Source: Pseudomonas viridiflava (lineage in GTDB: Bacteria > Pseudomonadota > Gammaproteobacteria > Pseudomonadales > Pseudomonadaceae). From it: a stretch of DNA of 64,000 bases. The stretch is taken from assembly GCF_900580675.1 (NCBI RefSeq), contig NZ_UTBG01000001.1, positions 248,001 through 312,000 on the forward strand. The letters are read 5' to 3'. Of the stretch, positions 1 to 64,000 are shown one piece after another (positions within the stretch are counted from its first letter, which is position 1; the number at the start of each line of letters is the position of its first letter). A program made the position numbers and the translations under genes. The notes beneath the pieces were generated by a model, which worked only from the letters and a program-made list of their open reading frames with translations, was not told the origin of the DNA and ran no database searches.

Positions 1-70
1 TGAGCACGAGCATCAGCCCGCAGACGATCGCGACAATGGAGTACCCGAAAAACTTCAGCAGACGAATCAA
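1..70 (-). CDS. ponA: penicillin-binding protein 1A, N-terminal fragment (ponA/mrcA)
   Basis: Only the first 23 codons lie in the window and the gene continues past the left edge. The reverse strand reads (M)IRLLKFFGYSIVAIVCGLML, a short basic stretch followed by a hydrophobic segment, which is the typical start of a class A bifunctional penicillin-binding protein (inner-membrane glycosyltransferase/transpeptidase). The start is TTG at 70-68: an in-frame TAA lies just upstream and no ATG or GTG falls between them. Position supports the call, because ponA is divergent from pilM in Pseudomonas. Only the N-terminal anchor can be seen, so the family call rests on context plus this short sequence. 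Confidence 0.75.
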   Translation of the reverse strand, partial: MIRLLKFFGYSIVAIVCGLMLVL

Positions 71-295
71 GGCTTTTGGATTTCCAGAGAAAAGAATGAG
101 TTAGGCGTCGGGGCATGCATGGCAAACGATGGATCAACCCGAGCGGCAGATAAAGCGGAAAAAACGCTGGGCATTAAAGCATTTTTCGACTTGGGGCGTC
201 ATTCGCGCAGCTGCCAAGTCGACCGAATGCACGGCGCCCAGCGCTAATCAGATGTAACGACTGCCGGTATGACAGGCAAAGTTTTAGGGAGTTTT

Positions 296-949
296 ATGAG
301 AAAGGGATTTTTCAGGCGAAAAGGCAACCTCCTACTGGGTGTCGACATCAACGACGCGGCCATTCGCGTGGTCGAGCTGGGCCGTTCAACCTCCGGTTAC
401 AACATTCAGGGCTACACCACACAGGCGCTGCCCGCCCATGCGGTCGTGGATGGCACATTGCTTGATCTTGAAGGGATCGCGCGTGCGCTGCAGGCTGGGT
501 TGGCTCGGCTGTGCACCTCGGCCCGTGGCGCTGCCATAGCGGTGGCGGGGCCCTCGGTGATTACCCGGATGATCGAAATGGAAGCCGGGCTCAGTGATGA
601 CGAGATGACATGGTTGATCCAGATGGAGGCTGACCAGTACATTCCTTATCCATTGGATGACGTGGCCATCGACTTTCAGGTCCAGGGGCCTTCGCCACAG
701 GACCCGTTGCGGGTGCAGGTGTTGCTGGCGGCGTGCCTGAAGGCGCAGGTGGAAGCCCGCCAGGCGGTTTTGGCCCTGGCCGGGTTGGTGCCAAAGGTGG
801 TAGATGTCGAAGCGTTTGCATTGGCGCGCGCTTGCGGTCAGGATTTCGCCAGCTTCACGCCGGGCCATCGAGTCGATGGCGCACAGTGGGCCGTGGATGC
901 CCAAGGGATGGGAGTTGCTTGCGGGTTGGCCCTGAGGAGTTTCGCTTGA
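296..949 (+). CDS. pilM: PilM-like actin-fold pilus/DNA-uptake assembly protein, internally shortened
   Basis: This is a cytoplasmic actin-like ATPase-fold protein that binds the PilN N-terminus in type IV pilus machines. The N-terminal half is clear: LLLGVDINDAAIRVVELGRS (residues ~12-31) is the phosphate-1 strand region, and the middle matches PilM up to VVDVEAFALARA. The protein then runs almost at once into the family's C-terminal signature ACGLALRSF. It has 217 residues against about 354 in P. aeruginosa, so roughly 130-140 residues of the second actin subdomain are missing without loss of frame. I start at 296 because AGGGAG precedes this ATG; the in-frame ATG at 269 has no ribosome binding site. 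The stop overlaps pilN (TGATG). Confidence 0.8.
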   Translation: MRKGFFRRKGNLLLGVDINDAAIRVVELGRSTSGYNIQGYTTQALPAHAVVDGTLLDLEGIARALQAGLARLCTSARGAAIAVAGPSVITRMIEMEAGLSDDEMTWLIQMEADQYIPYPLDDVAIDFQVQGPSPQDPLRVQVLLAACLKAQVEARQAVLALAGLVPKVVDVEAFALARACGQDFASFTPGHRVDGAQWAVDAQGMGVACGLALRSFA

Positions 950-1500
950 TGACACGAATCAATCTTTTGCCTTGGCGCCAGGCGCTGGCAGAGCGGCGGC
1001 GCAAGTACTTCCTCGCGTTTTTGCTGGCGTTCGCCTGTGTGGCGCTCGCAGCGGTGTGGCTGGCGGACCAGGTGATCGATCGGGCCATTGACCGGCAAGT
1101 AACGCGCAATGACCACTTGGGCAAAGAGGTCGGCGTGCTGGACGCGCGCATCAACAACATCGACGACCTGCAGGCGCAAAGCCGGCAGTTGGCGGAGCGC
1201 ATGAAAGTCGTGCAAGACCTGCACGACTCCCGCTCGTCCGGCGCTCAGTTGCTCGACCAACTGGCGCGCGCAGTGCCTGACGGTGTGCATCTGCATGAAG
1301 TGGTAGCCAAGGGTGACACGTTGAGCATCAGGGGCAGCGCTGAATCCAGCCAGGATATTGCCCAGTTGATGCGCCGCCTGCAGACCTCTGAAGAAGGGCG
1401 CGCCACCCGGCTGCAACATGTGCGAACAGATGGCGCTCGCGGCAACAACGAATTCCAACTGATGGTGCGCCAGGGAGAGTCCACAGAGGCCCAACCATGA
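949..1500 (+). CDS. pilN: PilN-like inner-membrane assembly protein
   Basis: Bitopic inner-membrane protein of the PilMNOP alignment complex. It opens with MTRINLLPWRQ, the conserved cytoplasmic peptide (INLLPWR) that docks into PilM. Basic residues and one transmembrane helix follow (~24-45, FLLAFACVALAAVW), then a periplasmic coiled-coil and ferredoxin-like domain. It is 183 residues, slightly shorter than the usual ~198. The ATG at 949 overlaps the pilM stop and the gene overlaps the next one by ATGA, so pilM, pilN and pilOP look translationally coupled. The intact INLLPWR motif suggests the shortened PilM still has its partner. Confidence 0.9.
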   Translation: MTRINLLPWRQALAERRRKYFLAFLLAFACVALAAVWLADQVIDRAIDRQVTRNDHLGKEVGVLDARINNIDDLQAQSRQLAERMKVVQDLHDSRSSGAQLLDQLARAVPDGVHLHEVVAKGDTLSIRGSAESSQDIAQLMRRLQTSEEGRATRLQHVRTDGARGNNEFQLMVRQGESTEAQP

Positions 1501-2468
1501 GCCTGCCCAGGCTCGATATTTCTGCGCTTACTCACAACACCGCTAAATGGCCCCTACCCGGCAAGGCCCTGCTGGGCTGCGCGCTGGCCGGTGCAGTGTG
1601 GGTGGCCGGTGAACTCGCGTACCTGAACCCTTCGCGGGATAGGTTGCGCGAGGCCGAGGCGCACGAAGTGGCCCTTCAGCAGCAACTTGCGCAAAAGGCC
1701 GGCTTGTCCGCGAGCCTTGAAGAGCGAGCCCGTCAGGTCCGGCGTCTGCAGGCCAGGGGGAATGCGCTGTTGCAGGCATTGCCGGCTCAGTCAGAAGTGC
1801 CTGGCTTGCTGGAAGACGTCGCTCGCTTGGCATTGGTCAATGGCTTGCTCGTCGAAAGCGTCACCCCGCTGGATGAGCAGCCTCGGCCGTTCTTCAGCGA
1901 ACAGCCCGTACACATCAGCGTGGCAGGCGCCTATCACGACCTCGCGACGTTTGTGAGCGGCCTGGGTGGCCTGCAGAGGATCGCCACCGTGCACGACGTT
2001 GCCCTGCGCCGCGATGGCAAGCTGCTGCGCCTGGATCTGCTGGCCAAGACCTATTGGCACCGGGAGCAGGGCGTCCCAGCCGGCGAGCCGGCCATGCCTG
2101 GCCAGTCTTTCGTCTACGCCGCCTCTGGTTTGCGCGATCCGTTCCAGCCGCTGGCCGTTCAGGTCGACCATTTGCCTGGGCGGGCCGCCCGTGCACCGGA
2201 CATCACACGGCCACGTGGCGTGTTGGAAAAACTCGCAGTCGATCAGTTCGAAATGGTCGGCACGCTGTCCCGCGGGCTGCAGACGTTCGCGCTGCTGCGC
2301 GCCGCGTCCACCGTGCATCGCCTGGCAGTCGGCGATTACCTGGGGCCGGACCACGGCCGGGTCACGGCCATCCATGATGGCTATATCGAGCTGGTGGAGC
2401 TGTTCCCCGATGAGCGGGGCGCATGGCTGGAACGTTCACGAACCTTGGTGTTAAACGTCAACTCATAA
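1497..2468 (+). CDS. PilO-PilP fusion protein
   Basis: One 323-residue reading frame carries both PilO and PilP. Residues ~1-190 are PilO-like: a cytoplasmic stub, a transmembrane helix near 22-42 (KALLGCALAGAVWVAGELAY), coiled coil, then a periplasmic ferredoxin-like fold. Residues ~205-323 match PilP: SGLRDPFQPL, then VGTLSRGLQTFALL, VHRLAVGDYLG, DGYIELVELFPD and a C-terminal GAWLERSRTLVL. PilP is normally a separate lipoprotein of ~175 residues; no lipobox cysteine is present here, so the PilP domain would be tethered through the PilO helix. PilP contacts the secretin PilQ, encoded 12 bp downstream. Start ATG overlaps the pilN stop. No frameshift or missing stop is needed to explain the fusion. 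Confidence 0.85.
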   Translation: MSLPRLDISALTHNTAKWPLPGKALLGCALAGAVWVAGELAYLNPSRDRLREAEAHEVALQQQLAQKAGLSASLEERARQVRRLQARGNALLQALPAQSEVPGLLEDVARLALVNGLLVESVTPLDEQPRPFFSEQPVHISVAGAYHDLATFVSGLGGLQRIATVHDVALRRDGKLLRLDLLAKTYWHREQGVPAGEPAMPGQSFVYAASGLRDPFQPLAVQVDHLPGRAARAPDITRPRGVLEKLAVDQFEMVGTLSRGLQTFALLRAASTVHRLAVGDYLGPDHGRVTAIHDGYIELVELFPDERGAWLERSRTLVLNVNS

Positions 2469-2480
2469 CGGAAGTAAAAA

Positions 2481-3866
2481 ATGAAAAGGACTTTCTCGTC
2501 CTTCGGTGTGGCGCTATGGATAGCGTTCACGGCACCGATGGCTACTGCTGTGCCGAGTCGTGTGGATTTGATTCAACTGCCGCCACCCGGCAATGCTGTG
2601 CCGAGCGCGCCTTATAGCGGCGACAAGCTGAACCTCAATTTCCAGAACATCGATTTGCGCGCGGTATTGCAGCAAATTGCGGACGTGGCCGGGCTGAACC
2701 TGGTCGCCAGCGACGAGGTGCAAGGTTCGATCACCTTGCGCCTCAAGGATGTGCCGTGGGACCAGGCGCTGGACCTGGTGCTGCAAACCAAGGGGTTGGA
2801 TAAGCGCGTGAAGGCGGGCGTATTGCTGGTGGCGCCTGCCGAGGAACTGGCCGCGCGTGAGCTGCTGGTATTGGAGTCGCGCAAGCAAATGGCCGAACTG
2901 GCGCCCTTGCGTCGGGAGCTGTTACAGGTCAATTACGCCAAGGCGGCGGACCTGGCCAAGCTGTTCCAGTCGGTGACCGGCCTGGAGGGCGTCACCGATG
3001 AACGCGGTTCGGTGGCGGTGGACGACCGCACCAATAACATCATCGCCTACCAGACCGGTGAGCGCCTGGAGGAGCTGCGGCGGATCGTGGCGCAACTGGA
3101 TATCCCGGTGCGCCAGGTAATGATCGAGGCGCGGATTGTCGAGGCCAACGTTGATTACGACAAAAGCCTCGGAGTGCGCTGGGGTGGGCGCCTCAATCAG
3201 GGTAATTGGAGTGCCGGGGGTATTCGGAAATCTGTGGCCGAAGGCGCTGAGCCGCCGGCAAACCCGCCCAGCTCGCCTTTTGTCGACCTGGGTTCGCTGA
3301 CTGGCACATCCGGCCTGGGCATCGCTTACATCACGGACAACCTGCTGCTGGACCTGGAACTGACGGCCATGGAAAAAACCGGCAACGGGGAGATCGTCTC
3401 GCAGCCCAAGGTGGTCACTTCCGACAAGGAAACCGCACGCATCCTCAAGGGCACCGAGATTCCCTATCAGGAATCCACTTCCCAGGGCGCGACATCGGTG
3501 TCGTTCAAGGAGGCCTCGCTGTCGCTGGAGGTGACCCCGCAAATCACCCCGGATGGCTGGGTGATCATGGAGGTCAGGGTGACCAAGGATGAACCCGACT
3601 ACCTGAACAAGCTCAACGACGTGCCGCCGATCAAGAAAAACGAAGTCAATGCCAAGGTGCTGGTAAAGGACGGCGAGACCATTGTGATCGGTGGGGTTTT
3701 CTCCAATACCCAGAGCAAAGTCGTAGATAAAGTGCCATTTTTGGGCGATGTGCCGTATCTTGGCCGCCTTTTCCGGCGCGATGTGCTGGCGGAAAGAAAA
3801 TCCGAGCTGCTGGTATTCCTGACTCCGCGTATTATGAATAACCAGGCGATTGCTGTGAGTCGTTGA
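2481..3866 (+). CDS. pilQ: short PilQ/HofQ-type secretin
   Basis: Outer-membrane secretin forming the pilus or DNA-uptake pore. A signal peptide covers ~1-23 (ends PMATAVPS). Residues ~50-120 are the secretin/TonB short N-terminal domain ([20 protein letters not shown]), followed by an N1 domain ([20 protein letters not shown]) and the C-terminal secretin domain ending [12 protein letters not shown]...[16 protein letters not shown]. It has 461 residues against ~714 for P. aeruginosa PilQ; the missing part is the N-terminal peptidoglycan-binding AMIN repeats. Size and the following aroK-aroB-damX order recall E. coli HofQ. The name pilQ is given by position; a competence-like role is as plausible as pilus extrusion. 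Confidence 0.9.
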
Positions 3867-3870
3867 TTCT

Positions 3871-4389
3871 GTGCGAAATTTGATTCTTGTAGGACCGATG
3901 GGCGCTGGAAAAAGCACCATCGGCCGTTTGCTGGCCAAAGAGCTGCGCCTGCCATTCAAAGATTCCGACAAGGAAATTGAATTGCGCACGGGTGCCAATA
4001 TCCCATGGATCTTCGATAAGGAAGGCGAGCTGGGCTTTCGCGACCGCGAGCAGGCGATGATTGCCGAGCTGTGCGGCTGTGATGGCGTGGTATTGGCGAC
4101 CGGCGGCGGCGCGGTGATGCGCGATGAAAACCGGCGAGCGCTGCATGCCGGTGGTCGCGTGGTGTATCTGCATGCGTCAGTCGAGCAGCAGGTGGGCCGC
4201 ACTGCGCGTGATCGCAATCGCCCCTTGCTGCGCACCGCCGACCCGGCCAAGACCCTGCGGGATCTGCTGACGCTGCGCGATCCGCTGTACCGGGAAATCG
4301 CCGATCTGGTGGTGGAAACCGATGAGCGGCCACCCCGGATGGTAGTGCTCGATATTCTTGAGCGCCTGCAACGGCTGCCACCCCGTTAA
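3871..4389 (+). CDS. aroK: shikimate kinase
   Basis: Phosphorylates shikimate at the 3-hydroxyl with ATP, step five of the chorismate pathway, in the cytoplasm. The Walker A loop GPMGAGKST is at residues 9-17; the shikimate-binding DSDKEIE and [10 protein letters not shown] segments and the GGGAV motif follow in the expected order, as does the lid with its RNRPLL arginine. Length 172 is normal. The start is GTG at 3871, only four bases after the pilQ stop. The pilQ-aroK-aroB-damX arrangement is widely conserved, so transcription from upstream is likely. Confidence 0.97.
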
Positions 4390-4514
4390 AGCCGGGCTCG
4401 AAATGCGCTATTCTCGGCGGCGCGTTATCACCCTTCGGGGTGTGGCGTAGAGCCATCAGGCCGCGTCGGAATTCGACGTTGCCGGTCGTCAATACATCTT
4501 CAACGCGGGGACAC

Positions 4515-5615
4515 ATGCAGACACTTAAGGTCGATCTAGGCGAGCGCAGCTACCCGATCCATATTGGCGAAGGTCTGTTGGACCAGCCCGAGTTGCTTGC
4601 GCCGCATATTGCCGGGCGGCAAGTGGCGATCATCTCCAACGAAACGGTCGCGCCGCTGTATCTTGAGCGTCTGAGCCGCAGCCTGGCGGCCTACTCGGTA
4701 ATTTCTGTGGTGCTGCCGGACGGCGAAGCCCACAAGAACTGGGAAACCCTGCAACTGATTTTTGATGGCCTGCTGACTGCCCGGCATGACCGCCGCACCA
4801 CCGTGGTCGCCCTGGGTGGCGGTGTGATCGGCGATATGGCTGGTTTCGCAGCAGCCTGCTACCAGCGTGGAGTGGACTTTATCCAGGTGCCGACCACCCT
4901 GTTGTCCCAGGTTGATTCGTCGGTCGGCGGCAAGACCGGTATCAACCACCCGCTGGGCAAGAACATGGTCGGCGCGTTCTACCAGCCTCAAGCCGTGCTG
5001 ATCGATACCGCAACCCTCAATACCTTGCCACCGCGCGAGCTGTCGGCGGGCCTGGCGGAAGTTATCAAGTACGGGCTGATCTGCGACGAGCCGTTCCTGA
5101 CCTGGCTGGAAGAACACGTGGACGCACTGCGCGCCCTCGACCAGGTGGCGCTGACCGAAGCGATTTCGCGCTCTTGCGCCGCCAAGGCGTTGGTGGTGAA
5201 TGCCGACGAACGGGAGTCCGGTGTACGGGCTACCTTGAACCTGGGTCACACCTTCGGCCATGCGATCGAAACGCACATGGGCTATGGTGTGTGGCTGCAT
5301 GGGGAGGCCGTGGCGGCTGGCACTGTGATGGCATTGGAGATGTCGCAACGCCTGGGCTGGATCAGCGCCCAGGAGCGCGATCGTGGCATCCGCCTGTTCC
5401 AGCGTGCCGGTTTGCCGGTGATTCCGCCTGAGGAGATGACCGAGGCGGACTTCCTCGAACATATGGCGATAGACAAGAAAGTGATCGACGGTCGCCTGCG
5501 ACTGGTGCTGTTGCGCCACATCGGCGAAGCGGTCGTGACCGACGATTATCCGAAAGAGATTTTACAGGCCACGCTGGGAGCGGATTACCGCGCCCTGGCC
5601 CAGCTTAAAGGTTAA
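4515..5615 (+). CDS. aroB: 3-dehydroquinate synthase
   Basis: Converts DAHP to 3-dehydroquinate, the second shikimate-pathway step, using NAD+ and a divalent metal. NAD-binding [14 protein letters not shown] lies near residues 99-112, [19 protein letters not shown] (~129-147) is the substrate loop, and the metal ligands appear in LAEVIKYG and [10 protein letters not shown]. The ATG at 4515, preceded by GGGGA, gives 366 residues, the usual AroB size; an upstream in-frame extension has no family resemblance. A CACCC-TTCG-GGGTG tetraloop hairpin sits in the leader at about 4429-4442. Confidence 0.97.
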
Positions 5616-5625
5616 TAAGATCCCG

Positions 5626-7176
5626 ATGACTAGTTTGCATGCCGACGAGGCGTTCCTCGGCCATTACCAGTTAAGCCACGACCCCTTTGCTCCACGGGTG
5701 CCTGGTTTCAAATTTTTCCCGGCCCAGCGCAAGCCGGTGCTCGGGCAGTTGCACCACCTCGCGCGCTACAGCCAGCTGTTGCTGGTGGTGACCGGCCCGT
5801 TGGGCAGCGGCAAAACCCTGCTGCGCCAGGCGCTGGTTGCCAGCACCAACAAGCAGTCGGTGCAGAGCGTGGTGGTGTCGGCCCGTGGCGCCGGTGATGC
5901 GGCGGGCGTGCTGCGCCAGGTGGCCCAGGCACTGGACGTCGCCACGGCTGAGCCGAATGCGATCCTCAAGCAGGTTGTGCAACTGGGCCTGACTGGCCAG
6001 GAAGTCTACCTGCTGGTGGATGACGCCGAGCAGCTCGACGAATCCGCCCTGGAAGCGCTACTGGCGCTGGCAGCGGGCACGCCGGAAGGTCGTCCGCATG
6101 TGTTCCTGTTTGGTGAGTCGTCGTTGATCGCCGACCTGGAGCAGATCAGCGGCGATCAGGAGCTGTTCCACGTCATCGAATTGCAGCCTTACGAAGAGGA
6201 AGAGACCCGCGAATACCTGGCTCAACGCCTTGAAGGCGCAGGGCAGGGCATCGAACTTTTCTCCGCTGCGCAGATCTCTGATATTCACGATAGCTCCGAC
6301 GGCTGGCCTGGCACCATCAACCAGGTAGCCCGCGATGCCATGATCGAAGCCATGATTGCCAGCCGCTCTGCGGTCAAGCGTCCAAAGATGGGGTTCACCA
6401 TGCCTAAGAAACACGTACTGGCCATTTCTGCCGTTGTGGTAGTCGCTGTTGCCGCCGCCTGGTTGATTCCTGGCCGCAGCAAGGCACCGACCACTGCTGG
6501 CGCGCCAACCGAACAGGCGCAGTTGCCACTGGGCAAGCCCACGCCAAACGTCGAATTCGCCAACTCCGGCCAACCGACCAACCTGCCGATGGTCGGCCAG
6601 CCGGTAATGCGCGGCCCGCTCGCCGAAGAAGCCGGTGGCATTTCCGAAGGTGACGACGGTGTGCCGGTGGAGGGCTCCAGCGCCACACCGCCAACCGTGA
6701 CCACCACCGCGCCACCTGCAGGCGTGCCAGCAGGCCAACCGGCTGCCAAGCCGACGCCTGCGCCGACGGTCGCAACCGCCAAGCCTGCGCCTGTGACCAA
6801 GCCTGTCGCGCCTGCGCCGGCCGCCAAGCCAGCCACACCCGCCAAGCCTGCTGAAAAACCTGTCACCGTTGCCAAGGCCGGTGCGGCCGGCAGCAGCTGG
6901 TACAGCAGCCAGCCGACCGGTAACTTCGTGGTGCAGATCCTCGGCACCAGCTCCGAAGCCAATGCTCAGGCGTTCGTGAAAGAGCAGGGCGGCGAGTACC
7001 GTTATTTCAAGAAAGTGCTCAACGGCAAGCCTCTCTACGTGATCACCTACGGCAACTTCTCCAGCCGCGCAGCAGCTGATTCTGCGATCAAAACCTTGCC
7101 AGCGAAGGTTCAGGCTGGTAAACCTTGGCCTCGCACTGTCGCCAGCGTTCAACAAGAACTGGCAACAGCTCGCTGA
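5626..7176 (+). CDS. damX: DamX-like SPOR-domain protein with N-terminal AAA ATPase domain
   Basis: Inner-membrane protein expected at the division septum. Residues ~10-260 form an ExeA-like AAA+ ATPase domain with Walker A GPLGSGKT near 58-65 and a Walker B-like VYLLVDDAEQ. A single transmembrane helix follows at ~264-284 (VLAISAVVVVAVAAAWLI). Next comes a long proline/alanine/lysine-rich periplasmic linker with PAxxAKPAxxA-type repeats (~350-425), then a SPOR domain (~433-505, FVVQILGTSSEANAQAFV) that binds denuded septal glycan. It starts 10 bp after aroB, matching the aroB-damX order of gamma-proteobacteria. Pseudomonas homologues have this ATPase head; E. coli DamX does not have it in recognisable form. 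Confidence 0.85.
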   Translation: MTSLHADEAFLGHYQLSHDPFAPRVPGFKFFPAQRKPVLGQLHHLARYSQLLLVVTGPLGSGKTLLRQALVASTNKQSVQSVVVSARGAGDAAGVLRQVAQALDVATAEPNAILKQVVQLGLTGQEVYLLVDDAEQLDESALEALLALAAGTPEGRPHVFLFGESSLIADLEQISGDQELFHVIELQPYEEEETREYLAQRLEGAGQGIELFSAAQISDIHDSSDGWPGTINQVARDAMIEAMIASRSAVKRPKMGFTMPKKHVLAISAVVVVAVAAAWLIPGRSKAPTTAGAPTEQAQLPLGKPTPNVEFANSGQPTNLPMVGQPVMRGPLAEEAGGISEGDDGVPVEGSSATPPTVTTTAPPAGVPAGQPAAKPTPAPTVATAKPAPVTKPVAPAPAAKPATPAKPAEKPVTVAKAGAAGSSWYSSQPTGNFVVQILGTSSEANAQAFVKEQGGEYRYFKKVLNGKPLYVITYGNFSSRAAADSAIKTLPAKVQAGKPWPRTVASVQQELATAR

Positions 7177-7526
7177 AGACCCGGCGGCCTTACCCAGGCC
7201 GCTCTCTCAGCACCTCAAAAAAAACAACACAGCGTGCAGCCCTGAAGGCCGCGCGCTTTGTGGTGTCTGCGTCACAGTAGCTTTTGAGTCGTAGCGGTCA
7301 GAATTAAAAAAGTTTTGACTAGCACAGCATATCGCTTTAAACCTTTCATAAATGCGACATAGATTTGCGACATTTCGTCGCTAAATTTGTGAGCGTTCGT
7401 GTCGGTGTGTACAATGACCTCCCTTTTGCCCCCGCTAAGCCGGCGTACGTTCGGCGTGGAAGGTAACCGGTTGAATTGAAAAGAAATTTGCCTCGAAATA
7501 AGAGGCAGCCTGGTGAGAAAGTGTCT
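7177..7526. other. damX-gltB intergenic region
   Basis: 350 bases without a gene. Just after damX is a GC-rich inverted repeat (GCGGCCT/AGGCCGC, about 7184-7203) without a clear T-tract. The right half is AT-rich and carries the gltB promoter described separately. I see no riboswitch consensus. Confidence 0.6.
7387..7415 (+). promoter_or_regulatory. sigma-70 promoter of gltBD
   Basis: TTGTGA (7387-7392) and TACAAT (7410-7415) are separated by exactly 17 bases, close to the sigma-70 consensus. The predicted transcript starts near 7422, giving a leader of about 105 bases to the gltB ATG. No other good -10/-35 pair was found in this gap. Confidence 0.65.
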
Positions 7527-10500
7527 ATGAAAGCAGGTCTGTACCAACCCGATGAATTCAAGGATAACTGCGGTTTCGGCCTGATAGCCCATATGCAGGG
7601 CGAGCCCAGTCATACCCTTTTGCAAACGGCCATCGAGGCCCTGACCTGCATGACCCACCGCGGTGGGATCAACGCCGACGGCAAGACCGGTGACGGTTGC
7701 GGCTTGCTGATTCAAAAGCCCGACCAGTTCCTGCGCGCCGTCGCCAAAGAGCATTTCGGCGCTGATCTGCCCAAGCAGTACGCCGTGGGCATGGTGTTTT
7801 TCAACCAGGACCCGGTCAAAGCCGAAGCCGCTCGCGAGAACATGAACCGCGAGATCCTGGCTGCCGGCCTGCAACTCGTCGGCTGGCGCAAAGTGCCGAT
7901 CGACACCAGCGTGCTCGGCCGCTTGGCCCTGGAGCGCCTGCCGCAGATCGAACAAGTGTTCATCGCAGGCGACGGCCTGAGCGACCAGGACATGGCGATC
8001 AAGCTGTTCACCTCGCGTCGTCGTTCATCCGTGGCCAACGCCGCCGATGCCGATCACTACATCTGCAGCTTTTCGCACAAGACCATCATTTATAAAGGCC
8101 TGATGATGCCGGCGGATTTGACCGCCTTCTATCCAGACCTGAGCGATGAGCGCCTGCAAACCGCAATCTGCGTGTTCCACCAGCGCTTCTCCACCAACAC
8201 CCTGCCGAAATGGCCGCTGGCTCAGCCATTCCGCTTCCTCGCCCACAACGGCGAGATCAACACCATCACCGGCAACCGCAACTGGGCCGTGGCCCGTCGC
8301 ACCAAGTTCGCCAACGATTTGATGGACCTCGAAGAGCTCGGCCCGCTGGTCAACCGCGTGGGTTCCGACTCCTCCAGCATGGACAACATGCTCGAACTGA
8401 TGGTCACCGGCGGCATCGACCTGTTCCGTGGCGTGCGCATGATCATTCCGCCTGCGTGGCAGAACGTCGAAACCATGGACCCGGACCTGCGTGCGTTCTA
8501 CGAGTACAACTCGATGCACATGGAACCGTGGGACGGCCCGGCCGGCGTGGTCATGACCGACGGCCGCTACGCCGTGTGCCTGCTCGACCGTAACGGTCTG
8601 CGCCCGGCGCGCTGGGTCACTACCACCAACGGTTTCATCACCCTCGCCTCGGAAATCGGCGTGTGGGACTACAAGGCAGAAGACGTGATCGCCAAAGGCC
8701 GCGTGGGCCCTGGCCAGATCCTGGCCGTAGACACCGAAACCGGGCAGATCCTCGACACCGACGCCATCGACAACCGCTTGAAGTCGCGTCACCCGTACAA
8801 GCAATGGCTGCGCAAGAACGCCCTGCGCATCCAGGCGACCATGGAAGACAACGACCACGGCTCGGCTTTCTATGACGTCGACCAGCTCAAGCAGTACATG
8901 AAGATGTATCAGGTTACGTTCGAAGAGCGTGACCAAGTGCTGCGCCCGCTCGGCGAGCAAGGCTACGAAGCGGTCGGCTCTATGGGCGATGACACGCCGA
9001 TGGCCGTGCTGTCCCAGCGCGTGCGCACGCCGTACGACTATTTCCGCCAGCAGTTCGCCCAGGTGACCAACCCGCCGATCGACCCGCTGCGCGAAGCCAT
9101 CGTGATGTCGCTGGAAGTCTGCCTCGGTGCCGAGCGCAACATCTTCCAGGAATCGCCGGAGCACGCTTCGCGCGTGATCCTCAGCTCGCCGGTCATTTCC
9201 CCGGCCAAGTGGCGCTCGTTGATGACCCTGGAACGCCCAGGCTTCGACCGCCAGATCATCGACCTGAACTACGACGAGAGCCTCGGCCTTGAAGCCGCTG
9301 TGCGCAATGTCGCCGATCAGGCTGAAGAAGCCGTGCGCGCTGGCCGTACTCAGATTGTGTTGACTGACCGTCACATTGCCCCAGGCAAGCTGCCGATCCA
9401 CGCTTCGCTGGCGACCGGTGCAGTGCACCACCGCCTGACCGAAAAAGGCCTGCGTTGCGATTCCAACATCCTCGTTGAAACCGCCACCGCCCGTGACCCG
9501 CATCACTTTGCGGTGTTGATCGGCTTCGGCGCCTCGGCGGTGTACCCGTTCCTCGCGTATGAAGTGCTGGGCGACCTGATCCGTACCGGTGAAGTGCTGG
9601 GCGACCTCTATGAGGTGTTCAAGAACTACCGTAAAGGCATCACCAAGGGCCTGCTGAAGATCCTGTCGAAGATGGGCATCTCCACTGTCACGTCCTACCG
9701 TGGCGCGCAGCTGTTCGAAGCCATCGGCCTGTCGGAAGAAGTCTGCGAACTGAGCTTCCGTGGCGTGCCGAGCCGCATCAAGGGCGCGCGTTTCGTCGAC
9801 ATCGAAGCCGAACAAAAAGCCCTGGCCGCCGAAGCCTGGAGCGCGCGCAAGCCGATCCAGCAAGGTGGCCTGCTCAAGTTCGTGCACGGCGGCGAATACC
9901 ACGCCTACAACCCGGACGTGGTCAGCACCCTGCAAGCCGCCGTGCAGCAGGGCGACTATGCCAAGTTCAAGACCTACACCGCGCTGGTGGATAACCGCCC
10001 GGTGTCGATGATTCGCGACCTGTTCAAGGTGAAAACCCTGGACACGCCGCTGGCCATCAGCGAAATCGAACCGCTGGAATCGATCCTCAAGCGCTTCGAC
10101 TCCGCGGGTATTTCCCTCGGCGCGTTGTCGCCTGAGGCCCACGAAGCCCTGGCCGAAGCGATGAACCGCCTGGGTGCGCGTTCCAACTCCGGCGAAGGCG
10201 GCGAAGACCCGGCACGCTACGGCACCATCAAGAGCTCGAAGATCAAGCAAGTCGCTACTGGCCGTTTCGGCGTGACTCCGGAATACCTGGTCAACGCCGA
10301 AGTGCTGCAGATCAAAGTCGCGCAGGGCGCCAAGCCCGGTGAAGGCGGCCAGCTGCCAGGCGGCAAGGTCAACGGCCTGATCGCCAAGCTGCGTTACGCC
10401 GTACCCGGCGTGACCCTGATCTCGCCACCGCCGCACCACGACATCTATTCGATTGAAGATTTGTCGCAGCTGATTTTCGACCTGAAACAAGTTAACCCGC

Positions 10501-11972
10501 AGGCACTGGTCTCGGTGAAACTGGTAGCAGAAGCGGGCGTGGGCACCATCGCCGCCGGCGTGGCCAAGGCCTATGCCGACCTGATCACCATCTCCGGTTA
10601 CGACGGTGGCACCGGCGCTTCGCCGCTGACTTCGATCAAGTACGCCGGCGCGCCGTGGGAACTGGGCCTGGCTGAAACCCACCAGACCCTGCGCGGCAAC
10701 GACTTGCGCGGCAAGGTTCGCGTGCAGACCGACGGCGGCCTGAAAACCGGCCTCGACGTGATCAAGGCTGCGATTCTCGGCGCCGAAAGCTTCGGCTTCG
10801 GCACCGCGCCGATGATCGCCCTGGGCTGCAAATACCTGCGCATCTGCCACCTGAACAACTGCGCCACCGGCGTCGCCACTCAGAACGAGAAGCTGCGCAA
10901 GGACCACTACATCGGTACTGTCGACATGGTGGTGAATTTCTTCACTTACGTCGCCGAAGAAACCCGTGAGTGGCTGGCCAAGCTGGGCGTGCGTTCCCTC
11001 GAAGAGCTGATCGGGCGTACCGACCTGCTGGACATCCTCGAAGGCCAGACCGCCAAGCAACAGCACCTGGACCTGACGCCGCTGTTGGGCAGCGATCACA
11101 TCCCGGCAGACAAGCCACAATTCTGCCAGGTCGACCGCAACCCGCCGTTCGACAAAGGCCTGTTGGCCGAGAAGATGGTCGACATGGCCGGCTCCTCGAT
11201 CAACGACGCCAGCGGTGGCGAGTTCGCCCTGGATATCTGCAACTGCGACCGTTCGATCGGCGCACGCGTCTCCGGCGAAATCGCACGCAAGCACGGCAAC
11301 CAGGGGATGGCGAAAGCGCCGATCACCTTCCGCTTCAAGGGCACTGCAGGCCAGAGCTTTGGCGTGTGGAACGCCGGTGGCCTGCACATGTACCTCGAAG
11401 GCGACGCCAACGACTACGTGGGCAAAGGCATGACCGGCGGCAAGCTGGTGATCGTTCCGCCACTGGGCAGCGTCTACAAGTCGCAGGAAAGCGCGATCAT
11501 CGGCAACACCTGCCTGTACGGCGCCACCGGTGGCAAGCTGTTCGCCGCCGGGACTGCCGGTGAGCGTTTCGCCGTGCGTAACTCCGGTGCCCACACCGTG
11601 GTGGAAGGCACGGGCGATCACTGCTGCGAGTACATGACCGGGGGCTTTGTCGCGGTACTGGGCAAGACCGGTTACAACTTCGGTTCGGGCATGACCGGCG
11701 GTTTCGCCTACGTGCTCGACCAGGACAACACCTTCGTCGACAAGGTCAACCACGAGTTGGTCGAGATCCAGCGGATCAGCGGTGAAGCCATGGAATCCTA
11801 TCGGAACCACTTGCAGCACGTGCTGGACGAGTACGTCGAGGAGACCGGCAGCGAATGGGGCCGTAACCTCGCCGAAAACCTCGATGATTACCTGCGTCGT
11901 TTCTGGCTGGTCAAGCCCAAGGCTGCCAACCTGAAATCGTTGCTTTCCAGCATCCGTGCCAACCCGCAGTGA
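7527..11972 (+). CDS. gltB: glutamate synthase (NADPH) large subunit
   Basis: Transfers the glutamine amide nitrogen to 2-oxoglutarate, giving two glutamates. After a short propeptide (residues 1-14) comes the N-terminal catalytic cysteine C15 in [10 protein letters not shown], a class II glutamine amidotransferase. A central domain follows, then the FMN-binding synthase domain with the [10 protein letters not shown] and PGEGGQLPG loops, the 3Fe-4S ligands in [12 protein letters not shown], and a C-terminal GXGXG beta-helix with repeated GGK and GAT turns. I start at ATG 7527 because it places C15 correctly; the open frame extends 17 codons upstream without family sequence. At 1481 residues it is full length. 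gltD follows by 32 bases. Confidence 0.98.
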
Positions 11973-11995
11973 TATGCGCCTGAAGAGTTTGATGA

Positions 11996-13423
<1,428 letters not shown>

Positions 13424-13440
13424 CCTTCGGTACGTTCAAC

Positions 13441-13481
13441 GCAAAAGCGGGCTTGTTCCTTATGGACAAGCCCGCTTTTTG
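13441..13481 (+). terminator. intrinsic terminator after gltD
   Basis: Perfect 14-base arms AAAAGCGGGCTTGT (13443-13456) and its complement (13466-13479) flank a 9-base loop. The A and T runs on either side allow it to act in both directions, so it may also stop the convergent efflux operon. Confidence 0.9.
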
Positions 13482-13500
13482 CGTTTCAGCGGCTCTGTTT

Positions 13501-16500
13501 TCAGTGGCTGCGTTTTTTCACGCGCTTCATCACCACCACAAAAAACACCGGTACAAACACCACCGCCAATGTCGCGGTGATCATCCCGCCGATCACGCCC
13601 GTGCCGATTGCCTGTTGGCTGGCCGAGCTGGCGCCGGTGGCGATGGCCAGCGGCACCACGCCCAGAATGAACGCCATCGAGGTCATCACAATCGGCCGCA
13701 GGCGCAGGCGCGCGGCTTGCAGTGTGGCGTCGATCAGGTCGTGGCCCTCATCGTAAAGTGTCTTGGCGAACTCGATGATCAGGATCGCGTTCTTCGCCGA
13801 CAAACCGATGATGGTGATCAACCCGACCTTGAAGAACACATCGTTGGGCATCTCGCGCAGCGTCACCGCCAGGACCGCGCCCAGCACGCCGAGGGGCACT
13901 ACCAGCAGGACCGACGTGGGAATCGACCAGCTTTCGTAGAGCGCCGCCAGGCACAGGAAAACCACCAGTAGCGACAAACCGAGCAAAATCGGCGCCTGGC
14001 TGCCGGACAACCGCTCCTGCAGTGACAGCCCCGTCCATTCCTGCCCGAGGCCTGCCGGCCCTTGCGCCACCAGGCGTTCGATTTCCGCCATGGCATCGCC
14101 GGTGCTGTAGCCGGGCGCCGGTTCGCCGGAAATGCTGATCGCCGGGTAGCCGTTGTAACGGTTCAATTGCGCAGGCCCTTGTATCCACGTGGCCTGGACG
14201 AAGGCTGACAGAGGCACCATCTGCCCCTCGTTGTTGCGTACGTGCATCTTCAGCAGGTCTTCAACCTGAGTACGTTGCCCGCCTTCTGCCTGGACCACGA
14301 CCCGCTGCATCCGCCCCTGGTTGGGGAAGTCATTGATATAGGCCGAGCCGATGCTGGTGGACACCACGTTGCCGATGTCAGTGAACGAAACGCCCAGCGC
14401 ATTGGCCTGGCGGCGGTCGATTTCCAGTTTGACTTGAGGTGCTTCGGCCAACGCGCTTTCGCGCACGTTTATCAGCACCGGGCTGGCTTGGGCGGCTTCC
14501 AGCAAATCGCTGCGCGCCTGCATCAACGTCGTATAACCAAGGCCACCACGGTCCTGCAGGCGGAATTCGAAACCACTGGAAGTGCCAAGCCCGTTGATGG
14601 GGGGCGGCAACACGACGAACACTTCTGCGCCTTTGATCTGGCCCACGACCGCATTCGCCCGTTCGGCGATGGCGGCCGCCGTATCATCGCTGCCGCGCTG
14701 GGACCAATCCTTCAGCACCGTGAAACCCAATCCCGCGTTCTGGCCACTGCCGGAAAAACTGAAACCCAGTACGAACGTGGTGTTGTCCACACCCGGCTCG
14801 GTGGCGTTATGCGCTTCGATCTGTTGGATAACGTCTACCGTGCGGCTTTGGCTTGCGCCGGGGGGCAGTTGAATATCAGTGATCGTATAGCCCATGTCTT
14901 CGACAGGCAGGAACGAGGCGGGCAAACGGCTGAAACACACCGCCAGCACTACCAGCAGTGCGCCATAGACGAACAAGTAGCGACCACTGCGTTTCAAGGC
15001 ATGTGCGACCCAGCCCTGATAGCGCTCGGTCAGTTGTGCGAAGCGCCGGTTGAACGCTGCGAAGAACCCGCGCGCGGCGTGATCGCCCGGCGCAACCGGC
15101 TTGAGCAGCGTGGCGCACAGTGCTGGTGTCAGGGTCAGGGCCAGGAACGCCGAGAACAGAATGGACGTGGCCATGGTCAGGGAAAACTGCTGGTAGATAA
15201 TCCCTACGGAGCCTTGCATGAATGCCATCGGAATAAACACAGCCACCAGCACCAGGGTGATGCCGACGATGGCCCCGCCGATCTGTTTCATCGCCTTGCG
15301 CGTTGCTTCCTTGGGTGAGAGCCGCTCCTGGAGCATGATGCGTTCCACGTTTTCGACAACTACGATAGCGTCGTCGACCAGGATGCCAATCGACAGCACC
15401 ATGCCGAACATGGTCAGCACATTGATGGAAAAACCCAGCACTTGCATGATTGCGAAGGTACCCATCAACGCTACAGGTACAACCAAAGTTGGAATCAATG
15501 TGTAACGGATATTTTGCAGGAACAGGTACATCACGGCGAACACCAGCACCATCGCTTCGAGCAATGTGTAAACCACTTTGGTAATCGAGACCTTGACGAA
15601 AGGCGAGGTGTCGTAAGCGATCTGGTACTTCATGTCGGCCGGGAAATAGCGGGTCAACTCATCCATCTTCGCCCGCACCAGCGTTGCGGTGCTCAAGGCG
15701 TTGCCACCGGGCGTCAATTGCACGCCCAACTCGCTGGACGGTTGGCCATTCAGGCGTGTGCCGAACTGGTAATCCTGGCTGCCTATTTCGACCCTGGCGA
15801 CATCGCCGATACGCACAACGGCGCCATTGGGTTCGGCGCGCAGCACAATGTCGGCGAACGCTTCAGGGCTCGACAGCTGGCCTTCTACAAGGATGCTCGC
15901 GGTGATCTCCTGACCGTTGGCGACGGGCAGCTCCCCCAGGTTGCCGGCTGCGATCAGGGCATTCTGGGCGACAATGGCAGCGTTCACGTCTGCGGGTGTC
16001 AGGTTGAAAGCGATGAGTTTTTGCGGGTCGACCCAAATCCGCATGGCGCGCTCGGAGCCGAACATCTGAACCTTGCCGACGCCGTCCAGGCGTTTGATCT
16101 CGTTGACCACGTTGCGCGCCAGGTAATCGCTGAGGGCAATGCTGTCTACGTTATCGCTGGTACCGATCAGTGAAATAAACAACAGGAAACCCGAAGAGAC
16201 TTTCTCAACGCGCAGGCCCTGCTCTATGACAGCCTGGGGAAGGCGCGCCTCAATGACCTTCAAGCGGTTCAATACGTCGACCTGCGCCAGCTCCGGGCTG
16301 GTGCCTGGCTTGAATGTCGCGGTAATCGTGGCGGAGCCCTGGCTACTGCGTGACTCGAAATACAACAGGTGATCAGCGCCGCTGATTTCTTCTTCGATCA
16401 GGCTGACGACGCTTTGATCCATGGCCTGCGCCGAAGCGCCGGGGTAGTTGGCGACTACCTCAATTTGCGGCGGCGCAATGTTGGGGTACTGAGCTACGGG

Positions 16501-16590
16501 TAGCTGAGGAATCGCGAGTGCACCGGCCAGCAGGATAAACAGGGCAATGACCCAAGCGAATACCGGGCGATCGATAAAGAACTGCGGCAT
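13501..16590 (-). CDS. RND multidrug efflux permease (HAE-1 family)
   Basis: Inner-membrane proton-driven pump subunit of a tripartite exporter. It is 1029 residues with twelve expected transmembrane helices and two large periplasmic loops. It begins MPQFFIDRPVFAWVIALFI, typical of AcrB/MexB relatives. The proton-relay aspartate pair is present in GILVDDAIVVVENVERIM (~residue 400), and the second-half equivalent reads GLSAKNAILIIEFAK. It starts three bases after its membrane-fusion partner. No outer-membrane factor and no regulator is adjacent, so it probably borrows an OprM/TolC-like channel. The pump branch cannot be named from motifs alone, hence no symbol. Confidence 0.93.
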   Translation of the reverse strand: MPQFFIDRPVFAWVIALFILLAGALAIPQLPVAQYPNIAPPQIEVVANYPGASAQAMDQSVVSLIEEEISGADHLLYFESRSSQGSATITATFKPGTSPELAQVDVLNRLKVIEARLPQAVIEQGLRVEKVSSGFLLFISLIGTSDNVDSIALSDYLARNVVNEIKRLDGVGKVQMFGSERAMRIWVDPQKLIAFNLTPADVNAAIVAQNALIAAGNLGELPVANGQEITASILVEGQLSSPEAFADIVLRAEPNGAVVRIGDVARVEIGSQDYQFGTRLNGQPSSELGVQLTPGGNALSTATLVRAKMDELTRYFPADMKYQIAYDTSPFVKVSITKVVYTLLEAMVLVFAVMYLFLQNIRYTLIPTLVVPVALMGTFAIMQVLGFSINVLTMFGMVLSIGILVDDAIVVVENVERIMLQERLSPKEATRKAMKQIGGAIVGITLVLVAVFIPMAFMQGSVGIIYQQFSLTMATSILFSAFLALTLTPALCATLLKPVAPGDHAARGFFAAFNRRFAQLTERYQGWVAHALKRSGRYLFVYGALLVVLAVCFSRLPASFLPVEDMGYTITDIQLPPGASQSRTVDVIQQIEAHNATEPGVDNTTFVLGFSFSGSGQNAGLGFTVLKDWSQRGSDDTAAAIAERANAVVGQIKGAEVFVVLPPPINGLGTSSGFEFRLQDRGGLGYTTLMQARSDLLEAAQASPVLINVRESALAEAPQVKLEIDRRQANALGVSFTDIGNVVSTSIGSAYINDFPNQGRMQRVVVQAEGGQRTQVEDLLKMHVRNNEGQMVPLSAFVQATWIQGPAQLNRYNGYPAISISGEPAPGYSTGDAMAEIERLVAQGPAGLGQEWTGLSLQERLSGSQAPILLGLSLLVVFLCLAALYESWSIPTSVLLVVPLGVLGAVLAVTLREMPNDVFFKVGLITIIGLSAKNAILIIEFAKTLYDEGHDLIDATLQAARLRLRPIVMTSMAFILGVVPLAIATGASSASQQAIGTGVIGGMITATLAVVFVPVFFVVVMKRVKKRSH

Positions 16591-16593
16591 AAG

Positions 16594-17760
16594 CTAGTGT
16601 CCTGCTGACTGACCAATAGCCTGGTCAAGTGGAAGAGGGGAGTTGTCGAGCACCACGTGTTCACCGGGGCGCGCATGCTGCAGGCCTTCGACGACGATGC
16701 GGTCGCCGGACTTGAGGCCGTCGGTGACGATCCAGCGGTTGTTGATCACACGACCCAGCTGCACGGTTTTCAGGTGGACGCGCAGTTCGTCATCCACCAG
16801 CAGCACTTGGGGCAACCCTGCGCTGTTGCGCTGGATTGAGCGCTGCGGCACGCTGATGCCCTGCTGAACCATGGCTTGCTCCAGACGTACCCGCACAAAG
16901 CTGCCGGGCAGTAGATCAAGGTCAGGGTTGGGGAATTCGCTGCGCAAGAGGATTTGGCCGGTGCCGGGGTTGACCGTGATGTCACTGAACAGCAGCTTGC
17001 CGGGCAGCGGGTAGGTGCTGCCATCGTCCTGCAGCAAAGTCACTTTGGCCTGGTCGGGGCCCAATTGCTGCAATTGGCCGGAGCGCAGTGCGCGGCGCAG
17101 CTCGTTCAGTTCGCGGGCAGATTGGGTGAGGTCGACGTGCACCGGATCCAGTTGCTGAATCAGCGCCAACGGGGTCGACTCGTTCTGCCCGACCAGGGCG
17201 CCTTCGGTCACGAGAGCACGGCCGATGCGCCCGGAGATGGGCGCGGTCACGGTGGCGTAACCCAAATTCAGACGCGCGCGTTGCACCGTCGCCTGGTTCG
17301 CGGCGACGTCAGCTTCAGCCTGGCGGGCGGCTGCGCGCGCGTTGTCATATTCCTGGGCACTGATCGCATTGCCCGAGACCAATTGGCGGTAGCGTTGCTC
17401 TTGCATTCGCGCGCGCGAAGCATCGGCCTGAGCCCGTTTCAGCCCGGCCAGCGCGCTGTCCAGGTCCGCCTGAAGGGGCGCCGGGTCGATGTGGAACAGC
17501 ACGTCGCCTTGTTTCACTTCACTGCCTTGCTCGAACACACTTTTGAGCACTACCCCTGCCACGCGCGCGTTAACCTGGGCTATTCGCGGTGCGGCAATGC
17601 GCCCGCTGAGTTCGCTGCTGATGGCAAGGGGGGTGGCTTGCAGGGTTTCGGTACTCACCTTTACGGGAGCCGACGCCTGGGTATCGGATGCCGGTGTACA
17701 GCCGCCGACAGCAATGGCCAGCACCAGTGAACCGGATGCAAAACGCAGTTTTCTGAACAT
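16594..17760 (-). CDS. RND efflux periplasmic adaptor (membrane fusion lipoprotein)
   Basis: Periplasmic adaptor linking the downstream pump to an outer-membrane channel. A lipoprotein signal ends LAIAVGGC near residue 20, so it should be anchored in the inner membrane. Next come a biotinyl-lipoyl half (VNARVAGVVLKSVFEQGSEVKQGDVLFHI), a long alpha-hairpin rich in Ala/Arg/Gln (~95-165), and TAPISGRIGRALVTEGALV, the usual second lipoyl half. Two ATGs compete: the first (17766) has GGAGG only one base upstream, while the ATG at 17760 has it seven bases away, so I choose 17760 (388 residues). It forms an operon with the RND pump. Confidence 0.92.
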   Translation of the reverse strand: MFRKLRFASGSLVLAIAVGGCTPASDTQASAPVKVSTETLQATPLAISSELSGRIAAPRIAQVNARVAGVVLKSVFEQGSEVKQGDVLFHIDPAPLQADLDSALAGLKRAQADASRARMQEQRYRQLVSGNAISAQEYDNARAAARQAEADVAANQATVQRARLNLGYATVTAPISGRIGRALVTEGALVGQNESTPLALIQQLDPVHVDLTQSARELNELRRALRSGQLQQLGPDQAKVTLLQDDGSTYPLPGKLLFSDITVNPGTGQILLRSEFPNPDLDLLPGSFVRVRLEQAMVQQGISVPQRSIQRNSAGLPQVLLVDDELRVHLKTVQLGRVINNRWIVTDGLKSGDRIVVEGLQHARPGEHVVLDNSPLPLDQAIGQSAGH

Positions 17761-17879
17761 CGACATGCCTCCATAAAGAGGCGTGGATGCTAGGAGTGAG
17801 CGGTTAATTTGCTGTTAAGTGGACCGGCAAGAGTGCGAGCAAATGTGACGGCGAGATCCGCGACAAATTGACCCGATAG

Positions 17880-17914
17880 ACAAAAGGCACGGCGCATTCC
17901 GTGCCTTTTGCGTC
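17880..17914. terminator. bidirectional intrinsic-terminator-like hairpin upstream of hemE
   Basis: Arms CAAAAGGCACGG and CCGTGCCTTTTG are perfect complements around a CGCATT loop, with A and T tracts on either side. It lies between two divergent genes, where no transcript should end. It could be a leader attenuator for hemE, an insulator, or a leftover terminator from an ancestral gltD-hemE arrangement. Confidence 0.7.
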
Positions 17915-17956
17915 GCGCTCTGAGAAAATGCCCGCACTTTTTTTGCGGATGCCGAC

Positions 17957-19024
17957 ATGACTGCCCTCAAGAACGACCGTTTCCTTCGTGCCCTGCTCAA
18001 GCAACCCGTGGACGTCACCCCTGTGTGGATGATGCGCCAGGCCGGTCGCTACCTGCCGGAATACCGCGCCAGTCGCGCCCACGCCGGCGACTTCATGAGC
18101 CTGTGCATGAACCCGGAGTTCGCCTGCGAAGTCACGATGCAGCCGCTGGACCGCTACCCACAACTGGACGCGGCCATCCTGTTCTCCGATATCCTGACAA
18201 TTCCTGACGCCATGGGCCAAGGCCTGTACTTCGAAACCGGCGAAGGCCCGCGTTTCAAGAAAGTCGTCAGCACCCTGGCCGATATCGAAGCCTTGCCGAT
18301 TCCTGATCCGCACAAAGACCTGGGCTATGTGATGGACGCCGTCAGCACCATCCGTCGCGAGCTGAATGGCCGCGTGCCGCTGATCGGCTTCTCCGGCAGC
18401 CCGTGGACCCTGGCTACCTACATGGTCGAAGGCGGTTCGTCGAAAGACTTCCGCAAGACCAAGGCCATGCTCTACGACAACCCGCAAGCCATGCACCTGC
18501 TGCTGGACAAGCTGGCGCAGTCGGTCACCGCCTACCTCAACGGCCAGATCATGGCCGGCGCGCAAGCGGTGCAGATTTTCGACACCTGGGGCGGCAACCT
18601 GTCGGCGGCGGCGTACCAGGAGTTCTCCCTGGCCTACATGCGCAAAATCGTCAGCGGCCTGATCCGCGAACACGAAGGCCGCACAGTGCCGGTCATCCTG
18701 TTCACCAAGGGTGGCGGCCTGTGGCTGGAAAGCATCGCCGACGCCGGTGCCGACGCACTGGGCCTGGACTGGACCTGCGACATCGGCGAAGCCCGCCGTC
18801 GTGTGGGTGGCCAGGTTGCGCTGCAAGGCAACATGGACCCTACCGTGCTGTACGCCAAGCCCGAAGCGATTCGTACCGAAGTCGGGCGCATCCTGGCCAG
18901 CTACGGCAAGGGCACCGGGCATGTGTTCAACCTCGGCCATGGCATCACCCCGGAAGTGAACCCGGAGCATGCCGGCGCGTTCCTGCGCGCGGTGCATGAG
19001 CTGTCGGCGCAGTATCACGAGTAG
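17957..19024 (+). CDS. hemE: uroporphyrinogen decarboxylase
   Basis: Removes four acetate carboxyls from uroporphyrinogen III to give coproporphyrinogen III in haem synthesis; cytoplasmic homodimer. The N-terminal signature [19 protein letters not shown] (~21-39) holds the substrate-binding arginines. [17 protein letters not shown] supplies the catalytic aspartate region, and [16 protein letters not shown] and [15 protein letters not shown] complete the family pattern. Length 355 is normal. In P. aeruginosa hemE directly follows gltD; here an efflux operon intervenes. A strong terminator follows. Confidence 0.98.
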
Positions 19025-19026
19025 TC

Positions 19027-19054
19027 AAAAAGCCCGGCGAGTGCCGGGCTTTTT
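19027..19054 (+). terminator. intrinsic terminator after hemE
   Basis: GCCCGGC (19032-19038), loop GAGT, GCCGGGC (19043-19049), followed by five Ts and preceded by five As. It is symmetrical enough to serve the convergent exporter gene as well. Confidence 0.92.
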
Positions 19055-19075
19055 AATGGGCAAACACAAAACAAT

Positions 19076-19084
19076 GTGGGAGCT
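19076..19084. repeat. REP half-site fragment
   Basis: GTGGGAGCT matches the first nine bases of the REP family seen intact at 40781 and 41460. The rest of the element is absent and the fragment abuts the 3' end of the exporter gene. It is probably a decayed REP. Confidence 0.45.
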
Positions 19085-19088
19085 CGCG

Positions 19089-20363
19089 TCAGGCCCGCAC
19101 ATTCCCCAGCGGCGGCAGTTTCGCCAGCTTCAACGCCACCAGCAGCGCGCCGATCAGCAGCGCCACGATAAACCCGCCAATCCCGTTCCACCCGGCAAAG
19201 TGCCAGAAGAACCCGCCCGCCGTACCGGCAATACTCGAGCCCACGTAGTAGCAGAACAGGTACAGCGACGACGCCTGCCCCTTGGCCTTGACCGCACGGC
19301 GGCCGATCCAGCTACTGGCCACCGAGTGCGCGCCAAAGAAGCCGAACGTGAAGATCAGCATGCCCGGCACCACCAGCCACAGCGGGGTGAACAGTGTCAG
19401 CAACATGCCGCACAGCATCAGCACGATGGTGCCCCACAACACGCGGCGGCGGCCCAGGCGGTCAGCCAGGGAGCCGATTTTCGCCGAGCTGTAGATGCCC
19501 GAGAGGTACACCAGCGACAACAAGCCGACCACCGCCTGGCTCAACGCGTAGGGCGACGCCAGCAGGCGATAGCCGATGTAGTTGAACATCGTCACGAACG
19601 CACCCATCAGCAGGAACGCTTCGAGGAACAGCCATGGCAAGCCGGCGTCCTTGAAGTGCATCACGAAGCCGTCCACCAGGCTGCGTGGCTTGAGGCTGCT
19701 GGCGCGGAAGTTGCGCGATTCCGGCAGGATTTTCCAGAACACCGTCGCCGCAATCAGCGCCAGCGCGCCGATGATCAGCGTCGCGGTGTGCCAACTGACG
19801 AAGTCGATCAGTACGCCCATGATCAGGCGCCCGCTCATGCCGCCAATTGCGTTGCCGCCGATGTACAGGCCCATGGCCAGGCCGATGTGCTGCGGATGGA
19901 TCTCTTCGCTCAAGTAAGTCATGGCCACGGCGGCCAGGCCGCTCAGGGACAGGCCGACCAGCGCACGCATCAGCAGAATGCCTTCCCAGGACGGCATCAG
20001 GCCGCTGGCGATGGTGGCCAGGGCTGCGCAGAACAGCGCGGCGACCATCACCGGTTTACGCCCGAGGGTGTCAGAAATCGGCCCGGTGATCAGCAGACCG
20101 AACGCCAGCATCGCCGTGGCCACCGACAGGATCAGGCTGCTCTGCGCCGCGTTGATGGAAAACTCGTGGGACAGCGCCGGCATCATCGGCTGCACGCAAT
20201 ACAGCAGGGCAAAGGTGGCGAAGCCGCCGGAAAACAGCGCCAGCACCGTGCGCATGAACATCGGTGTGCCTTTTTCGATGAACTGCTCATTGAGCTGGGC
20301 CACCACCTCATCCAGGGCGGTAGGCGGGACTTCTTGAGCGAATGGAGCGACAGCAGATTTCAC
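19089..20363 (-). CDS. MFS exporter, YnfM family
   Basis: Twelve-helix major facilitator, probably a drug or metabolite exporter of the inner membrane. Residues ~35-110 (GTPMFMRTVLALFSGGFATF, then SVATAMLAFGLLITGPISDT followed by LGRKP) closely resemble E. coli YnfM, including the MFS loop-2 motif. I start at GTG 20363, preceded by GAGGT, giving 424 residues with a cytoplasmic N-tail like that of YnfM. The open frame extends to 20489, but that part would overlap the divergent regulator's start. The neighbouring LysR gene mirrors the E. coli ynfL-ynfM pairing. The substrate cannot be told. Confidence 0.85.
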   Translation of the reverse strand: MKSAVAPFAQEVPPTALDEVVAQLNEQFIEKGTPMFMRTVLALFSGGFATFALLYCVQPMMPALSHEFSINAAQSSLILSVATAMLAFGLLITGPISDTLGRKPVMVAALFCAALATIASGLMPSWEGILLMRALVGLSLSGLAAVAMTYLSEEIHPQHIGLAMGLYIGGNAIGGMSGRLIMGVLIDFVSWHTATLIIGALALIAATVFWKILPESRNFRASSLKPRSLVDGFVMHFKDAGLPWLFLEAFLLMGAFVTMFNYIGYRLLASPYALSQAVVGLLSLVYLSGIYSSAKIGSLADRLGRRRVLWGTIVLMLCGMLLTLFTPLWLVVPGMLIFTFGFFGAHSVASSWIGRRAVKAKGQASSLYLFCYYVGSSIAGTAGGFFWHFAGWNGIGGFIVALLIGALLVALKLAKLPPLGNVRA

Positions 20364-20487
20364 GGGGACCTCGGCGAGGGAAAGCCTGCCAGGACTGGCA
20401 ATGCAAAAAAGAATATAGCTGGCTAATGATTCTTTCCAATATATTGTTCGACCTGTTTGATAGGTTTTACGACCTAGTGAGGTTTGC
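20364..20487. promoter_or_regulatory. divergent exporter/LysR promoter region
   Basis: 124 AT-rich bases between divergent genes, the usual place for LysR-type operators. It contains the palindrome AATATATT and a CCTGTTTGATAGG motif. The exact operator and -10/-35 elements are not clear enough to name. Confidence 0.5.
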
Positions 20488-21381
20488 ATGGAATTACGTC
20501 ATTTGCGGTACTTCATCGCCGTCGCCGAAGAACTGCACTTCGGCCGCGCCGCGCAGGTGCTGGGCATCTCGCAGCCGCCGCTGAGCCAGCAGATTCAGGC
20601 CCTCGAACAGGAAGTGGGCGCGCGCTTGTTTGAACGGACCAATCGTCGGGTTGAGCTGAGCGAGGCCGGTCGCCTGTTCCTGCAGGAAGCGCGGCTGGTG
20701 CTGGCGCAGGTCGACAAGGCCGCAGACGTGGCCCGCCGTGCGCAATTGGGTGAGTTGGGAGAACTGAAGATCGGCTTCACGTCGTCGGCGCCGTTCAACT
20801 CGAGCATTCCCCAGGCGATCTTCGCGTTTCGCCAGGCCTTCCCGGCGGTGCACCTGAACCTGCAGGAAATGAGCAGTACCGAGGTGGCCGAGTCGCTGGT
20901 GGATGAGTCGATTCAGGTCGGGCTGATGCGCCCGCTGCCGTTGCCGGACTCGCTGAGCGTGATCGAGTTGATGCGTGAACCCTTGGTTGCCGTGCTCAAC
21001 GCCGGCCATCCCCTGGTGGAAGGCAGTGACCGCGGTTTGCATTTGAAGCAACTGGCTGACGAACCCTTTGTGTTTTTCCCGCGTACCTACGGCAGCGGCC
21101 TGTATGCCCAGTTGCTCAACCTGGCACGGGACGCAGGCTTCAGCCCGCACTTCGCCCAGGAGGCGGGGGAGGCGATGACCATCATCGGTTTGGTAGCGGC
21201 GGGGTTGGGCGTGTCGGTGCTGCCGGCGTCTTACCAGCGAATCCGCATCGATGGCGTGGTGTATCGCACCTTGCTCGATCCGGAGGCGATGACGGCGGTA
21301 TGGCTGGTGCAACGCAAAGGCGCGCCGTCGCCGAGGGCGAAGGCGTTTGTGGAGTTGTTGACGCGCAAGGCGGTGGTGTAG
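20488..21381 (+). CDS. LysR-family transcriptional regulator, YnfL-like
   Basis: DNA-binding regulator, likely controlling the divergent exporter. The N-terminal winged helix-turn-helix is clear (MELRHLRYFIAVAEELHFGR, then AAQVLGISQPPLSQQIQALE, residues 1-40), as is the LFERTNRRVELSEAGRLFL wing. The C-terminal effector-binding domain (~90-290) has the usual GELKIGFTSSAPFN start and TIIGLVAAGLGVSVLP. Length 297 is typical. It lies divergent to the YnfM-like exporter, as ynfL does to ynfM. The ligand is unknown. Confidence 0.92.
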   Translation: MELRHLRYFIAVAEELHFGRAAQVLGISQPPLSQQIQALEQEVGARLFERTNRRVELSEAGRLFLQEARLVLAQVDKAADVARRAQLGELGELKIGFTSSAPFNSSIPQAIFAFRQAFPAVHLNLQEMSSTEVAESLVDESIQVGLMRPLPLPDSLSVIELMREPLVAVLNAGHPLVEGSDRGLHLKQLADEPFVFFPRTYGSGLYAQLLNLARDAGFSPHFAQEAGEAMTIIGLVAAGLGVSVLPASYQRIRIDGVVYRTLLDPEAMTAVWLVQRKGAPSPRAKAFVELLTRKAVV

Positions 21382-21468
21382 ACGCGATCACATATCAGGT
21401 AACGGAACTGACTGAGTTATTAACCAGAAACCTGCGCAGAATCGCTCTTTTTCATGCGAGTGATATGG

Positions 21469-21870
21469 ATGGCACTTCTCTACCAGCCCAAGGAGGGCAG
21501 CGTGTTGATTTGTGATTTTCGAGGCTATGAGGTCCCGGAAATAATCAAGATTCGGCCCGTGCTTGTGATACGCAAACACCGAACCAATAAGCTGCTTGTG
21601 ACCGTCGTACCTTTGAGTACAACTGCACCGCAAACGGTGCTGGAGCATCATTTACAGCTTGATAGTCATCTTCAGGGCGCGAGACAGATTTGCTGGGCCA
21701 AATGCGACATTGTGGCGACCGTAAGCCTGGGTCGACTGGATCGGATCAAAAGCAAAGACCGCCATGGCAAACGAACTTACAAAATTGCGGAGCTCACCTG
21801 TGATGAGTTTTTCGCGATCAAGGCGGCGGTACGCAGTGGGCTTGGGTTGCGCCAGCTGGAAGATGGATGA
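21469..21870 (+). CDS. PemK/MazF-like toxin domain protein, orphan
   Basis: About 133 residues resembling the PemK/MazF endoribonuclease toxin fold. P-x-x-G-x-V near the start (YQPKEGSVLICDFRGYEVPE), then KIRPVLVIRKH and VVPLSTTAPQTVLEHH give the characteristic RPV and PLSTT strands; CWAKCDIVATVSLGRLDRI matches the dimer-interface region. Two in-frame ATGs (21454, 21469) are possible; I prefer 21469, five codons inside. No antitoxin-sized reading frame lies in the 70-90 bases upstream or directly downstream. Base composition is visibly more AT-rich than in the flanking genes, suggesting transfer. Whether it is an active toxin is not shown. Confidence 0.7.
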   Translation: MALLYQPKEGSVLICDFRGYEVPEIIKIRPVLVIRKHRTNKLLVTVVPLSTTAPQTVLEHHLQLDSHLQGARQICWAKCDIVATVSLGRLDRIKSKDRHGKRTYKIAELTCDEFFAIKAAVRSGLGLRQLEDG

Positions 21871-21888
21871 GCGGCGCTTTGCCACTGA

Positions 21889-21916
21889 TTGCAGCCGAGT
21901 CGTTTTCAGGCATACT
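21889..21916 (+). promoter_or_regulatory. candidate promoter of a small RNA
   Basis: TTGCAG (21889-21894) and CATACT (21911-21916) are 16 bases apart, in non-coding DNA just after the PemK-like gene. They point towards the structured segment that ends in a terminator. Moderate consensus match only. Confidence 0.4.
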
Positions 21917-21920
21917 GGCC

Positions 21921-22046
21921 GAGTTCCTGAAAGGGGCTTGTGAGACTCTGAGGATCCTGGGCAACCAGCCATCGCAGAGCCAGGCAGGAAGCGGCGATGA
22001 CAAGCCAACCTGTTTGTGAAGAGGGCGCCGAAAGGCGCCCTTTGTC
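21921..22046 (+). ncRNA. candidate structured small RNA
   Basis: About 125 bases between a plausible promoter and an intrinsic terminator, with no coding potential that I trust. The segment folds on paper into a three-way junction. The outer stem is GGCTTGT (21935-21941) with ACAAGCC (22000-22006). One hairpin is CTGG-GCAA-CCAG (21957-21968, a GNRA tetraloop). The other is CATCGC (21970-21975) with GCGATG (21994-21999), stacked directly on the outer stem. I do not recognise it as 6S, SRP, tmRNA, RsmY/Z or a known riboswitch. The same pairings would also form on the opposite strand, so the strand rests on the promoter and terminator. Confidence 0.45.
22021..22046 (+). terminator. intrinsic terminator
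   Basis: GGGCGCC (22023-22029), loop GAAA, GGCGCCC (22034-22040), then a T-rich tail. It ends the PemK/small-RNA transcript and probably also the convergent lipoprotein gene. Confidence 0.85.
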
Positions 22047-22067
22047 GTTTATGGAGAACTATAAATA

Positions 22068-22487
22068 TCAGTTCTGCGGCGAAGCCCCCGACTCATTCAC
22101 ACCACTGCTGCGCAAAGCCCCCATGATGTCGCGATCCAGCATGCTCACCCAACGGTTGTAGTTGCGATGGATCTTGCCGTCCTTGTAGCCCAGGTCGCGG
22201 CTGTCGCGGTAGGTGATGGCGTAGCTGTTGCGGGTGTAGCGGATGTCGATGGCCGCGTAGTACTGGTTACGCACGGTAATCTCGGCCTGCACCAGCTGGG
22301 GGCTCAGGCGTTGCACGGTCCATTCGCGTTTTTGCAGGGCGTTGACGATGATGGTTTTCATCTTTTCGTCGCTGACCTGGCTGTTGGCCGACAGGTCGTG
22401 CTGGGTGTTGAGCACCGGCTTACTGGTGCAGCCTGCGGTAGCCAGCAGGGCCAGGGTGATGAAGGTAGCGCGTAGCAAGGAAGACAT
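22068..22487 (-). CDS. small lipoprotein of unknown function
   Basis: 139 residues with a lipoprotein signal peptide (basic n-region MSSLLR, hydrophobic core, lipobox LLATAGC with the lipidated Cys near residue 20). The mature part is hydrophilic and looks like a small alpha/beta domain: MKTIIVNALQKREWTVQRLS, then two beta-rich stretches (QAEITVRNQYYAAIDIRY, SYAITYRDS). I do not recognise a named family. It lies 26 bases upstream of the end of the aryl polyene cluster's last gene, on the same strand, so it could be co-transcribed, but nothing in it points to pigment synthesis. Confidence 0.8.
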   Translation of the reverse strand: MSSLLRATFITLALLATAGCTSKPVLNTQHDLSANSQVSDEKMKTIIVNALQKREWTVQRLSPQLVQAEITVRNQYYAAIDIRYTRNSYAITYRDSRDLGYKDGKIHRNYNRWVSMLDRDIMGALRSSGVNESGASPQN

Positions 22488-22513
22488 TCCGTTTTCTCCA
22501 ATCGATTAAAAAT

Positions 22514-23740
22514 TCAGGACCAGCGGCGGAAGATCAGCGACGTGTTGACGCCGCCAAAGGCAAAGTTGTTGTTCATCACGTAGTCGTGGTGCATCTCGCG
22601 AAATTCACCCTGCAGGTAATCCAGTTCGCCGCAGTGCGGGTCGACGGAATCCAGGTTGAAAGTGTGCACGTATTGGTCGCGGTTCATCATCTCGATGCTG
22701 AACCAGGACTCCAGCGCCCCGCACGCGCCGAGGGTGTGGCCGAGGAAGCTTTTCTGCGAGCTGATGGGCATGCGGCTGCCGAACAGGCTGCTGGTGGCCA
22801 GGGTTTCGGCGATGTCGCCCTGGTCGGTGGCGGTGCCGTGGCCGTTGACGTAGCCGATGGCGTCCGGGGTTAGCCCGGCATCTTCCAGGGCCAGCTCCAT
22901 CGCGCGGCGCATGGTTTTCTGTTCCGGGCGGGTGGTGTGCTGGCCGTCGGCATTGCTGCCGAAACCGACGAGTTCGGCGTGGATATGCGCACCGCGCGCC
23001 AGGGCGTGTTCCAGCTCTTCGAGCACCAGCATACCGCCGCCTTCGCCGATCACCAGACCATCGCGGCCGCTGTCGTACGGGCGTGGGCTGGTCTGCGGTG
23101 CGTCGTTTTTCAGGCTGGTGGCGTAGAGCGCGTCAAACACCATGGCTTCGGTGGGGCACAGCTCTTCGGCGCCGCCGGCGAGCATCAACGGCAGGCGGCC
23201 GAACTTGATTGCCTCGTAGGCGTAGCCGATGCCCTGGCTGCCGCTGGTGCAGGCGCTGGACGTGGGAATCAAGCGCCCGGTCAGGCCAAAGAAGATGCTG
23301 ATATTCGCCGCCGTGGTGTGCGGCATCATGCGCACATAGGAGTTGGCATTCAGCCCCTCGGCCACCGAGTTCAGCAGCATATTGCCGAACGCCTTGATCT
23401 CGTCGGTGCTGCCGGTGGACGAGCCGCAAGCCACGCCCATGCGCCCGTCCTTGATCGATTCGTCGCCGAGCAAGCCGGCGTCCTGCAACGCCTGTTCAGC
23501 CGCCCACACCGCCAGGCGCGAAACCCGGCCCATGCTGCGCAGTTGCTTGCGCGTCCAGTGCGCGGGCACCACGAAGTCGTCGATCGGCCCGGCCAGGCGC
23601 GTGTTCAATTCGGTGAAGCGGTCCCACTCGTCCATGCGCCGGATGCCGCTGCGGTTGGCGCGAAAGTTGGCGGCGATGCTGTCCCAGTCGCTGCCCAGGG
23701 AGGTCATGCCGGCCATGCCGGTGACGACGACACGTTTCAT
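22514..23740 (-). CDS. apeR: beta-ketoacyl-ACP synthase, ApeR-like
   Basis: FabF-type condensing enzyme acting on ACP-bound intermediates. The thiolase-fold catalytic triad is complete: Cys in TSSACTSGSQG (~residue 164), His in NGHGTATDQGD (~299) and His in FLGHTLGACGA (~335). Length 408 is normal. The ATG at 23740 overlaps the previous gene's stop (TGATG); a GTG two codons upstream is possible. In characterised aryl polyene clusters the last four genes run apeO-P-Q-R (KS-DH-KR-KS), which is exactly the order here, so this is the ApeR counterpart, a second ketosynthase besides the main ApeO/ApeC pair. Confidence 0.88.
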   Translation of the reverse strand: MKRVVVTGMAGMTSLGSDWDSIAANFRANRSGIRRMDEWDRFTELNTRLAGPIDDFVVPAHWTRKQLRSMGRVSRLAVWAAEQALQDAGLLGDESIKDGRMGVACGSSTGSTDEIKAFGNMLLNSVAEGLNANSYVRMMPHTTAANISIFFGLTGRLIPTSSACTSGSQGIGYAYEAIKFGRLPLMLAGGAEELCPTEAMVFDALYATSLKNDAPQTSPRPYDSGRDGLVIGEGGGMLVLEELEHALARGAHIHAELVGFGSNADGQHTTRPEQKTMRRAMELALEDAGLTPDAIGYVNGHGTATDQGDIAETLATSSLFGSRMPISSQKSFLGHTLGACGALESWFSIEMMNRDQYVHTFNLDSVDPHCGELDYLQGEFREMHHDYVMNNNFAFGGVNTSLIFRRWS

Positions 23741-24468
23741 CAGCACAGGCCTCCGTTCACGGCCAAGACCTGGCGCGTGATATAGCCGGCTTCGGCCGAC
23801 ATCAGGAAATTCACGGCACCGGCCACCTCTTCCGGGGTGCCCATGCGTTGCGCCGGAATCATCTTCATCAGTTCTTCCACCGGTACGTTTTCATCCAGCA
23901 TCGCGGTGTCGATCAAACCGGGGGCGACGCAGTTGACGGTGATCTTGCGCTTGCCCAGCTCGATGGCCAGGGCCTTGGCGGCACCGATCAAACCGGCTTT
24001 GGACGCGCTGTAGTTGACCTGGCCACGGTTGCCGATCAGCCCGGACACCGACGTGATACACACGATACGCCCCGCCGCGCGACGACGAATCATCGGCATC
24101 ATCACCGGGTGCAGCACGTTGTAGAAACCGTCGAGGTTGGTGCGCATCACCACGTCCCAATCTTCTTCCGACAAGGCCGGGAAGGCGCCGTCGCGGGTCA
24201 GGCCGGCGTTCAGCACCACGCCGTAATAGGCGCCATGTTGCTCCACATCGGCCTCGAGGATTTCCTTGCAGCTGGCGCGGTCCGCCACGTCGAATTGCAG
24301 CACCCGTGCCGTGCGGCCCAGCGCTTCGATCTCGACCTTTACCGCGTCGGCCTCCGCGCGGCCACTGCGGCAATGCAGCACGATGTCATGCCCGGCCTGG
24401 GCCAGGCGCAGGGCGATGGCGCGGCCGATGCCACGGCTGGAGCCGGTGACCAGTACGGATTCAGTCAT
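23740..24468 (-). CDS. apeQ: 3-ketoacyl-ACP reductase, ApeQ-like
   Basis: FabG-type short-chain dehydrogenase that reduces the beta-keto group after each condensation with NADPH. Cofactor motif TGSSRGIGRAI is near residues 8-18, NAG at ~89-91, the catalytic Ser in TSVSGLIGNRGQ and YSASK at ~152-156. Length 242 is typical. It overlaps its neighbours on both sides (ATGA upstream, TGATG downstream), so it is part of a coupled KS-DH-KR-KS block. In this pathway it works with the two dehydratases so that every cycle leaves a conjugated double bond. Confidence 0.9.
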   Translation of the reverse strand: MTESVLVTGSSRGIGRAIALRLAQAGHDIVLHCRSGRAEADAVKVEIEALGRTARVLQFDVADRASCKEILEADVEQHGAYYGVVLNAGLTRDGAFPALSEEDWDVVMRTNLDGFYNVLHPVMMPMIRRRAAGRIVCITSVSGLIGNRGQVNYSASKAGLIGAAKALAIELGKRKITVNCVAPGLIDTAMLDENVPVEELMKMIPAQRMGTPEEVAGAVNFLMSAEAGYITRQVLAVNGGLC

Positions 24469-24926
24469 GACGTTGGGTCCTTCGATTCATCTAAATAGTT
24501 GGCCGCCTGGGGCGGTCGAAATACATTCAAGCGGGCGCTGGCCTGGATGCCGTCACCGGTCAGGTGGCATTCGAACACACCCATGCCGTTGTCGTCTTCC
24601 AGGGAACGCAGCCCTTGGATTCTCAGCTCGGCGCCTGCCGGGAAGGATTCCACGTTGCACTCGAACTTGCGTGTGCCCAGCAGGAAGCCGAGTTCCACGG
24701 CAGCGCCTTTCTGGCGCGCGCGGCAACCGGCGTAGGCGGCGACGCTTTGCGCCATCAGCTCGATGCCGACCCAGGCTGGCAGGCTGCCATCCGGGCGGTT
24801 GAACAGGCCGCCGGGCTTGACGGTGGCGAGGGTGTGAACGTGCTCGTCATCGAACGACAGCACCTGGTCGATCAGGATCATGTCGCCCGCATGGGGCAGC
24901 AGTTCGGCGAGTGGCCAATCGATCAT
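24465..24926 (-). CDS. apeP: 3-hydroxyacyl-ACP dehydratase, ApeP-like
   Basis: Hot-dog fold protein of 153 residues. The start IDWPLAELLPHAGDMILIDQ recalls FabZ/FabA-like thioester dehydratases, and LPAWVGIELMAQSVAAYAGC is the central hot-dog helix. The canonical FabZ GHFP histidine motif is absent; the histidine in LLPHAG and the glutamate in GIELMAQ are the visible candidates. In described aryl polyene systems ApeP pairs with ApeI; the ApeI-like domain here is fused to the AMP-ligase encoded at 35420-37090. ATGA overlaps link it to the KS before and the KR after. Confidence 0.85.
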   Translation of the reverse strand: MIDWPLAELLPHAGDMILIDQVLSFDDEHVHTLATVKPGGLFNRPDGSLPAWVGIELMAQSVAAYAGCRARQKGAAVELGFLLGTRKFECNVESFPAGAELRIQGLRSLEDDNGMGVFECHLTGDGIQASARLNVFRPPQAANYLDESKDPTS

Positions 24927-26089
24927 GGGGCCTCTCCGATTATCAGGCTGACGTTATTGCCGCCGAAGGCAAACGAGTTGCTCATCAGGCAGCGTTTTTC
25001 CAGGGCGTCGCCGGTGTGCGCCCATTGCAGGGCGGGCAGTGCCGGGTCGGCGTGACCGTCCCAGACGTGCGGCGGCACCTTGCCGTGGGCCAGGCTCAGC
25101 CAGCAGAACGCCGCTTCCAGCGCACCGGCAGCGCCCAGGGTGTGACCACTCATGGGTTTGGTCGATGAGCAGGCCACGCCTTCCGGGAACAGGTTGGCGA
25201 CGGCCAGGCTTTCCATGGCGTCGTTATGTTGGGTGGCGGTGCCGTGCAGGTTCAAGTAGCCGATCTGCTCCGGTGCAAGCCCGGCACTGGCCAGGGCTTT
25301 GCGCATTGCCTGCAAAGCGCCTTTGCCGGTGGGTTCCGGCGCGGAGATATGGTGCGCGTCGCAACTCGCGCCGCTGCCCAGCAATGCGATGGGCGATGCC
25401 TCGCGGCTCATCAGAAACAGCACCGCCGCTTCGCCGATATTGATGCCGTCGCGGTTCGCCGAAAACGGATTGCAGCGCTCGTTAGACACCGCTTCCAGCG
25501 CGCTGAAGCCGTTGAGCGTCAGCTTGCACAAGCTGTCGACGCCGCCGCAGATCACCGCGTCGCACACGCCCAGGTCCAGCAGACGCTGGGCGCTCATCAG
25601 CGCGCGGGCGCTGGAGGTGCAGGCGGTGGAAATCACATAGGCCGGGCCGCTCAGTTGCAGCCAGTCGGCGAGGAAATTCGCCGGTGCGCTGAGTTCCTGT
25701 TGCTGGTAGTCGTAGTCACCGGGGAACTGCTTGTCGCGCAGGTACTGGGCAATGCCACGACTGGCTTCATCGATGCCCGAGGTGCTGGTGCCCAGCACAA
25801 TGCCGACCCGCGATGCGCCAAAGGTGTGGATTGCCTGGCGAATCTGGTCCTCGATCTGCAACGCCGCTTCCAGCAGCAATTGGTTGTTGCGGCTGCTTTG
25901 CTGGCCCAATTCCACGGGGATAGTCGCCAGCTCGCCGTGCACACCGCCCACCGGCAGTACGCGCTCCGGCACCCAGCCGCTTTCGGCGCGCATGCCCGAG
26001 CAGTCACCGGCAAACAGGCTGCGGCTGACTTCGTCCTGGCCACGGCCCAGAGCGCAGATCACGCCCATTGCGTTGAGGTAGGCGGTCAT
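24923..26089 (-). CDS. apeO: beta-ketoacyl-ACP synthase, ApeO-like main ketosynthase
   Basis: Condensing enzyme that extends the polyene with malonyl-ACP. The triad is intact: Cys157 in STACTSSARA, His in NLHGTATQHND and His in SGHTLGAAGA. The ATG at 26089 overlaps the preceding lipoprotein stop (ATGA) and gives 388 residues; the open frame upstream of it runs inside the lipoprotein gene. In known systems ApeO forms a heterodimer with the small chain-length factor ApeC, whose counterpart is the first gene of this operon, 13 kb upstream in transcription order. Confidence 0.88.
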   Translation of the reverse strand: MTAYLNAMGVICALGRGQDEVSRSLFAGDCSGMRAESGWVPERVLPVGGVHGELATIPVELGQQSSRNNQLLLEAALQIEDQIRQAIHTFGASRVGIVLGTSTSGIDEASRGIAQYLRDKQFPGDYDYQQQELSAPANFLADWLQLSGPAYVISTACTSSARALMSAQRLLDLGVCDAVICGGVDSLCKLTLNGFSALEAVSNERCNPFSANRDGINIGEAAVLFLMSREASPIALLGSGASCDAHHISAPEPTGKGALQAMRKALASAGLAPEQIGYLNLHGTATQHNDAMESLAVANLFPEGVACSSTKPMSGHTLGAAGALEAAFCWLSLAHGKVPPHVWDGHADPALPALQWAHTGDALEKRCLMSNSFAFGGNNVSLIIGEAP

Positions 26090-26568
26090 TGCGCAGCCCC
26101 CAGCGGCGTGATGCGGTAGCTCAAGGGCTGGCCGGCGATGTTCACGCTGAACACCTCCGAGGACTGATAGACGATTTGCCAATGCCCCGGCAGCGTGCGC
26201 GTCAGGTCCCTCGCCTCGGCGCTCGGGTAAAGCGCGCGCAGCTCTTCCGCCGAGGTCAGGGCGAACAGCAACGCGGCAAACAGCTCGCGCGCCTGCGGGT
26301 TAGGCGGCAGCAGGCCATCGGCCTGCCACTCGCCATTGATCAGCTTCTGTCGGGCCTGGGGGATGCCCAGCGGGTCCATCATCGACCAGCGAATGCCGCC
26401 GTTTTCGCGCTGGATCACCAGCAGCAAATCCTGGCGCTGGCCGTCAGCCAGGCGCTGCACATGCAACTGCATCGGCAGCGTCAACGGCGGCGTTTTCGCG
26501 GGCAGCGGCGCCTGGCTGGCGCAGGCGCTGAGCAGCATCAGGCAAGCGATCAACAGCAAGCGCATCAT
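26086..26568 (-). CDS. DUF3261-type lipoprotein of the aryl polyene cluster
   Basis: 160 residues with a lipoprotein signal (MMRLLLIACLMLLSAC, lipidated Cys near 16). The body contains VQRLADGQRQDLLLVIQREN and MMDPLGIPQARQKLINGEWQ, a pattern like DUF3261, a LolB-like outer-membrane lipoprotein family regularly found in aryl polyene clusters at the apeN position. It plausibly helps place the lipid-linked pigment in the outer membrane together with the LolA-like carrier and the MMPL exporter. ATGA overlaps on both sides. The family call is from memory of the sequence pattern. Confidence 0.75.
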   Translation of the reverse strand: MMRLLLIACLMLLSACASQAPLPAKTPPLTLPMQLHVQRLADGQRQDLLLVIQRENGGIRWSMMDPLGIPQARQKLINGEWQADGLLPPNPQARELFAALLFALTSAEELRALYPSAEARDLTRTLPGHWQIVYQSSEVFSVNIAGQPLSYRITPLGAAQ

Positions 26569-27314
26569 GTTGGCGCGCTCGCCAAGGGTTTGCGTGCCAC
26601 GCAGTTGACCAGGGTTTCCTCGCGTTGCCCCACCGGTGGCGCCCGGCGCAGGCCCCAGCGTTCCAGCAGGCCGAAATCCGTGGCGCGGCTCCACCATAAA
26701 TACGGGTACGAGACGTTCTGCGCGGCAAATTCGAAGCCCTGTTCGCGCAGCATCTCCAGGTACTGCTCGGCGCTTTTCTGCACGTGCATCGGGTGGCGGA
26801 ACAGCCAGCGGATCACCCAGGTGTCGATATAGGCTTCGGTAGACTCGGCAAACAGCAAATAGCCGCCCGGCTTGAGCACTCGGTAGAACTCGTTCAACGC
26901 GCGTTGCTGTTCAACCAGATGGTGAAAGGTCTGGTGGCAGAACAGGATATCGACGCTGGCGTCGGGCACCTCGAGGGTGGCGCAGTCGCTGCCGATCAGC
27001 TCCACGGCGAGGCCATGGCGCGCCGCTTCTTCGCGGCTCAGTTCCAGGCTGTGAGGGTCGGCGTCCAGGCCGATCAAACGTGACGGGGCAAACACTTGGT
27101 GCAGCAGTTTGAAGGACTTGCCCTGGCCGCAACCGGCGTCCAGCAACACCGGCGCCTGGGGCAGCGGCTCGCTGAACAGGTTGCGCAGGTCGTTGATCGC
27201 CACGCGCAGCACATGGTGCTGCCAGGTATGGCTGCGCAGGAACCAGAAGCCGAACTTGGTCTCCTCGACGTAGTGCTTACTCAGGTAGTTTTTTTCAACG
27301 GCAGGGCTGCTCAT
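26565..27314 (-). CDS. class I SAM-dependent methyltransferase
   Basis: Rossmann-fold methyltransferase of 249 residues. Motif I is VLLDAGCGQGKSFKLL (~57-72), the acidic strand end LIGLDADPHSL (~81-91), and post-I/II GSDCATLEVPDASVDILFCH. The C-terminal region has aromatic patches (YPYLWWSRATDFGLLERWG). Aryl polyenes often carry a methyl group on the aryl ring; methylation of the head group or of the aryl acid is the likely role. Which position is methylated cannot be told. ATGA-coupled to the FAD oxidoreductase before it and the lipoprotein after it. Confidence 0.85.
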   Translation of the reverse strand: MSSPAVEKNYLSKHYVEETKFGFWFLRSHTWQHHVLRVAINDLRNLFSEPLPQAPVLLDAGCGQGKSFKLLHQVFAPSRLIGLDADPHSLELSREEAARHGLAVELIGSDCATLEVPDASVDILFCHQTFHHLVEQQRALNEFYRVLKPGGYLLFAESTEAYIDTWVIRWLFRHPMHVQKSAEQYLEMLREQGFEFAAQNVSYPYLWWSRATDFGLLERWGLRRAPPVGQREETLVNCVARKPLASAPT

Positions 27315-28558
27315 ACCACTTCACTCGCACAAATCTCCGACAACATCCGCAGCCGCCGTTTAGGCTCGCTGACAAACGGGTTGCGTTCATCCCAGGCGTA
27401 ACCGGCGAGGATCGAGCTGATCATCCGGCGAATCTCCGGCGCGCTGCCCGGATGGAAAATCACATCCTGGAACGTGCCGGCGTACCAGCCTTCGACGTAG
27501 CAGCGGAAAGTGTCGACACCGCGCTTGAGCGGCTCGGCAAATTCGGTTTGCCAGTCCACCGTCTCGCCGCTCAACTGGCGGTGCAACAGAGCGGCTGCCA
27601 TGCTCGCCGAACGCATGGCGATGGTCACGCCGGAGGAGAACACCGGGTCGAGGAATTCCGCCGCGTTGCCCAGCAGTGCAAAGCCTGGTCCGTGCAGGGT
27701 TTTGACGTTGGCCGAGTAGCCGCCGATGGTCCGCGCCGGGGTGTCCCACACGGCGTTTTTCAGCACACCGGAAAGGCTTGGGGTTTCATCGATGAAACTG
27801 CGCAGGCAAGCGTCGAGGTCGCTGTCGCGGCCGTCGAAATGCTCCTTGGCCGCGACCACGCCCACCGAGCTGCGGCCGTTGCTGAACGGGATGGTCCAGA
27901 ACCAGATGTCGCGGCTGGTAGGGTGGGTGGTCACGAGGATCTTGGTGCGGTCAAAACCTGGGTGTTCGATGCGGTCTTCGACGTGGGTGAACACCGCCTG
28001 GCGCAGTGGAAAGTTCGACGGCGCTTCAAGGTCGAGCAGGCGTGGCAGCACGCGGCCATAGCCGCTGGCGTCGAGCACGAACTTGGCCTTGAGGTGGTAC
28101 TCGCTGCCGTTTTCGCGGCGCACGTGCAGGTAGCGGCACTCGCCGGAGAAATCCACGCCGACGATGGTTTCGCCGTAGCGGATTTCTACGCCTTGCAACG
28201 CCGCCTGATCGGCCAGCAACTTGTCGAACTCGCCGCGCTGCACCTGGAAGGTAGTCGGCTTGCCGTTGCTGAACGTGTCGCCGAAATCAAACGCGCTGTA
28301 GCGCTCGCCCCAGGCGAACGCGGCGCCGGTTTTAACCTGAAAACCCGCCGCCTGCACGGCGTCGAGCATCCCGGCCTCTTCGATAAAGTCGATGCAGTGC
28401 GACAGCAGGCTTTCGCCAATCGAGAACCGCGGAAAATGCTGGCGCTCGATAATCAATACATCATGCCCGTTGCGCTTTAGCAGCGCGGCGGCGATGGCAC
28501 CGGACGGGCCGGCACCGATCACCACCACCTGGCGACGTTCCATTTCAACTGTGGGCAC
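27311..28558 (-). CDS. FAD-dependent oxidoreductase (halogenase/geranylgeranyl reductase-like)
   Basis: Flavoprotein of 415 residues. Dinucleotide-binding motif VVVIGAGPSGAIAAALLKRN lies near residues 10-29, GESLLSH at ~48-54, and the second FAD motif GFALLGNAAEFLDPVFSSGV near 291-310. That pattern belongs to the flavin monooxygenase/tryptophan-halogenase-like superfamily. The halogenase WxWxIP motif is partly represented as IWFWTIPF. Related oxidoreductases occur in xanthomonadin and flexirubin-type clusters; hydroxylation of the aryl head group is plausible, halogenation possible. GTG start at 28558 is supported by AGGAG five bases upstream. Confidence 0.82.
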   Translation of the reverse strand: MPTVEMERRQVVVIGAGPSGAIAAALLKRNGHDVLIIERQHFPRFSIGESLLSHCIDFIEEAGMLDAVQAAGFQVKTGAAFAWGERYSAFDFGDTFSNGKPTTFQVQRGEFDKLLADQAALQGVEIRYGETIVGVDFSGECRYLHVRRENGSEYHLKAKFVLDASGYGRVLPRLLDLEAPSNFPLRQAVFTHVEDRIEHPGFDRTKILVTTHPTSRDIWFWTIPFSNGRSSVGVVAAKEHFDGRDSDLDACLRSFIDETPSLSGVLKNAVWDTPARTIGGYSANVKTLHGPGFALLGNAAEFLDPVFSSGVTIAMRSASMAAALLHRQLSGETVDWQTEFAEPLKRGVDTFRCYVEGWYAGTFQDVIFHPGSAPEIRRMISSILAGYAWDERNPFVSEPKRRLRMLSEICASEVV

Positions 28559-28591
28559 GAGGGCTCCTTGCCAGATTGGCGATAATCATAT

Positions 28592-30904
28592 TCATGAGGC
28601 GTGCTTCTGATGGCCGGCCCAGGGCGCCAGCATAAAGCTGAATGCCAGGCCCAGGCTGACCGACAGGCCGAAATTACTGACCGCGGGTGTACTCGACACC
28701 GCCAGCAGGCCAAACGACAACCAGGTCGTCAGCGCCGCCAGCAGCGTGCCTAACAGGCTGACGGCAGGGCCGCCGATTTGTTCGCGCATCAAAATCGCGT
28801 AGTCGACGCTGATGGCCGTGACCAGCAGCAAGCCGAACAGGCTGAACAAGGTCAGTGGCTGGCCCAGCCAACCCAGGCTGGCCAGGCTGCACAGCGCGGC
28901 CAGCAGCGGCAGGGCGACAATGCGCAAGGCACCGCCAAAACCGAACGGCAGGATCAGCAGCAGCACGATCAACACGCACGACGCCAGCTTCAATTCGGCC
29001 GCGCTGATCTGCGTGTCGGCGAACACCCGGTTCAAGTCGCCCAGGCGATCCACCAGTTGCACGCCGGGCAAATCCAGGGCCTGCACGCGCAGCAGCGCCG
29101 GGTTGTTCAGGCCTTGCAGGCTGACCATCGCCGCCACGCCGCCGTCGACCGGGCCGAGCCACAGCATGCGCCAAGGCTCGGCCAGCGGGCCGACCAGTGC
29201 GGCGTCGATGTCTTCGGTAGGCAAGGCTTGCAGCTGCGCAACTTCGGCCTGCAGGGCGCTGGCGGGCACGCCAAGGTCCAGCAGCGGCTGCCAGTGCTCA
29301 GGCAATGTGTTCAGCGCCTCACGCAGTTGTTGCTGTTCGGCGGGCAGGCTGACCAGTTGGTTGAGCGCCAGGTAGCCCTGCAACTTGTCCATATTCACCA
29401 GTTGGTCGAGGCGCTGGCTCAAGGCGGCCTGACGCTCCAGCAACTGCTGCTGATTGTCCGCGCGCACCAGGAAGAACTGGCTGGTCGGCTGGAAGCCAGT
29501 GATGCGCGCCACGGCCTGGGCCTCTTGCAGCAATTGCGGCGGCGCGCCGATCCATTGGCGGATGTCGTTTTTGCTGTTCAGCTGCCACAGCCCACCGGCA
29601 CAAAACAACAGCACCCACACCAGCAATACTGAACTCGGTACGCGTTTGAGCAACGAGGCGCGCAACAGCCACAGGCATTCGGCGATGCGCAGCGGCCATT
29701 GCGCCGGGCGCAGTTCCACGCCCTTGAGGAGTGCGGGCAGCAGGCACACGGCTGACAGGTACGCGCCGACCAGACCTGCGGCGGAGAACACCGCGATTTG
29801 CGTCAACGCCGGGAACGGCGTCCAGGCCAGCGCCAGGTAACCGATGCAACTGGTGGCCAGGCTCAGGCTCAGCCCCGGCAGGGTCAGGCGCAACGCCGGC
29901 CAACTGCGCCAGGGCTTCAGGCTCCAGCTTTTGGACAGGTAGTGCAGCGGGTAATCCACCGCCACGCCGATCAGGCTGGAACCGAGCACCAGGGTCATCA
30001 CATGCATGTGGCCGAAGAAGGCCACACAGGCCACCGCGCCAAACAGCATGCCCACCAGCACCGGCACAAAGGCCAGCAACACCCGCCAACGACGGAACGC
30101 CAGCAACAGCAATAACAGGATGCCCAGGGTGGCGCCGCCGCCGACCCAGGTTATTTCCCGCGTGGCCTGCTGCTGCCCATTGGCCGCGTAGAGCAAACCG
30201 CTGGCGGCGAGCAATTGCGCGCCCTGTTCACCCGCCTGCGCGCGGCTGGCCTGGAGCAAATCCGCCACTTGCAGCGGCAGTTTCATGTCGAAGGCATTGC
30301 CGGTGGTACGCGCGCGCAGCAGCACCCAGCGCTTGCCGTCGGCATCGGCGATCAATGCGCCGCTGCCGATATCCAGTTGCACCGAACCGTGTTGCGGCTG
30401 GCTGTTCTGGATACGCCCGGTCAGGCCCAGCCAGTCATCCTGGCTCGGCACCAGGCTGAACCCGGTGAAGGGGTCGAACAGCGCTTGCACGCGCTGCTGG
30501 ATAAACGCGTCGGGCTGTTCGATCAGTTGCGCGCGGTCCTTGGCCGAGAGCATCGCCAGCCGCCCGCGCAGCAGTTGCTCACGCAATGCCGGCAAGTCGG
30601 CTTGCAGGTTCCACTGGACCTTGTCGAACAGGCCGCTGGCCTGCCAGCGCTCGCCCAATTGCTCGGCTACCGCGACAGCTTTTTGCCGATCGGCATGCCC
30701 CACCAGCACCAGCATTTCGCGGTTCAGCGGCTCCTGCATGCGTTGTTCGGCTTTCAGCTCCAGGGCATCCGGCGTGCTGCCCGGCACCAGTTCCATCAGG
30801 TTGGCCGACAGTGGCGCGCCATGGCGCCATTGCCAGCCGGCCAGGGCCAGCACGGCCACCAGCAGGATCAGGAACAGGCGCGGCAGCAGGCGCTCACTGG
30901 GCAA
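28592..30904 (-). CDS. apeM: MMPL/RND-type exporter of the aryl polyene cluster
   Basis: 770-residue inner-membrane exporter with two repeats of one helix plus a periplasmic loop plus a helix bundle. The first bundle is around 250-420 (GATLGILLLLLLAFRRW, LVLGSSLIGVAVDYPLHY), the second around 640-760 (LLVTAISVDYAILMREQIGG). Those two segments hold the D-Y motifs of MMPL permeases. Expected to move the lipid-like pigment out of the inner membrane towards LolA- and LolB-like partners encoded alongside. It starts at TTG 30904, overlapping the lolA-like gene by 11 bases; no in-frame ATG is near. Confidence 0.87.
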   Translation of the reverse strand: MPSERLLPRLFLILLVAVLALAGWQWRHGAPLSANLMELVPGSTPDALELKAEQRMQEPLNREMLVLVGHADRQKAVAVAEQLGERWQASGLFDKVQWNLQADLPALREQLLRGRLAMLSAKDRAQLIEQPDAFIQQRVQALFDPFTGFSLVPSQDDWLGLTGRIQNSQPQHGSVQLDIGSGALIADADGKRWVLLRARTTGNAFDMKLPLQVADLLQASRAQAGEQGAQLLAASGLLYAANGQQQATREITWVGGGATLGILLLLLLAFRRWRVLLAFVPVLVGMLFGAVACVAFFGHMHVMTLVLGSSLIGVAVDYPLHYLSKSWSLKPWRSWPALRLTLPGLSLSLATSCIGYLALAWTPFPALTQIAVFSAAGLVGAYLSAVCLLPALLKGVELRPAQWPLRIAECLWLLRASLLKRVPSSVLLVWVLLFCAGGLWQLNSKNDIRQWIGAPPQLLQEAQAVARITGFQPTSQFFLVRADNQQQLLERQAALSQRLDQLVNMDKLQGYLALNQLVSLPAEQQQLREALNTLPEHWQPLLDLGVPASALQAEVAQLQALPTEDIDAALVGPLAEPWRMLWLGPVDGGVAAMVSLQGLNNPALLRVQALDLPGVQLVDRLGDLNRVFADTQISAAELKLASCVLIVLLLILPFGFGGALRIVALPLLAALCSLASLGWLGQPLTLFSLFGLLLVTAISVDYAILMREQIGGPAVSLLGTLLAALTTWLSFGLLAVSSTPAVSNFGLSVSLGLAFSFMLAPWAGHQKHAS

Positions 30905-31592
30905 AGTCGTGTTGCTCCGCGTCGCTCAACGGCTGGCTGGCCGTGCTGTCCTGCATGCGCAGCACGGTGCTGTCGCCCTGGGTTTCCAGCAGTTCGATTT
31001 TTTGCACCAACTCACCGCCGTCGATGTTGATCTGGGTGAAGACCTGCTTGAGCAGCAGCGAGCGCGGAATCAGCGTCAGTTTCCACTGCGTGGCCTCGCC
31101 TTGCAGTTTCAATTCGAAGTCGCGCTGCAAGCCGCTGCTGTCGCCCTGCAAGACCGCGAGGAACAGGCGATTTTGCTCAGCCCCCGCGCTCTTGTTCGGC
31201 AGCAGTTGCCAGCCGTTGGCGTCACGCCGGGCGATGCCCTGGGCGCTGATGCGGTAGTCCTGTTGCAGCGGCGTCTTCAGCAACCACAGCAGGCCGTGGT
31301 CCTTGGCGAGCACGAAGGTGCCTTTGCTGACCAGCGGCTGGGGCAGGGCGCGCAGGTGTTTTTCCTGGATGAAACTGCCGTGGATCACCGAGGGCTTGGC
31401 TAACTGGTCGCTGAGTTGTTGCAGGTCGAAGGCGTGGGCGCTGAAGCTCAGGAACAACCCGATCAAGGTGAGAGCGGCGGTGCGACGATTCGACTTGCTC
31501 GCGAAGAACCTGAGGGCGCGGCGTAGTGTCAGTGGACCAGCGTTATCGTTAACGACCTTCGCGAGCAAGCCCGCTCCCACATTGGATCTCAT
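30894..31592 (-). CDS. LolA-like periplasmic carrier with REP-derived N-terminal extension
   Basis: 232-residue exported protein. After a hydrophobic segment (TAALTLIGLFLSFSAHA, ~residues 38-54, likely signal cleavage after AHA) the mature part resembles LolA outer-membrane lipoprotein carriers (FDLQQLSDQLAKPSVIHGSF, GTFVLAKDHGLLWLLKTP, QVFTQINIDG). It sits at the apeL position between thioesterase and MMPL exporter. The ATG at 31592 overlaps the thioesterase stop. Unusually, codons 4-12 and ~30-36 are read from the two arms of a REP doublet (31492-31580), so the first ~37 residues are repeat-derived sequence placed before the signal core. Confidence 0.8.
   Translation of the reverse strand: MRSNVGAGLLAKVVNDNAGPLTLRRALRFFASKSNRRTAALTLIGLFLSFSAHAFDLQQLSDQLAKPSVIHGSFIQEKHLRALPQPLVSKGTFVLAKDHGLLWLLKTPLQQDYRISAQGIARRDANGWQLLPNKSAGAEQNRLFLAVLQGDSSGLQRDFELKLQGEATQWKLTLIPRSLLLKQVFTQINIDGGELVQKIELLETQGDSTVLRMQDSTASQPLSDAEQHDFAQ
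31492..31580. repeat. REPIN inside the 5' end of the lolA-like gene
   Basis: Arms GACTTGCTCGCGAA (31492-31505) and the full REP at 31558-31580 (complement begins GTGGGAGCGGGCTTGC) are inverted around ~52 bases. The bases GATCCAAT before the REP are also found before the REP at 49627. The element lies within coding sequence just after the start codon. Confidence 0.85.
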
Positions 31593-32014
31593 TTCAGGGC
31601 TCTCTCTACGGCGTCGGTGAATATTTTGGGTGAGGCCAATTGCATCTCGCGGCTGGCGATTTCGACGGCTACCTGCACGGTACTGGCGCGGGTCAGGCGT
31701 TCGCCGCTGGCCAGGTCGGTGATCAGGTAATTCACCTTCAACCGGTTCTCCCATTCCACCAAACTGGCGCGCACGTTGATGGTCTGGCCAAACACCGCGC
31801 CGCGCACATAGCGCAGTTGCAGGTCGATCACCGGCCAGGCGTAGCCGGACTCGAGCATCGCCGTGTAGTTGTGGCCGATCTTGTCCAGCAGCGCGCAACG
31901 CGCGACTTCCAGGTACTTCACGTAGTGCCCGTGCCACACCACGTTCATGCTGTCGACGTCGAAAAACGGCACCAGGATTTCGGTGTCGCTGTGCAGCACA
32001 CCCTGACTACGCAT
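31589..32014 (-). CDS. apeK: acyl-ACP/CoA thioesterase, ApeK-like (4HBT fold)
   Basis: Hot-dog thioesterase of 141 residues. The motif VPFFDVDSMNVVWHGHYVKY (~15-34) followed by LEVAR is the classic 4-hydroxybenzoyl-CoA thioesterase signature, with the catalytic Asp in FDVDSMNVVWHG. In aryl polyene systems ApeK is the thioesterase, probably for release or editing of ACP-bound chains. It overlaps the ammonia-lyase by 8 bases and the lolA-like gene by ATGA. Confidence 0.88.
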   Translation of the reverse strand: MRSQGVLHSDTEILVPFFDVDSMNVVWHGHYVKYLEVARCALLDKIGHNYTAMLESGYAWPVIDLQLRYVRGAVFGQTINVRASLVEWENRLKVNYLITDLASGERLTRASTVQVAVEIASREMQLASPKIFTDAVERALK

Positions 32015-33548
32015 GCAGCCTCCAGTGTTGCTCGGCGATGCGTTTCAGGCACAGGCGCAGTTCGCCTTCGAGCGCGCGGTCTTCGATCACCGGTGGGAAG
32101 TCTTTGGCCAGCTCGGCATGCATCGCCGCGAGTGCCGGTGGCAGCGGGCGCGCATCTTCAACTTGGGCGCGCAGCCACACGCCCTGATTGGCGGCGAGCA
32201 GGGTGGCGGCGGCGACCTGTTCGGTCAGCTCCAGCACGCGGATCGCATCGCGGGCGGCGATGGTGCCCATGCTCACCTTGTCCTGGTTGTGGCACTCGGT
32301 GGAGCGCGAGAACACACTGGCCGGCATAGTGTTTTTCAGCGCTTCGGCGGTCCAGGCGCTGGTGCCGATCTGTACGGCCTTGAAGCCGTGGTTGATCATC
32401 GCGCGGTCGGCTGGCGCGCCGGACAGGTTGCTCGGCAGGCCGTGGTTGTAACGCACGTCCACCAGCAGCGCGAGCTGGCGGTCGAGCAGGTCGGCGACGT
32501 TGGCCACCAGGGTCTTGAGGCTGTCCATGGCAAAGGCGATATGCCCGCCGTAGAAATGCCCGCCGTGCAGCACGCGTTCTTCTTCGGCGTCGATGATCGG
32601 GTTGTCATTGGCGCTGTTCAATTCGATTTCGATAAACGAGCGCAGCCAGTTCAGGCTGTCGGCCAGCACGCCGAGCACGTGGGGCGCGCAGCGCAGCGAG
32701 TAGCGATCCTGCAGGCGATGCAGCGGCGCGGTCGGCGCATCGATTGCCAGGTCCTTGCGCAGCCAGGCGGCGACTTGCATCTGCCCCGGGTGCGGCTTGG
32801 CGGCGAACAGGCGTTCGTCGAAGTGTTCCGGGTTGCCTTGCAGCGCCACCACGTTCATCGCGGTGATGCGCGTGGCCAGTTGCAGCAGGTAGTCGGCGCG
32901 GGCGAAGGCCAGGCAGGCCAGGCCGGTCATCACGGCGGTGCCGTTCATCAAGGCCAGGGCTTCTTTCGGGCGCAATACCAGCGGCTCCCAGCCCAACTCG
33001 CGGTGCACGTCAATGGCCTGGCGCCGCTCGCCACGGAACAGCACTTCGCGCTCGCCGGACAGGGTCGCGGCCACGTAGGACAGCGGCGTCAGGTCACCGC
33101 TGGCGCCCACCGAGCCTTCTTCCGGGATCAGCGGCAGCACGTCGTGTTCGAGGAACGCATGCAGGCGCTCCAGCAATTCCACACGCACGCCGGACACGCC
33201 ATGGCACAGCGACTGCAACCGCGCCGCCAGCACCGCGCGGGTGGCTTGTGCGTCGAGCAACTTGCCCAGGCCGCAACCGTGGAAGGTGTAGAGGTGACGC
33301 GGCAACGCCTCGACGTGCTGCAACGGCACCGCCACCACGCAGGAGTCGCCGTAGCCGGTGGTCACGCCGTAGATCACGCCTTCCTTGTCCAGCAGCGAGT
33401 CGAGAAACTGCGCGCCCTTGGCGATGCGCTGGCGATACGCAGCGTCATCCTGCAACTGCGTGGGCGCCTGACGGTTGGCCAGGGCCAGCACGTCTTCAAT
33501 GCGCAAAGCGCGTTCGCCAAAGGTTACCGGCTCAAGATGCGTCGTCAT
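32007..33548 (-). CDS. aromatic amino-acid ammonia-lyase (HAL/TAL/PAL family)
   Basis: Forms an arylacrylic acid plus ammonia from an aromatic amino acid, probably the polyene starter (cinnamate or 4-coumarate). The MIO prosthetic group tripeptide Ala-Ser-Gly is at 149-151 in GSVGASGDLTPLSY; the catalytic tyrosine lies at ~60 in YGVTTGYGD, and LNSANDNPI and the later FSRSTECHNQD match the active site. The substrate-selectivity pair is Phe89-His90 (LYTFHGCGLG), unlike the Ser-His I recall for histidase or the His-Leu of Rhodobacter TAL, so histidase activity is unlikely. No hut genes are nearby. 513 residues; overlaps the acyltransferase by 17 bases. Confidence 0.88.
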   Translation of the reverse strand: MTTHLEPVTFGERALRIEDVLALANRQAPTQLQDDAAYRQRIAKGAQFLDSLLDKEGVIYGVTTGYGDSCVVAVPLQHVEALPRHLYTFHGCGLGKLLDAQATRAVLAARLQSLCHGVSGVRVELLERLHAFLEHDVLPLIPEEGSVGASGDLTPLSYVAATLSGEREVLFRGERRQAIDVHRELGWEPLVLRPKEALALMNGTAVMTGLACLAFARADYLLQLATRITAMNVVALQGNPEHFDERLFAAKPHPGQMQVAAWLRKDLAIDAPTAPLHRLQDRYSLRCAPHVLGVLADSLNWLRSFIEIELNSANDNPIIDAEEERVLHGGHFYGGHIAFAMDSLKTLVANVADLLDRQLALLVDVRYNHGLPSNLSGAPADRAMINHGFKAVQIGTSAWTAEALKNTMPASVFSRSTECHNQDKVSMGTIAARDAIRVLELTEQVAAATLLAANQGVWLRAQVEDARPLPPALAAMHAELAKDFPPVIEDRALEGELRLCLKRIAEQHWRLHA

Positions 33549-34467
33549 CGGTCTTCCAGAAAGGGTAAAAGTTGAACCATTGTTGGGGCGCTTCCAGGCA
33601 GAACTGGCCCAGGCGTGCGGCGTATCGCGCGGTCCACAGGGCGATGACCTGCTCGCGGGTGCTGCGCTTCCATTCGATCAATTCGGCGAACGGCTCGATG
33701 GTCAGGCGGTAACGGTGTTCATGCTTGAGGCACATCAGCAGGTTGACCGGGCATTTGAGCAACCCGGCCAACAGCCATGGGCCTTGGGGGAAGGCTGCGT
33801 CATGGCCGAGAAAGTCCACGCGCACCGTGCGCCCGCCGTGCAGCGGCACGCGGTCGCCGGCAATCGCCAGCCACTCGCCGTCGTCCAGGCGCTGGCTGAG
33901 CAGCAGCATGGTCGCCGGGTCCAGTTCGCTGACCTGGATCAGGCGCAAATGCGTGGCCCCGGCTTCGCCCAGCAGGCGGTTGAAACGCTCGGCGTGCTTG
34001 GTGTGGACCAGCACGTTCATGGTCACTTGTTCGCCGATCTCGGCGAGCGCCCGGCACACTTCGAGGTTGCCCAGGTGCGCGCCCACCAGCATCTGCCCGC
34101 GCTCGCCACGCAGTTGCCCGCGCAATTGCGCCGGGTCGTTGATGTCGATCTGTTCCAGGCGCAGCTTGCCGTTCCACACGTCGAGCTTGTCGAGCAGGGC
34201 GTCGGCAAAGGCCATGAACTGGCCAAAGACTCTGCGCTGGGTCGGGCGCAGTTCGTCGCGCCCGCTCCAGTCGGCCAGGCGTTGCTGGTACTGCCGGGCG
34301 CTCTGGCGCGCGGTGCGGCCGAACAGGAAAAAGTACAACACGATGCCGTACAGCAGCGGGCTCAGCAGGCGGCGGCCGAGCACCCTGGCGGCGACGGCGG
34401 TGAGTTTCATCAGCCAGAAACTGCCGCGTTCCTCGCGATCGGCCCAGTGCTTGTTGCGGTCGCTCAT
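33532..34467 (-). CDS. LpxL/HtrB-like acyltransferase
   Basis: 311-residue membrane-associated acyltransferase related to lipid A late acyltransferases. An N-terminal hydrophobic stretch (~25-48, LLSPLLYGIVLYFFLFG) precedes LVGAHLGNLEVCRAL, where H-x4-E is the catalytic motif, and GRTVRVDFLGHDAAFPQGPW is the usual substrate-binding region. ATG at 34467 overlaps the glycosyltransferase stop (ATGA). In E. coli-type clusters one gene (apeJ) carries glycosyltransferase and acyltransferase parts; here they are two genes. It may join the polyene chain to its lipid-like head group. Confidence 0.85.
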   Translation of the reverse strand: MSDRNKHWADREERGSFWLMKLTAVAARVLGRRLLSPLLYGIVLYFFLFGRTARQSARQYQQRLADWSGRDELRPTQRRVFGQFMAFADALLDKLDVWNGKLRLEQIDINDPAQLRGQLRGERGQMLVGAHLGNLEVCRALAEIGEQVTMNVLVHTKHAERFNRLLGEAGATHLRLIQVSELDPATMLLLSQRLDDGEWLAIAGDRVPLHGGRTVRVDFLGHDAAFPQGPWLLAGLLKCPVNLLMCLKHEHRYRLTIEPFAELIEWKRSTREQVIALWTARYAARLGQFCLEAPQQWFNFYPFWKTDDDAS

Positions 34468-35198
34468 GCTTGCCACCGTCGCCACAGGATCATTGGCGCG
34501 CGCACCAACATGCCGAAAAACAAACGGGTGTGCATGGCCGAAATACGCACGTTGTCGCGGAACAAACGGAAGTGCGACAGGCCGTCGGCGGGGTAATGCA
34601 CCTGGGTCGGCAGCCAGCGCATCGGCTGGTTGCGCCAGGCCAGGCGCACCAGGATGTCGGAGTCGAAATCCATGCGCGTGCCGATATACGCCGAGTTCAT
34701 CAACGCCAGCGTAGGAGCCAGCGGGTACACGCGAAAGCCGCACATCGAGTCGCGAATCTGCAGCGACAGGGTGTTGATCCACACCCACACGTGGGTCAGG
34801 TAGCGCGCATAGAGGCGGCCCTTGGGCACGCTGTCGTCGTATTCGGGATAGCCGCAGATCACCGCGTCGGGGTGCCTGCGCGAGGTGTCGATAAACGTCT
34901 CGACTTCACGCAAGTCGTGCTGGCCGTCGGCGTCGACTTGTAAAGCGTGGCTGAAGCCCAGGCGTGCGGCTTCGCGAAAACCGGCCATCACTGCGCCGCC
35001 TTTGCCTTGGTTGTACGGCAGGGTCAGCAGGGTGACGTTAGCGAGGGTTGCCAACTGGGCCAACACCGCCGCGCACGCCGGGCTGCTGCCGTCATCGACC
35101 AGCAGGCACGGCAGGCCGCCGTTCAACAGGCTACGCACCACGGCCGGCACGGCGGCTTCATGGTTGTAGACCGGGATCAGGGCGCAGGGGTTATGCAT
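34464..35198 (-). CDS. family 2 glycosyltransferase
   Basis: 244-residue GT-A fold glycosyltransferase. It opens ALIPVYNHEAAVPAVVRSLL with LLVDDGSSPACAA (~32-44), and the metal-binding DADGQHD is at ~95-101 (LQVDADGQHDLREVETFI). The sequence is closest in pattern to dolichol-phosphate-mannose synthase-like GT2 proteins, and it ends in a hydrophobic/basic tail (FFGMLVRAPMILWRRW). With the next gene it corresponds to the two halves of the ApeJ position. It begins after a 221-base gap with a REPIN, the only large gap inside the operon. Confidence 0.87.
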   Translation of the reverse strand: MHNPCALIPVYNHEAAVPAVVRSLLNGGLPCLLVDDGSSPACAAVLAQLATLANVTLLTLPYNQGKGGAVMAGFREAARLGFSHALQVDADGQHDLREVETFIDTSRRHPDAVICGYPEYDDSVPKGRLYARYLTHVWVWINTLSLQIRDSMCGFRVYPLAPTLALMNSAYIGTRMDFDSDILVRLAWRNQPMRWLPTQVHYPADGLSHFRLFRDNVRISAMHTRLFFGMLVRAPMILWRRWQA

Positions 35199-35263
35199 GG
35201 TTCACCCAACCTGCGACTGAACAGCCTGTGGTGATCAAGCTTCCAATAGGCAGCAGGGTCATT

Positions 35264-35395
35264 GTGGCGAGCAGGCTTGCCCTGCGCTGGGTTGCGAAGC
35301 GGCCCCAAAACCTGCAATGGAGTTCTGTCTGAAACACCGCAGTTACCTTACTGGGGCTGCTTCGCAGCCCAACGCAGGGCAAGCCTGCTCGCCAC
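35264..35395. repeat. REPIN of the GTGGCGAGCAGGCTTGCC type
   Basis: Two inverted REPs (35264-35300 and ~35358-35395) of more than 35 bases each pair almost perfectly around a ~57-base spacer. It occupies most of the 221-base gap between the AMP-ligase and glycosyltransferase genes. It differs from the REP type at 49627 and 54096. Confidence 0.88.
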
Positions 35396-35419
35396 GACAA
35401 GCCTGATAGGCACACAACG

Positions 35420-37090
35420 TTATTCACTTGGCGCCTCCAGCACGATACGGCCACTGGAGCAGGCGGCGACGCCGTTACGGTAGGCGAAGTACAGCTTGCC
35501 GCGTTCCGCATCGAAACGCAGGTGCAGTTCGACGCGGTCGCCGGGCCGTACCAGTTGCTGGAACTTGAGCACTTCCATGCCGGCAAAGGTCTCGGGCAAA
35601 TCGAGCAATTGTTGGCCGAGGTTGAACGCCCACTCCACCTGCACCACGCCCGGCAGCACCGGCGTCACCGGGAAGTGGCCGCTGAAATAGGCCAGGTCCG
35701 GCGGCACGCAAAGTTGCACGGTCCATTCGCCGTCAGCTTCGACGTGCTCCAGCACTTCCGGCGCTTTCGGCCGTGGTGCCATCAGCAGCGCGGCCACATC
35801 GGCCTGGGGCAGTTTGCCCTGGGCATTCAGCGGCAGTTGGCGCAGCAGGCGCCAGCGACGCGGCAGGGCCAGGGCTTCGCAATGTTGGCTCAAGTGCTGG
35901 CGCAGGGTTTGGGTGACGGTGCGGCGGCCCTGGTTGCGCAGGGCATGCAGGCCCTCGGCGCTGAGCACCACCAGCGCCCCGAGGGACGCGCGGTTTTCCT
36001 GGACCACGCCCAGGCGGGTTTCGGCAACCCAGGCGTGGGCCATCAATGCCTGCTCCAGCATGGGCAGGGAGATGCGTTTTTCTTCGAGTTTGACGATCCG
36101 ATCCAGGCGCCCCAGCAGCTCGAAGCGGCCATCGGCATGGATGCGTGCGGCGTCGGCGGTTTGTTCGACATGCCCGGCGGGCAAGTACGGCGAGGCGATG
36201 CGCAGGGCACCGTCGGCGTCCTGGCTCAGTTCTACATCGGCGAACGGCTGCCACGGTTGCGCGCCCTGGCGCCAGGCAATGCCGCCGGTTTCCGAGCTGC
36301 CGAGGATTTCCGTCGGCCATTGCTGCAAGCGGTCGTAAAGCTCGCCAGCTGCTTCGATGGGCAACGCACCGCCCGAGGAAAACACCCGCGACACCTGGCT
36401 CAGCGCCGGCCAGTCGAGGTTGTCGCCCATGCGCTTGAGCAGCGCCGGGCTGGCGACCCAGGCGAATTGGGGATGCTCGCGGCTGGCGCGCTGCAGGTCT
36501 TCGGGGAACGCCAATTGTTTGCGCACAAAGGTGCGACCGGCGCACAGCGGCCACAACACCCGGAACAGCAAGCCGTAAATGTGCTGGGTGGCGACGCTGC
36601 CGATGATGCACGCGTCTTTAAGGTCCGCGCCCCACAAGGCTTCCAGCGCCTGGACCTCATTGGCCAGCTGGCGCAGGGTCTTGTCGATGCGCTTTGGCTC
36701 GCCGCTGGAGCCGGAGGTGCACAGGCTCAGTTGGCAGGCGTCGAGGTCCAGCGCGGCAGGGCTCAACGGCGCTTGATAGAGCGCGTCGAGGTCGGCGGCG
36801 TCGACCAGCCAGGCGTCCACGGCGGTGTCCCAGCGTTGGCGGGTCTGGGGTTGCAGGTCGGCGGGCAGCAGCACGCCGACCCCGGCACGCCAGGCACCCA
36901 GCAGGGCAATCGCCAGCAGGCCGGCGTCTTCCAGGTGCACGGCCACGCGCTGGATGCCACGCGCTTGCAGGCCCGCCGCCAGGCTCAGGGCTTGGGCCCA
37001 CAGTTGGGCGTGATTCATTGCAGGTTCGGTGGTGACCAAACGCTGTTCCAGCGGCTCGAGCAACACGTGCTCAAGTTTCAACCCATTCAT
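35420..37090 (-). CDS. apeH: AMP-ligase (ApeH-like) fused to a hot-dog dehydratase (ApeI-like)
   Basis: 556 residues with two functions. Residues ~1-450 are an adenylate-forming acyl-ACP ligase: [20 protein letters not shown] is the P-loop, [32 protein letters not shown], and [19 protein letters not shown] is the hinge. It should load an aryl acid onto an ACP. Residues ~460-556 form a FabZ-like dehydratase: [20 protein letters not shown] has the catalytic His (~472) in GHFP and a Glu further on. In described clusters ApeH and ApeI are separate. I start at ATG 37090, which overlaps the previous stop by ATGA; the open frame extends upstream without family sequence. Confidence 0.87.
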
Positions 37091-37632
37091 ACGCGGCCTC
37101 GAACCCTTTGTCGTACCAGCCATTCCACGGCAAACAACAACCCCATCAGCCCGTAGGCGATCAGGCCGTTGTACAACGTCCACCAACTCAGCGGCGCCCA
37201 CAGCGTGAGGGCGGCGGCGAGCAGACCATTACACAAAAAAAACACACTCCACACCACGGTGACCTGGCGCGTATACACAACGGCGCTCGGTGGCAGGTCC
37301 GGTTCGGTCATGCGCGCCAGGCGCTCGACCATCGGCGGGCCGTATTTCAGGCTCAGGCCGAACAGTGCCAGCATGAACGCGCTGACCAGGCTCGGGTACC
37401 AGCGCAACAGGTGCGGGTTGTCGAACCAGGCCAGCAGCAGGCAGAACACAATCACCGCCACAGCCATCCAGCGGCTGCCCGGCCGGCGTGCGCCGGTCAA
37501 TGCGCGCAACAGCCACAGGCTGCCGAGCAACAGGCCGAATTGCCACGGCGCAAAGTGCTCGGTGCCGTAATACACCGCAAAAGGATACAGCAGCCCCGCC
37601 AGCAACAGGCCAAGGCCGATCAGCCGGCTCAT
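37087..37632 (-). CDS. COG4648-type membrane protein of the aryl polyene cluster
   Basis: 181-residue polytopic membrane protein with four to six hydrophobic segments (LGLLLAGLLYPFAVYYGTEH, MAVAVIVFCLLLAWF, LVSAFMLALFGLSL, VWSVFFLCNGLLAAALTLW, LIAYGLMGLLFAVEWLVRQ). No catalytic motif is visible. A membrane protein of this size lies between the ACP and AMP-ligase genes in aryl polyene clusters (apeG position). Function unknown; a scaffold or a helper in lipid handling is possible. Overlaps the ACP gene by four bases and the ligase by ATGA. Confidence 0.8.
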   Translation of the reverse strand: MSRLIGLGLLLAGLLYPFAVYYGTEHFAPWQFGLLLGSLWLLRALTGARRPGSRWMAVAVIVFCLLLAWFDNPHLLRWYPSLVSAFMLALFGLSLKYGPPMVERLARMTEPDLPPSAVVYTRQVTVVWSVFFLCNGLLAAALTLWAPLSWWTLYNGLIAYGLMGLLFAVEWLVRQRVRGRV

Positions 37633-37883
37633 GCGGCGGGCGTGACCAGACGGTACACCGCCTCAACCACGTCGTTGACGGTGCGCACGGCCTTGAATTC
37701 TTCGGCGGCGATCTTCTTGCCGGTCTGGCGCTTGATATGGTCGATCAGGTCCACGGCATCAATGCTGTCGATTTCCAGGTCCTGATACAGGTTGGCGTCA
37801 AGGGTGACGCGTTCCGGCGGCAATTCAAACAGTTCCACCAAGGCATCGCGCAGGGTGTTGAAAATATCGTCACGAGTTTGCAT
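37629..37883 (-). CDS. apeF: acyl carrier protein, ApeF-like
   Basis: 84-residue ACP. The phosphopantetheine serine is in DLEIDSIDAVDLIDHI (~residue 38). The fold pattern is helix (DIFNTLRDALVELFEL), loop, DSI helix, and a short C-terminal helix (TVNDVVEAVYRLV). It follows a second ACP by nine bases. Two tandem ACPs are standard in aryl polyene clusters, one thought to hold the starter and the other extender or chain intermediates; the sequence does not show which is which. Confidence 0.9.
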   Translation of the reverse strand: MQTRDDIFNTLRDALVELFELPPERVTLDANLYQDLEIDSIDAVDLIDHIKRQTGKKIAAEEFKAVRTVNDVVEAVYRLVTPAA

Positions 37884-37892
37884 GGTCCGGTC

Positions 37893-38162
37893 TCAAGCTG
37901 CCTGTCTGGCCGTGACGAACGCCGCAAGGCTGGCCACGTTGGTGAAGTGATTGCGGGTGTCCTTGGCGTCGGCATCGATTTTGATGCCGTACTTTTTCTG
38001 GATCGCCAGGCCCAGTTCCAGGGCGTCGACCGAATCCAGGCCCAGGCCTTCGCCGAACAGGGTTTGTTCGCTGCCAATGTCGTCGGCGCTGATGTCTTCC
38101 AGGCCCAGGGCCTCGATGATCAGCGTCTTTATGTCGTGCTCAAGGCGGTGTTGGTCGCTCAT
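37893..38162 (-). CDS. apeE: acyl carrier protein, ApeE-like
   Basis: 89-residue ACP. The attachment serine is in FGEGLGLDSVDALELGLAIQ (~residue 38). ATG 38162 begins MSDQHRLEHDIKTLIIEALG; the open frame upstream of it lies inside the acyltransferase gene. It differs clearly from the next ACP (about one third identical by eye), which fits separate roles. Confidence 0.9.
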   Translation of the reverse strand: MSDQHRLEHDIKTLIIEALGLEDISADDIGSEQTLFGEGLGLDSVDALELGLAIQKKYGIKIDADAKDTRNHFTNVASLAAFVTARQAA

Positions 38163-38952
38163 CTTCGGCGAGCTCCTTAATAAAATAGTGGTGCAGGTAA
38201 TCGTTGAGCTTGCGCGAGGCCTGGGGCGCGGGCCCCAGTGCAGCAAAGGCCTGTGGTTCTATATCGGCACCCACGCGCAAACTGAAGTGCACGCGGCGTT
38301 TTGGGATGCGATACCAGGGTTCGGCCTTGGTCAGGGTGGTGGGGCTGACCTTGATCACCACGGGGGTAATGATTGTCGCACCGCGCAGCGCAATGGCGGC
38401 GCCCCCGCGATGAAAGGCAGGCGCCGCGCCGGGTGTGGTACGGGTGCCTTCCGGGAAAATGATCAGGGTCTGGCCGCCGCGCAGGGCATCTGCGGCGGCA
38501 TCGAGCATTTCGGCGCTGCCGTCATTGCTGATATAGGCCGCATCGCGCACCGGGCCGCGGGTGAAGGGGTTTTGCCACAGGCTTTGCTTGACCACGCAGT
38601 TGGCCTGGCGCACCAGGCCGATCAAAAACACCACGTCGATCAGCGAAGGGTGGTTGGCAATGATCATCTGGCCCGGGCGACCGAGGTTTTCCGCGCCTTC
38701 GACGCTGTAGGTCAGCACCCCGGCGCGTTGCATCAGGCGAATAAAGAACCAGAACAGCCAGCTGATCGTATGGCGCGCGCGGCGCCGATGGCTGGCCGCG
38801 TCCCCCGGCAGGCAGCTGAGCAGCGGAAACACCAGCAAGCGCAGGCACAGCCCGCCGAAGCCGAACAGCGCAAAGCTGGCGGCGGTGGCGAGCAGGCGCC
38901 AATAGTAGGCGTCCCGTGGTTTATCGGTCAGGGCTTGCGTTGCCAGTTCCAT
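38140..38952 (-). CDS. lysophospholipid-type acyltransferase (PlsC family)
   Basis: 270-residue membrane acyltransferase. Hydrophobic N-terminal segments (LLATAASFALFGFGGLCLRL, then a second helix near 75) come first, followed by catalytic IIANHPSLIDVVFLIG (H-x4-D, ~105), and by IIFPEGTRTTPG (~167), the two family hallmarks. It holds the apeD-like position after the chain-length factor. It may build the lipid head group to which the aryl polyene is attached. It overlaps the ketosynthase-like gene by 25 bases and the ACP gene by 23 bases. Confidence 0.87.
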   Translation of the reverse strand: MELATQALTDKPRDAYYWRLLATAASFALFGFGGLCLRLLVFPLLSCLPGDAASHRRRARHTISWLFWFFIRLMQRAGVLTYSVEGAENLGRPGQMIIANHPSLIDVVFLIGLVRQANCVVKQSLWQNPFTRGPVRDAAYISNDGSAEMLDAAADALRGGQTLIIFPEGTRTTPGAAPAFHRGGAAIALRGATIITPVVIKVSPTTLTKAEPWYRIPKRRVHFSLRVGADIEPQAFAALGPAPQASRKLNDYLHHYFIKELAEDERPTPP

Positions 38953-39647
38953 ACGCGGTTCTTCCAGGCATGTTGGCAGGCGACCTGTTCAGTGAGCAGG
39001 GTGCGCAGCAGGTTCAGGGCGTGTGGCCACTGGGTTTGACTGAGTTGGACAGTGGCGCTGTTTAGTTCCAACTGCCACTCGTCGCCCGGCGTCAGCAGCA
39101 GGCCCAATGCGTAGGGGAAGGGTACGTCGACGATCCAGCTGGCATAGGCCTCGGGAGGGTATTCTTCGGTGATCACCAGCAATACGGCCGGTGCGCCTTC
39201 GTTGAGCAGCGCGGCGGCTTCGAGCATCCCATGCTCCAGCCCATCGCCGGCCGCGGCGATGGCGGTCATTTCGGCGGTTTCATCGCGCAGGATCGACCAC
39301 AGGCCAATCACCGCGTTGTGCACCGACAAGCTGAATTGGGTCGGCGACAGCGGCTGGTCGTTGGCCAGGTCACTCAGGATATCGAGGGTGCGCGGGGTTT
39401 CGCCATGCCGCGAAATAAACACCAGCGGCAAATCCTGCAGGCCTTCTGCCAGGGGCCAGCCCACGCTGAAGGCCATGCGCGCCAGGCGGCTCAGACGGCG
39501 GCGCTGCATCGCCGGGAGGAATGATACGTCGGGGGAGGCTTCGCTGGCGGGCAGCAACACCGGGTCCCGGCACCAGGCGTGCCAGTCTTCCGCGCTTTCG
39601 AGGCCGGGGGCCCACGCGCGCCATTGGGCGATGTTGAAAGTGATCAC
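38928..39647 (-). CDS. apeC: small ketosynthase-like chain-length factor, ApeC-like
   Basis: 239 residues resembling only the N-terminal half of a ketoacyl synthase. LPAMQRRRLSRLARMAFSVG and VFISRHGETPRTLDILSDLA, followed by SPTQFSLSVHNAVIGLWSIL, match the ketoacyl-synthase-like family found in aryl polyene clusters. The catalytic Cys and His residues of true ketosynthases are not present. In characterised systems ApeC pairs with ApeO as chain-length factor. GTG start at 39647. It is the first gene of the 17 kb operon. Confidence 0.85.
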   Translation of the reverse strand: MITFNIAQWRAWAPGLESAEDWHAWCRDPVLLPASEASPDVSFLPAMQRRRLSRLARMAFSVGWPLAEGLQDLPLVFISRHGETPRTLDILSDLANDQPLSPTQFSLSVHNAVIGLWSILRDETAEMTAIAAAGDGLEHGMLEAAALLNEGAPAVLLVITEEYPPEAYASWIVDVPFPYALGLLLTPGDEWQLELNSATVQLSQTQWPHALNLLRTLLTEQVACQHAWKNRVWNWQRKP

Positions 39648-39984
39648 TGAGAAGATTTCCCGCCCCTGCGGGCTTCCATGTGCGGCCGTTGGCCCCGAAT
39701 ACCGGGACAGGGAGCAGTAGCCGAATGGCGCGCATTATCCCGGTGCCGCGGGGTTCTAGCAAACTTTGGTAAAGATTTGTCCAAGGTCAATTACAAAATA
39801 GTCAGAAAGATTTACCGATTGTCCGTCACCGGGGACCTGGCGGGGTTGTCGGACCCTTCCTGATTTTGTGTATGTGCCATACGACAGGCATTTTTTAATG
39901 CAGCAGTGCATGGATGAACGAGGTAGCTAACAGGCGCTTTTGCCCTCTACACTCGGACATTCATTGATACACGGAGGTTTTTCC
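39648..39984. promoter_or_regulatory. divergent aryl polyene operon / parA promoter region
   Basis: 337 bases between divergent genes. It holds an AT-rich core around 39755-39825 in an otherwise GC-rich stretch, which is where the pigment-operon promoter should be. The palindrome CTTTGGTAAAG and two AAAGATTT direct repeats lie in it. No regulator gene is adjacent and I cannot place -10/-35 boxes with confidence. The stretch has a short open frame (39678-39863) with no coding character. Confidence 0.5.
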
Positions 39985-40755
39985 ATGCGGCGTGTGGTGT
40001 TCAATCAAAAAGGTGGGGTTGGCAAGTCCAGCATCGCCTGCAACCTGGCGGCGGTCAGCGCCAGTGAAGGCTATCGAACCCTGTTGGTAGACCTCGATGC
40101 GCAAGCCAACTCGACCCAGTACCTCACCGGGCTGACCGGCGACGATATCCCGATGGGCATTGCCGAATTCTTCAAGCAGACCCTGTCGTCCGGGCCGTTT
40201 TCGAAGAAGAATCGCGTGGATATCTATGAAACGCCGTTCGACAACCTGCACGTCATCACCGCCACCGCCGAGCTGGCTGACCTGCAGCCCAAGCTTGAGG
40301 CCAAGCACAAGATCAACAAGCTGCGAAAGTTGCTGGATGAATTGAGCGAGGACTATGACCGGATTTATCTCGATACCCCGCCGACGCTGAATTTTTACGC
40401 GGTTTCGGCGCTGATTGCCGCAGATCGTGTACTTATCCCCTTCGACTGCGACAGCTTCTCGCGTCAGGCCCTGTATGGCTTGCTGGCTGAGATCGAAGAA
40501 CTGAAGGAAGACCACAACGAGGGCCTGGAAGTGGAAGGCATTGTGGTCAACCAGTTTCAGGCGCGGGCCAGCCTGCCGCAGCAGATGCTCGATGAGTTGA
40601 TCGCCGAAGGCCTGCCGGTACTGCCGGTGTACCTCGCCAGCTCGGTGCGCATGCGCGAGTCGCACCAGGAGAACAAGCCGCTGATCCACCTGGACCCACG
40701 GCACAAGCTGACGCAGCAGTTCGTGGAGTTGCATAACCTGCTGGAAAACGCCTGA
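39985..40755 (+). CDS. ParA/Soj-family ATPase, orphan
   Basis: 256-residue deviant Walker ATPase. It begins MRRVVFNQKGGVGKSSIACN, with Walker A KGGVGKSS at residues 9-16, VDLDAQANSTQYL (~37-49) and IYLDTPPTLNFYAVSALIAA (switch II). GGAGG eight bases before the ATG at 39985 fixes the start; the track's longer frame is not needed. No parB, parS-like repeat or minE-like partner is adjacent. Relatives position cargo such as chemoreceptor arrays, cellulose or other complexes; the cargo is unknown here. Confidence 0.85.
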   Translation: MRRVVFNQKGGVGKSSIACNLAAVSASEGYRTLLVDLDAQANSTQYLTGLTGDDIPMGIAEFFKQTLSSGPFSKKNRVDIYETPFDNLHVITATAELADLQPKLEAKHKINKLRKLLDELSEDYDRIYLDTPPTLNFYAVSALIAADRVLIPFDCDSFSRQALYGLLAEIEELKEDHNEGLEVEGIVVNQFQARASLPQQMLDELIAEGLPVLPVYLASSVRMRESHQENKPLIHLDPRHKLTQQFVELHNLLENA

Positions 40756-40780
40756 CCCCACAGGCGCCACAAATCCCCCT

Positions 40781-40865
40781 GTGGGAGCTGGCTTGCCTGC
40801 GATGCAGGCAACTCGGTTTGCCAGTTAGACCGGGGTGATGCCATCGCAGGCAAGCCAGCTCCCAC
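40781..40865. repeat. REPIN of the GTGGGAGCTGGCTTGCC type
   Basis: Inverted REPs start at 40781 and end at 40865, pairing through GTGGGAGCTGGCTTGCCTGCGATG-like arms. It lies 25 bases after the parA stop. Same type as 41460-41544. Confidence 0.88.
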
Positions 40866-41039
40866 ATTTGGATTGTGTTTCAGCAGAGGGATCTGGATTG
40901 TTCCTACCGAGGCTGTAGGAAGGGTCTGGCAAGCAGTGGCGTGCCTTGTCTCGTTGCCTACAGATAAGCCAGAATCGCCCGGCTTGTGCGTCTGGATGGG
41001 CGTCTCTAAGGTTCTTCGGTCACTGAATGTTCAGTGATC
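40866..41039. other. intergenic region between REPIN and structured leader
   Basis: No gene seen. It contains a small hairpin CCTAC...GTAGG (about 40897-40913) and, at its right end, the perfect palindrome described separately. Confidence 0.5.
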
Positions 41040-41040
41040 G
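41017..41040. promoter_or_regulatory. 24-base palindrome, TetR-type operator-like
   Basis: CGGTCACTGAA (41017-41027), TG, TTCAGTGATCG (41030-41040): eleven paired positions including one G-T wobble, loop two bases. There is no T-tract, so it is not a typical terminator. Length and symmetry resemble operators of TetR-family dimers, but no such gene is in the window. Confidence 0.45.
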
Positions 41041-41225
41041 GGTTTAGTAGCCCGTGGTGAGACGTACAGCAAATCGTCAGTCAGGATCCTTCTGGCTTCG
41101 ATGGTGGCTGTACGAAGGGCGCTCTCGAGCGCGCCGGTTGCGTCTCCCCGGTCTACTAACCTGCGTACAGCTGCCACCCTCCGTTTAGTAGCGGGCGGGT
41201 AGCGGCTCCTACTCGGAGATGATCC
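41040..41225 (+). ncRNA. structured 5' leader with alternative pairings
   Basis: Repeated complementary segments occur in order. TTAGTAG (41044-41050), GTACAGC (41064-41070), GCTGTAC (41107-41113), CTACTAA (41153-41159), GTACAGC (41165-41171), TTAGTAG (41185-41191). The first two pair with the middle two to make a nested stem, while the second copies can pair with the same partners, so the states exclude one another. A GCGCTC/GAGCGC hairpin (41119-41132) lies inside. CTCC (41206-41209) can pair with the ribosome site GGAG (41215-41218) of the next gene. A 74-codon frame on the opposite strand covers this region but is less convincing. Confidence 0.45.
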
Positions 41226-41441
41226 ATGGTTAACCTTTATACCGTTGTGCCCCACCTCCCCACCGAAACCCTCATCCTCAACAGCTACGAAACCTTCTCC
41301 TCCGTCCGCACGCTATTACTCAACCTGTCCAACGACCTCACTGGCGAACACCGCGACGTGGCCCTGGCTATCCATCAATTGAGCGAACTGGGTGTGTTAC
41401 TGGTCGGCCAGATGATGGACCGCGAAGCCCCGCTGGCCTGA
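41226..41441 (+). CDS. small DUF6124-like protein
   Basis: 71 residues. The sequence TETLILNSYETFSSVRTLLL then DVALAIHQLSELGVLLVGQM resembles the C-terminal part of the DUF6124 family of small Pseudomonas proteins, which are usually about 100 residues, so this one lacks the usual N-terminal region. Two amphipathic helices are predicted. GGAG seven bases before ATG supports the start. Function unknown. It is preceded by a strongly structured leader and followed by a REPIN. Confidence 0.65.
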   Translation: MVNLYTVVPHLPTETLILNSYETFSSVRTLLLNLSNDLTGEHRDVALAIHQLSELGVLLVGQMMDREAPLA

Positions 41442-41459
41442 CCCTGGAATGCGTTCAGT

Positions 41460-41544
41460 GTGGGAGCTGGCTTGCCTGCGATGGCATCACCTCGGTGTGT
41501 CAGGCAAACCGAGTCGCCCGCATCGCAGGCAAGCCAGCTCCCAC
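41460..41544. repeat. REPIN of the GTGGGAGCTGGCTTGCC type
   Basis: Inverted REPs at both ends of 41460-41544; the arms are nearly identical to those of the REPIN at 40781. The two elements flank the structured leader and DUF6124-like gene. Confidence 0.88.
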
Positions 41545-41573
41545 AGTTGACCCCGTTGATTGGCGGGATTGGT

Positions 41574-42008
41574 TTACACCCCCTGGCTACGCAACCAGCT
41601 CATCAACTGCGGCAACGGAAGCGCCCCGCTCTGGCGCGCCACTTCGCGACCGTTCTTGAATAGAATCAAACTGGGAATCGAGCGAATCCCCAACTGCGCC
41701 GACAGCTGCTGATTGGCCTCGCTGTCCAGCTTGGCCAACCGGCACTTGCCCTCAAGCTGCCCAGCGGCCTGCTCGAACACCGGAGCAAACGACTTGCACG
41801 GCCCACACCACTCGGCCCATACATCCACCAGCAACGGCAGGTCGCCCTTGATCTGGCTGGTGTAGTCGCCTTGCTTCAACTCGAAGGGTTTATCCAGCAA
41901 TACAGGCTGCTTGCAGCGCCCGCATTTGGGCGCATCACCCAGGCGTTCGCCGGGGATGCGGTTGAGGCCGCTGCAATGTGGGCAGGGGATGACAAGAAAT
42001 TCGGGCAT
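41574..42008 (-). CDS. trxC: thioredoxin 2
   Basis: 144-residue cytoplasmic disulfide reductase. An N-terminal zinc ribbon has Cys9, Cys12, Cys29 and Cys32 (CPHC, CGRC); the thioredoxin fold carries the active site VWAEWCGPCK with Cys68 and Cys71, and the cis-proline strand RSIPSLILFKNG. ATG at 42008 begins MPEFLVIPCPHC; a longer upstream frame has no family sequence. In TrxC the zinc domain links activity to oxidative stress. Confidence 0.96.
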   Translation of the reverse strand: MPEFLVIPCPHCSGLNRIPGERLGDAPKCGRCKQPVLLDKPFELKQGDYTSQIKGDLPLLVDVWAEWCGPCKSFAPVFEQAAGQLEGKCRLAKLDSEANQQLSAQLGIRSIPSLILFKNGREVARQSGALPLPQLMSWLRSQGV

Positions 42009-42243
42009 GGGGGGCTCCTCGGGGATGGCCAATGGAGTGTATTTGGAGTCGGACCCGGGGTTTATCAAGGCGTGGAGAGGCGACTCATCCACTCACAGTT
42101 TCGCCCGTGCTGATGTGTGCTTGCCTATCTAGGCTGTTAGAGCCTGTTCTGTTCTGAGCCATTGGTCTGTTTGCCGCTATAGCAAATTGCGATATTCACG
42201 GTTCAGGTTTAACCTTCATAGCAAGATGCGATAAGGATGTTGC

Positions 42244-42405
42244 ATGCGAGTGATCAGCGAGAAAAGGATCTGGGAAGCAAAAGAAAAGTAGCCACGTTCA
42301 GCAACGGCTTTGGATCAGTGGTATCGGGCGCAGCGCGTTTACATCAAGCACCTGCTTGATCACCGAGATTACGAGAAAGATAAATGGAAGGAAAAAATCC
42401 GATGA
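42244..42405 (+). pseudogene. HigB-type toxin remnant (premature stop and internal deletion)
   Basis: The frame reads MRVISEKRIWEAKEK, then TAG (42289-42291), then PRSATALDQWYR, and runs on to AQRVYIKHLLDHRDYEKDKW before a stop. The first and middle segments match the N-terminus of HigB mRNA interferases and the last matches their C-terminus (RVYIKH...YDKGKWK-like). About 45 residues between WYR and AQR are missing against the usual ~100. The final TGA overlaps the next gene's ATG (ATGA), the usual higB-higA coupling. The toxin should be inactive both from the stop and from the deletion. Confidence 0.8.
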
Positions 42406-42803
42406 GCGCGCTTATGCGAGTAGCGGCCGAACACTGGCAGTTCGTTTCGCCGGTGATGCGCAAACCAGAAAATGAAGCAGACTACGACGCGCTGGTGTGT
42501 GGCCTGGACGAGTTGTTGAGCCTGATCGGCGAAAACGAAGACAGCCCGCTCATGAGCCTGGTGGACATACTCAGCGACTGGATCGAAGCCTACGATCACG
42601 AACACCGGCCAATGCCCGTAGCCAGTGGCGTTGATGTGCTGCGCTATATGATGCGCGAACATAATCTCACCCAGAGCGATCTGCCTGGGGTAGGCGCACA
42701 GTCGGTCGTATCCGAGGTTTTGAGCGGCAAGCGCCAGCTCAACGTGCGGCAGATTCGTTGGCTGGCGGAGCGGTTTGGCGTGTCAGTGGAAACCTTTATC
42801 TGA
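42402..42803 (+). CDS. HigA-type antitoxin / HTH regulator
   Basis: 133 residues. The N-terminal half is a helical dimerisation segment (DALVCGLDELLSLIGENEDS). The C-terminal half is an XRE/HTH DNA-binding domain (LRYMMREHNLTQSDLPGVGA, then EVLSGKRQLNVRQIRWLAER, then FGVSVETF). This matches HigA-like antitoxins that lie downstream of higB. I choose ATG 42402, which overlaps the toxin-remnant stop; an upstream in-frame ATG at 42384 is also possible. The frame is intact although the toxin gene is broken. It ends four bases from the convergent selO stop. Confidence 0.8.
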   Translation: MSALMRVAAEHWQFVSPVMRKPENEADYDALVCGLDELLSLIGENEDSPLMSLVDILSDWIEAYDHEHRPMPVASGVDVLRYMMREHNLTQSDLPGVGAQSVVSEVLSGKRQLNVRQIRWLAERFGVSVETFI

Positions 42804-42807
42804 GGCT

Positions 42808-44319
<1,512 letters not shown>

Positions 44320-47300
44320 TTAGTCGAGTTTGCTCGGCGGTGGTTCCGGCGCGTCGTCGACTTTACTGGCTGGCGGCTCGGGGGCGTCCTGCTCGGCGGT
44401 AGCCCCGGCGATGGTCTTGCGATCATCCTCGACCGGCACCAGTTTGTATTCCTGACCGTGCATGTTCTTGAGGTACACCTCCATCTGCCGGAACGAGATG
44501 TTGATGTGCTGTTTCTTGAATTCACGGTTGATGTAGCGGTTGACCTCGTCCAGCACCGGGTTACGGTCGCCCAGGTCGCGCACGTGCATGCGCAGCTCGT
44601 GGTCGAGGGTGCTTTCGCCGAAGTTGAGGAAGTACACGTGGGGTTCCGGTTCTTTCAACACCCGTGGGTTTTCTCGCGCAGCCTTGAGCAACAAGTCCTT
44701 CACGAGATCCAGATCGGAGCCGTAGTCCACGCCGAGTTTCAAGGTGACGCGGGTGATGGTGTCGGTCAGCGACCAGTTGATCAGTTGCCCGGTAATAAAC
44801 GTCTTGTTCGGGACAATGATGTCCTTGCGGTCGAAGTCGGTAATGGTGGTGGCGCGGATGCGGATCTTGCTCACCGTGCCCGACAGGTTGCCGATGGTGA
44901 TGGTGTCGCCGATGCGCACCGGGCGCTCGAACAGGATCATGATGCCGGAGATAAAGTTGGCGAAGATCTCCTGCATCCCGAAGCCCAACCCCACCGACAG
45001 CGCTGCGACCAGCCATTGCAACTTGTCCCAGCTCACGCCGAGGGTCGACAGGGTCGAGACAAAGCCCACGCCGGCAATCACATAGGACAGCAAGGTAGTG
45101 GTGGCATACGCGCTGCCCTGGGCCAGCTCCAGTTTGGACAGCACCAGCACTTCGAGTAAACCGGGCAGGTTGCGCGCCAGCGCGAAGGTGATGCCGATGA
45201 TGATCAGCGCGCCGAGCAAATCGCCGATGCTGATCGGCACCATGCTGATATTGGCGCCGGTGCCGCTGGTGTATTCGTAGAGGGTGACGTTGTCCAGGTA
45301 CGAGAACACCGAGATCAGGTCCGACCATACCCAGTACAGCGCCGCGATAAAGCCGCCGAGCAGGGCCAGGCGGATCAGGCGCATCGACTGTTCGTTGACC
45401 TGCTCGATGTCCAGGGTCGGTTCTTCGATCACCGCTTCGCCGTCGCCGGCCTCCTTGGCGGCCTGGCGTTTGGCCAGGGCTCGCGCGTAGGCCAGGCGCC
45501 GTGCGGCAACGCCCAGGCCGCGCACGAACGTGGCTTCGATCACCAGCCAGAACATCAGCAGGTACAGGGTGTTGATCAGGCGGTCGCTGAGTTTGAGCGC
45601 GGTGTAGTAGTAGCCGAAGCACACGGCAATAAACAGCGCGATGGGCAGCGCGGTAAACAGCAGGCCCACGGCTTTGCGGAACAGCGAGGCTTTTTCGTGA
45701 GTCGGGCTGTTCAGCAGCAGGCGGCCCAGCAGCCAGGCCATCAACGCGTAGCAGGTCAGTACCACGCCGATTCCCAGCACATCGTCGGCGAGGGCGGCCG
45801 GCTGGTGTTCGGCAATCGCCACCACGGCCACCAGCGCCAGCACCACCAGCCCGAGTTTGCGCACCCAGCCCTGGAGGAATTCGACCTGGGGTTTTTCCCA
45901 GCGGAAATGCAGCTCGGCCACGCCACCCGGCGCCAGGATGCGGTACGCGGTGTAGAACACCAGCCAGGCCTGGGCGATTTGCAGCAGGGCCGCGCCAAGG
46001 TTGGCGTTTTGCCCGCGGGCGTCGATCTGCAGCGCGTAGCCGCACAGCGCCAGGCCCAGGGCCACCGGCATGGCCAGCAGGATGTTGATCAAAATCGCCT
46101 GGGGCGTGTGCCACTGGCTGTCGCGTTTGAAGTGGCCGATGTCCAGATGCACCTTGTTCAGGCGCTGGTACAGGGCTTTGCGGCGCCACAGCAATGCGCC
46201 GATCAACAGCAGCAGCGGCAGGAACAGCAGCGGGCGCTGGGTCAGGCCGTCGTACAACTCGCTGACGCTGGAGGCCCAGGGCAGGGTGGTGACTTGCTTG
46301 CTCAGGTGCGCCGGCACGGTTTCCAGCCACTCGGTGTCCAGCGGCTTGTTGCTCGGGATCCAGAACATCTGCTCATCGAGCGTCGCGCGCAGGGTGGTGG
46401 CGGTACTCAGCAGTTGTTTCTGGTTGAGTTGCAGGGTGATTGATTCGTTCAGCAGCGCGCTCAGCTCGCGGCTCAGTCGCTCGAGCAGGTCGCTGCGGGT
46501 GATCGCCAGTTCCAGCAGGGTGCGGCGCAGTTGCGGGGTGACGTCGCTCGGCGCCTGGCTGGCCAGCAGGTTGTCCACATAGGTGCTGGGCGAACTGATC
46601 AGCTCGCGCTGCTGGTTGACCTCGAACTGGTACAGGCGAATGTTGGCGATATCGTCCGCCAGGTCGCGGTCCACCGTCAGGCGGGGCAGCGCCTGTTTCT
46701 GTTTATAGAGGATCTTGGACAGCAGCAGGCTGCCCTTGAGCACGTTGATCTGCTCGTCCAGGGCCGAATCGCTCTGCGTCACGGTGTCCAGCTGCTGCTT
46801 GGTCTGCAGGTTTTTCTGGGTCAGGTCGTTGAGGCGGTCGGTGCTTTTCAGCAGGTAGTCAGACAGCTTGAGGTTGGCCGCGCTTTCCGTGGCCAGCAGG
46901 CTGCTGCCGCCGGCCTTCTGCGCTTCGATTGACTGCTGGGTAACGGTCTGTTGCGACTGGGCCAGGCGTTTCTGGTTGATCAGGGTTTGCAGGTCCTGGA
47001 TCTCTTGCTCCAGGCGCGCGGTTTTTTCCACCACCAGGTCGTGCTGGCTATTGCCCAGGTCCTGTAGTTGGCTGTTGCCGGCAAGTTCCTGGCGGCGCAG
47101 GGGGATCAGCGCATTCAGCGCGGCAAGTTCGGCGTTGAGCTGGTTGCGTTGGTCGCCGCTGATGGATTTGCCGTTATCCTTGCCGCTCTTGAGGATCGAA
47201 TTGATCTGCTGGATACGCGTCTGGCTGCTGCTGATTTCGGTCTGGGCGCGCTCGGGGCGGGTCTGCGCGGCGATGCTCAGGCTGTTGGCGTCGGCCAGTT

Positions 47301-47703
47301 CCTTTTGCAGGTCACCTTGCTGGGTGGTGCGCTGCACCAGCAGTTGCTCAAGCTGCGGCACCGGCAGGGTGGCGTAGCGCTGGGCAACCGGGATGACTTT
47401 GGTGGCCTTGAGCCGGGTCAGGTCGCGCTGGTTTTCGGTGGTCTGGCGCGGGGCGTCTTCCAGTTGGCGCTTGAGGTCAACCAGGCGCTGCTCGTAATCC
47501 TGCTTGTTGCCCAGATAGGTCAGGGTCTGTTGCAGGATCGACTGCAGCGCCTTCATGTCGGCATCGGGCAGCTTGCGGTCGGGCAGCTTGTCCAGGGTTT
47601 GCTGGATGGCGTCGGCGCTGGGCGGGTCGGCGGCGTAAACGCTGCCGACACAAAGGGTCAGGCCCAGCAGGGCAGTGGCTAAAAAGGTGCGCAGGATTGT
47701 CAT
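44320..47703 (-). CDS. mscK: large mechanosensitive channel MscK (KefA type)
   Basis: 1127-residue inner-membrane channel opened by tension, and in E. coli also modulated by potassium. It has a signal peptide (~1-24, ending SVYA). A long periplasmic coiled-coil domain (~30-480) is rich in Gln/Leu/Lys (RTTQQGDLQKELADANSLSI). About eleven transmembrane helices lie between ~490 and 900, with the MscS pore and beta domain at the C-terminus (GLGFGMQEIFANFISGIMIL, FERPVRIGDTITIGNLSGTV, DIIVPNKTFITGQLINWSL). Length is close to E. coli MscK (1120). The C-terminal tail is Pro/Glu/Asp-rich with two near-repeats of EPPxSK(V/L)D. nhaP2 is 56 bases upstream on the same strand. Confidence 0.95.
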   Translation of the reverse strand: MTILRTFLATALLGLTLCVGSVYAADPPSADAIQQTLDKLPDRKLPDADMKALQSILQQTLTYLGNKQDYEQRLVDLKRQLEDAPRQTTENQRDLTRLKATKVIPVAQRYATLPVPQLEQLLVQRTTQQGDLQKELADANSLSIAAQTRPERAQTEISSSQTRIQQINSILKSGKDNGKSISGDQRNQLNAELAALNALIPLRRQELAGNSQLQDLGNSQHDLVVEKTARLEQEIQDLQTLINQKRLAQSQQTVTQQSIEAQKAGGSSLLATESAANLKLSDYLLKSTDRLNDLTQKNLQTKQQLDTVTQSDSALDEQINVLKGSLLLSKILYKQKQALPRLTVDRDLADDIANIRLYQFEVNQQRELISSPSTYVDNLLASQAPSDVTPQLRRTLLELAITRSDLLERLSRELSALLNESITLQLNQKQLLSTATTLRATLDEQMFWIPSNKPLDTEWLETVPAHLSKQVTTLPWASSVSELYDGLTQRPLLFLPLLLLIGALLWRRKALYQRLNKVHLDIGHFKRDSQWHTPQAILINILLAMPVALGLALCGYALQIDARGQNANLGAALLQIAQAWLVFYTAYRILAPGGVAELHFRWEKPQVEFLQGWVRKLGLVVLALVAVVAIAEHQPAALADDVLGIGVVLTCYALMAWLLGRLLLNSPTHEKASLFRKAVGLLFTALPIALFIAVCFGYYYTALKLSDRLINTLYLLMFWLVIEATFVRGLGVAARRLAYARALAKRQAAKEAGDGEAVIEEPTLDIEQVNEQSMRLIRLALLGGFIAALYWVWSDLISVFSYLDNVTLYEYTSGTGANISMVPISIGDLLGALIIIGITFALARNLPGLLEVLVLSKLELAQGSAYATTTLLSYVIAGVGFVSTLSTLGVSWDKLQWLVAALSVGLGFGMQEIFANFISGIMILFERPVRIGDTITIGNLSGTVSKIRIRATTITDFDRKDIIVPNKTFITGQLINWSLTDTITRVTLKLGVDYGSDLDLVKDLLLKAARENPRVLKEPEPHVYFLNFGESTLDHELRMHVRDLGDRNPVLDEVNRYINREFKKQHINISFRQMEVYLKNMHGQEYKLVPVEDDRKTIAGATAEQDAPEPPASKVDDAPEPPPSKLD

Positions 47704-47759
47704 GGATACCGATCGAGCAAGGCAAAGAAAGTGGGGGCGTGGCGCCGTAGCCCCCTAGT

Positions 47760-49502
<1,743 letters not shown>

Positions 49503-49626
49503 AGGCAGTACTCCATGAGTAGACAAGACAAGGCGCAAACTGACCATGCAGTCTGCGTGCCAGCGATTCTAACCTGTTGAATTGCTGCGCTGTCAAAAAG
49601 CTTTTGTGGCTGGGCTCAGATCCAAT

Positions 49627-49713
49627 GTGGGAGCGGGCTTGCTCGCGAATGCGGTGTGTCAGTCACTGAATGTGTACCTGACACACCGCATTCGCGAGCA
49701 AGCCCGCTCCCAC
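49627..49713. repeat. REPIN of the GTGGGAGCGGGCTTGCTCGCGAA type
   Basis: Inverted REP arms of about 28 bases at each end (49627 onward and up to 49713) enclose a second inverted repeat GGTGTGTCAG/CTGACACACC, followed by a T-run. It lies between divergent and convergent gene ends and might also terminate transcripts. Confidence 0.9.
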
Positions 49714-49735
49714 CTTTTTTACCAAGGTGTGTCAG

Positions 49736-51361
49736 TTACAGCCTGAAGCGCCCCACCATCCCATTCAAATCCACCGCCAAGCGCGACAGCTCACTGCTCG
49801 CCGCACTGGTCTGGCTGGCACCGGTTGCCGATTGCACCGACAGGTCACGGATGTTCACCAGGTTGCGGTCCACTTCCCGCGCCACCTGCGCCTGCTCTTC
49901 CGCCGCGCTGGCGATCACCAGGTTGCGCTCGTTGATTTCCACAATCGCGGTGTTGATGGTGTCCAGCGACATGCCGGCGCCTTTGGCGATATTCAGCGTC
50001 GACTCCGCACGCTCGGTGCTGTTGCGCATCGAATCCACCGCGTGTTCGGTGCCGGCCTGGATGCTGCCGATCATCCGCTCGATCTCGCTGGTGGACTGTT
50101 GGGTGCGATGTGCCAGGGCGCGCACTTCATCAGCCACCACCGCAAACCCACGCCCGGCTTCACCGGCACGCGCGGCTTCAATGGCGGCGTTCAGGGCCAG
50201 CAGGTTGGTCTGGTCGGCCAGGCCGCGAATCACGTCCAGTACCTTGCCGATGTCACGCGACTCGTTGGCCAGGTCGCCAATCAAGGTCGCAGTGGCTTGC
50301 ACGTCGCCGCTCATGCGCTCGATGGCGCTGACGGTTTCCTGCACCAGGTCACGGCCATCACCGGCAGAGGTGGTGGCGTTACGCGAGGCTTCGGAGGTGC
50401 TCACCGCGTTGCGCGCGACTTCTTCGACGGCGCTGGTCATCTCATTGACGGCGGTGGCGGCCTGTTCGATTTCATTATTCTGCTGGGTCAGGCCACGGGC
50501 GCTTTCGTCGGTGACGGCGTTCAGCTCTTCAGCGGCGGAGGCTAACTGGGTGGCAGAGCCCGAGATGCGTTGCAGGGTGTCGCGCAGCTTGTCCTGCATC
50601 TTGGCCATGGCGGCCAGCAGACGGCCGGCCTCGTCGTTGCCGTCGACCTTGATCGGGCGCGTCAGGTTGCCTTCGGCGATTTCTTCGGCGGCGCCGAGTG
50701 CCTGGGAGATTGGCAAGGTGATGCTGCGGGTCAGCAGCCAGGCGAACAACACCGTCAACAGCGTGGCGATTACCAAAAGGCCGACGACGAGGCTGAACGC
50801 AGCGTTGTACTGGTCTTCGGCCTCCTGATTAGTGGCCAGGGCCATCTTGTTATTGAGGTCCAGCAGGCGCGCGAGCACGGCGTTGACCTGCTCGGAGTTG
50901 CTCAGCAAATCGGTATTGAGCAGTTTACGCAGGTCGTCGACCTGGTTGGCTTGGGAATAGCTCTTCATGCGCGCTTCGATCTGATGGTACTGCTCGAGCA
51001 AACGCACGTATTCGTTGTAGGTCGAGCGCTCCTCAGTGCCTTCGATCAGTTTTTCGTAGACCGCTTGAGCCGTGCGGATCTGCTGGTTGCGCAGCTCAAA
51101 GGCTTCGAGGGTCTTTTGCTGAACCTCCGGCTCGCGGTTGGTCAGCAAGCGGTAGGACAACACCCGCAGGCGCAACGTGAGTTGGGTGAACTCATCCAGG
51201 GCGCGAATGCTCGGCACGCTGGACAGCGTGATGTCTTCGGTGGCCGCACGGATCTTGCTCATCTGGTTCAGGGCGAACACACCGAGAAACAACATGAGTG
51301 CACCAATAAACGCGAAGCCGAGGAATGCCCTCGGAGCGATATTCATATTACGAAGCGACAT
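49736..51361 (-). CDS. methyl-accepting chemotaxis protein (4HB sensor)
   Basis: 541-residue transmembrane chemoreceptor. Helix 1 at ~10-30 ([20 protein letters not shown]), a periplasmic four-helix-bundle domain (~35-190), helix 2 at ~190-212 ([20 protein letters not shown]), a HAMP domain (~213-265), then the signalling coiled coil. The CheA/CheW-binding tip is [20 protein letters not shown] followed by [20 protein letters not shown]. No C-terminal CheR-tether pentapeptide is visible. The ligand cannot be inferred. It stands alone, with no che genes nearby. Confidence 0.95.
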
Positions 51362-51638
51362 GCGGGAGTCCTGGGGAGAAGCGCGATCCGTGCGGTCATG
51401 AGACGAGATGTGCCTCTCTATCGGTCGTACGACTAAAGTCTAAAGGGGGCTGTGCGTTTTTGTCGCATCTGACGAGGGGTTACGCCGATTCAGGAACCAG
51501 ATGGGGTAAATGCAGTCACTAAGGCTCGAAAGTGTGGCCCGGCCCTTAAAAAACGGGCTGCGCGCCGGGGATAACCCTGGCTTCCAAGGTGAATTTTCTT
51601 TATCGTCACCGCCCTTTGAAAAAGCCCGAGAAATCAAA

Positions 51639-51869
51639 ATGTTAGAAGCATCCCTCAGCCAGCTTGAACAGCTTGTCACTGACCTCGTACAGCAGAACCA
51701 GGACCTGCTGGGCAGCAACGAATCCCTCAAGGCAGAACTGGCCCGCGCCAAGGATGAAAACGACAGCCTGCAATTGAACCTGATGGAACAGGAAGAAAAA
51801 CACGGCGCTACCGCCGCGCGTATCCAGGCATTGGTTGAGCGTGTGAGCGCAGGGCCTGTCAGCGCATGA
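51639..51869 (+). CDS. small coiled-coil protein (TIGR02449/ZapB-like)
   Basis: 76 residues, almost entirely heptad-repeat helix (LEASLSQLEQLVTDLVQQNQ, then SLKAELARAKDENDSLQLNL). It resembles the small coiled-coil protein encoded upstream of zapA in Pseudomonas. ATG 51639 is chosen because the family begins at this helix; the frame extends to 51510 with unrelated sequence. Its TGA overlaps the next ATG (ATGA). Confidence 0.7.
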   Translation: MLEASLSQLEQLVTDLVQQNQDLLGSNESLKAELARAKDENDSLQLNLMEQEEKHGATAARIQALVERVSAGPVSA

Positions 51870-52159
51870 ATGAAGGGATAAAGGTCGTTTCGATTCTCGG
51901 TGAGGATTACTCGATCAAGGCACCGGCCGGGGAAGACAAAACCCTGATGCACGCCGTGACCATGCTCAAGGCATCCCTTGCCACCACCAAGAAAAAGTAC
52001 CCGACCCTGATCGGTGACAAATTACTGGTGCTGGCGGCGCTGAACCTGTGCGCCGAGCAGATCGAATTGCAGCAGGCTCACCAGCAGGAACTCGACCGTT
52101 ACCAAGAGCAAGTCAGCGCCACGGTCGATGTGATTTCCAAGGTGATCGGGCAGCCCTGA
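51866..52159 (+). CDS. ZapA-like cell division protein
   Basis: 97 residues. VVSILGEDYSIKAPAGEDKT matches the N-terminal beta strands of ZapA, and KLLVLAALNLCAEQIELQQA matches its alanine-rich helix, followed by a coiled coil. ZapA bundles FtsZ filaments. The usual Pseudomonas zapA is followed by ssrS (6S RNA) and a 5-formyl-THF cyclo-ligase gene; here only 15 bases separate it from a convergent acyl-CoA dehydrogenase, and the core sequence looks divergent, so a second paralogue is possible. Confidence 0.7.
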   Translation: MNEGIKVVSILGEDYSIKAPAGEDKTLMHAVTMLKASLATTKKKYPTLIGDKLLVLAALNLCAEQIELQQAHQQELDRYQEQVSATVDVISKVIGQP

Positions 52160-52174
52160 TTGGGTAGCTAGCCT

Positions 52175-53977
52175 TTAGAACCACGCGTCCTGCATTCCCA
52201 GGCACGTATCATCGCGTGCCTCCAGAATCGCCAGTTCATGATGGCAGCTTGGTACTCCCCAGGTCAGGAAGTACCGGGCGGCCTGGAGCTTGCCTTTATA
52301 GAAGGCCACATCCGCCGCATTGCCCCTGGCCAAGCCTTCTTCGGCGCGAATCGCCTGTTCCAGCCAGCGCCAGCCAATCACCGTATGCCCAAACACCTTG
52401 AGGTACAGCGCCGAATTCGCCAGGCTGCTGTTGACCTTGCCTTGGGCGAGGTCCGTCAGCAGGCCGAGCGTGACGCGTTGCAGGTTCGTAACCAACTGTT
52501 CCAGTGGTTCGCGCAGCGCCGTGAGTGACGGGTATGCCTGCGCCCGTGCGCCGGTTTCTGCGATCAACCGAATCAGTTGCTTCAAGCCCGCGCCGCCGTT
52601 CTGCGCCAGCTTGCGCCCCAGCAAATCCAGGGACTGGATGCCATGGGTGCCTTCGTGGATCGGGTTCAGGCGGTTGTCGCGGTAGTACTGCTCCACCGGG
52701 TATTCACGGGTGTAGCCGTGGCCGCCAAGGATCTGGATCGCCAACTCGTTGGCCTTGAGGCAGAACTCCGATGGCCAGGATTTGACGATCGGGGTCAGCA
52801 GGTCCAGCAGTTCGTGGGCGTGCTTGCGCTCAGTGTCGGTTTCCAGGGTGGTGGTGTCGTCGAACAGCCGCGCAGCGTACAGGCCCAGGTCGAAGGCGCC
52901 TTCCACATAGGCTTTCTGGGTCAGCAGCATGCGCTTGATGTCGGCGTGCTGGATGATCGACACCGGCGCGGTGCCTGGGTCTTTGCTGTCGGGCAGGCGG
53001 CCCTGCGGGCGTTCGCGGGCATAGTCCAGCGAATACAGGTAACCGGCGTAACCGAGCATCACCGCGCCCATGCCGACGCCGATGCGTGCCTCGTTCATCA
53101 TCTGGAACATGCAGCTCAGGCCCTGGTGCGGTTTGCCCACCAGATAGCCGACGCAGTTACCGTTATCGCCGAAATTCAGTGCCGTGGACGTGGTGCCGCG
53201 CCAGCCCATCTTGTGGAACAGCCCGGCCAGCAACACATCATTGCGCTCGCCGAGGCTGCCGTCGTCATTGACCAGGAATTTGGGCACGATAAACAGTGAG
53301 ATGCCCTTCACCCCGGCCGGTGCGTCCGGCAGTTTGGCCAGCACCATATGCACAATGTTTTCCGACAGCGGGTGGTCGCCACCGGAAATGAAGATCTTGT
53401 TGCCCTTGAGCCGATAGCTGCCGTCAGCCGCCGGCTCTGCGCGTGTACGAATATCCGACAGGGATGAACCGGCATGCGGCTCGGTGAGGGCCATGGTGCC
53501 GAAGAAGCGCCCGTCGATCATCGGCTGCAGGAAGCGCTGTTTCTGCTCTTCGGTGCCGAAGCTTTCAATCAGGTTGGCCGCGCCCATTGTCAGGAACGGG
53601 TAGGACGTGGACGCCGCGTTGGCGGATTGGAAGTGCGCGAAGCAGGCTTGGGACAGCAGGGTTGGCAATTGCATGCCACCGGCTTCAAAACTGCGCGCGG
53701 CGTTGAGGAAGCCAGCTTCAAGGAAGGCATCCACGGCCGGTTTCACTTCCGGAATCAGAATCGCCTTACCGTCCTCGTAGCGCGGTTCGTTCTCGTCGTT
53801 TTTGCGGTTATGGGGCGCGAAGTACTTTTCGGCGATGGTGCGCGCGGTGCTGATGGCCGCGTCGAAGGTCTCGCGATTGTGTTCGGCGAACCGCTCGCGC
53901 TGGGTCAGGCCCTCGGCATCGAGGACTTCGTACAGCTCGAAAGCCAGATTGCGGGAACTGAGCAGCGTCTCGGACAT
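52175..53977 (-). CDS. acyl-CoA dehydrogenase (DmdC-like, long form)
   Basis: 600-residue FAD-dependent dehydrogenase introducing an alpha-beta double bond into an acyl-CoA. TMALTEPHAGSSLSDIRTRA and GNKIFISGGDHPLSENIVHM are FAD/substrate-loop motifs; AIQILGGHGYTREYPVEQYY and the catalytic-loop glutamate in NPIHEGTHGIQSLDLLGRKL mark the long subfamily related to DmdC and AidB, with an extra C-terminal helical domain (~460-600). The physiological substrate is not evident; sequence type alone does not prove DMSP metabolism. Monocistronic between a convergent zapA-like gene and a REPIN. Confidence 0.92.
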   Translation of the reverse strand: MSETLLSSRNLAFELYEVLDAEGLTQRERFAEHNRETFDAAISTARTIAEKYFAPHNRKNDENEPRYEDGKAILIPEVKPAVDAFLEAGFLNAARSFEAGGMQLPTLLSQACFAHFQSANAASTSYPFLTMGAANLIESFGTEEQKQRFLQPMIDGRFFGTMALTEPHAGSSLSDIRTRAEPAADGSYRLKGNKIFISGGDHPLSENIVHMVLAKLPDAPAGVKGISLFIVPKFLVNDDGSLGERNDVLLAGLFHKMGWRGTTSTALNFGDNGNCVGYLVGKPHQGLSCMFQMMNEARIGVGMGAVMLGYAGYLYSLDYARERPQGRLPDSKDPGTAPVSIIQHADIKRMLLTQKAYVEGAFDLGLYAARLFDDTTTLETDTERKHAHELLDLLTPIVKSWPSEFCLKANELAIQILGGHGYTREYPVEQYYRDNRLNPIHEGTHGIQSLDLLGRKLAQNGGAGLKQLIRLIAETGARAQAYPSLTALREPLEQLVTNLQRVTLGLLTDLAQGKVNSSLANSALYLKVFGHTVIGWRWLEQAIRAEEGLARGNAADVAFYKGKLQAARYFLTWGVPSCHHELAILEARDDTCLGMQDAWF

Positions 53978-54095
53978 GGCGGCTTACCTGTGTGGGAATA
54001 GGCCTGAGTCTAAGTGCGCGAATAGAGGCTGGATAGCAAGATTGATCTGGGTGATGGAGAGGCAAAACGCGGGCGAAAGGTAGGACTCGGTCAAT

Positions 54096-54183
54096 GTGGG
54101 AGCGGGCTTGCTCGCGAATGCGGTGGGTCAGTCGATATATTGGGTGACTGACACTTTGCATTCGCGAGCAAGCCCGCTCCCAC
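54096..54183. repeat. REPIN of the GTGGGAGCGGGCTTGCTCGCGAA type
   Basis: Inverted REPs end at 54096 and 54183 with long complementary arms; same type as 49627-49713. Located between the acyl-CoA dehydrogenase start and the putA stop, five bases from the putA stop. Confidence 0.9.
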
Positions 54184-54188
54184 ATGAA

Positions 54189-57100
54189 TTAGCCGATGGT
54201 CATCAGGCTCGCATTACCACCCGCTGCCGCCGTGTTGACACTCAACGCACGCTCGATCACCAGACGTTCCAGCGCAATCGCCGTTTCGCCCTGTGACAAA
54301 CCATGCACCCCAACAATCGCCCCACCACGCTGGGCCACTTGCTGGCACACCGCACGCAGTTGGTCGGAATCACCGTGGTGCAGGACTGCGTCGAACACCA
54401 CTTCGTCCTTGGTCCAGTCGGCCACACGCTTGATCTTCGCCTGAATTTCTTTCGGCAGGCGTGGGAACAATGCCTTGGTCAGGTCAGTTTCCGGCCATAC
54501 CGCCGAGCCGCCGACGGCCAACACTGCTGCCAGTTGCGTCAGCAGATCACCTTCCACGTCCGCCAGGCACAGCACGTGCTCGCGGGGCAGGATTGCGTAA
54601 CTGTTGCGCTCGCCGGTCGGGCCGGCCAGTTGGCGGGTGATACCGCTTTGCGATTGCGCGGCGAACTGGCTGCACAAAGCACTCAGCTCGCTGAACTTAT
54701 TGCTGTCGGCCCAGGTTTTCAGGGCGGTCAGCGGCTGGCTCATGGCATCACGCAGGCGCACGTCCGGTGCGGCCAGCTTGTCGCCGCGAACGAAGGATTG
54801 CTCGATCGCATCGGTAGGGCGCGTTGACAGCAGGCGGTACAGGTACAGCGGACCACCGGCTTTCGGGCCAGTGCCCGACAGGCCTTCGCCGCCGAACGGT
54901 TGCACACCGACCACGGCACCCACGATGTTGCGGTTGACGTAGACGTTGCCGGCATTGACGTTGTCGATCACCTTGGCGATGGTCTCGTCGATACGGGTGT
55001 GCACGCCCAGGGTCAGGCCGTAGCCGGACGCATTGATCTGCGCGATCAACTGGTCAATTTCCTTACGCTTGTAGCGCACCACGTGCAGCACCGGGCCGAA
55101 GATCTCGCGTTGCAGCTCGTCGAAGCTTTCCAACTCGATCAAGGTTGGCGTCACGAAGGTGCCGCGCTTGATCTCTTCGCCGTCGGCAATCACCACCTGG
55201 TACACGTTGCGGCCCTTGTCGCGCATGGCCTGGATGTGTTTCTCGATGCCGGCCTTGGCTTCAGCGTCGATCACCGGGCCGATATCCACCGACAGGCGCT
55301 CCGGGTTGCCAAGACGGCATTCAGCCATGGCGCCCTTGAGCATTTCGATGACACGGTCTGCCGAATCTTCCTGCAGGCACAGTACGCGCAGGGCCGAGCA
55401 GCGCTGGCCGGCACTGTCGAAGGCCGACGATACAACGTCGATCACCACTTGCTCTGTCAGCGCCGAAGAATCGACGATCATCGCGTTCTGGCCGCCAGTT
55501 TCGGCGATCAGCGGGATCGGGCGGCCCTGGGCATCCAAGCGGCCGGCCACATTGCGTTGCAGCAGACGCGCGACTTCAGTGGAGCCGGTAAACATCACGC
55601 CTTTGACGCGATCATCGCCGACCAGACGTGCACCGACGCTTTCGCCCTGGCCTGGCAGCAGTTGCAGCACGCCTTCAGGAATGCCGGCCTCAAGCAGGAT
55701 GCGCACGGCCTGGGCAGCCACCAGCGGGGTTTGCTCCGCAGGCTTGGCCAATACCGGGTTGCCGGCAGCGAGTGCAGCGGCAACCTGGCCGCTGAAAATC
55801 GCCAGCGGGAAGTTCCACGGGCTGATGCAGACCACCGGGCCCAGTGGGCGGTGGGCGTCGTTGGTGAAATCGTTACGGGCCTGTACGGCGTAGTAGCGCA
55901 GGAAATCCACGGCTTCGCGCACTTCGGCGATGGCGTTGGCAAAGGTCTTGCCGGCTTCGCGGGCCAGCAGGCCCATCAGCGGCTGAATCTCGCCTTCCAT
56001 CAAGTCGGCGGCGCGCTCCAGGATCGCGGCGCGCTCGGCGGGCGGGGTGGCCTGCCAGATCGGGCCGGCGTTAATGGCGCACTGGATCGCATTGTCGACG
56101 TCTTCGACGGTGGCTTCCTGAACGTGGCCAACCACGTCACGCAGATCGGACGGGTTCAGTACCGGCGCCGCGGCTTGGTCGCTGGAGGCGCAACCGAGCA
56201 TCGGCGCGGCTTTCCAGTCGTTATGCGCGGTAGCCAGCAAGGCGCAGGACAGCGATGCCAGACGGTGTTCGTTGGCCAGGTCGATACCGGCCGAGTTGGC
56301 GCGGTCGCTGCCATACAGGTCACGCGGCAGCGGGATACGCGGGTGCGGCAGGCCGAAGCCGCCTTCCAGCGTGGCCATCTGCTCAATGCTGGCCACTGGG
56401 TCGGCCACCAACTCCTGAATCGAGATGGACTGATCGGCAATGCGGTTGACGAACGAGGTGTTGGCGCCGTTTTCCAGCAGGCGACGCACCAGATAAGCCA
56501 GCAATGTTTCGTGGGTGCCGACCGGTGCGTACACGCGGCACGGACGGTTCAGCTTGCCCTCGGAGACCTTGCCTACAACCTGTTCGTATAGCGGCTCGCC
56601 CATGCCGTGCAGGCATTGGAACTCGTACTGGCCGGGGTAATAGTTCTGGCCGGCGATATGGTAGATAGCCGACAAGGTGTGGGCGTTGTGCGTGGCGAAC
56701 TGCGGGTAGATGGCTTCCGGCACCGACAGCAGTTTGCGCGCGCAAGCAATGTAGGAAACGTCGGTGTACACCTTACGGGTGTACACCGGGTAGCCTTCCA
56801 GGCCTTCGACCTGGGCGCGCTTGATTTCGCTGTCCCAGTACGCGCCTTTTACCAGGCGGATCATCAGGCGATGGCGGCTGCGGCGGGCCAGGTCGATGAC
56901 GTAGTCGATCACATACGGGCAACGTTTCTGGTAAGCCTGGATCACGAAACCGATGCCGTTCCAGCCGGTCAGTTGCGGCTCGAAGCACAGGCGCTCGAGC
57001 AGGTCCAGCGACAGCTCCAGGCGGTCGGCTTCTTCGGCGTCGATGTTCAGGCCGATGTCGTATTGCTTGGCGAGCAAGGTCAGGGACAGCAGGCGCGGGT

Positions 57101-58142
57101 ACAGTTCGTCCATCACGCGTTCGTACTGCGCACGGCTGTAGCGCGGGTGCAGTGCCGAGAGCTTGATGGAAATGCCCGGGCCTTCATAAATCCCACGACC
57201 GTGGGAGGCTTTGCCGATGGAGTGAATGGCTTGTTCGTACGAGGCCAGGTACTTCTGAGCGTCGTGCTCCGTGAGTGCGGCTTCGCCGAGCATGTCGTAG
57301 GAATAACGGAAACCCTTGGCTTCGAACTTGCTCGCGTTGGCCAGGGCTTCGGCGATGGTCTCGCCGGTGACGAACTGCTCGCCCATCAGGCGCATGGCCA
57401 TGTCGACGCCCTTGCGGATCATCGGCTCGCCGCTCTTGCCGATGATGCGGCTCAGGGACGAGGTCAAGCCCGCTTCGTTATGCGTGGCGACCAGCTTGCC
57501 GGTCAACAGCAGGCCCCAGGTAGCGGCGTTGACGAACAGAGACGGGCTGTTGCCCAGGTGCGGGTGCCAGTTGCCGGTGCTGATCTTGTCGCGGATCAGC
57601 GCGTCGCGGGTGCCCTTGTCCGGGATGCGCAGCAGCGCTTCGGCCAGGCACATCAACGCTACGCCTTCCTGGGACGACAGGGAAAATTCCTGCAACAGGC
57701 CCTGAACAATCCCGGCACGGCCGCCGGCACTTTTCTGATTGCGCAGTTTTTCGGCAATCGAAGAGGCGAGCTTGTTGGTGGCTTCGGCCATTGCGGCGGG
57801 CAGGCGGGCCTGCTCGATCAGCATCGGCACTACTTCCGGCTCGGGGCGACGGTACGCGGCAGTAATTGAAGCGCGCAGTACCGATTGCGGCAGGATGCTC
57901 TCGGCGAACTCGAGGAAGCACTGGTGGGCGTGGTCGGCCTGCACCTCGCCTGCCTCTTCGGCGTCCTTGCTGCTCAAGCCATTGAGCTCGGTCAGGGTTG
58001 CACCACCCTCGAGTTTTTCCAGGTAATTGAAAATCGCCTGCTTGATCAGCCAATGCGGCGTGCGATCAATCGAGGTCGCGGCCGCTTTCAGGCGTTCGCG
58101 GGTCGGGTCGTCAAGTTTGACCCCAAGGGTGGTCGTAGCCAT
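54189..58142 (-). CDS. putA: trifunctional PutA: proline dehydrogenase / P5C dehydrogenase / repressor
   Basis: 1317 residues. An N-terminal ribbon-helix-helix DNA-binding domain (~1-47, TTTLGVKLDDPTRERLKAAA) makes it its own repressor. The FAD-linked proline dehydrogenase barrel (~200-560) includes LMIRLVKGAYWDSEIKRAQ and YARAKLS-like arginines. The P5C/aldehyde dehydrogenase domain (~600-1090) has PLIAETGGQNAMIV (Glu) and DSAGQRCSALRVL (catalytic Cys), and a C-terminal lid domain follows. Proline is oxidised to glutamate at the membrane. ATG 58142 starts exactly at the RHH domain. GTTGCA operator copies fill the gap to putP. Confidence 0.97.
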   Translation of the reverse strand: MATTTLGVKLDDPTRERLKAAATSIDRTPHWLIKQAIFNYLEKLEGGATLTELNGLSSKDAEEAGEVQADHAHQCFLEFAESILPQSVLRASITAAYRRPEPEVVPMLIEQARLPAAMAEATNKLASSIAEKLRNQKSAGGRAGIVQGLLQEFSLSSQEGVALMCLAEALLRIPDKGTRDALIRDKISTGNWHPHLGNSPSLFVNAATWGLLLTGKLVATHNEAGLTSSLSRIIGKSGEPMIRKGVDMAMRLMGEQFVTGETIAEALANASKFEAKGFRYSYDMLGEAALTEHDAQKYLASYEQAIHSIGKASHGRGIYEGPGISIKLSALHPRYSRAQYERVMDELYPRLLSLTLLAKQYDIGLNIDAEEADRLELSLDLLERLCFEPQLTGWNGIGFVIQAYQKRCPYVIDYVIDLARRSRHRLMIRLVKGAYWDSEIKRAQVEGLEGYPVYTRKVYTDVSYIACARKLLSVPEAIYPQFATHNAHTLSAIYHIAGQNYYPGQYEFQCLHGMGEPLYEQVVGKVSEGKLNRPCRVYAPVGTHETLLAYLVRRLLENGANTSFVNRIADQSISIQELVADPVASIEQMATLEGGFGLPHPRIPLPRDLYGSDRANSAGIDLANEHRLASLSCALLATAHNDWKAAPMLGCASSDQAAAPVLNPSDLRDVVGHVQEATVEDVDNAIQCAINAGPIWQATPPAERAAILERAADLMEGEIQPLMGLLAREAGKTFANAIAEVREAVDFLRYYAVQARNDFTNDAHRPLGPVVCISPWNFPLAIFSGQVAAALAAGNPVLAKPAEQTPLVAAQAVRILLEAGIPEGVLQLLPGQGESVGARLVGDDRVKGVMFTGSTEVARLLQRNVAGRLDAQGRPIPLIAETGGQNAMIVDSSALTEQVVIDVVSSAFDSAGQRCSALRVLCLQEDSADRVIEMLKGAMAECRLGNPERLSVDIGPVIDAEAKAGIEKHIQAMRDKGRNVYQVVIADGEEIKRGTFVTPTLIELESFDELQREIFGPVLHVVRYKRKEIDQLIAQINASGYGLTLGVHTRIDETIAKVIDNVNAGNVYVNRNIVGAVVGVQPFGGEGLSGTGPKAGGPLYLYRLLSTRPTDAIEQSFVRGDKLAAPDVRLRDAMSQPLTALKTWADSNKFSELSALCSQFAAQSQSGITRQLAGPTGERNSYAILPREHVLCLADVEGDLLTQLAAVLAVGGSAVWPETDLTKALFPRLPKEIQAKIKRVADWTKDEVVFDAVLHHGDSDQLRAVCQQVAQRGGAIVGVHGLSQGETAIALERLVIERALSVNTAAAGGNASLMTIG

Positions 58143-58602
58143 TTTCTTATCCTCATGGGTGCCACTACCGAGTGGCATCAGCTGGCGCCAAGATTAGCCG
58201 TGCCCATGAAGAGGTGCAACCGGGTGCAACCCATTTTGTTCATGAAATTTCCGATGGTGTTCGGGAAAAAATCTAGCCTTCAACCGAATCTGCTGTGCCT
58301 TGGTGCATTTGCTTCTGAGATTGGCTGCCGTTGCTCCGAAAAGGAGCAAAAAACCGGTTTTTTGCTCAATACACACCCAGGTGCAACTTATTCTCAAGAA
58401 ACTGGTTGCACCTTATTTGCTTTGTTGAATAGCATTCGCGCCCAAGGTGCAACCGGCTTAAACGTCTGGTTCATCGGCTGGCGGCTTTCCTGGGGAAACG
58501 CCAGTCATAAATGCGCGGCACGCAGTTACGTTTACCTACTTTCAGTGGGTAGCCGTCTGACAGACCGCTGCCACATAAAAACAAAGCCAGGGCGTCACTC
58601 TT
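58143..58602. promoter_or_regulatory. putA-putP divergent control region with five PutA operator sites
   Basis: 460 bases, AT-richer than the genes. GTTGCA or its complement TGCAAC, the hexamer known to be bound by the PutA RHH domain, occurs five times: 58215-58220, 58225-58230, 58382-58387, 58405-58410 and 58448-58453. Most are embedded in GGTGCAACC or its inverse GGTTGCACC. The first two are exactly ten bases apart; the third and fourth are inverted. A GCTCC...GGAGC hairpin lies at about 58334-58346. Confidence 0.75.
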
Positions 58603-60087
58603 ATGAGCGTTAGCAATCCCACCCTGATCACGTTTGTGATCTACATCGCAGCAATGGTGCTGATCGGCTTCATGGCCTATCGCTCCACCAACAACCTTTC
58701 CGATTACATTCTCGGCGGTCGCAGCCTCGGCAGCGTGGTCACGGCCCTGTCGGCCGGCGCCTCCGATATGAGCGGCTGGTTGCTGATGGGCTTGCCGGGC
58801 GCGATCTACATGTCCGGCCTGTCGGAAAGCTGGATCGCCATCGGCCTGATCGTCGGTGCCTACCTCAACTGGCTGTTCGTGGCCGGTCGCCTGCGGGTAC
58901 AGACCGAACACAACGGCGACGCCCTGACCCTGCCCGACTACTTCTCCAGCCGCTTCGAAGATAAAAGCGGCCTGCTGCGGATCATCTCTGCGGTGGTAAT
59001 CCTGGTGTTCTTCACCATCTATTGCGCCTCCGGCATCGTGGCCGGCGCTCGCTTGTTCGAAAGCACCTTCGGCATGTCCTACGAGACGGCGCTGTGGGCC
59101 GGTGCTGCGGCGACGATTGCCTACACCTTCGTCGGTGGTTTCCTGGCGGTCAGCTGGACCGATACCGTACAAGCCACGCTGATGATCTTCGCGCTGATCC
59201 TCACGCCGATCATCGTGCTGCTGGCCACCGGTGGCGTCGACACCACGTTCCTGGCGATCGAGGCCAAGAACCCCGACAACTTCAACATGCTGAAAAACAC
59301 CACCTTCATCGGCATCATCTCGTTGATGGGTTGGGGCCTGGGTTACTTCGGCCAGCCGCACATCCTCGCGCGTTTCATGGCGGCGGATTCGGTGAAGTCG
59401 ATTGCCAATGCACGCCGTATTTCCATGACCTGGATGATCCTGTGCCTGGGCGGCACCGTGGCCGTGGGCTTCTTCGGCATCGCCTACTTCTCGGCACATC
59501 CCGAGGTGGCAGGCCCGGTGAACGAAAACCACGAACGTGTGTTCATTGAGCTGGCCAAGCTGCTGTTCAACCCATGGATCGCGGGCGTGCTGCTGTCGGC
59601 CATCCTGGCTGCCGTGATGAGCACCCTGAGCTGCCAACTGCTGGTGTGCTCGAGTGCCCTGACCGAAGACTTCTACAAGACCTTCCTGCGCAAGAGCGCC
59701 TCACAGGTTGAGCTGGTGTGGGTCGGTCGCCTGATGGTGCTGCTGGTTGCCCTGATCGCCATCGCCATGGCGGCCAACCCGGAAAACCGCGTACTCGGCC
59801 TGGTCAGCTACGCCTGGGCCGGTTTCGGCGCAGCGTTTGGTCCGGTAGTACTGATCTCGGTTATCTGGAAGAACATGACCCGCAACGGCGCGTTGGCCGG
59901 CATCCTGGTCGGCGCGATCACCGTGATCGTGTGGAAACACTTCGAATTGCTGGGCCTGTACGAGATCATCCCAGGCTTCATCTTCGCCAGCCTGGCGATC
60001 TACTTCGTCAGCAAAATGGGCGCACCGACTGTCGGTATGGTCGAGCGTTTTGATGCTGCTGAAAAAGACTACAACCTCAACAAGTAA
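58603..60087 (+). CDS. putP: sodium/proline symporter
   Basis: 494-residue SSS-family transporter with about 13 transmembrane helices; brings in proline with sodium. YRSTNNLSDYILGGRSLGSV with ALSAGASDMSGWLLMGLPGA (TM2 sodium site region) and GWGLGYFGQPHILARFMAAD are typical PutP sequences. Divergent to putA across a shared operator region, so PutA should repress both when proline is absent. A strong terminator follows. Confidence 0.97.
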   Translation: MSVSNPTLITFVIYIAAMVLIGFMAYRSTNNLSDYILGGRSLGSVVTALSAGASDMSGWLLMGLPGAIYMSGLSESWIAIGLIVGAYLNWLFVAGRLRVQTEHNGDALTLPDYFSSRFEDKSGLLRIISAVVILVFFTIYCASGIVAGARLFESTFGMSYETALWAGAAATIAYTFVGGFLAVSWTDTVQATLMIFALILTPIIVLLATGGVDTTFLAIEAKNPDNFNMLKNTTFIGIISLMGWGLGYFGQPHILARFMAADSVKSIANARRISMTWMILCLGGTVAVGFFGIAYFSAHPEVAGPVNENHERVFIELAKLLFNPWIAGVLLSAILAAVMSTLSCQLLVCSSALTEDFYKTFLRKSASQVELVWVGRLMVLLVALIAIAMAANPENRVLGLVSYAWAGFGAAFGPVVLISVIWKNMTRNGALAGILVGAITVIVWKHFELLGLYEIIPGFIFASLAIYFVSKMGAPTVGMVERFDAAEKDYNLNK

Positions 60088-60119
60088 TTCGCCGGGCGCT
60101 GGGCGTCCGATGAGTTAAC

Positions 60120-60158
60120 AAAAAGGCCCGCGTCCTACGGATGGCGGGCCTTTTTTTT
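60120..60158 (+). terminator. intrinsic terminator after putP
   Basis: GGCCCGC (60125-60131) pairs with GCGGGCC (60144-60150), preceded by five As and followed by eight Ts. Confidence 0.93.
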
Positions 60159-60292
60159 CCTGTGATTTACGGCGCACCGAGGAAGATTCCGACGTCCGCG
60201 TGTAGGGTTTTACTGATTTTCCTCGGGCCTGCTCAGCAGCGGGCAACAGTGGTGCAGAATCGGTCGCCTATTCTTTCGCAGAGAAACACCGG

Positions 60293-62323
60293 ATGTTCGC
60301 TCCTGCCAATCAGACCGCATTTACCCTGACCCTGGATGGGGTCGCCAGTGACCTTAAGGTTTACCGCTTCAATGGCAAGGAAGCGCTCAGCCAGCCCTAT
60401 AGCTATGATCTTGAGCTGGTCAGCGAGCAGCCCGATCTGGACCTTGAGAGCCTGCTGCACCGCCAGGCGTATCTCGGCTTCGATGATCAGAGCCATGGCG
60501 TGCATGGCCTGGTTTATCGGGTGGCGCAGGGTGATTCAGGGCGGCGTCTCACGCGCTATCAGCTGAGCCTTGTGCCGCAACTGGCTTACCTGAAGCACAG
60601 TAGCCACCAACGTATTTTCCAGCACAAGACAGTGCCGCAGATTGTCGCGCAGGTACTGGCGGGGCATGGCATCCAGAGTGATCAATTCGAATTTCGCCTG
60701 AGCGGTAATTACCCCGAGCGCGAATATTGCGTGCAGTTTGGTGAAACCGACCTGGCGTTCATTCAGCGCCTGTGTGCCGAGCTGGGTATTCACTATCACT
60801 TCCAGCATTCAGCGGAAAAGCATCTGCTGGTGTTTGGCGATGACCAGACCGTATTTGCCCAGGCGGAGCGGCCAACCCCCTATATGCCTGGTTCCGGAAT
60901 GGTCGCGCAGGCCCCGGCGATCAAGCGGTTTTCCGTGCAGCTGGAAACGCGCACCACGACGGTGAACCTGCGCGACTACGATTTTCGTAAACCGCGTCTT
61001 GAACTGGAAAGCGCAGCGGCCGGCGAGCAACTTCCCAGGCTTGAGCAGCAGCTCTACCCCGGACAGTTCAGCGACCGGCCCCATGGCAAATACCTCGCGC
61101 AACGTGGGCTGGAGCGCCATCGCAGTGACTATCGGCTGGCGCAGGGTTCCGGTGATGAGCCTGCGTTGGTCAGTGGCCGGTTCCTCGAACTGAGCGGGCA
61201 CTCGCGTGAGGACTGGAATGCGCTGTGGCTGGTGACGCAAGTGACTCATGAAGGTATGCAACCCCAGGTGCTGGAGGAGGCAGTCACGGAGGTTGCGGGC
61301 GGAGATTTTCGTCAGGGTTATCGCAACAGATTTACCGCCGCGCCATGGGACGTGATCTTTCGTCCGCCGTTGCCTGAACCGTCGCGGCCCAGTATTTCCG
61401 GCTATCAGAACGCCGTGGTCACCGGGCCCGCCGACAGTGAAATTCATTGCGACGAATATGGCCGGGTGAAGGTGCAAATGGCCTGGGATCGCGCGGGCGA
61501 ACACACCGATCAGTCCAGTTGCTGGTTGCGAGTCGCCAGTGGTTGGGCTCATGACCGTTATGGCACGGTGCTGATCCCCAGGGTCGGCATGGAAGTGCTG
61601 GTGGGTTTCGTCAATGGCGACCTGGACATGCCGCTGGTGATGGGCTGCCTGCCCAATGCCGCGACATCCGTGCCCCTCGACCTCCCGGCGGACAAGAGCC
61701 GCAGCATCTTCCGCAGCCAGAGCACGCCCGGCGGTGGCGGCTACAACGAGTTGCGCATCGAAGACCGCAAGGGCGCCGAAGAAATCTACCTGCGCGCCCA
61801 GCGGGACTGGAACCAGCATGTGTTGCATGACCAGCAAGTGCAGGTCGACAACCAGCGGCGGGTGAGAGTGGGCGGTGAGTCGCATCACGAACTGCAGGGT
61901 GAGGAACAGCGTGTCACCCATGGCAACCGCCTGACCGAGCTCAAGCAGGATGATCACCTGATGGTCGGCGGCTCGCAGCAGATGCGCGCCGGCAGGACCA
62001 TTCAGATTGGCGCCGGGCAGAGCATCGTCATCGATGCCGGGGCCAGCGTGACGATTCAGGCGGGTGGGCAGTCGATCACGATTTCCGCCGGCGGGATTTT
62101 CAGCAGCGTGCCGATCCAGCTCGGCGGCGGGCCGGCTTCGGCGGCGGCGCCATTGCTGCCAGGCGTGAAGGAAAAATTACTGGCGGTGATTCCCGCACCG
62201 CTCAGCCGCGTGCAGGTGGCCAGCCTGAAACGCAGCGCGCCATTTTGTGAGGAGTGCGAGCGCTGCAAGAACGGGCAGTGCGATATCACCGATCAATCCA
62301 GCCTTAAAAGGACGTTACCCTGA
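60293..62323 (+). CDS. type VI secretion spike protein VgrG
   Basis: 676-residue trimeric spike. The phage gp27/Phage_GPD-like N-terminal part is ~1-390 (LTLDGVASDLKVYRFNGKEA, QFGETDLAFIQRLCAELGIH), the gp5-like OB fold ~390-480 (IHCDEYGRVKVQMAWDR, SGWAHDRYGTVLIPRVGMEV). The beta-prism repeats ~490-610 include VGGESHHELQGEEQRVTHGN and ITISAGGIFSS. It ends with a cysteine-rich tail FCEECERCKNGQC and no recognisable toxin domain. The stop overlaps the adaptor gene (TGATG). No other T6SS genes are in the window. Confidence 0.95.
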   Translation: MFAPANQTAFTLTLDGVASDLKVYRFNGKEALSQPYSYDLELVSEQPDLDLESLLHRQAYLGFDDQSHGVHGLVYRVAQGDSGRRLTRYQLSLVPQLAYLKHSSHQRIFQHKTVPQIVAQVLAGHGIQSDQFEFRLSGNYPEREYCVQFGETDLAFIQRLCAELGIHYHFQHSAEKHLLVFGDDQTVFAQAERPTPYMPGSGMVAQAPAIKRFSVQLETRTTTVNLRDYDFRKPRLELESAAAGEQLPRLEQQLYPGQFSDRPHGKYLAQRGLERHRSDYRLAQGSGDEPALVSGRFLELSGHSREDWNALWLVTQVTHEGMQPQVLEEAVTEVAGGDFRQGYRNRFTAAPWDVIFRPPLPEPSRPSISGYQNAVVTGPADSEIHCDEYGRVKVQMAWDRAGEHTDQSSCWLRVASGWAHDRYGTVLIPRVGMEVLVGFVNGDLDMPLVMGCLPNAATSVPLDLPADKSRSIFRSQSTPGGGGYNELRIEDRKGAEEIYLRAQRDWNQHVLHDQQVQVDNQRRVRVGGESHHELQGEEQRVTHGNRLTELKQDDHLMVGGSQQMRAGRTIQIGAGQSIVIDAGASVTIQAGGQSITISAGGIFSSVPIQLGGGPASAAAPLLPGVKEKLLAVIPAPLSRVQVASLKRSAPFCEECERCKNGQCDITDQSSLKRTLP

Positions 62324-63078
62324 TGCATACGCCCATGACTCCCAGCGTTTGGCTGACAGAATACCCTTTGCTTCCCGATGAGCGTCTCTTTGCGGTGCTG
62401 AGCAGTGCCAGCGACGCTAGGCCGTTGGCTGGCTGGCAAGCGATGGCGGCCGGGAAACCGCCGCAATCAATCTGGGCGGGCACGGCCTATGCCGATTGGA
62501 GTGAGGTAATGCCCTACGTCGGCATCGTCGAGCCGAACAGTGCTTTCCTCGATTGGATCACCACCACGCAAGTGACGGATTGGGGCTGGCTGGCGGTCTC
62601 GACCAGCCCGTTGGAAACCGTGATTGCGCACCTGCAAGGCTTGACCAAGGTCTACCTCCCGGATGGAAAGGACGTGTTCTTGCGTTTCTGGGATGGCGCT
62701 CAATTTTTACCACTGTTACAGGGTTTAGGTGATGAGGCCGGAAAGGTTTTGCCGGTGTTCCAGCGTTACCTGATCAATGGCCAGCCACTGACCGTTGCGG
62801 CTGGCCCTATCACTGCCGCCAAAACCAGCCCATGGTGGCGCGTGCCTGCACCTTTGCTGGAGCAACTGGCAGAGCAATCGCCGCAAACCCTGATCGATAA
62901 CCTGCTGCAATGGCTCGAAGAGCAACGCCCGGATCTGTACGCGGCCTTTACGCCTGCGACCTTGCAGCACAAGGTTGCCTACCTCGCGCGTGGGGCGGAT
63001 ATCAGCTATGCGGCGCTGGCCGACTACCTGGCCCTGGAGCACCGCCCGGCATGCGGCCCTGCACCTTTGCGCCGGTAA
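62323..63078 (+). CDS. DUF4123 T6SS effector adaptor (Tap/TEC)
   Basis: 251 residues. LLPDERLFAVLSSASDARPL, then VGIVEPNSAFLDWIT, and LPDGKDVFLRFWDGAQFLPL match the DUF4123 adaptor family, which loads an effector onto its cognate VgrG. It is normally followed by the effector and immunity genes. Here rlmJ begins 33 bases downstream, so the client is missing from this locus or encoded elsewhere. Overlap with vgrG by one base implies coupled translation. Confidence 0.85.
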   Translation: MHTPMTPSVWLTEYPLLPDERLFAVLSSASDARPLAGWQAMAAGKPPQSIWAGTAYADWSEVMPYVGIVEPNSAFLDWITTTQVTDWGWLAVSTSPLETVIAHLQGLTKVYLPDGKDVFLRFWDGAQFLPLLQGLGDEAGKVLPVFQRYLINGQPLTVAAGPITAAKTSPWWRVPAPLLEQLAEQSPQTLIDNLLQWLEEQRPDLYAAFTPATLQHKVAYLARGADISYAALADYLALEHRPACGPAPLRR

Positions 63079-63111
63079 AAGGTAAACTTCGCCTCCTGCG
63101 CAGGAGCAACC

Positions 63112-63948
63112 ATGAATTATCGTCACGCCTTTCACGCCGGCAACCACGCCGATGTCTTCAAACACCTGACCTTGACCCGCCTCATCGCCCTGATGTCGCG
63201 CAAGGAGCAGCCGTTCGCCTACCTCGACACCCACGCCGGCATTGGTCTGTACGACCTGCAAGGCGACCAGGCCAACCGCACCGGTGAATACCTGGAAGGC
63301 ATCGCCCGCCTGTGGGGCGAAAAAGACCTGCCGCCGCTGACCGCTGACTACATGCGCGTGCTGCATGAGATGAACCCGGATGGCCAGTTGCGCTACTACC
63401 CTGGCTCGCCTGAGCTGGCACGCCGCCTCACGCGCCCACAGGACCGTGTGTTGCTCAATGAAAAGCACCCGGAAGACGGCGTGCTGCTCAAGGACAACAT
63501 GAAAGGTGATCGCCGGGTCAAAGTGCACCTGGGCGAGGGCTGGCACGTGCCGCGTGCCTTACTGCCGGTGCCGGAAAAACGCGCACTGATGCTGATCGAT
63601 CCGCCGTTCGAAAAGCTCGATGAGATGCAGCGTTGTGCTGCGTCCCTCAAGGAGGCGGTCAGTCGTATGCGCCAGACCGTCGCGGCCATCTGGTACCCGG
63701 TAAAGGACCCGCGCATGCTGCGTCGTTTCTATCAGGACTTGGCCGGAACCGGCGCGCCGAAACTGCTGCGTGTGGAATTGCTGGTGCATCCGCTGGACAC
63801 GCCCAACACCCTGACCGGCTCGGGCCTGGCGATTGCCAACCCGCCGTGGGGGCTGGAAGAGGAGTTGCGTGAGCTGCTGCCCTGGCTGTCCAAGAAGCTC
63901 GGCCAGACCCAGGGTGGCTGGCAGATGGATTGGCTGATCGCTGAGTAG
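63112..63948 (+). CDS. rlmJ: 23S rRNA (adenine-2030 N6)-methyltransferase
   Basis: 278-residue SAM-dependent methyltransferase modifying A2030 of 23S rRNA. It begins MNYRHAFHAGNHADVFKHLT, the invariant RlmJ N-terminus; YLDTHAGIGLYDL is the SAM loop, and LMLIDPPFEKLDE holds the catalytic DPPF/Y motif. The C-terminal IANPPWGLEEEL is typical. Length is normal. A housekeeping gene bordering the T6SS pair. Confidence 0.96.
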   Translation: MNYRHAFHAGNHADVFKHLTLTRLIALMSRKEQPFAYLDTHAGIGLYDLQGDQANRTGEYLEGIARLWGEKDLPPLTADYMRVLHEMNPDGQLRYYPGSPELARRLTRPQDRVLLNEKHPEDGVLLKDNMKGDRRVKVHLGEGWHVPRALLPVPEKRALMLIDPPFEKLDEMQRCAASLKEAVSRMRQTVAAIWYPVKDPRMLRRFYQDLAGTGAPKLLRVELLVHPLDTPNTLTGSGLAIANPPWGLEEELRELLPWLSKKLGQTQGGWQMDWLIAE

Positions 63949-63977
63949 CTGGATCTCAAGCCAAACACAAACCAAAT

Positions 63978-64000
63978 GTGGGAGCGGGCTTGCTCGCGAA
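63978..64000. repeat. REP element, cut by the window end
   Basis: GTGGGAGCGGGCTTGCTCGC begins at 63978 and runs off the right edge. Same type as at 49627 and 54096; the second arm presumably lies beyond the window. Confidence 0.8.

Follow-up and report, generated by a model that had tools for sequence, protein, structure and literature searches.

A C4 antisense RNA module in the leader of a small DUF6124 gene of Pseudomonas viridiflava, and its many address-bearing relatives

The leader of the small gene at positions 41226-41441 of the DNA analyzed here, a stretch of 64,000 nucleotides from Pseudomonas viridiflava that we refer to as the window, raises the question of what kind of RNA it encodes and how that RNA might control the gene (all leader features below lie on the forward strand). 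A preliminary description had read the leader as switch-like, a riboswitch or attenuator, on the grounds that two segments are each present twice around a single complementary partner. The sequence bears this layout out: TTAGTAG occurs at 41044-41050 and 41185-41191, with its single complement CTACTAA at 41153-41159, and GTACAGC occurs at 41064-41070 and 41165-41171, with its single complement GCTGTAC at 41107-41113. In addition, CTCC at 41206-41209 can indeed pair with, and hide, the GGAG of the ribosome site at 41215-41218, and the gene is what it had been taken for, encoding a 71-residue protein of the DUF6124 family (PF19619, E 3e-25).

The core of the leader can be assigned to a known RNA family. 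When the window was compared with all of Rfam, positions 41097-41181 matched the C4 antisense RNA (RF01695) over the full model (1-87) with 70.4 bits (E 1.7e-12; gathering score 45). The leader core is therefore a C4 antisense RNA module of phage type. Folded alone, it takes the canonical form of three stems (P1, P2 and P3) with the loops a' and b', at -38.3 kcal/mol. Within the fold of the 23 paralogous C4s of this genome, 12 of 27 pairs show changes on both sides that keep the pairing, and within P2 as many as 12 of the 23 paralogues have both partners of a pair altered. Covariation, which the preliminary description had proposed as a check, is thus found, both here and in the concerted differences between orthologues described below. 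Directly upstream, 41006-41058 matches the c4-a1b1 family (RF03163) with 45.6 bits, 1.1 bits below its gathering score of 46.7, which is reached by five of 26 orthologues (47.3-49.1 bits).

Given that the core is a C4 RNA, TTAGTAG is the address that both a1 and a2 present as targets, and loop a' of C4 reads CTACTAA. In other words, the pairing seen earlier is real, and the repeats are targets for the loops of a separate RNA rather than the arms of a switch. The first target of loop a' is the hairpin a1 (41039-41054), with the loop TTTAGTAG between CGGG and CCCG, recognized because its 7-nt word recurs exactly in a2 and, as the complement, in C4. Overlapping it lies the 5' hairpin of the a1b1 element (41017-41040), an inverted repeat within the RF03163 match at which the transcript is predicted to start, and further downstream comes b1 (GAGACGTA, 41059-41066), which is complementary to loop b' and changes from one orthologue group to the other along with b' and b2. 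Within C4, loop b' (TGCGTCTCC, 41139-41147) is the anti-ribosome-site segment and can pair with b1 as well as with GGAGATG at 41215-41221, whereas loop a' (41153-41159) is the address segment, the reverse complement of TTAGTAG in a1 and a2. Downstream of C4 follow a2 (41184-41191), the second target of loop a', with the same word TTTAGTAG as a1, and the ribosome-site region b2 (41206-41221), which comprises CTCC and GGAGATG. The complementarities that characterize RF01695 are present in the window: a' matches a1 and a2 in an exact three-way word of 7 nt, and b' can pair with b2 over 7 bp, including one G-U. The computed duplex of a'b' with a1b1 reaches -32.2 kcal/mol, and the best computed duplex of a'b' with a2b2 spans 41184-41208, ending before GGAG.

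For comparisons across loci, we collected 86 C4 loci. This genome contributed 23 and relatives the other 63, which were taken from matches ordered by score; tests involving b', the promoter or GTACAGC used 74 of these, with 12 left out for having no a1 word 50-95 nt upstream. A sigma-70-type promoter (TTGTGC 40984-40989, a spacer of 17 nt, TAAGGT 41007-41012) precedes the a1 hairpin in the window, so that a1b1 would form the 5' end of the RNA. A promoter of the form TTGnnn-N16..18-TAnnnT is found 5' of the a1 hairpin at 66 of the 74 loci (shuffled sequences: mean 1.4, maximum 8). Just 5' of the -35 box, a further conserved block (40943-40983) reads CCTAC...GCCAGAATCCGCCGGC or a close variant and recurs at L019, L020, L043, L047, L082, L083, L085 and L088-L090; words related to it, picked post hoc, are present at 26 of 66 loci, compared to a mean of 4.0 and a maximum of 9 in shuffled sequences. 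It is perhaps an activator site.

Processing by RNase P to about 77 nt is counted among the features of C4 RNAs. We consider it very probable that a C4 cut from its own leader represses translation of DUF6124, in a unit with the order a1b1 - C4 - a2b2 - DUF6124. Positions of about 41018 to 41441 would form a single transcription unit, the RNA of which would be started at the a1b1 hairpin by a constitutive-looking promoter. By analogy with P1, C4 would then be excised, probably by RNase P at GGT 41103; a possible cut next to this GGT is suggested by both P1 and Acinetobacter baumannii (PMC5320573, in the part available). The excised C4 would act on new transcripts, with loop a' (CTACTAA) docking on a2 and loop b' (CGTCTCC) covering the ribosome site, which would keep the DUF6124 protein low. 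A second predicted partner of C4 is the a1b1 element at the start of the precursor from which it would be cut; this pairing may provide feedback and act as a sink for C4. The accessible text of PMC5320573 gives the precedent for P1, in which C4 is cut from a precursor, a' provides specificity and b' covers the ribosome site.

If this reading is right, the loops and their targets should have changed together. We collected relatives by scanning the genomes of named species with an alignment of five close proteins and keeping the best 80 of 163 found, all from Pseudomonas; given this query and selection, the sample represents the subfamily of the window rather than all DUF6124 (a usable start was lacking at 15 of these loci, and the alignment used for folding was built from 48 of the remaining 65). 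C4 lies directly upstream of DUF6124 at 78 of the 80 loci, 73 of which carry TTAGTAG in the three-way arrangement. The window locus lies between parA and trxC on the chromosome, and 26 of the 80 relatives occupy the same site after parA, with trxC also on the locus in 25 of them. With the window, this yields 27 leaders at one site, of which 13 have a b' containing GTCTCC (window-type) and 14 have another b' (CTTTCGTTC in eight, CTTTGTTC in four, other forms in two). The best b'-b2 duplex averages 7.67 Watson-Crick pairs within a leader, 6.60 between leaders of the same group and 4.05 between groups; for b'-b1 the corresponding means are 6.89, 6.23 and 4.70. In the other 12 window-type leaders, b' forms 6-7 Watson-Crick pairs with the ribosome site; the fit between b1 and b' is poor in L151, L164 and L167. 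These calculations show that b', b1 and b2 differ in concert between the two orthologue groups, that is, that they have coevolved.

Two loci of the sample (L187 and L191) retain DUF6124 with a promoter and an a1 hairpin and have neither C4 nor a2, which places a1 directly before the ribosome site. We predict that they are targets in trans of sister C4 RNAs, the word of L191 being altered. Among 29 trxC loci of further relatives, 25 also show parA. One of these 25 (L114, in genome G044) has a C4 leader and a truncated DUF6124 beside REP-like sequence, and the other 24 gave no DUF6124 match (tblastn, 1e-3); the site in further relatives is thus usually without the gene.

The second repeated word, GTACAGC, bears on whether the leader might nevertheless be a ligand riboswitch, or an attenuator with two states acting only in cis. 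Alternative pairings are present in the leader, and the copy of GTACAGC in the spacer after b1, the other copy belonging to the P1 stem of C4, is unchanged or almost so in all but one of the 13 window-type leaders (GTACAGC in eight and GTACGGC in four, the remaining leader having GTGCAGT), where it overlaps b1. Across the 74 loci, however, runs of at least 6 nt between the P1 5' strand and the spacer occur at 18, compared to 19.3% of cross pairs (the mean shows a weak excess, reached by 58 of 5000 permutations), and between the P1 3' strand and the spacer at 14, compared to 15.0% (599 of 5000 permutations). The GTACAGC trio is therefore kept in close orthologues and is not supported as a general feature, or as a general switch. 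Since the core matches C4, and a search of 36000-46000 gave no riboswitch match at E values of 1 or less, we regard a riboswitch or cis-only switch as highly improbable. Of the switch-like leader as first described, a structured regulatory leader with alternative pairings and occlusion of the ribosome site is retained, and the ligand riboswitch is dropped.

The DUF6124 gene is a real one. Over 325 pairs of orthologues (26 of the 27 site genes, L162 being left out because the frame assigned to it was wrong), mean dN/dS is 0.126 at a mean dS of 0.60, which shows that the gene is under purifying selection. The preliminary description had named as a refuting outcome that an antisense frame of 74 codons (41031-41255) is the true gene. 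This frame is open in the window; its open length varies between 44 and 96 aa across the 27 orthologous leaders, though, and its two Pfam matches lie below cut-off, and we reject it as a gene with near certainty. The DUF6124 protein is modeled by AlphaFold2 as a helical hairpin (H13-35 / H40-67; pLDDT 88.5). A structure search with this model gave no significant hit (best E 0.94 in the PDB and 0.30 among viral models); ColE1 Rop appeared at PDB rank 8 (E 2.2), as any helical hairpin might. The DUF6124 profile had no match among PDB sequences and the window protein none in PADLOC or NCBIfam, and a search of the open-licence literature, supplements excluded, found no paper on DUF6124.

A small protein under predicted antisense control also calls to mind type I toxin-antitoxin systems, in which case DUF6124 would harm the cell and C4 would be its RNA antitoxin. 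C4 copies without a recognized gene number two of 23 in this genome (L013 and L030), whereas DUF6124 genes without C4 are rare (one of 17 here, two of 80 in the sample), although the counts behind this comparison are small. The low dN/dS and the presence of 26 orthologues at one site instead suggest a kept function. We consider a toxin role unlikely; as with the other alternatives for mode and function discussed below, it would be compatible with repression by C4. L013 shares its address word with the intact L015.

The window cassette is one of many. All 23 C4 matches in this genome score above cut-off, and C4 adjoins 16 of its 17 DUF6124 genes, the remaining one being without such a leader. 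C4 was detected in 25 of 38 genomes including this one, namely in 23 of 25 genomes of the genus Pseudomonas, at 1-42 copies each, and in two of 13 genomes from other families of the order, as a single copy each; 14 control genomes had none. A scan of the phylum, in which at most 14 candidates per genome were scored under stricter filters, found C4 (E up to 0.001) in 42 of 299 genomes, above cut-off in 40. DUF6124 was found in five of the 299 phylum genomes, in four of them above cut-off, all four belonging to this genus. C4 cassettes also occur in tandem, as pairs separated by about 0.7-1.8 kb, at L054, L069, L088, L089 and L147.

Across the 86 loci, the address arrangement is general while the address itself varies. 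A three-way match of 7 nt, shared by a1, a2 and the complement in C4, occurs at 75 of 86 loci (20 of the 23 in this genome) with many different words, compared to 399 of 7310 mismatched pairs of C4 and leader. Taken singly, a1 and a2 are each matched at 81 of 86 loci; among cross pairs, a2 is matched in 559 of 7310 and a1, for which a wider stretch was scanned, in 1622 of 7310. Likewise, runs of at least 6 nt connect b' to the ribosome-site region of its own leader at 46 of 74 loci (cross pairs: 12.4%) and to its own b1 at 32 of 74 (cross pairs: 4.3%), and the self means of b'-b2 and b'-b1 were each reached by none of 5000 permutations. Duplex energies give a less distinct picture. For the 23 loci of this genome, the own partner ranks first 4 times with a'-a2 energies, 11 times with a'-a1, 9 times with b'-ribosome site and once with b'-b1, and the self-mean energy was reached in 0, 0, 0 and 17 of 2000 permutations, respectively. 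Indeed, the plain duplex energy of the window C4 with the a1b1 of L014 (-24.0) is lower than that with its own a1b1 (-22.4). Considering that cognate and other pairs are so poorly separated, we rejected duplex energies as proof of orthogonality and base that claim on the exact words and the permutation tests. Cross-talk may accordingly occur among the five cassettes of this genome that share TTAGTAG, and beyond them. The many address variants, together with a single site that has two matched b'/b1/b2 groups, make antisense specificity testable with natural compensatory differences.

The genes behind C4 differ as well. Using our own profiles with checked seeds, we found DUF6124 after C4 at 39 of the 86 loci, DUF3077 (PF11275) at 16, two further small families at 7 each, an Ant-like antirepressor at 3 and another small family at 2, with none of these at the remaining 12. 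DUF6124 (PF19619) and DUF3077 are thus both families that follow C4, with the window protein belonging to the former, and their profiles overlap in some proteins. Since a C4 leader precedes nearly every DUF6124 gene, 16 of the 17 present here and 78 of the 80 sampled from the subfamily, the association offers a handle on both families. For DUF3077, a single mention was found in the open-licence literature, and no function (PMC9630843, in the part available). At L073, L074, L084, L091 and L092, a short ORF beginning at the b2 ribosome site stands ahead of DUF3077, much as icd does ahead of ant in P1. The order of short ORF and DUF3077 also resembles the coupling of orf45 and anrP, as described in the available text of PMC4825925.

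With regard to known systems, the gene order of immI in P1 and P7 is c4-icd-ant. The window shares with immI (RF01695) the C4 fold, the a' and b' loops, the targets a1b1 and a2b2 and the complementarity of b' to the ribosome site. It differs in its chromosomal site between parA and trxC, in the many copies per genome and in carrying DUF6124 instead of the icd-ant operon that, in the phage, ends in an antirepressor. An Ant-like gene does follow C4, as in immI, at three of the 86 loci; these (L036, L037 and L087, in genomes of the genus Pseudomonas) have the classical kind of target. The closest report that we found concerns A. baumannii, where the 21 similar sRNAs of Group 1 are all encoded in a single genome; most adopt the C4 fold, and they are apparently processed and differ in a' (PMC5320573, in the part available). 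Cis targets are not named in the available part of that report (PMC5320573), whereas cognate targets and a gene family next to C4 are identified here. Multicopy C4, known from Acinetobacter, is here found in Pseudomonas as well. A search of the open-licence literature for C4 antisense RNA together with Pseudomonas fluorescens found no paper. The window element is ordinary in kind, being a C4 antisense RNA, and unusual in its setting and scale.

A further comparison is with the IsrK/orf45/anrP system of Gifsy-1 and the CI RNA of P4 (seqA, seqC), which have an upstream target-like RNA and an antisense RNA in common with the window (PMC4825925, available text). According to the same text, these systems have a terminator and translational coupling into an antirepressor, both terminator and antirepressor being absent from the window (PMC4825925). 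This suggests another mode of action, attenuation as in P4 and IsrK, in which a terminator located between a1b1 and C4 is released once C4 pairs with b1, so that transcription ends upstream of C4 and the gene. Besides the P4 CI RNA precedent (PMC4825925, in part), the isrK of Burkholderia cenocepacia has a terminator and forms one transcription unit with C4, according to the accessible part of PMC4603805. Among the 86 loci, a T-run of at least 5 lies between a1 and C4 in 40 (shuffles: mean 3.0; reverse strand: 6), and a strict stem with T-run in 20 (shuffles: 1.9; reverse strand: 5). When b1 was blocked in 39 folded loci, terminator pairing rose by more than 0.1 in 18 and fell in 3, yet 18 were unchanged. 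In the window, where the longest T-run in the 60 nt before C4 is 3, the intrinsic terminator between target and antisense RNA that marks P4 CI and IsrK is missing, and an intrinsic terminator is therefore not the mode of the window. As the mode of control, we hold attenuation to be improbable, but an added attenuation step fits about half of the relatives.

Repression by C4 also leaves room for a function directed outward, in which C4 mainly meets RNA with the same address from incoming phages or sister cassettes, and either silences such RNA or is titrated by it, releasing DUF6124. Viral contigs of IMG/VR speak for such encounters. The exact TTTAGTAG a1 hairpin was found there in 25 stretches, 21 with a full three-way cassette, and the TTTGGCGA form in 65, 58 with a full cassette (L223-L312 and L313-L369, including L313 and L346). 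Furthermore, 57 loci carry DUF6124 relatives, with a three-way address in 46, compared to 25 of 2280 random stretches from the same loci. L187 and L191, which keep a1 and lack C4, could answer only to a C4 in trans. On the other hand, the window protein itself found no match in 50,697 phage and 72,556 plasmid records, and some of the IMG/VR sequence may belong to chromosomal flanks or to tailocins. We judge this immunity or sensor function to be a minority possibility.

Tail and defence genes are among the neighbours of the IMG/VR cassettes, several of which lie inside tail-gene modules beside cargo genes, many of defence families. The two commonest clusters of flanking ORFs are of one kind, tape-measure proteins (21 and 13 ORFs), as confirmed with PHROGs for one member each; PHROGs also identified a sheath, a tail and a baseplate protein. 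Seventy low-copy flanking ORFs, picked by hand from 116, match 335 PADLOC families, including DSR2, AriA, PtuA and AbiLi, and the domains that they match in Pfam include Mrr, ApeA, Shedu and SIR2. For comparison, a baseline set of 40 window ORFs yielded matches to two PADLOC families, with one ORF each; as many PADLOC models match each protein and the sets are unmatched, this is a contrast rather than a measured enrichment. The 56 ORFs flanking the other 22 cassettes of this genome match 44 PADLOC families, and the 25 of these listed, which include DpdF, RT-Toprim, PsyrT, RmrA and PDC-S04, are matched by a single ORF each. In Pfam, the 25 of 69 families listed for these ORFs are mainly metabolic or envelope functions, with one tail-sheath domain.

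Taken further, the C4 copies could form a genome-wide, address-coded family that acts as a panel of sensors for phages and rival cassettes, an idea that we put forward as speculative and rather unlikely. Up to 42 modules per genome would each have a 7-nt word by which most repress a small protein, and foreign RNA with the same word would titrate C4 and release the protein. The modules would be gained and lost at chromosomal sites and at tail-gene cargo spots beside defence genes.

Finally, two REPIN-like inverted repeats (40779-40866 and 41459-41546; 92% complementary to each other) flank the gene, as the preliminary description had noted in speaking of a bracket. A REP core is present on both sides in four of the 23 cassettes of this genome, and we therefore rejected the bracket as a part of the unit. 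Among relatives, 24 parA-trxC gaps lack the cassette, and visual inspection places a repeat of this kind in roughly half of them or more.
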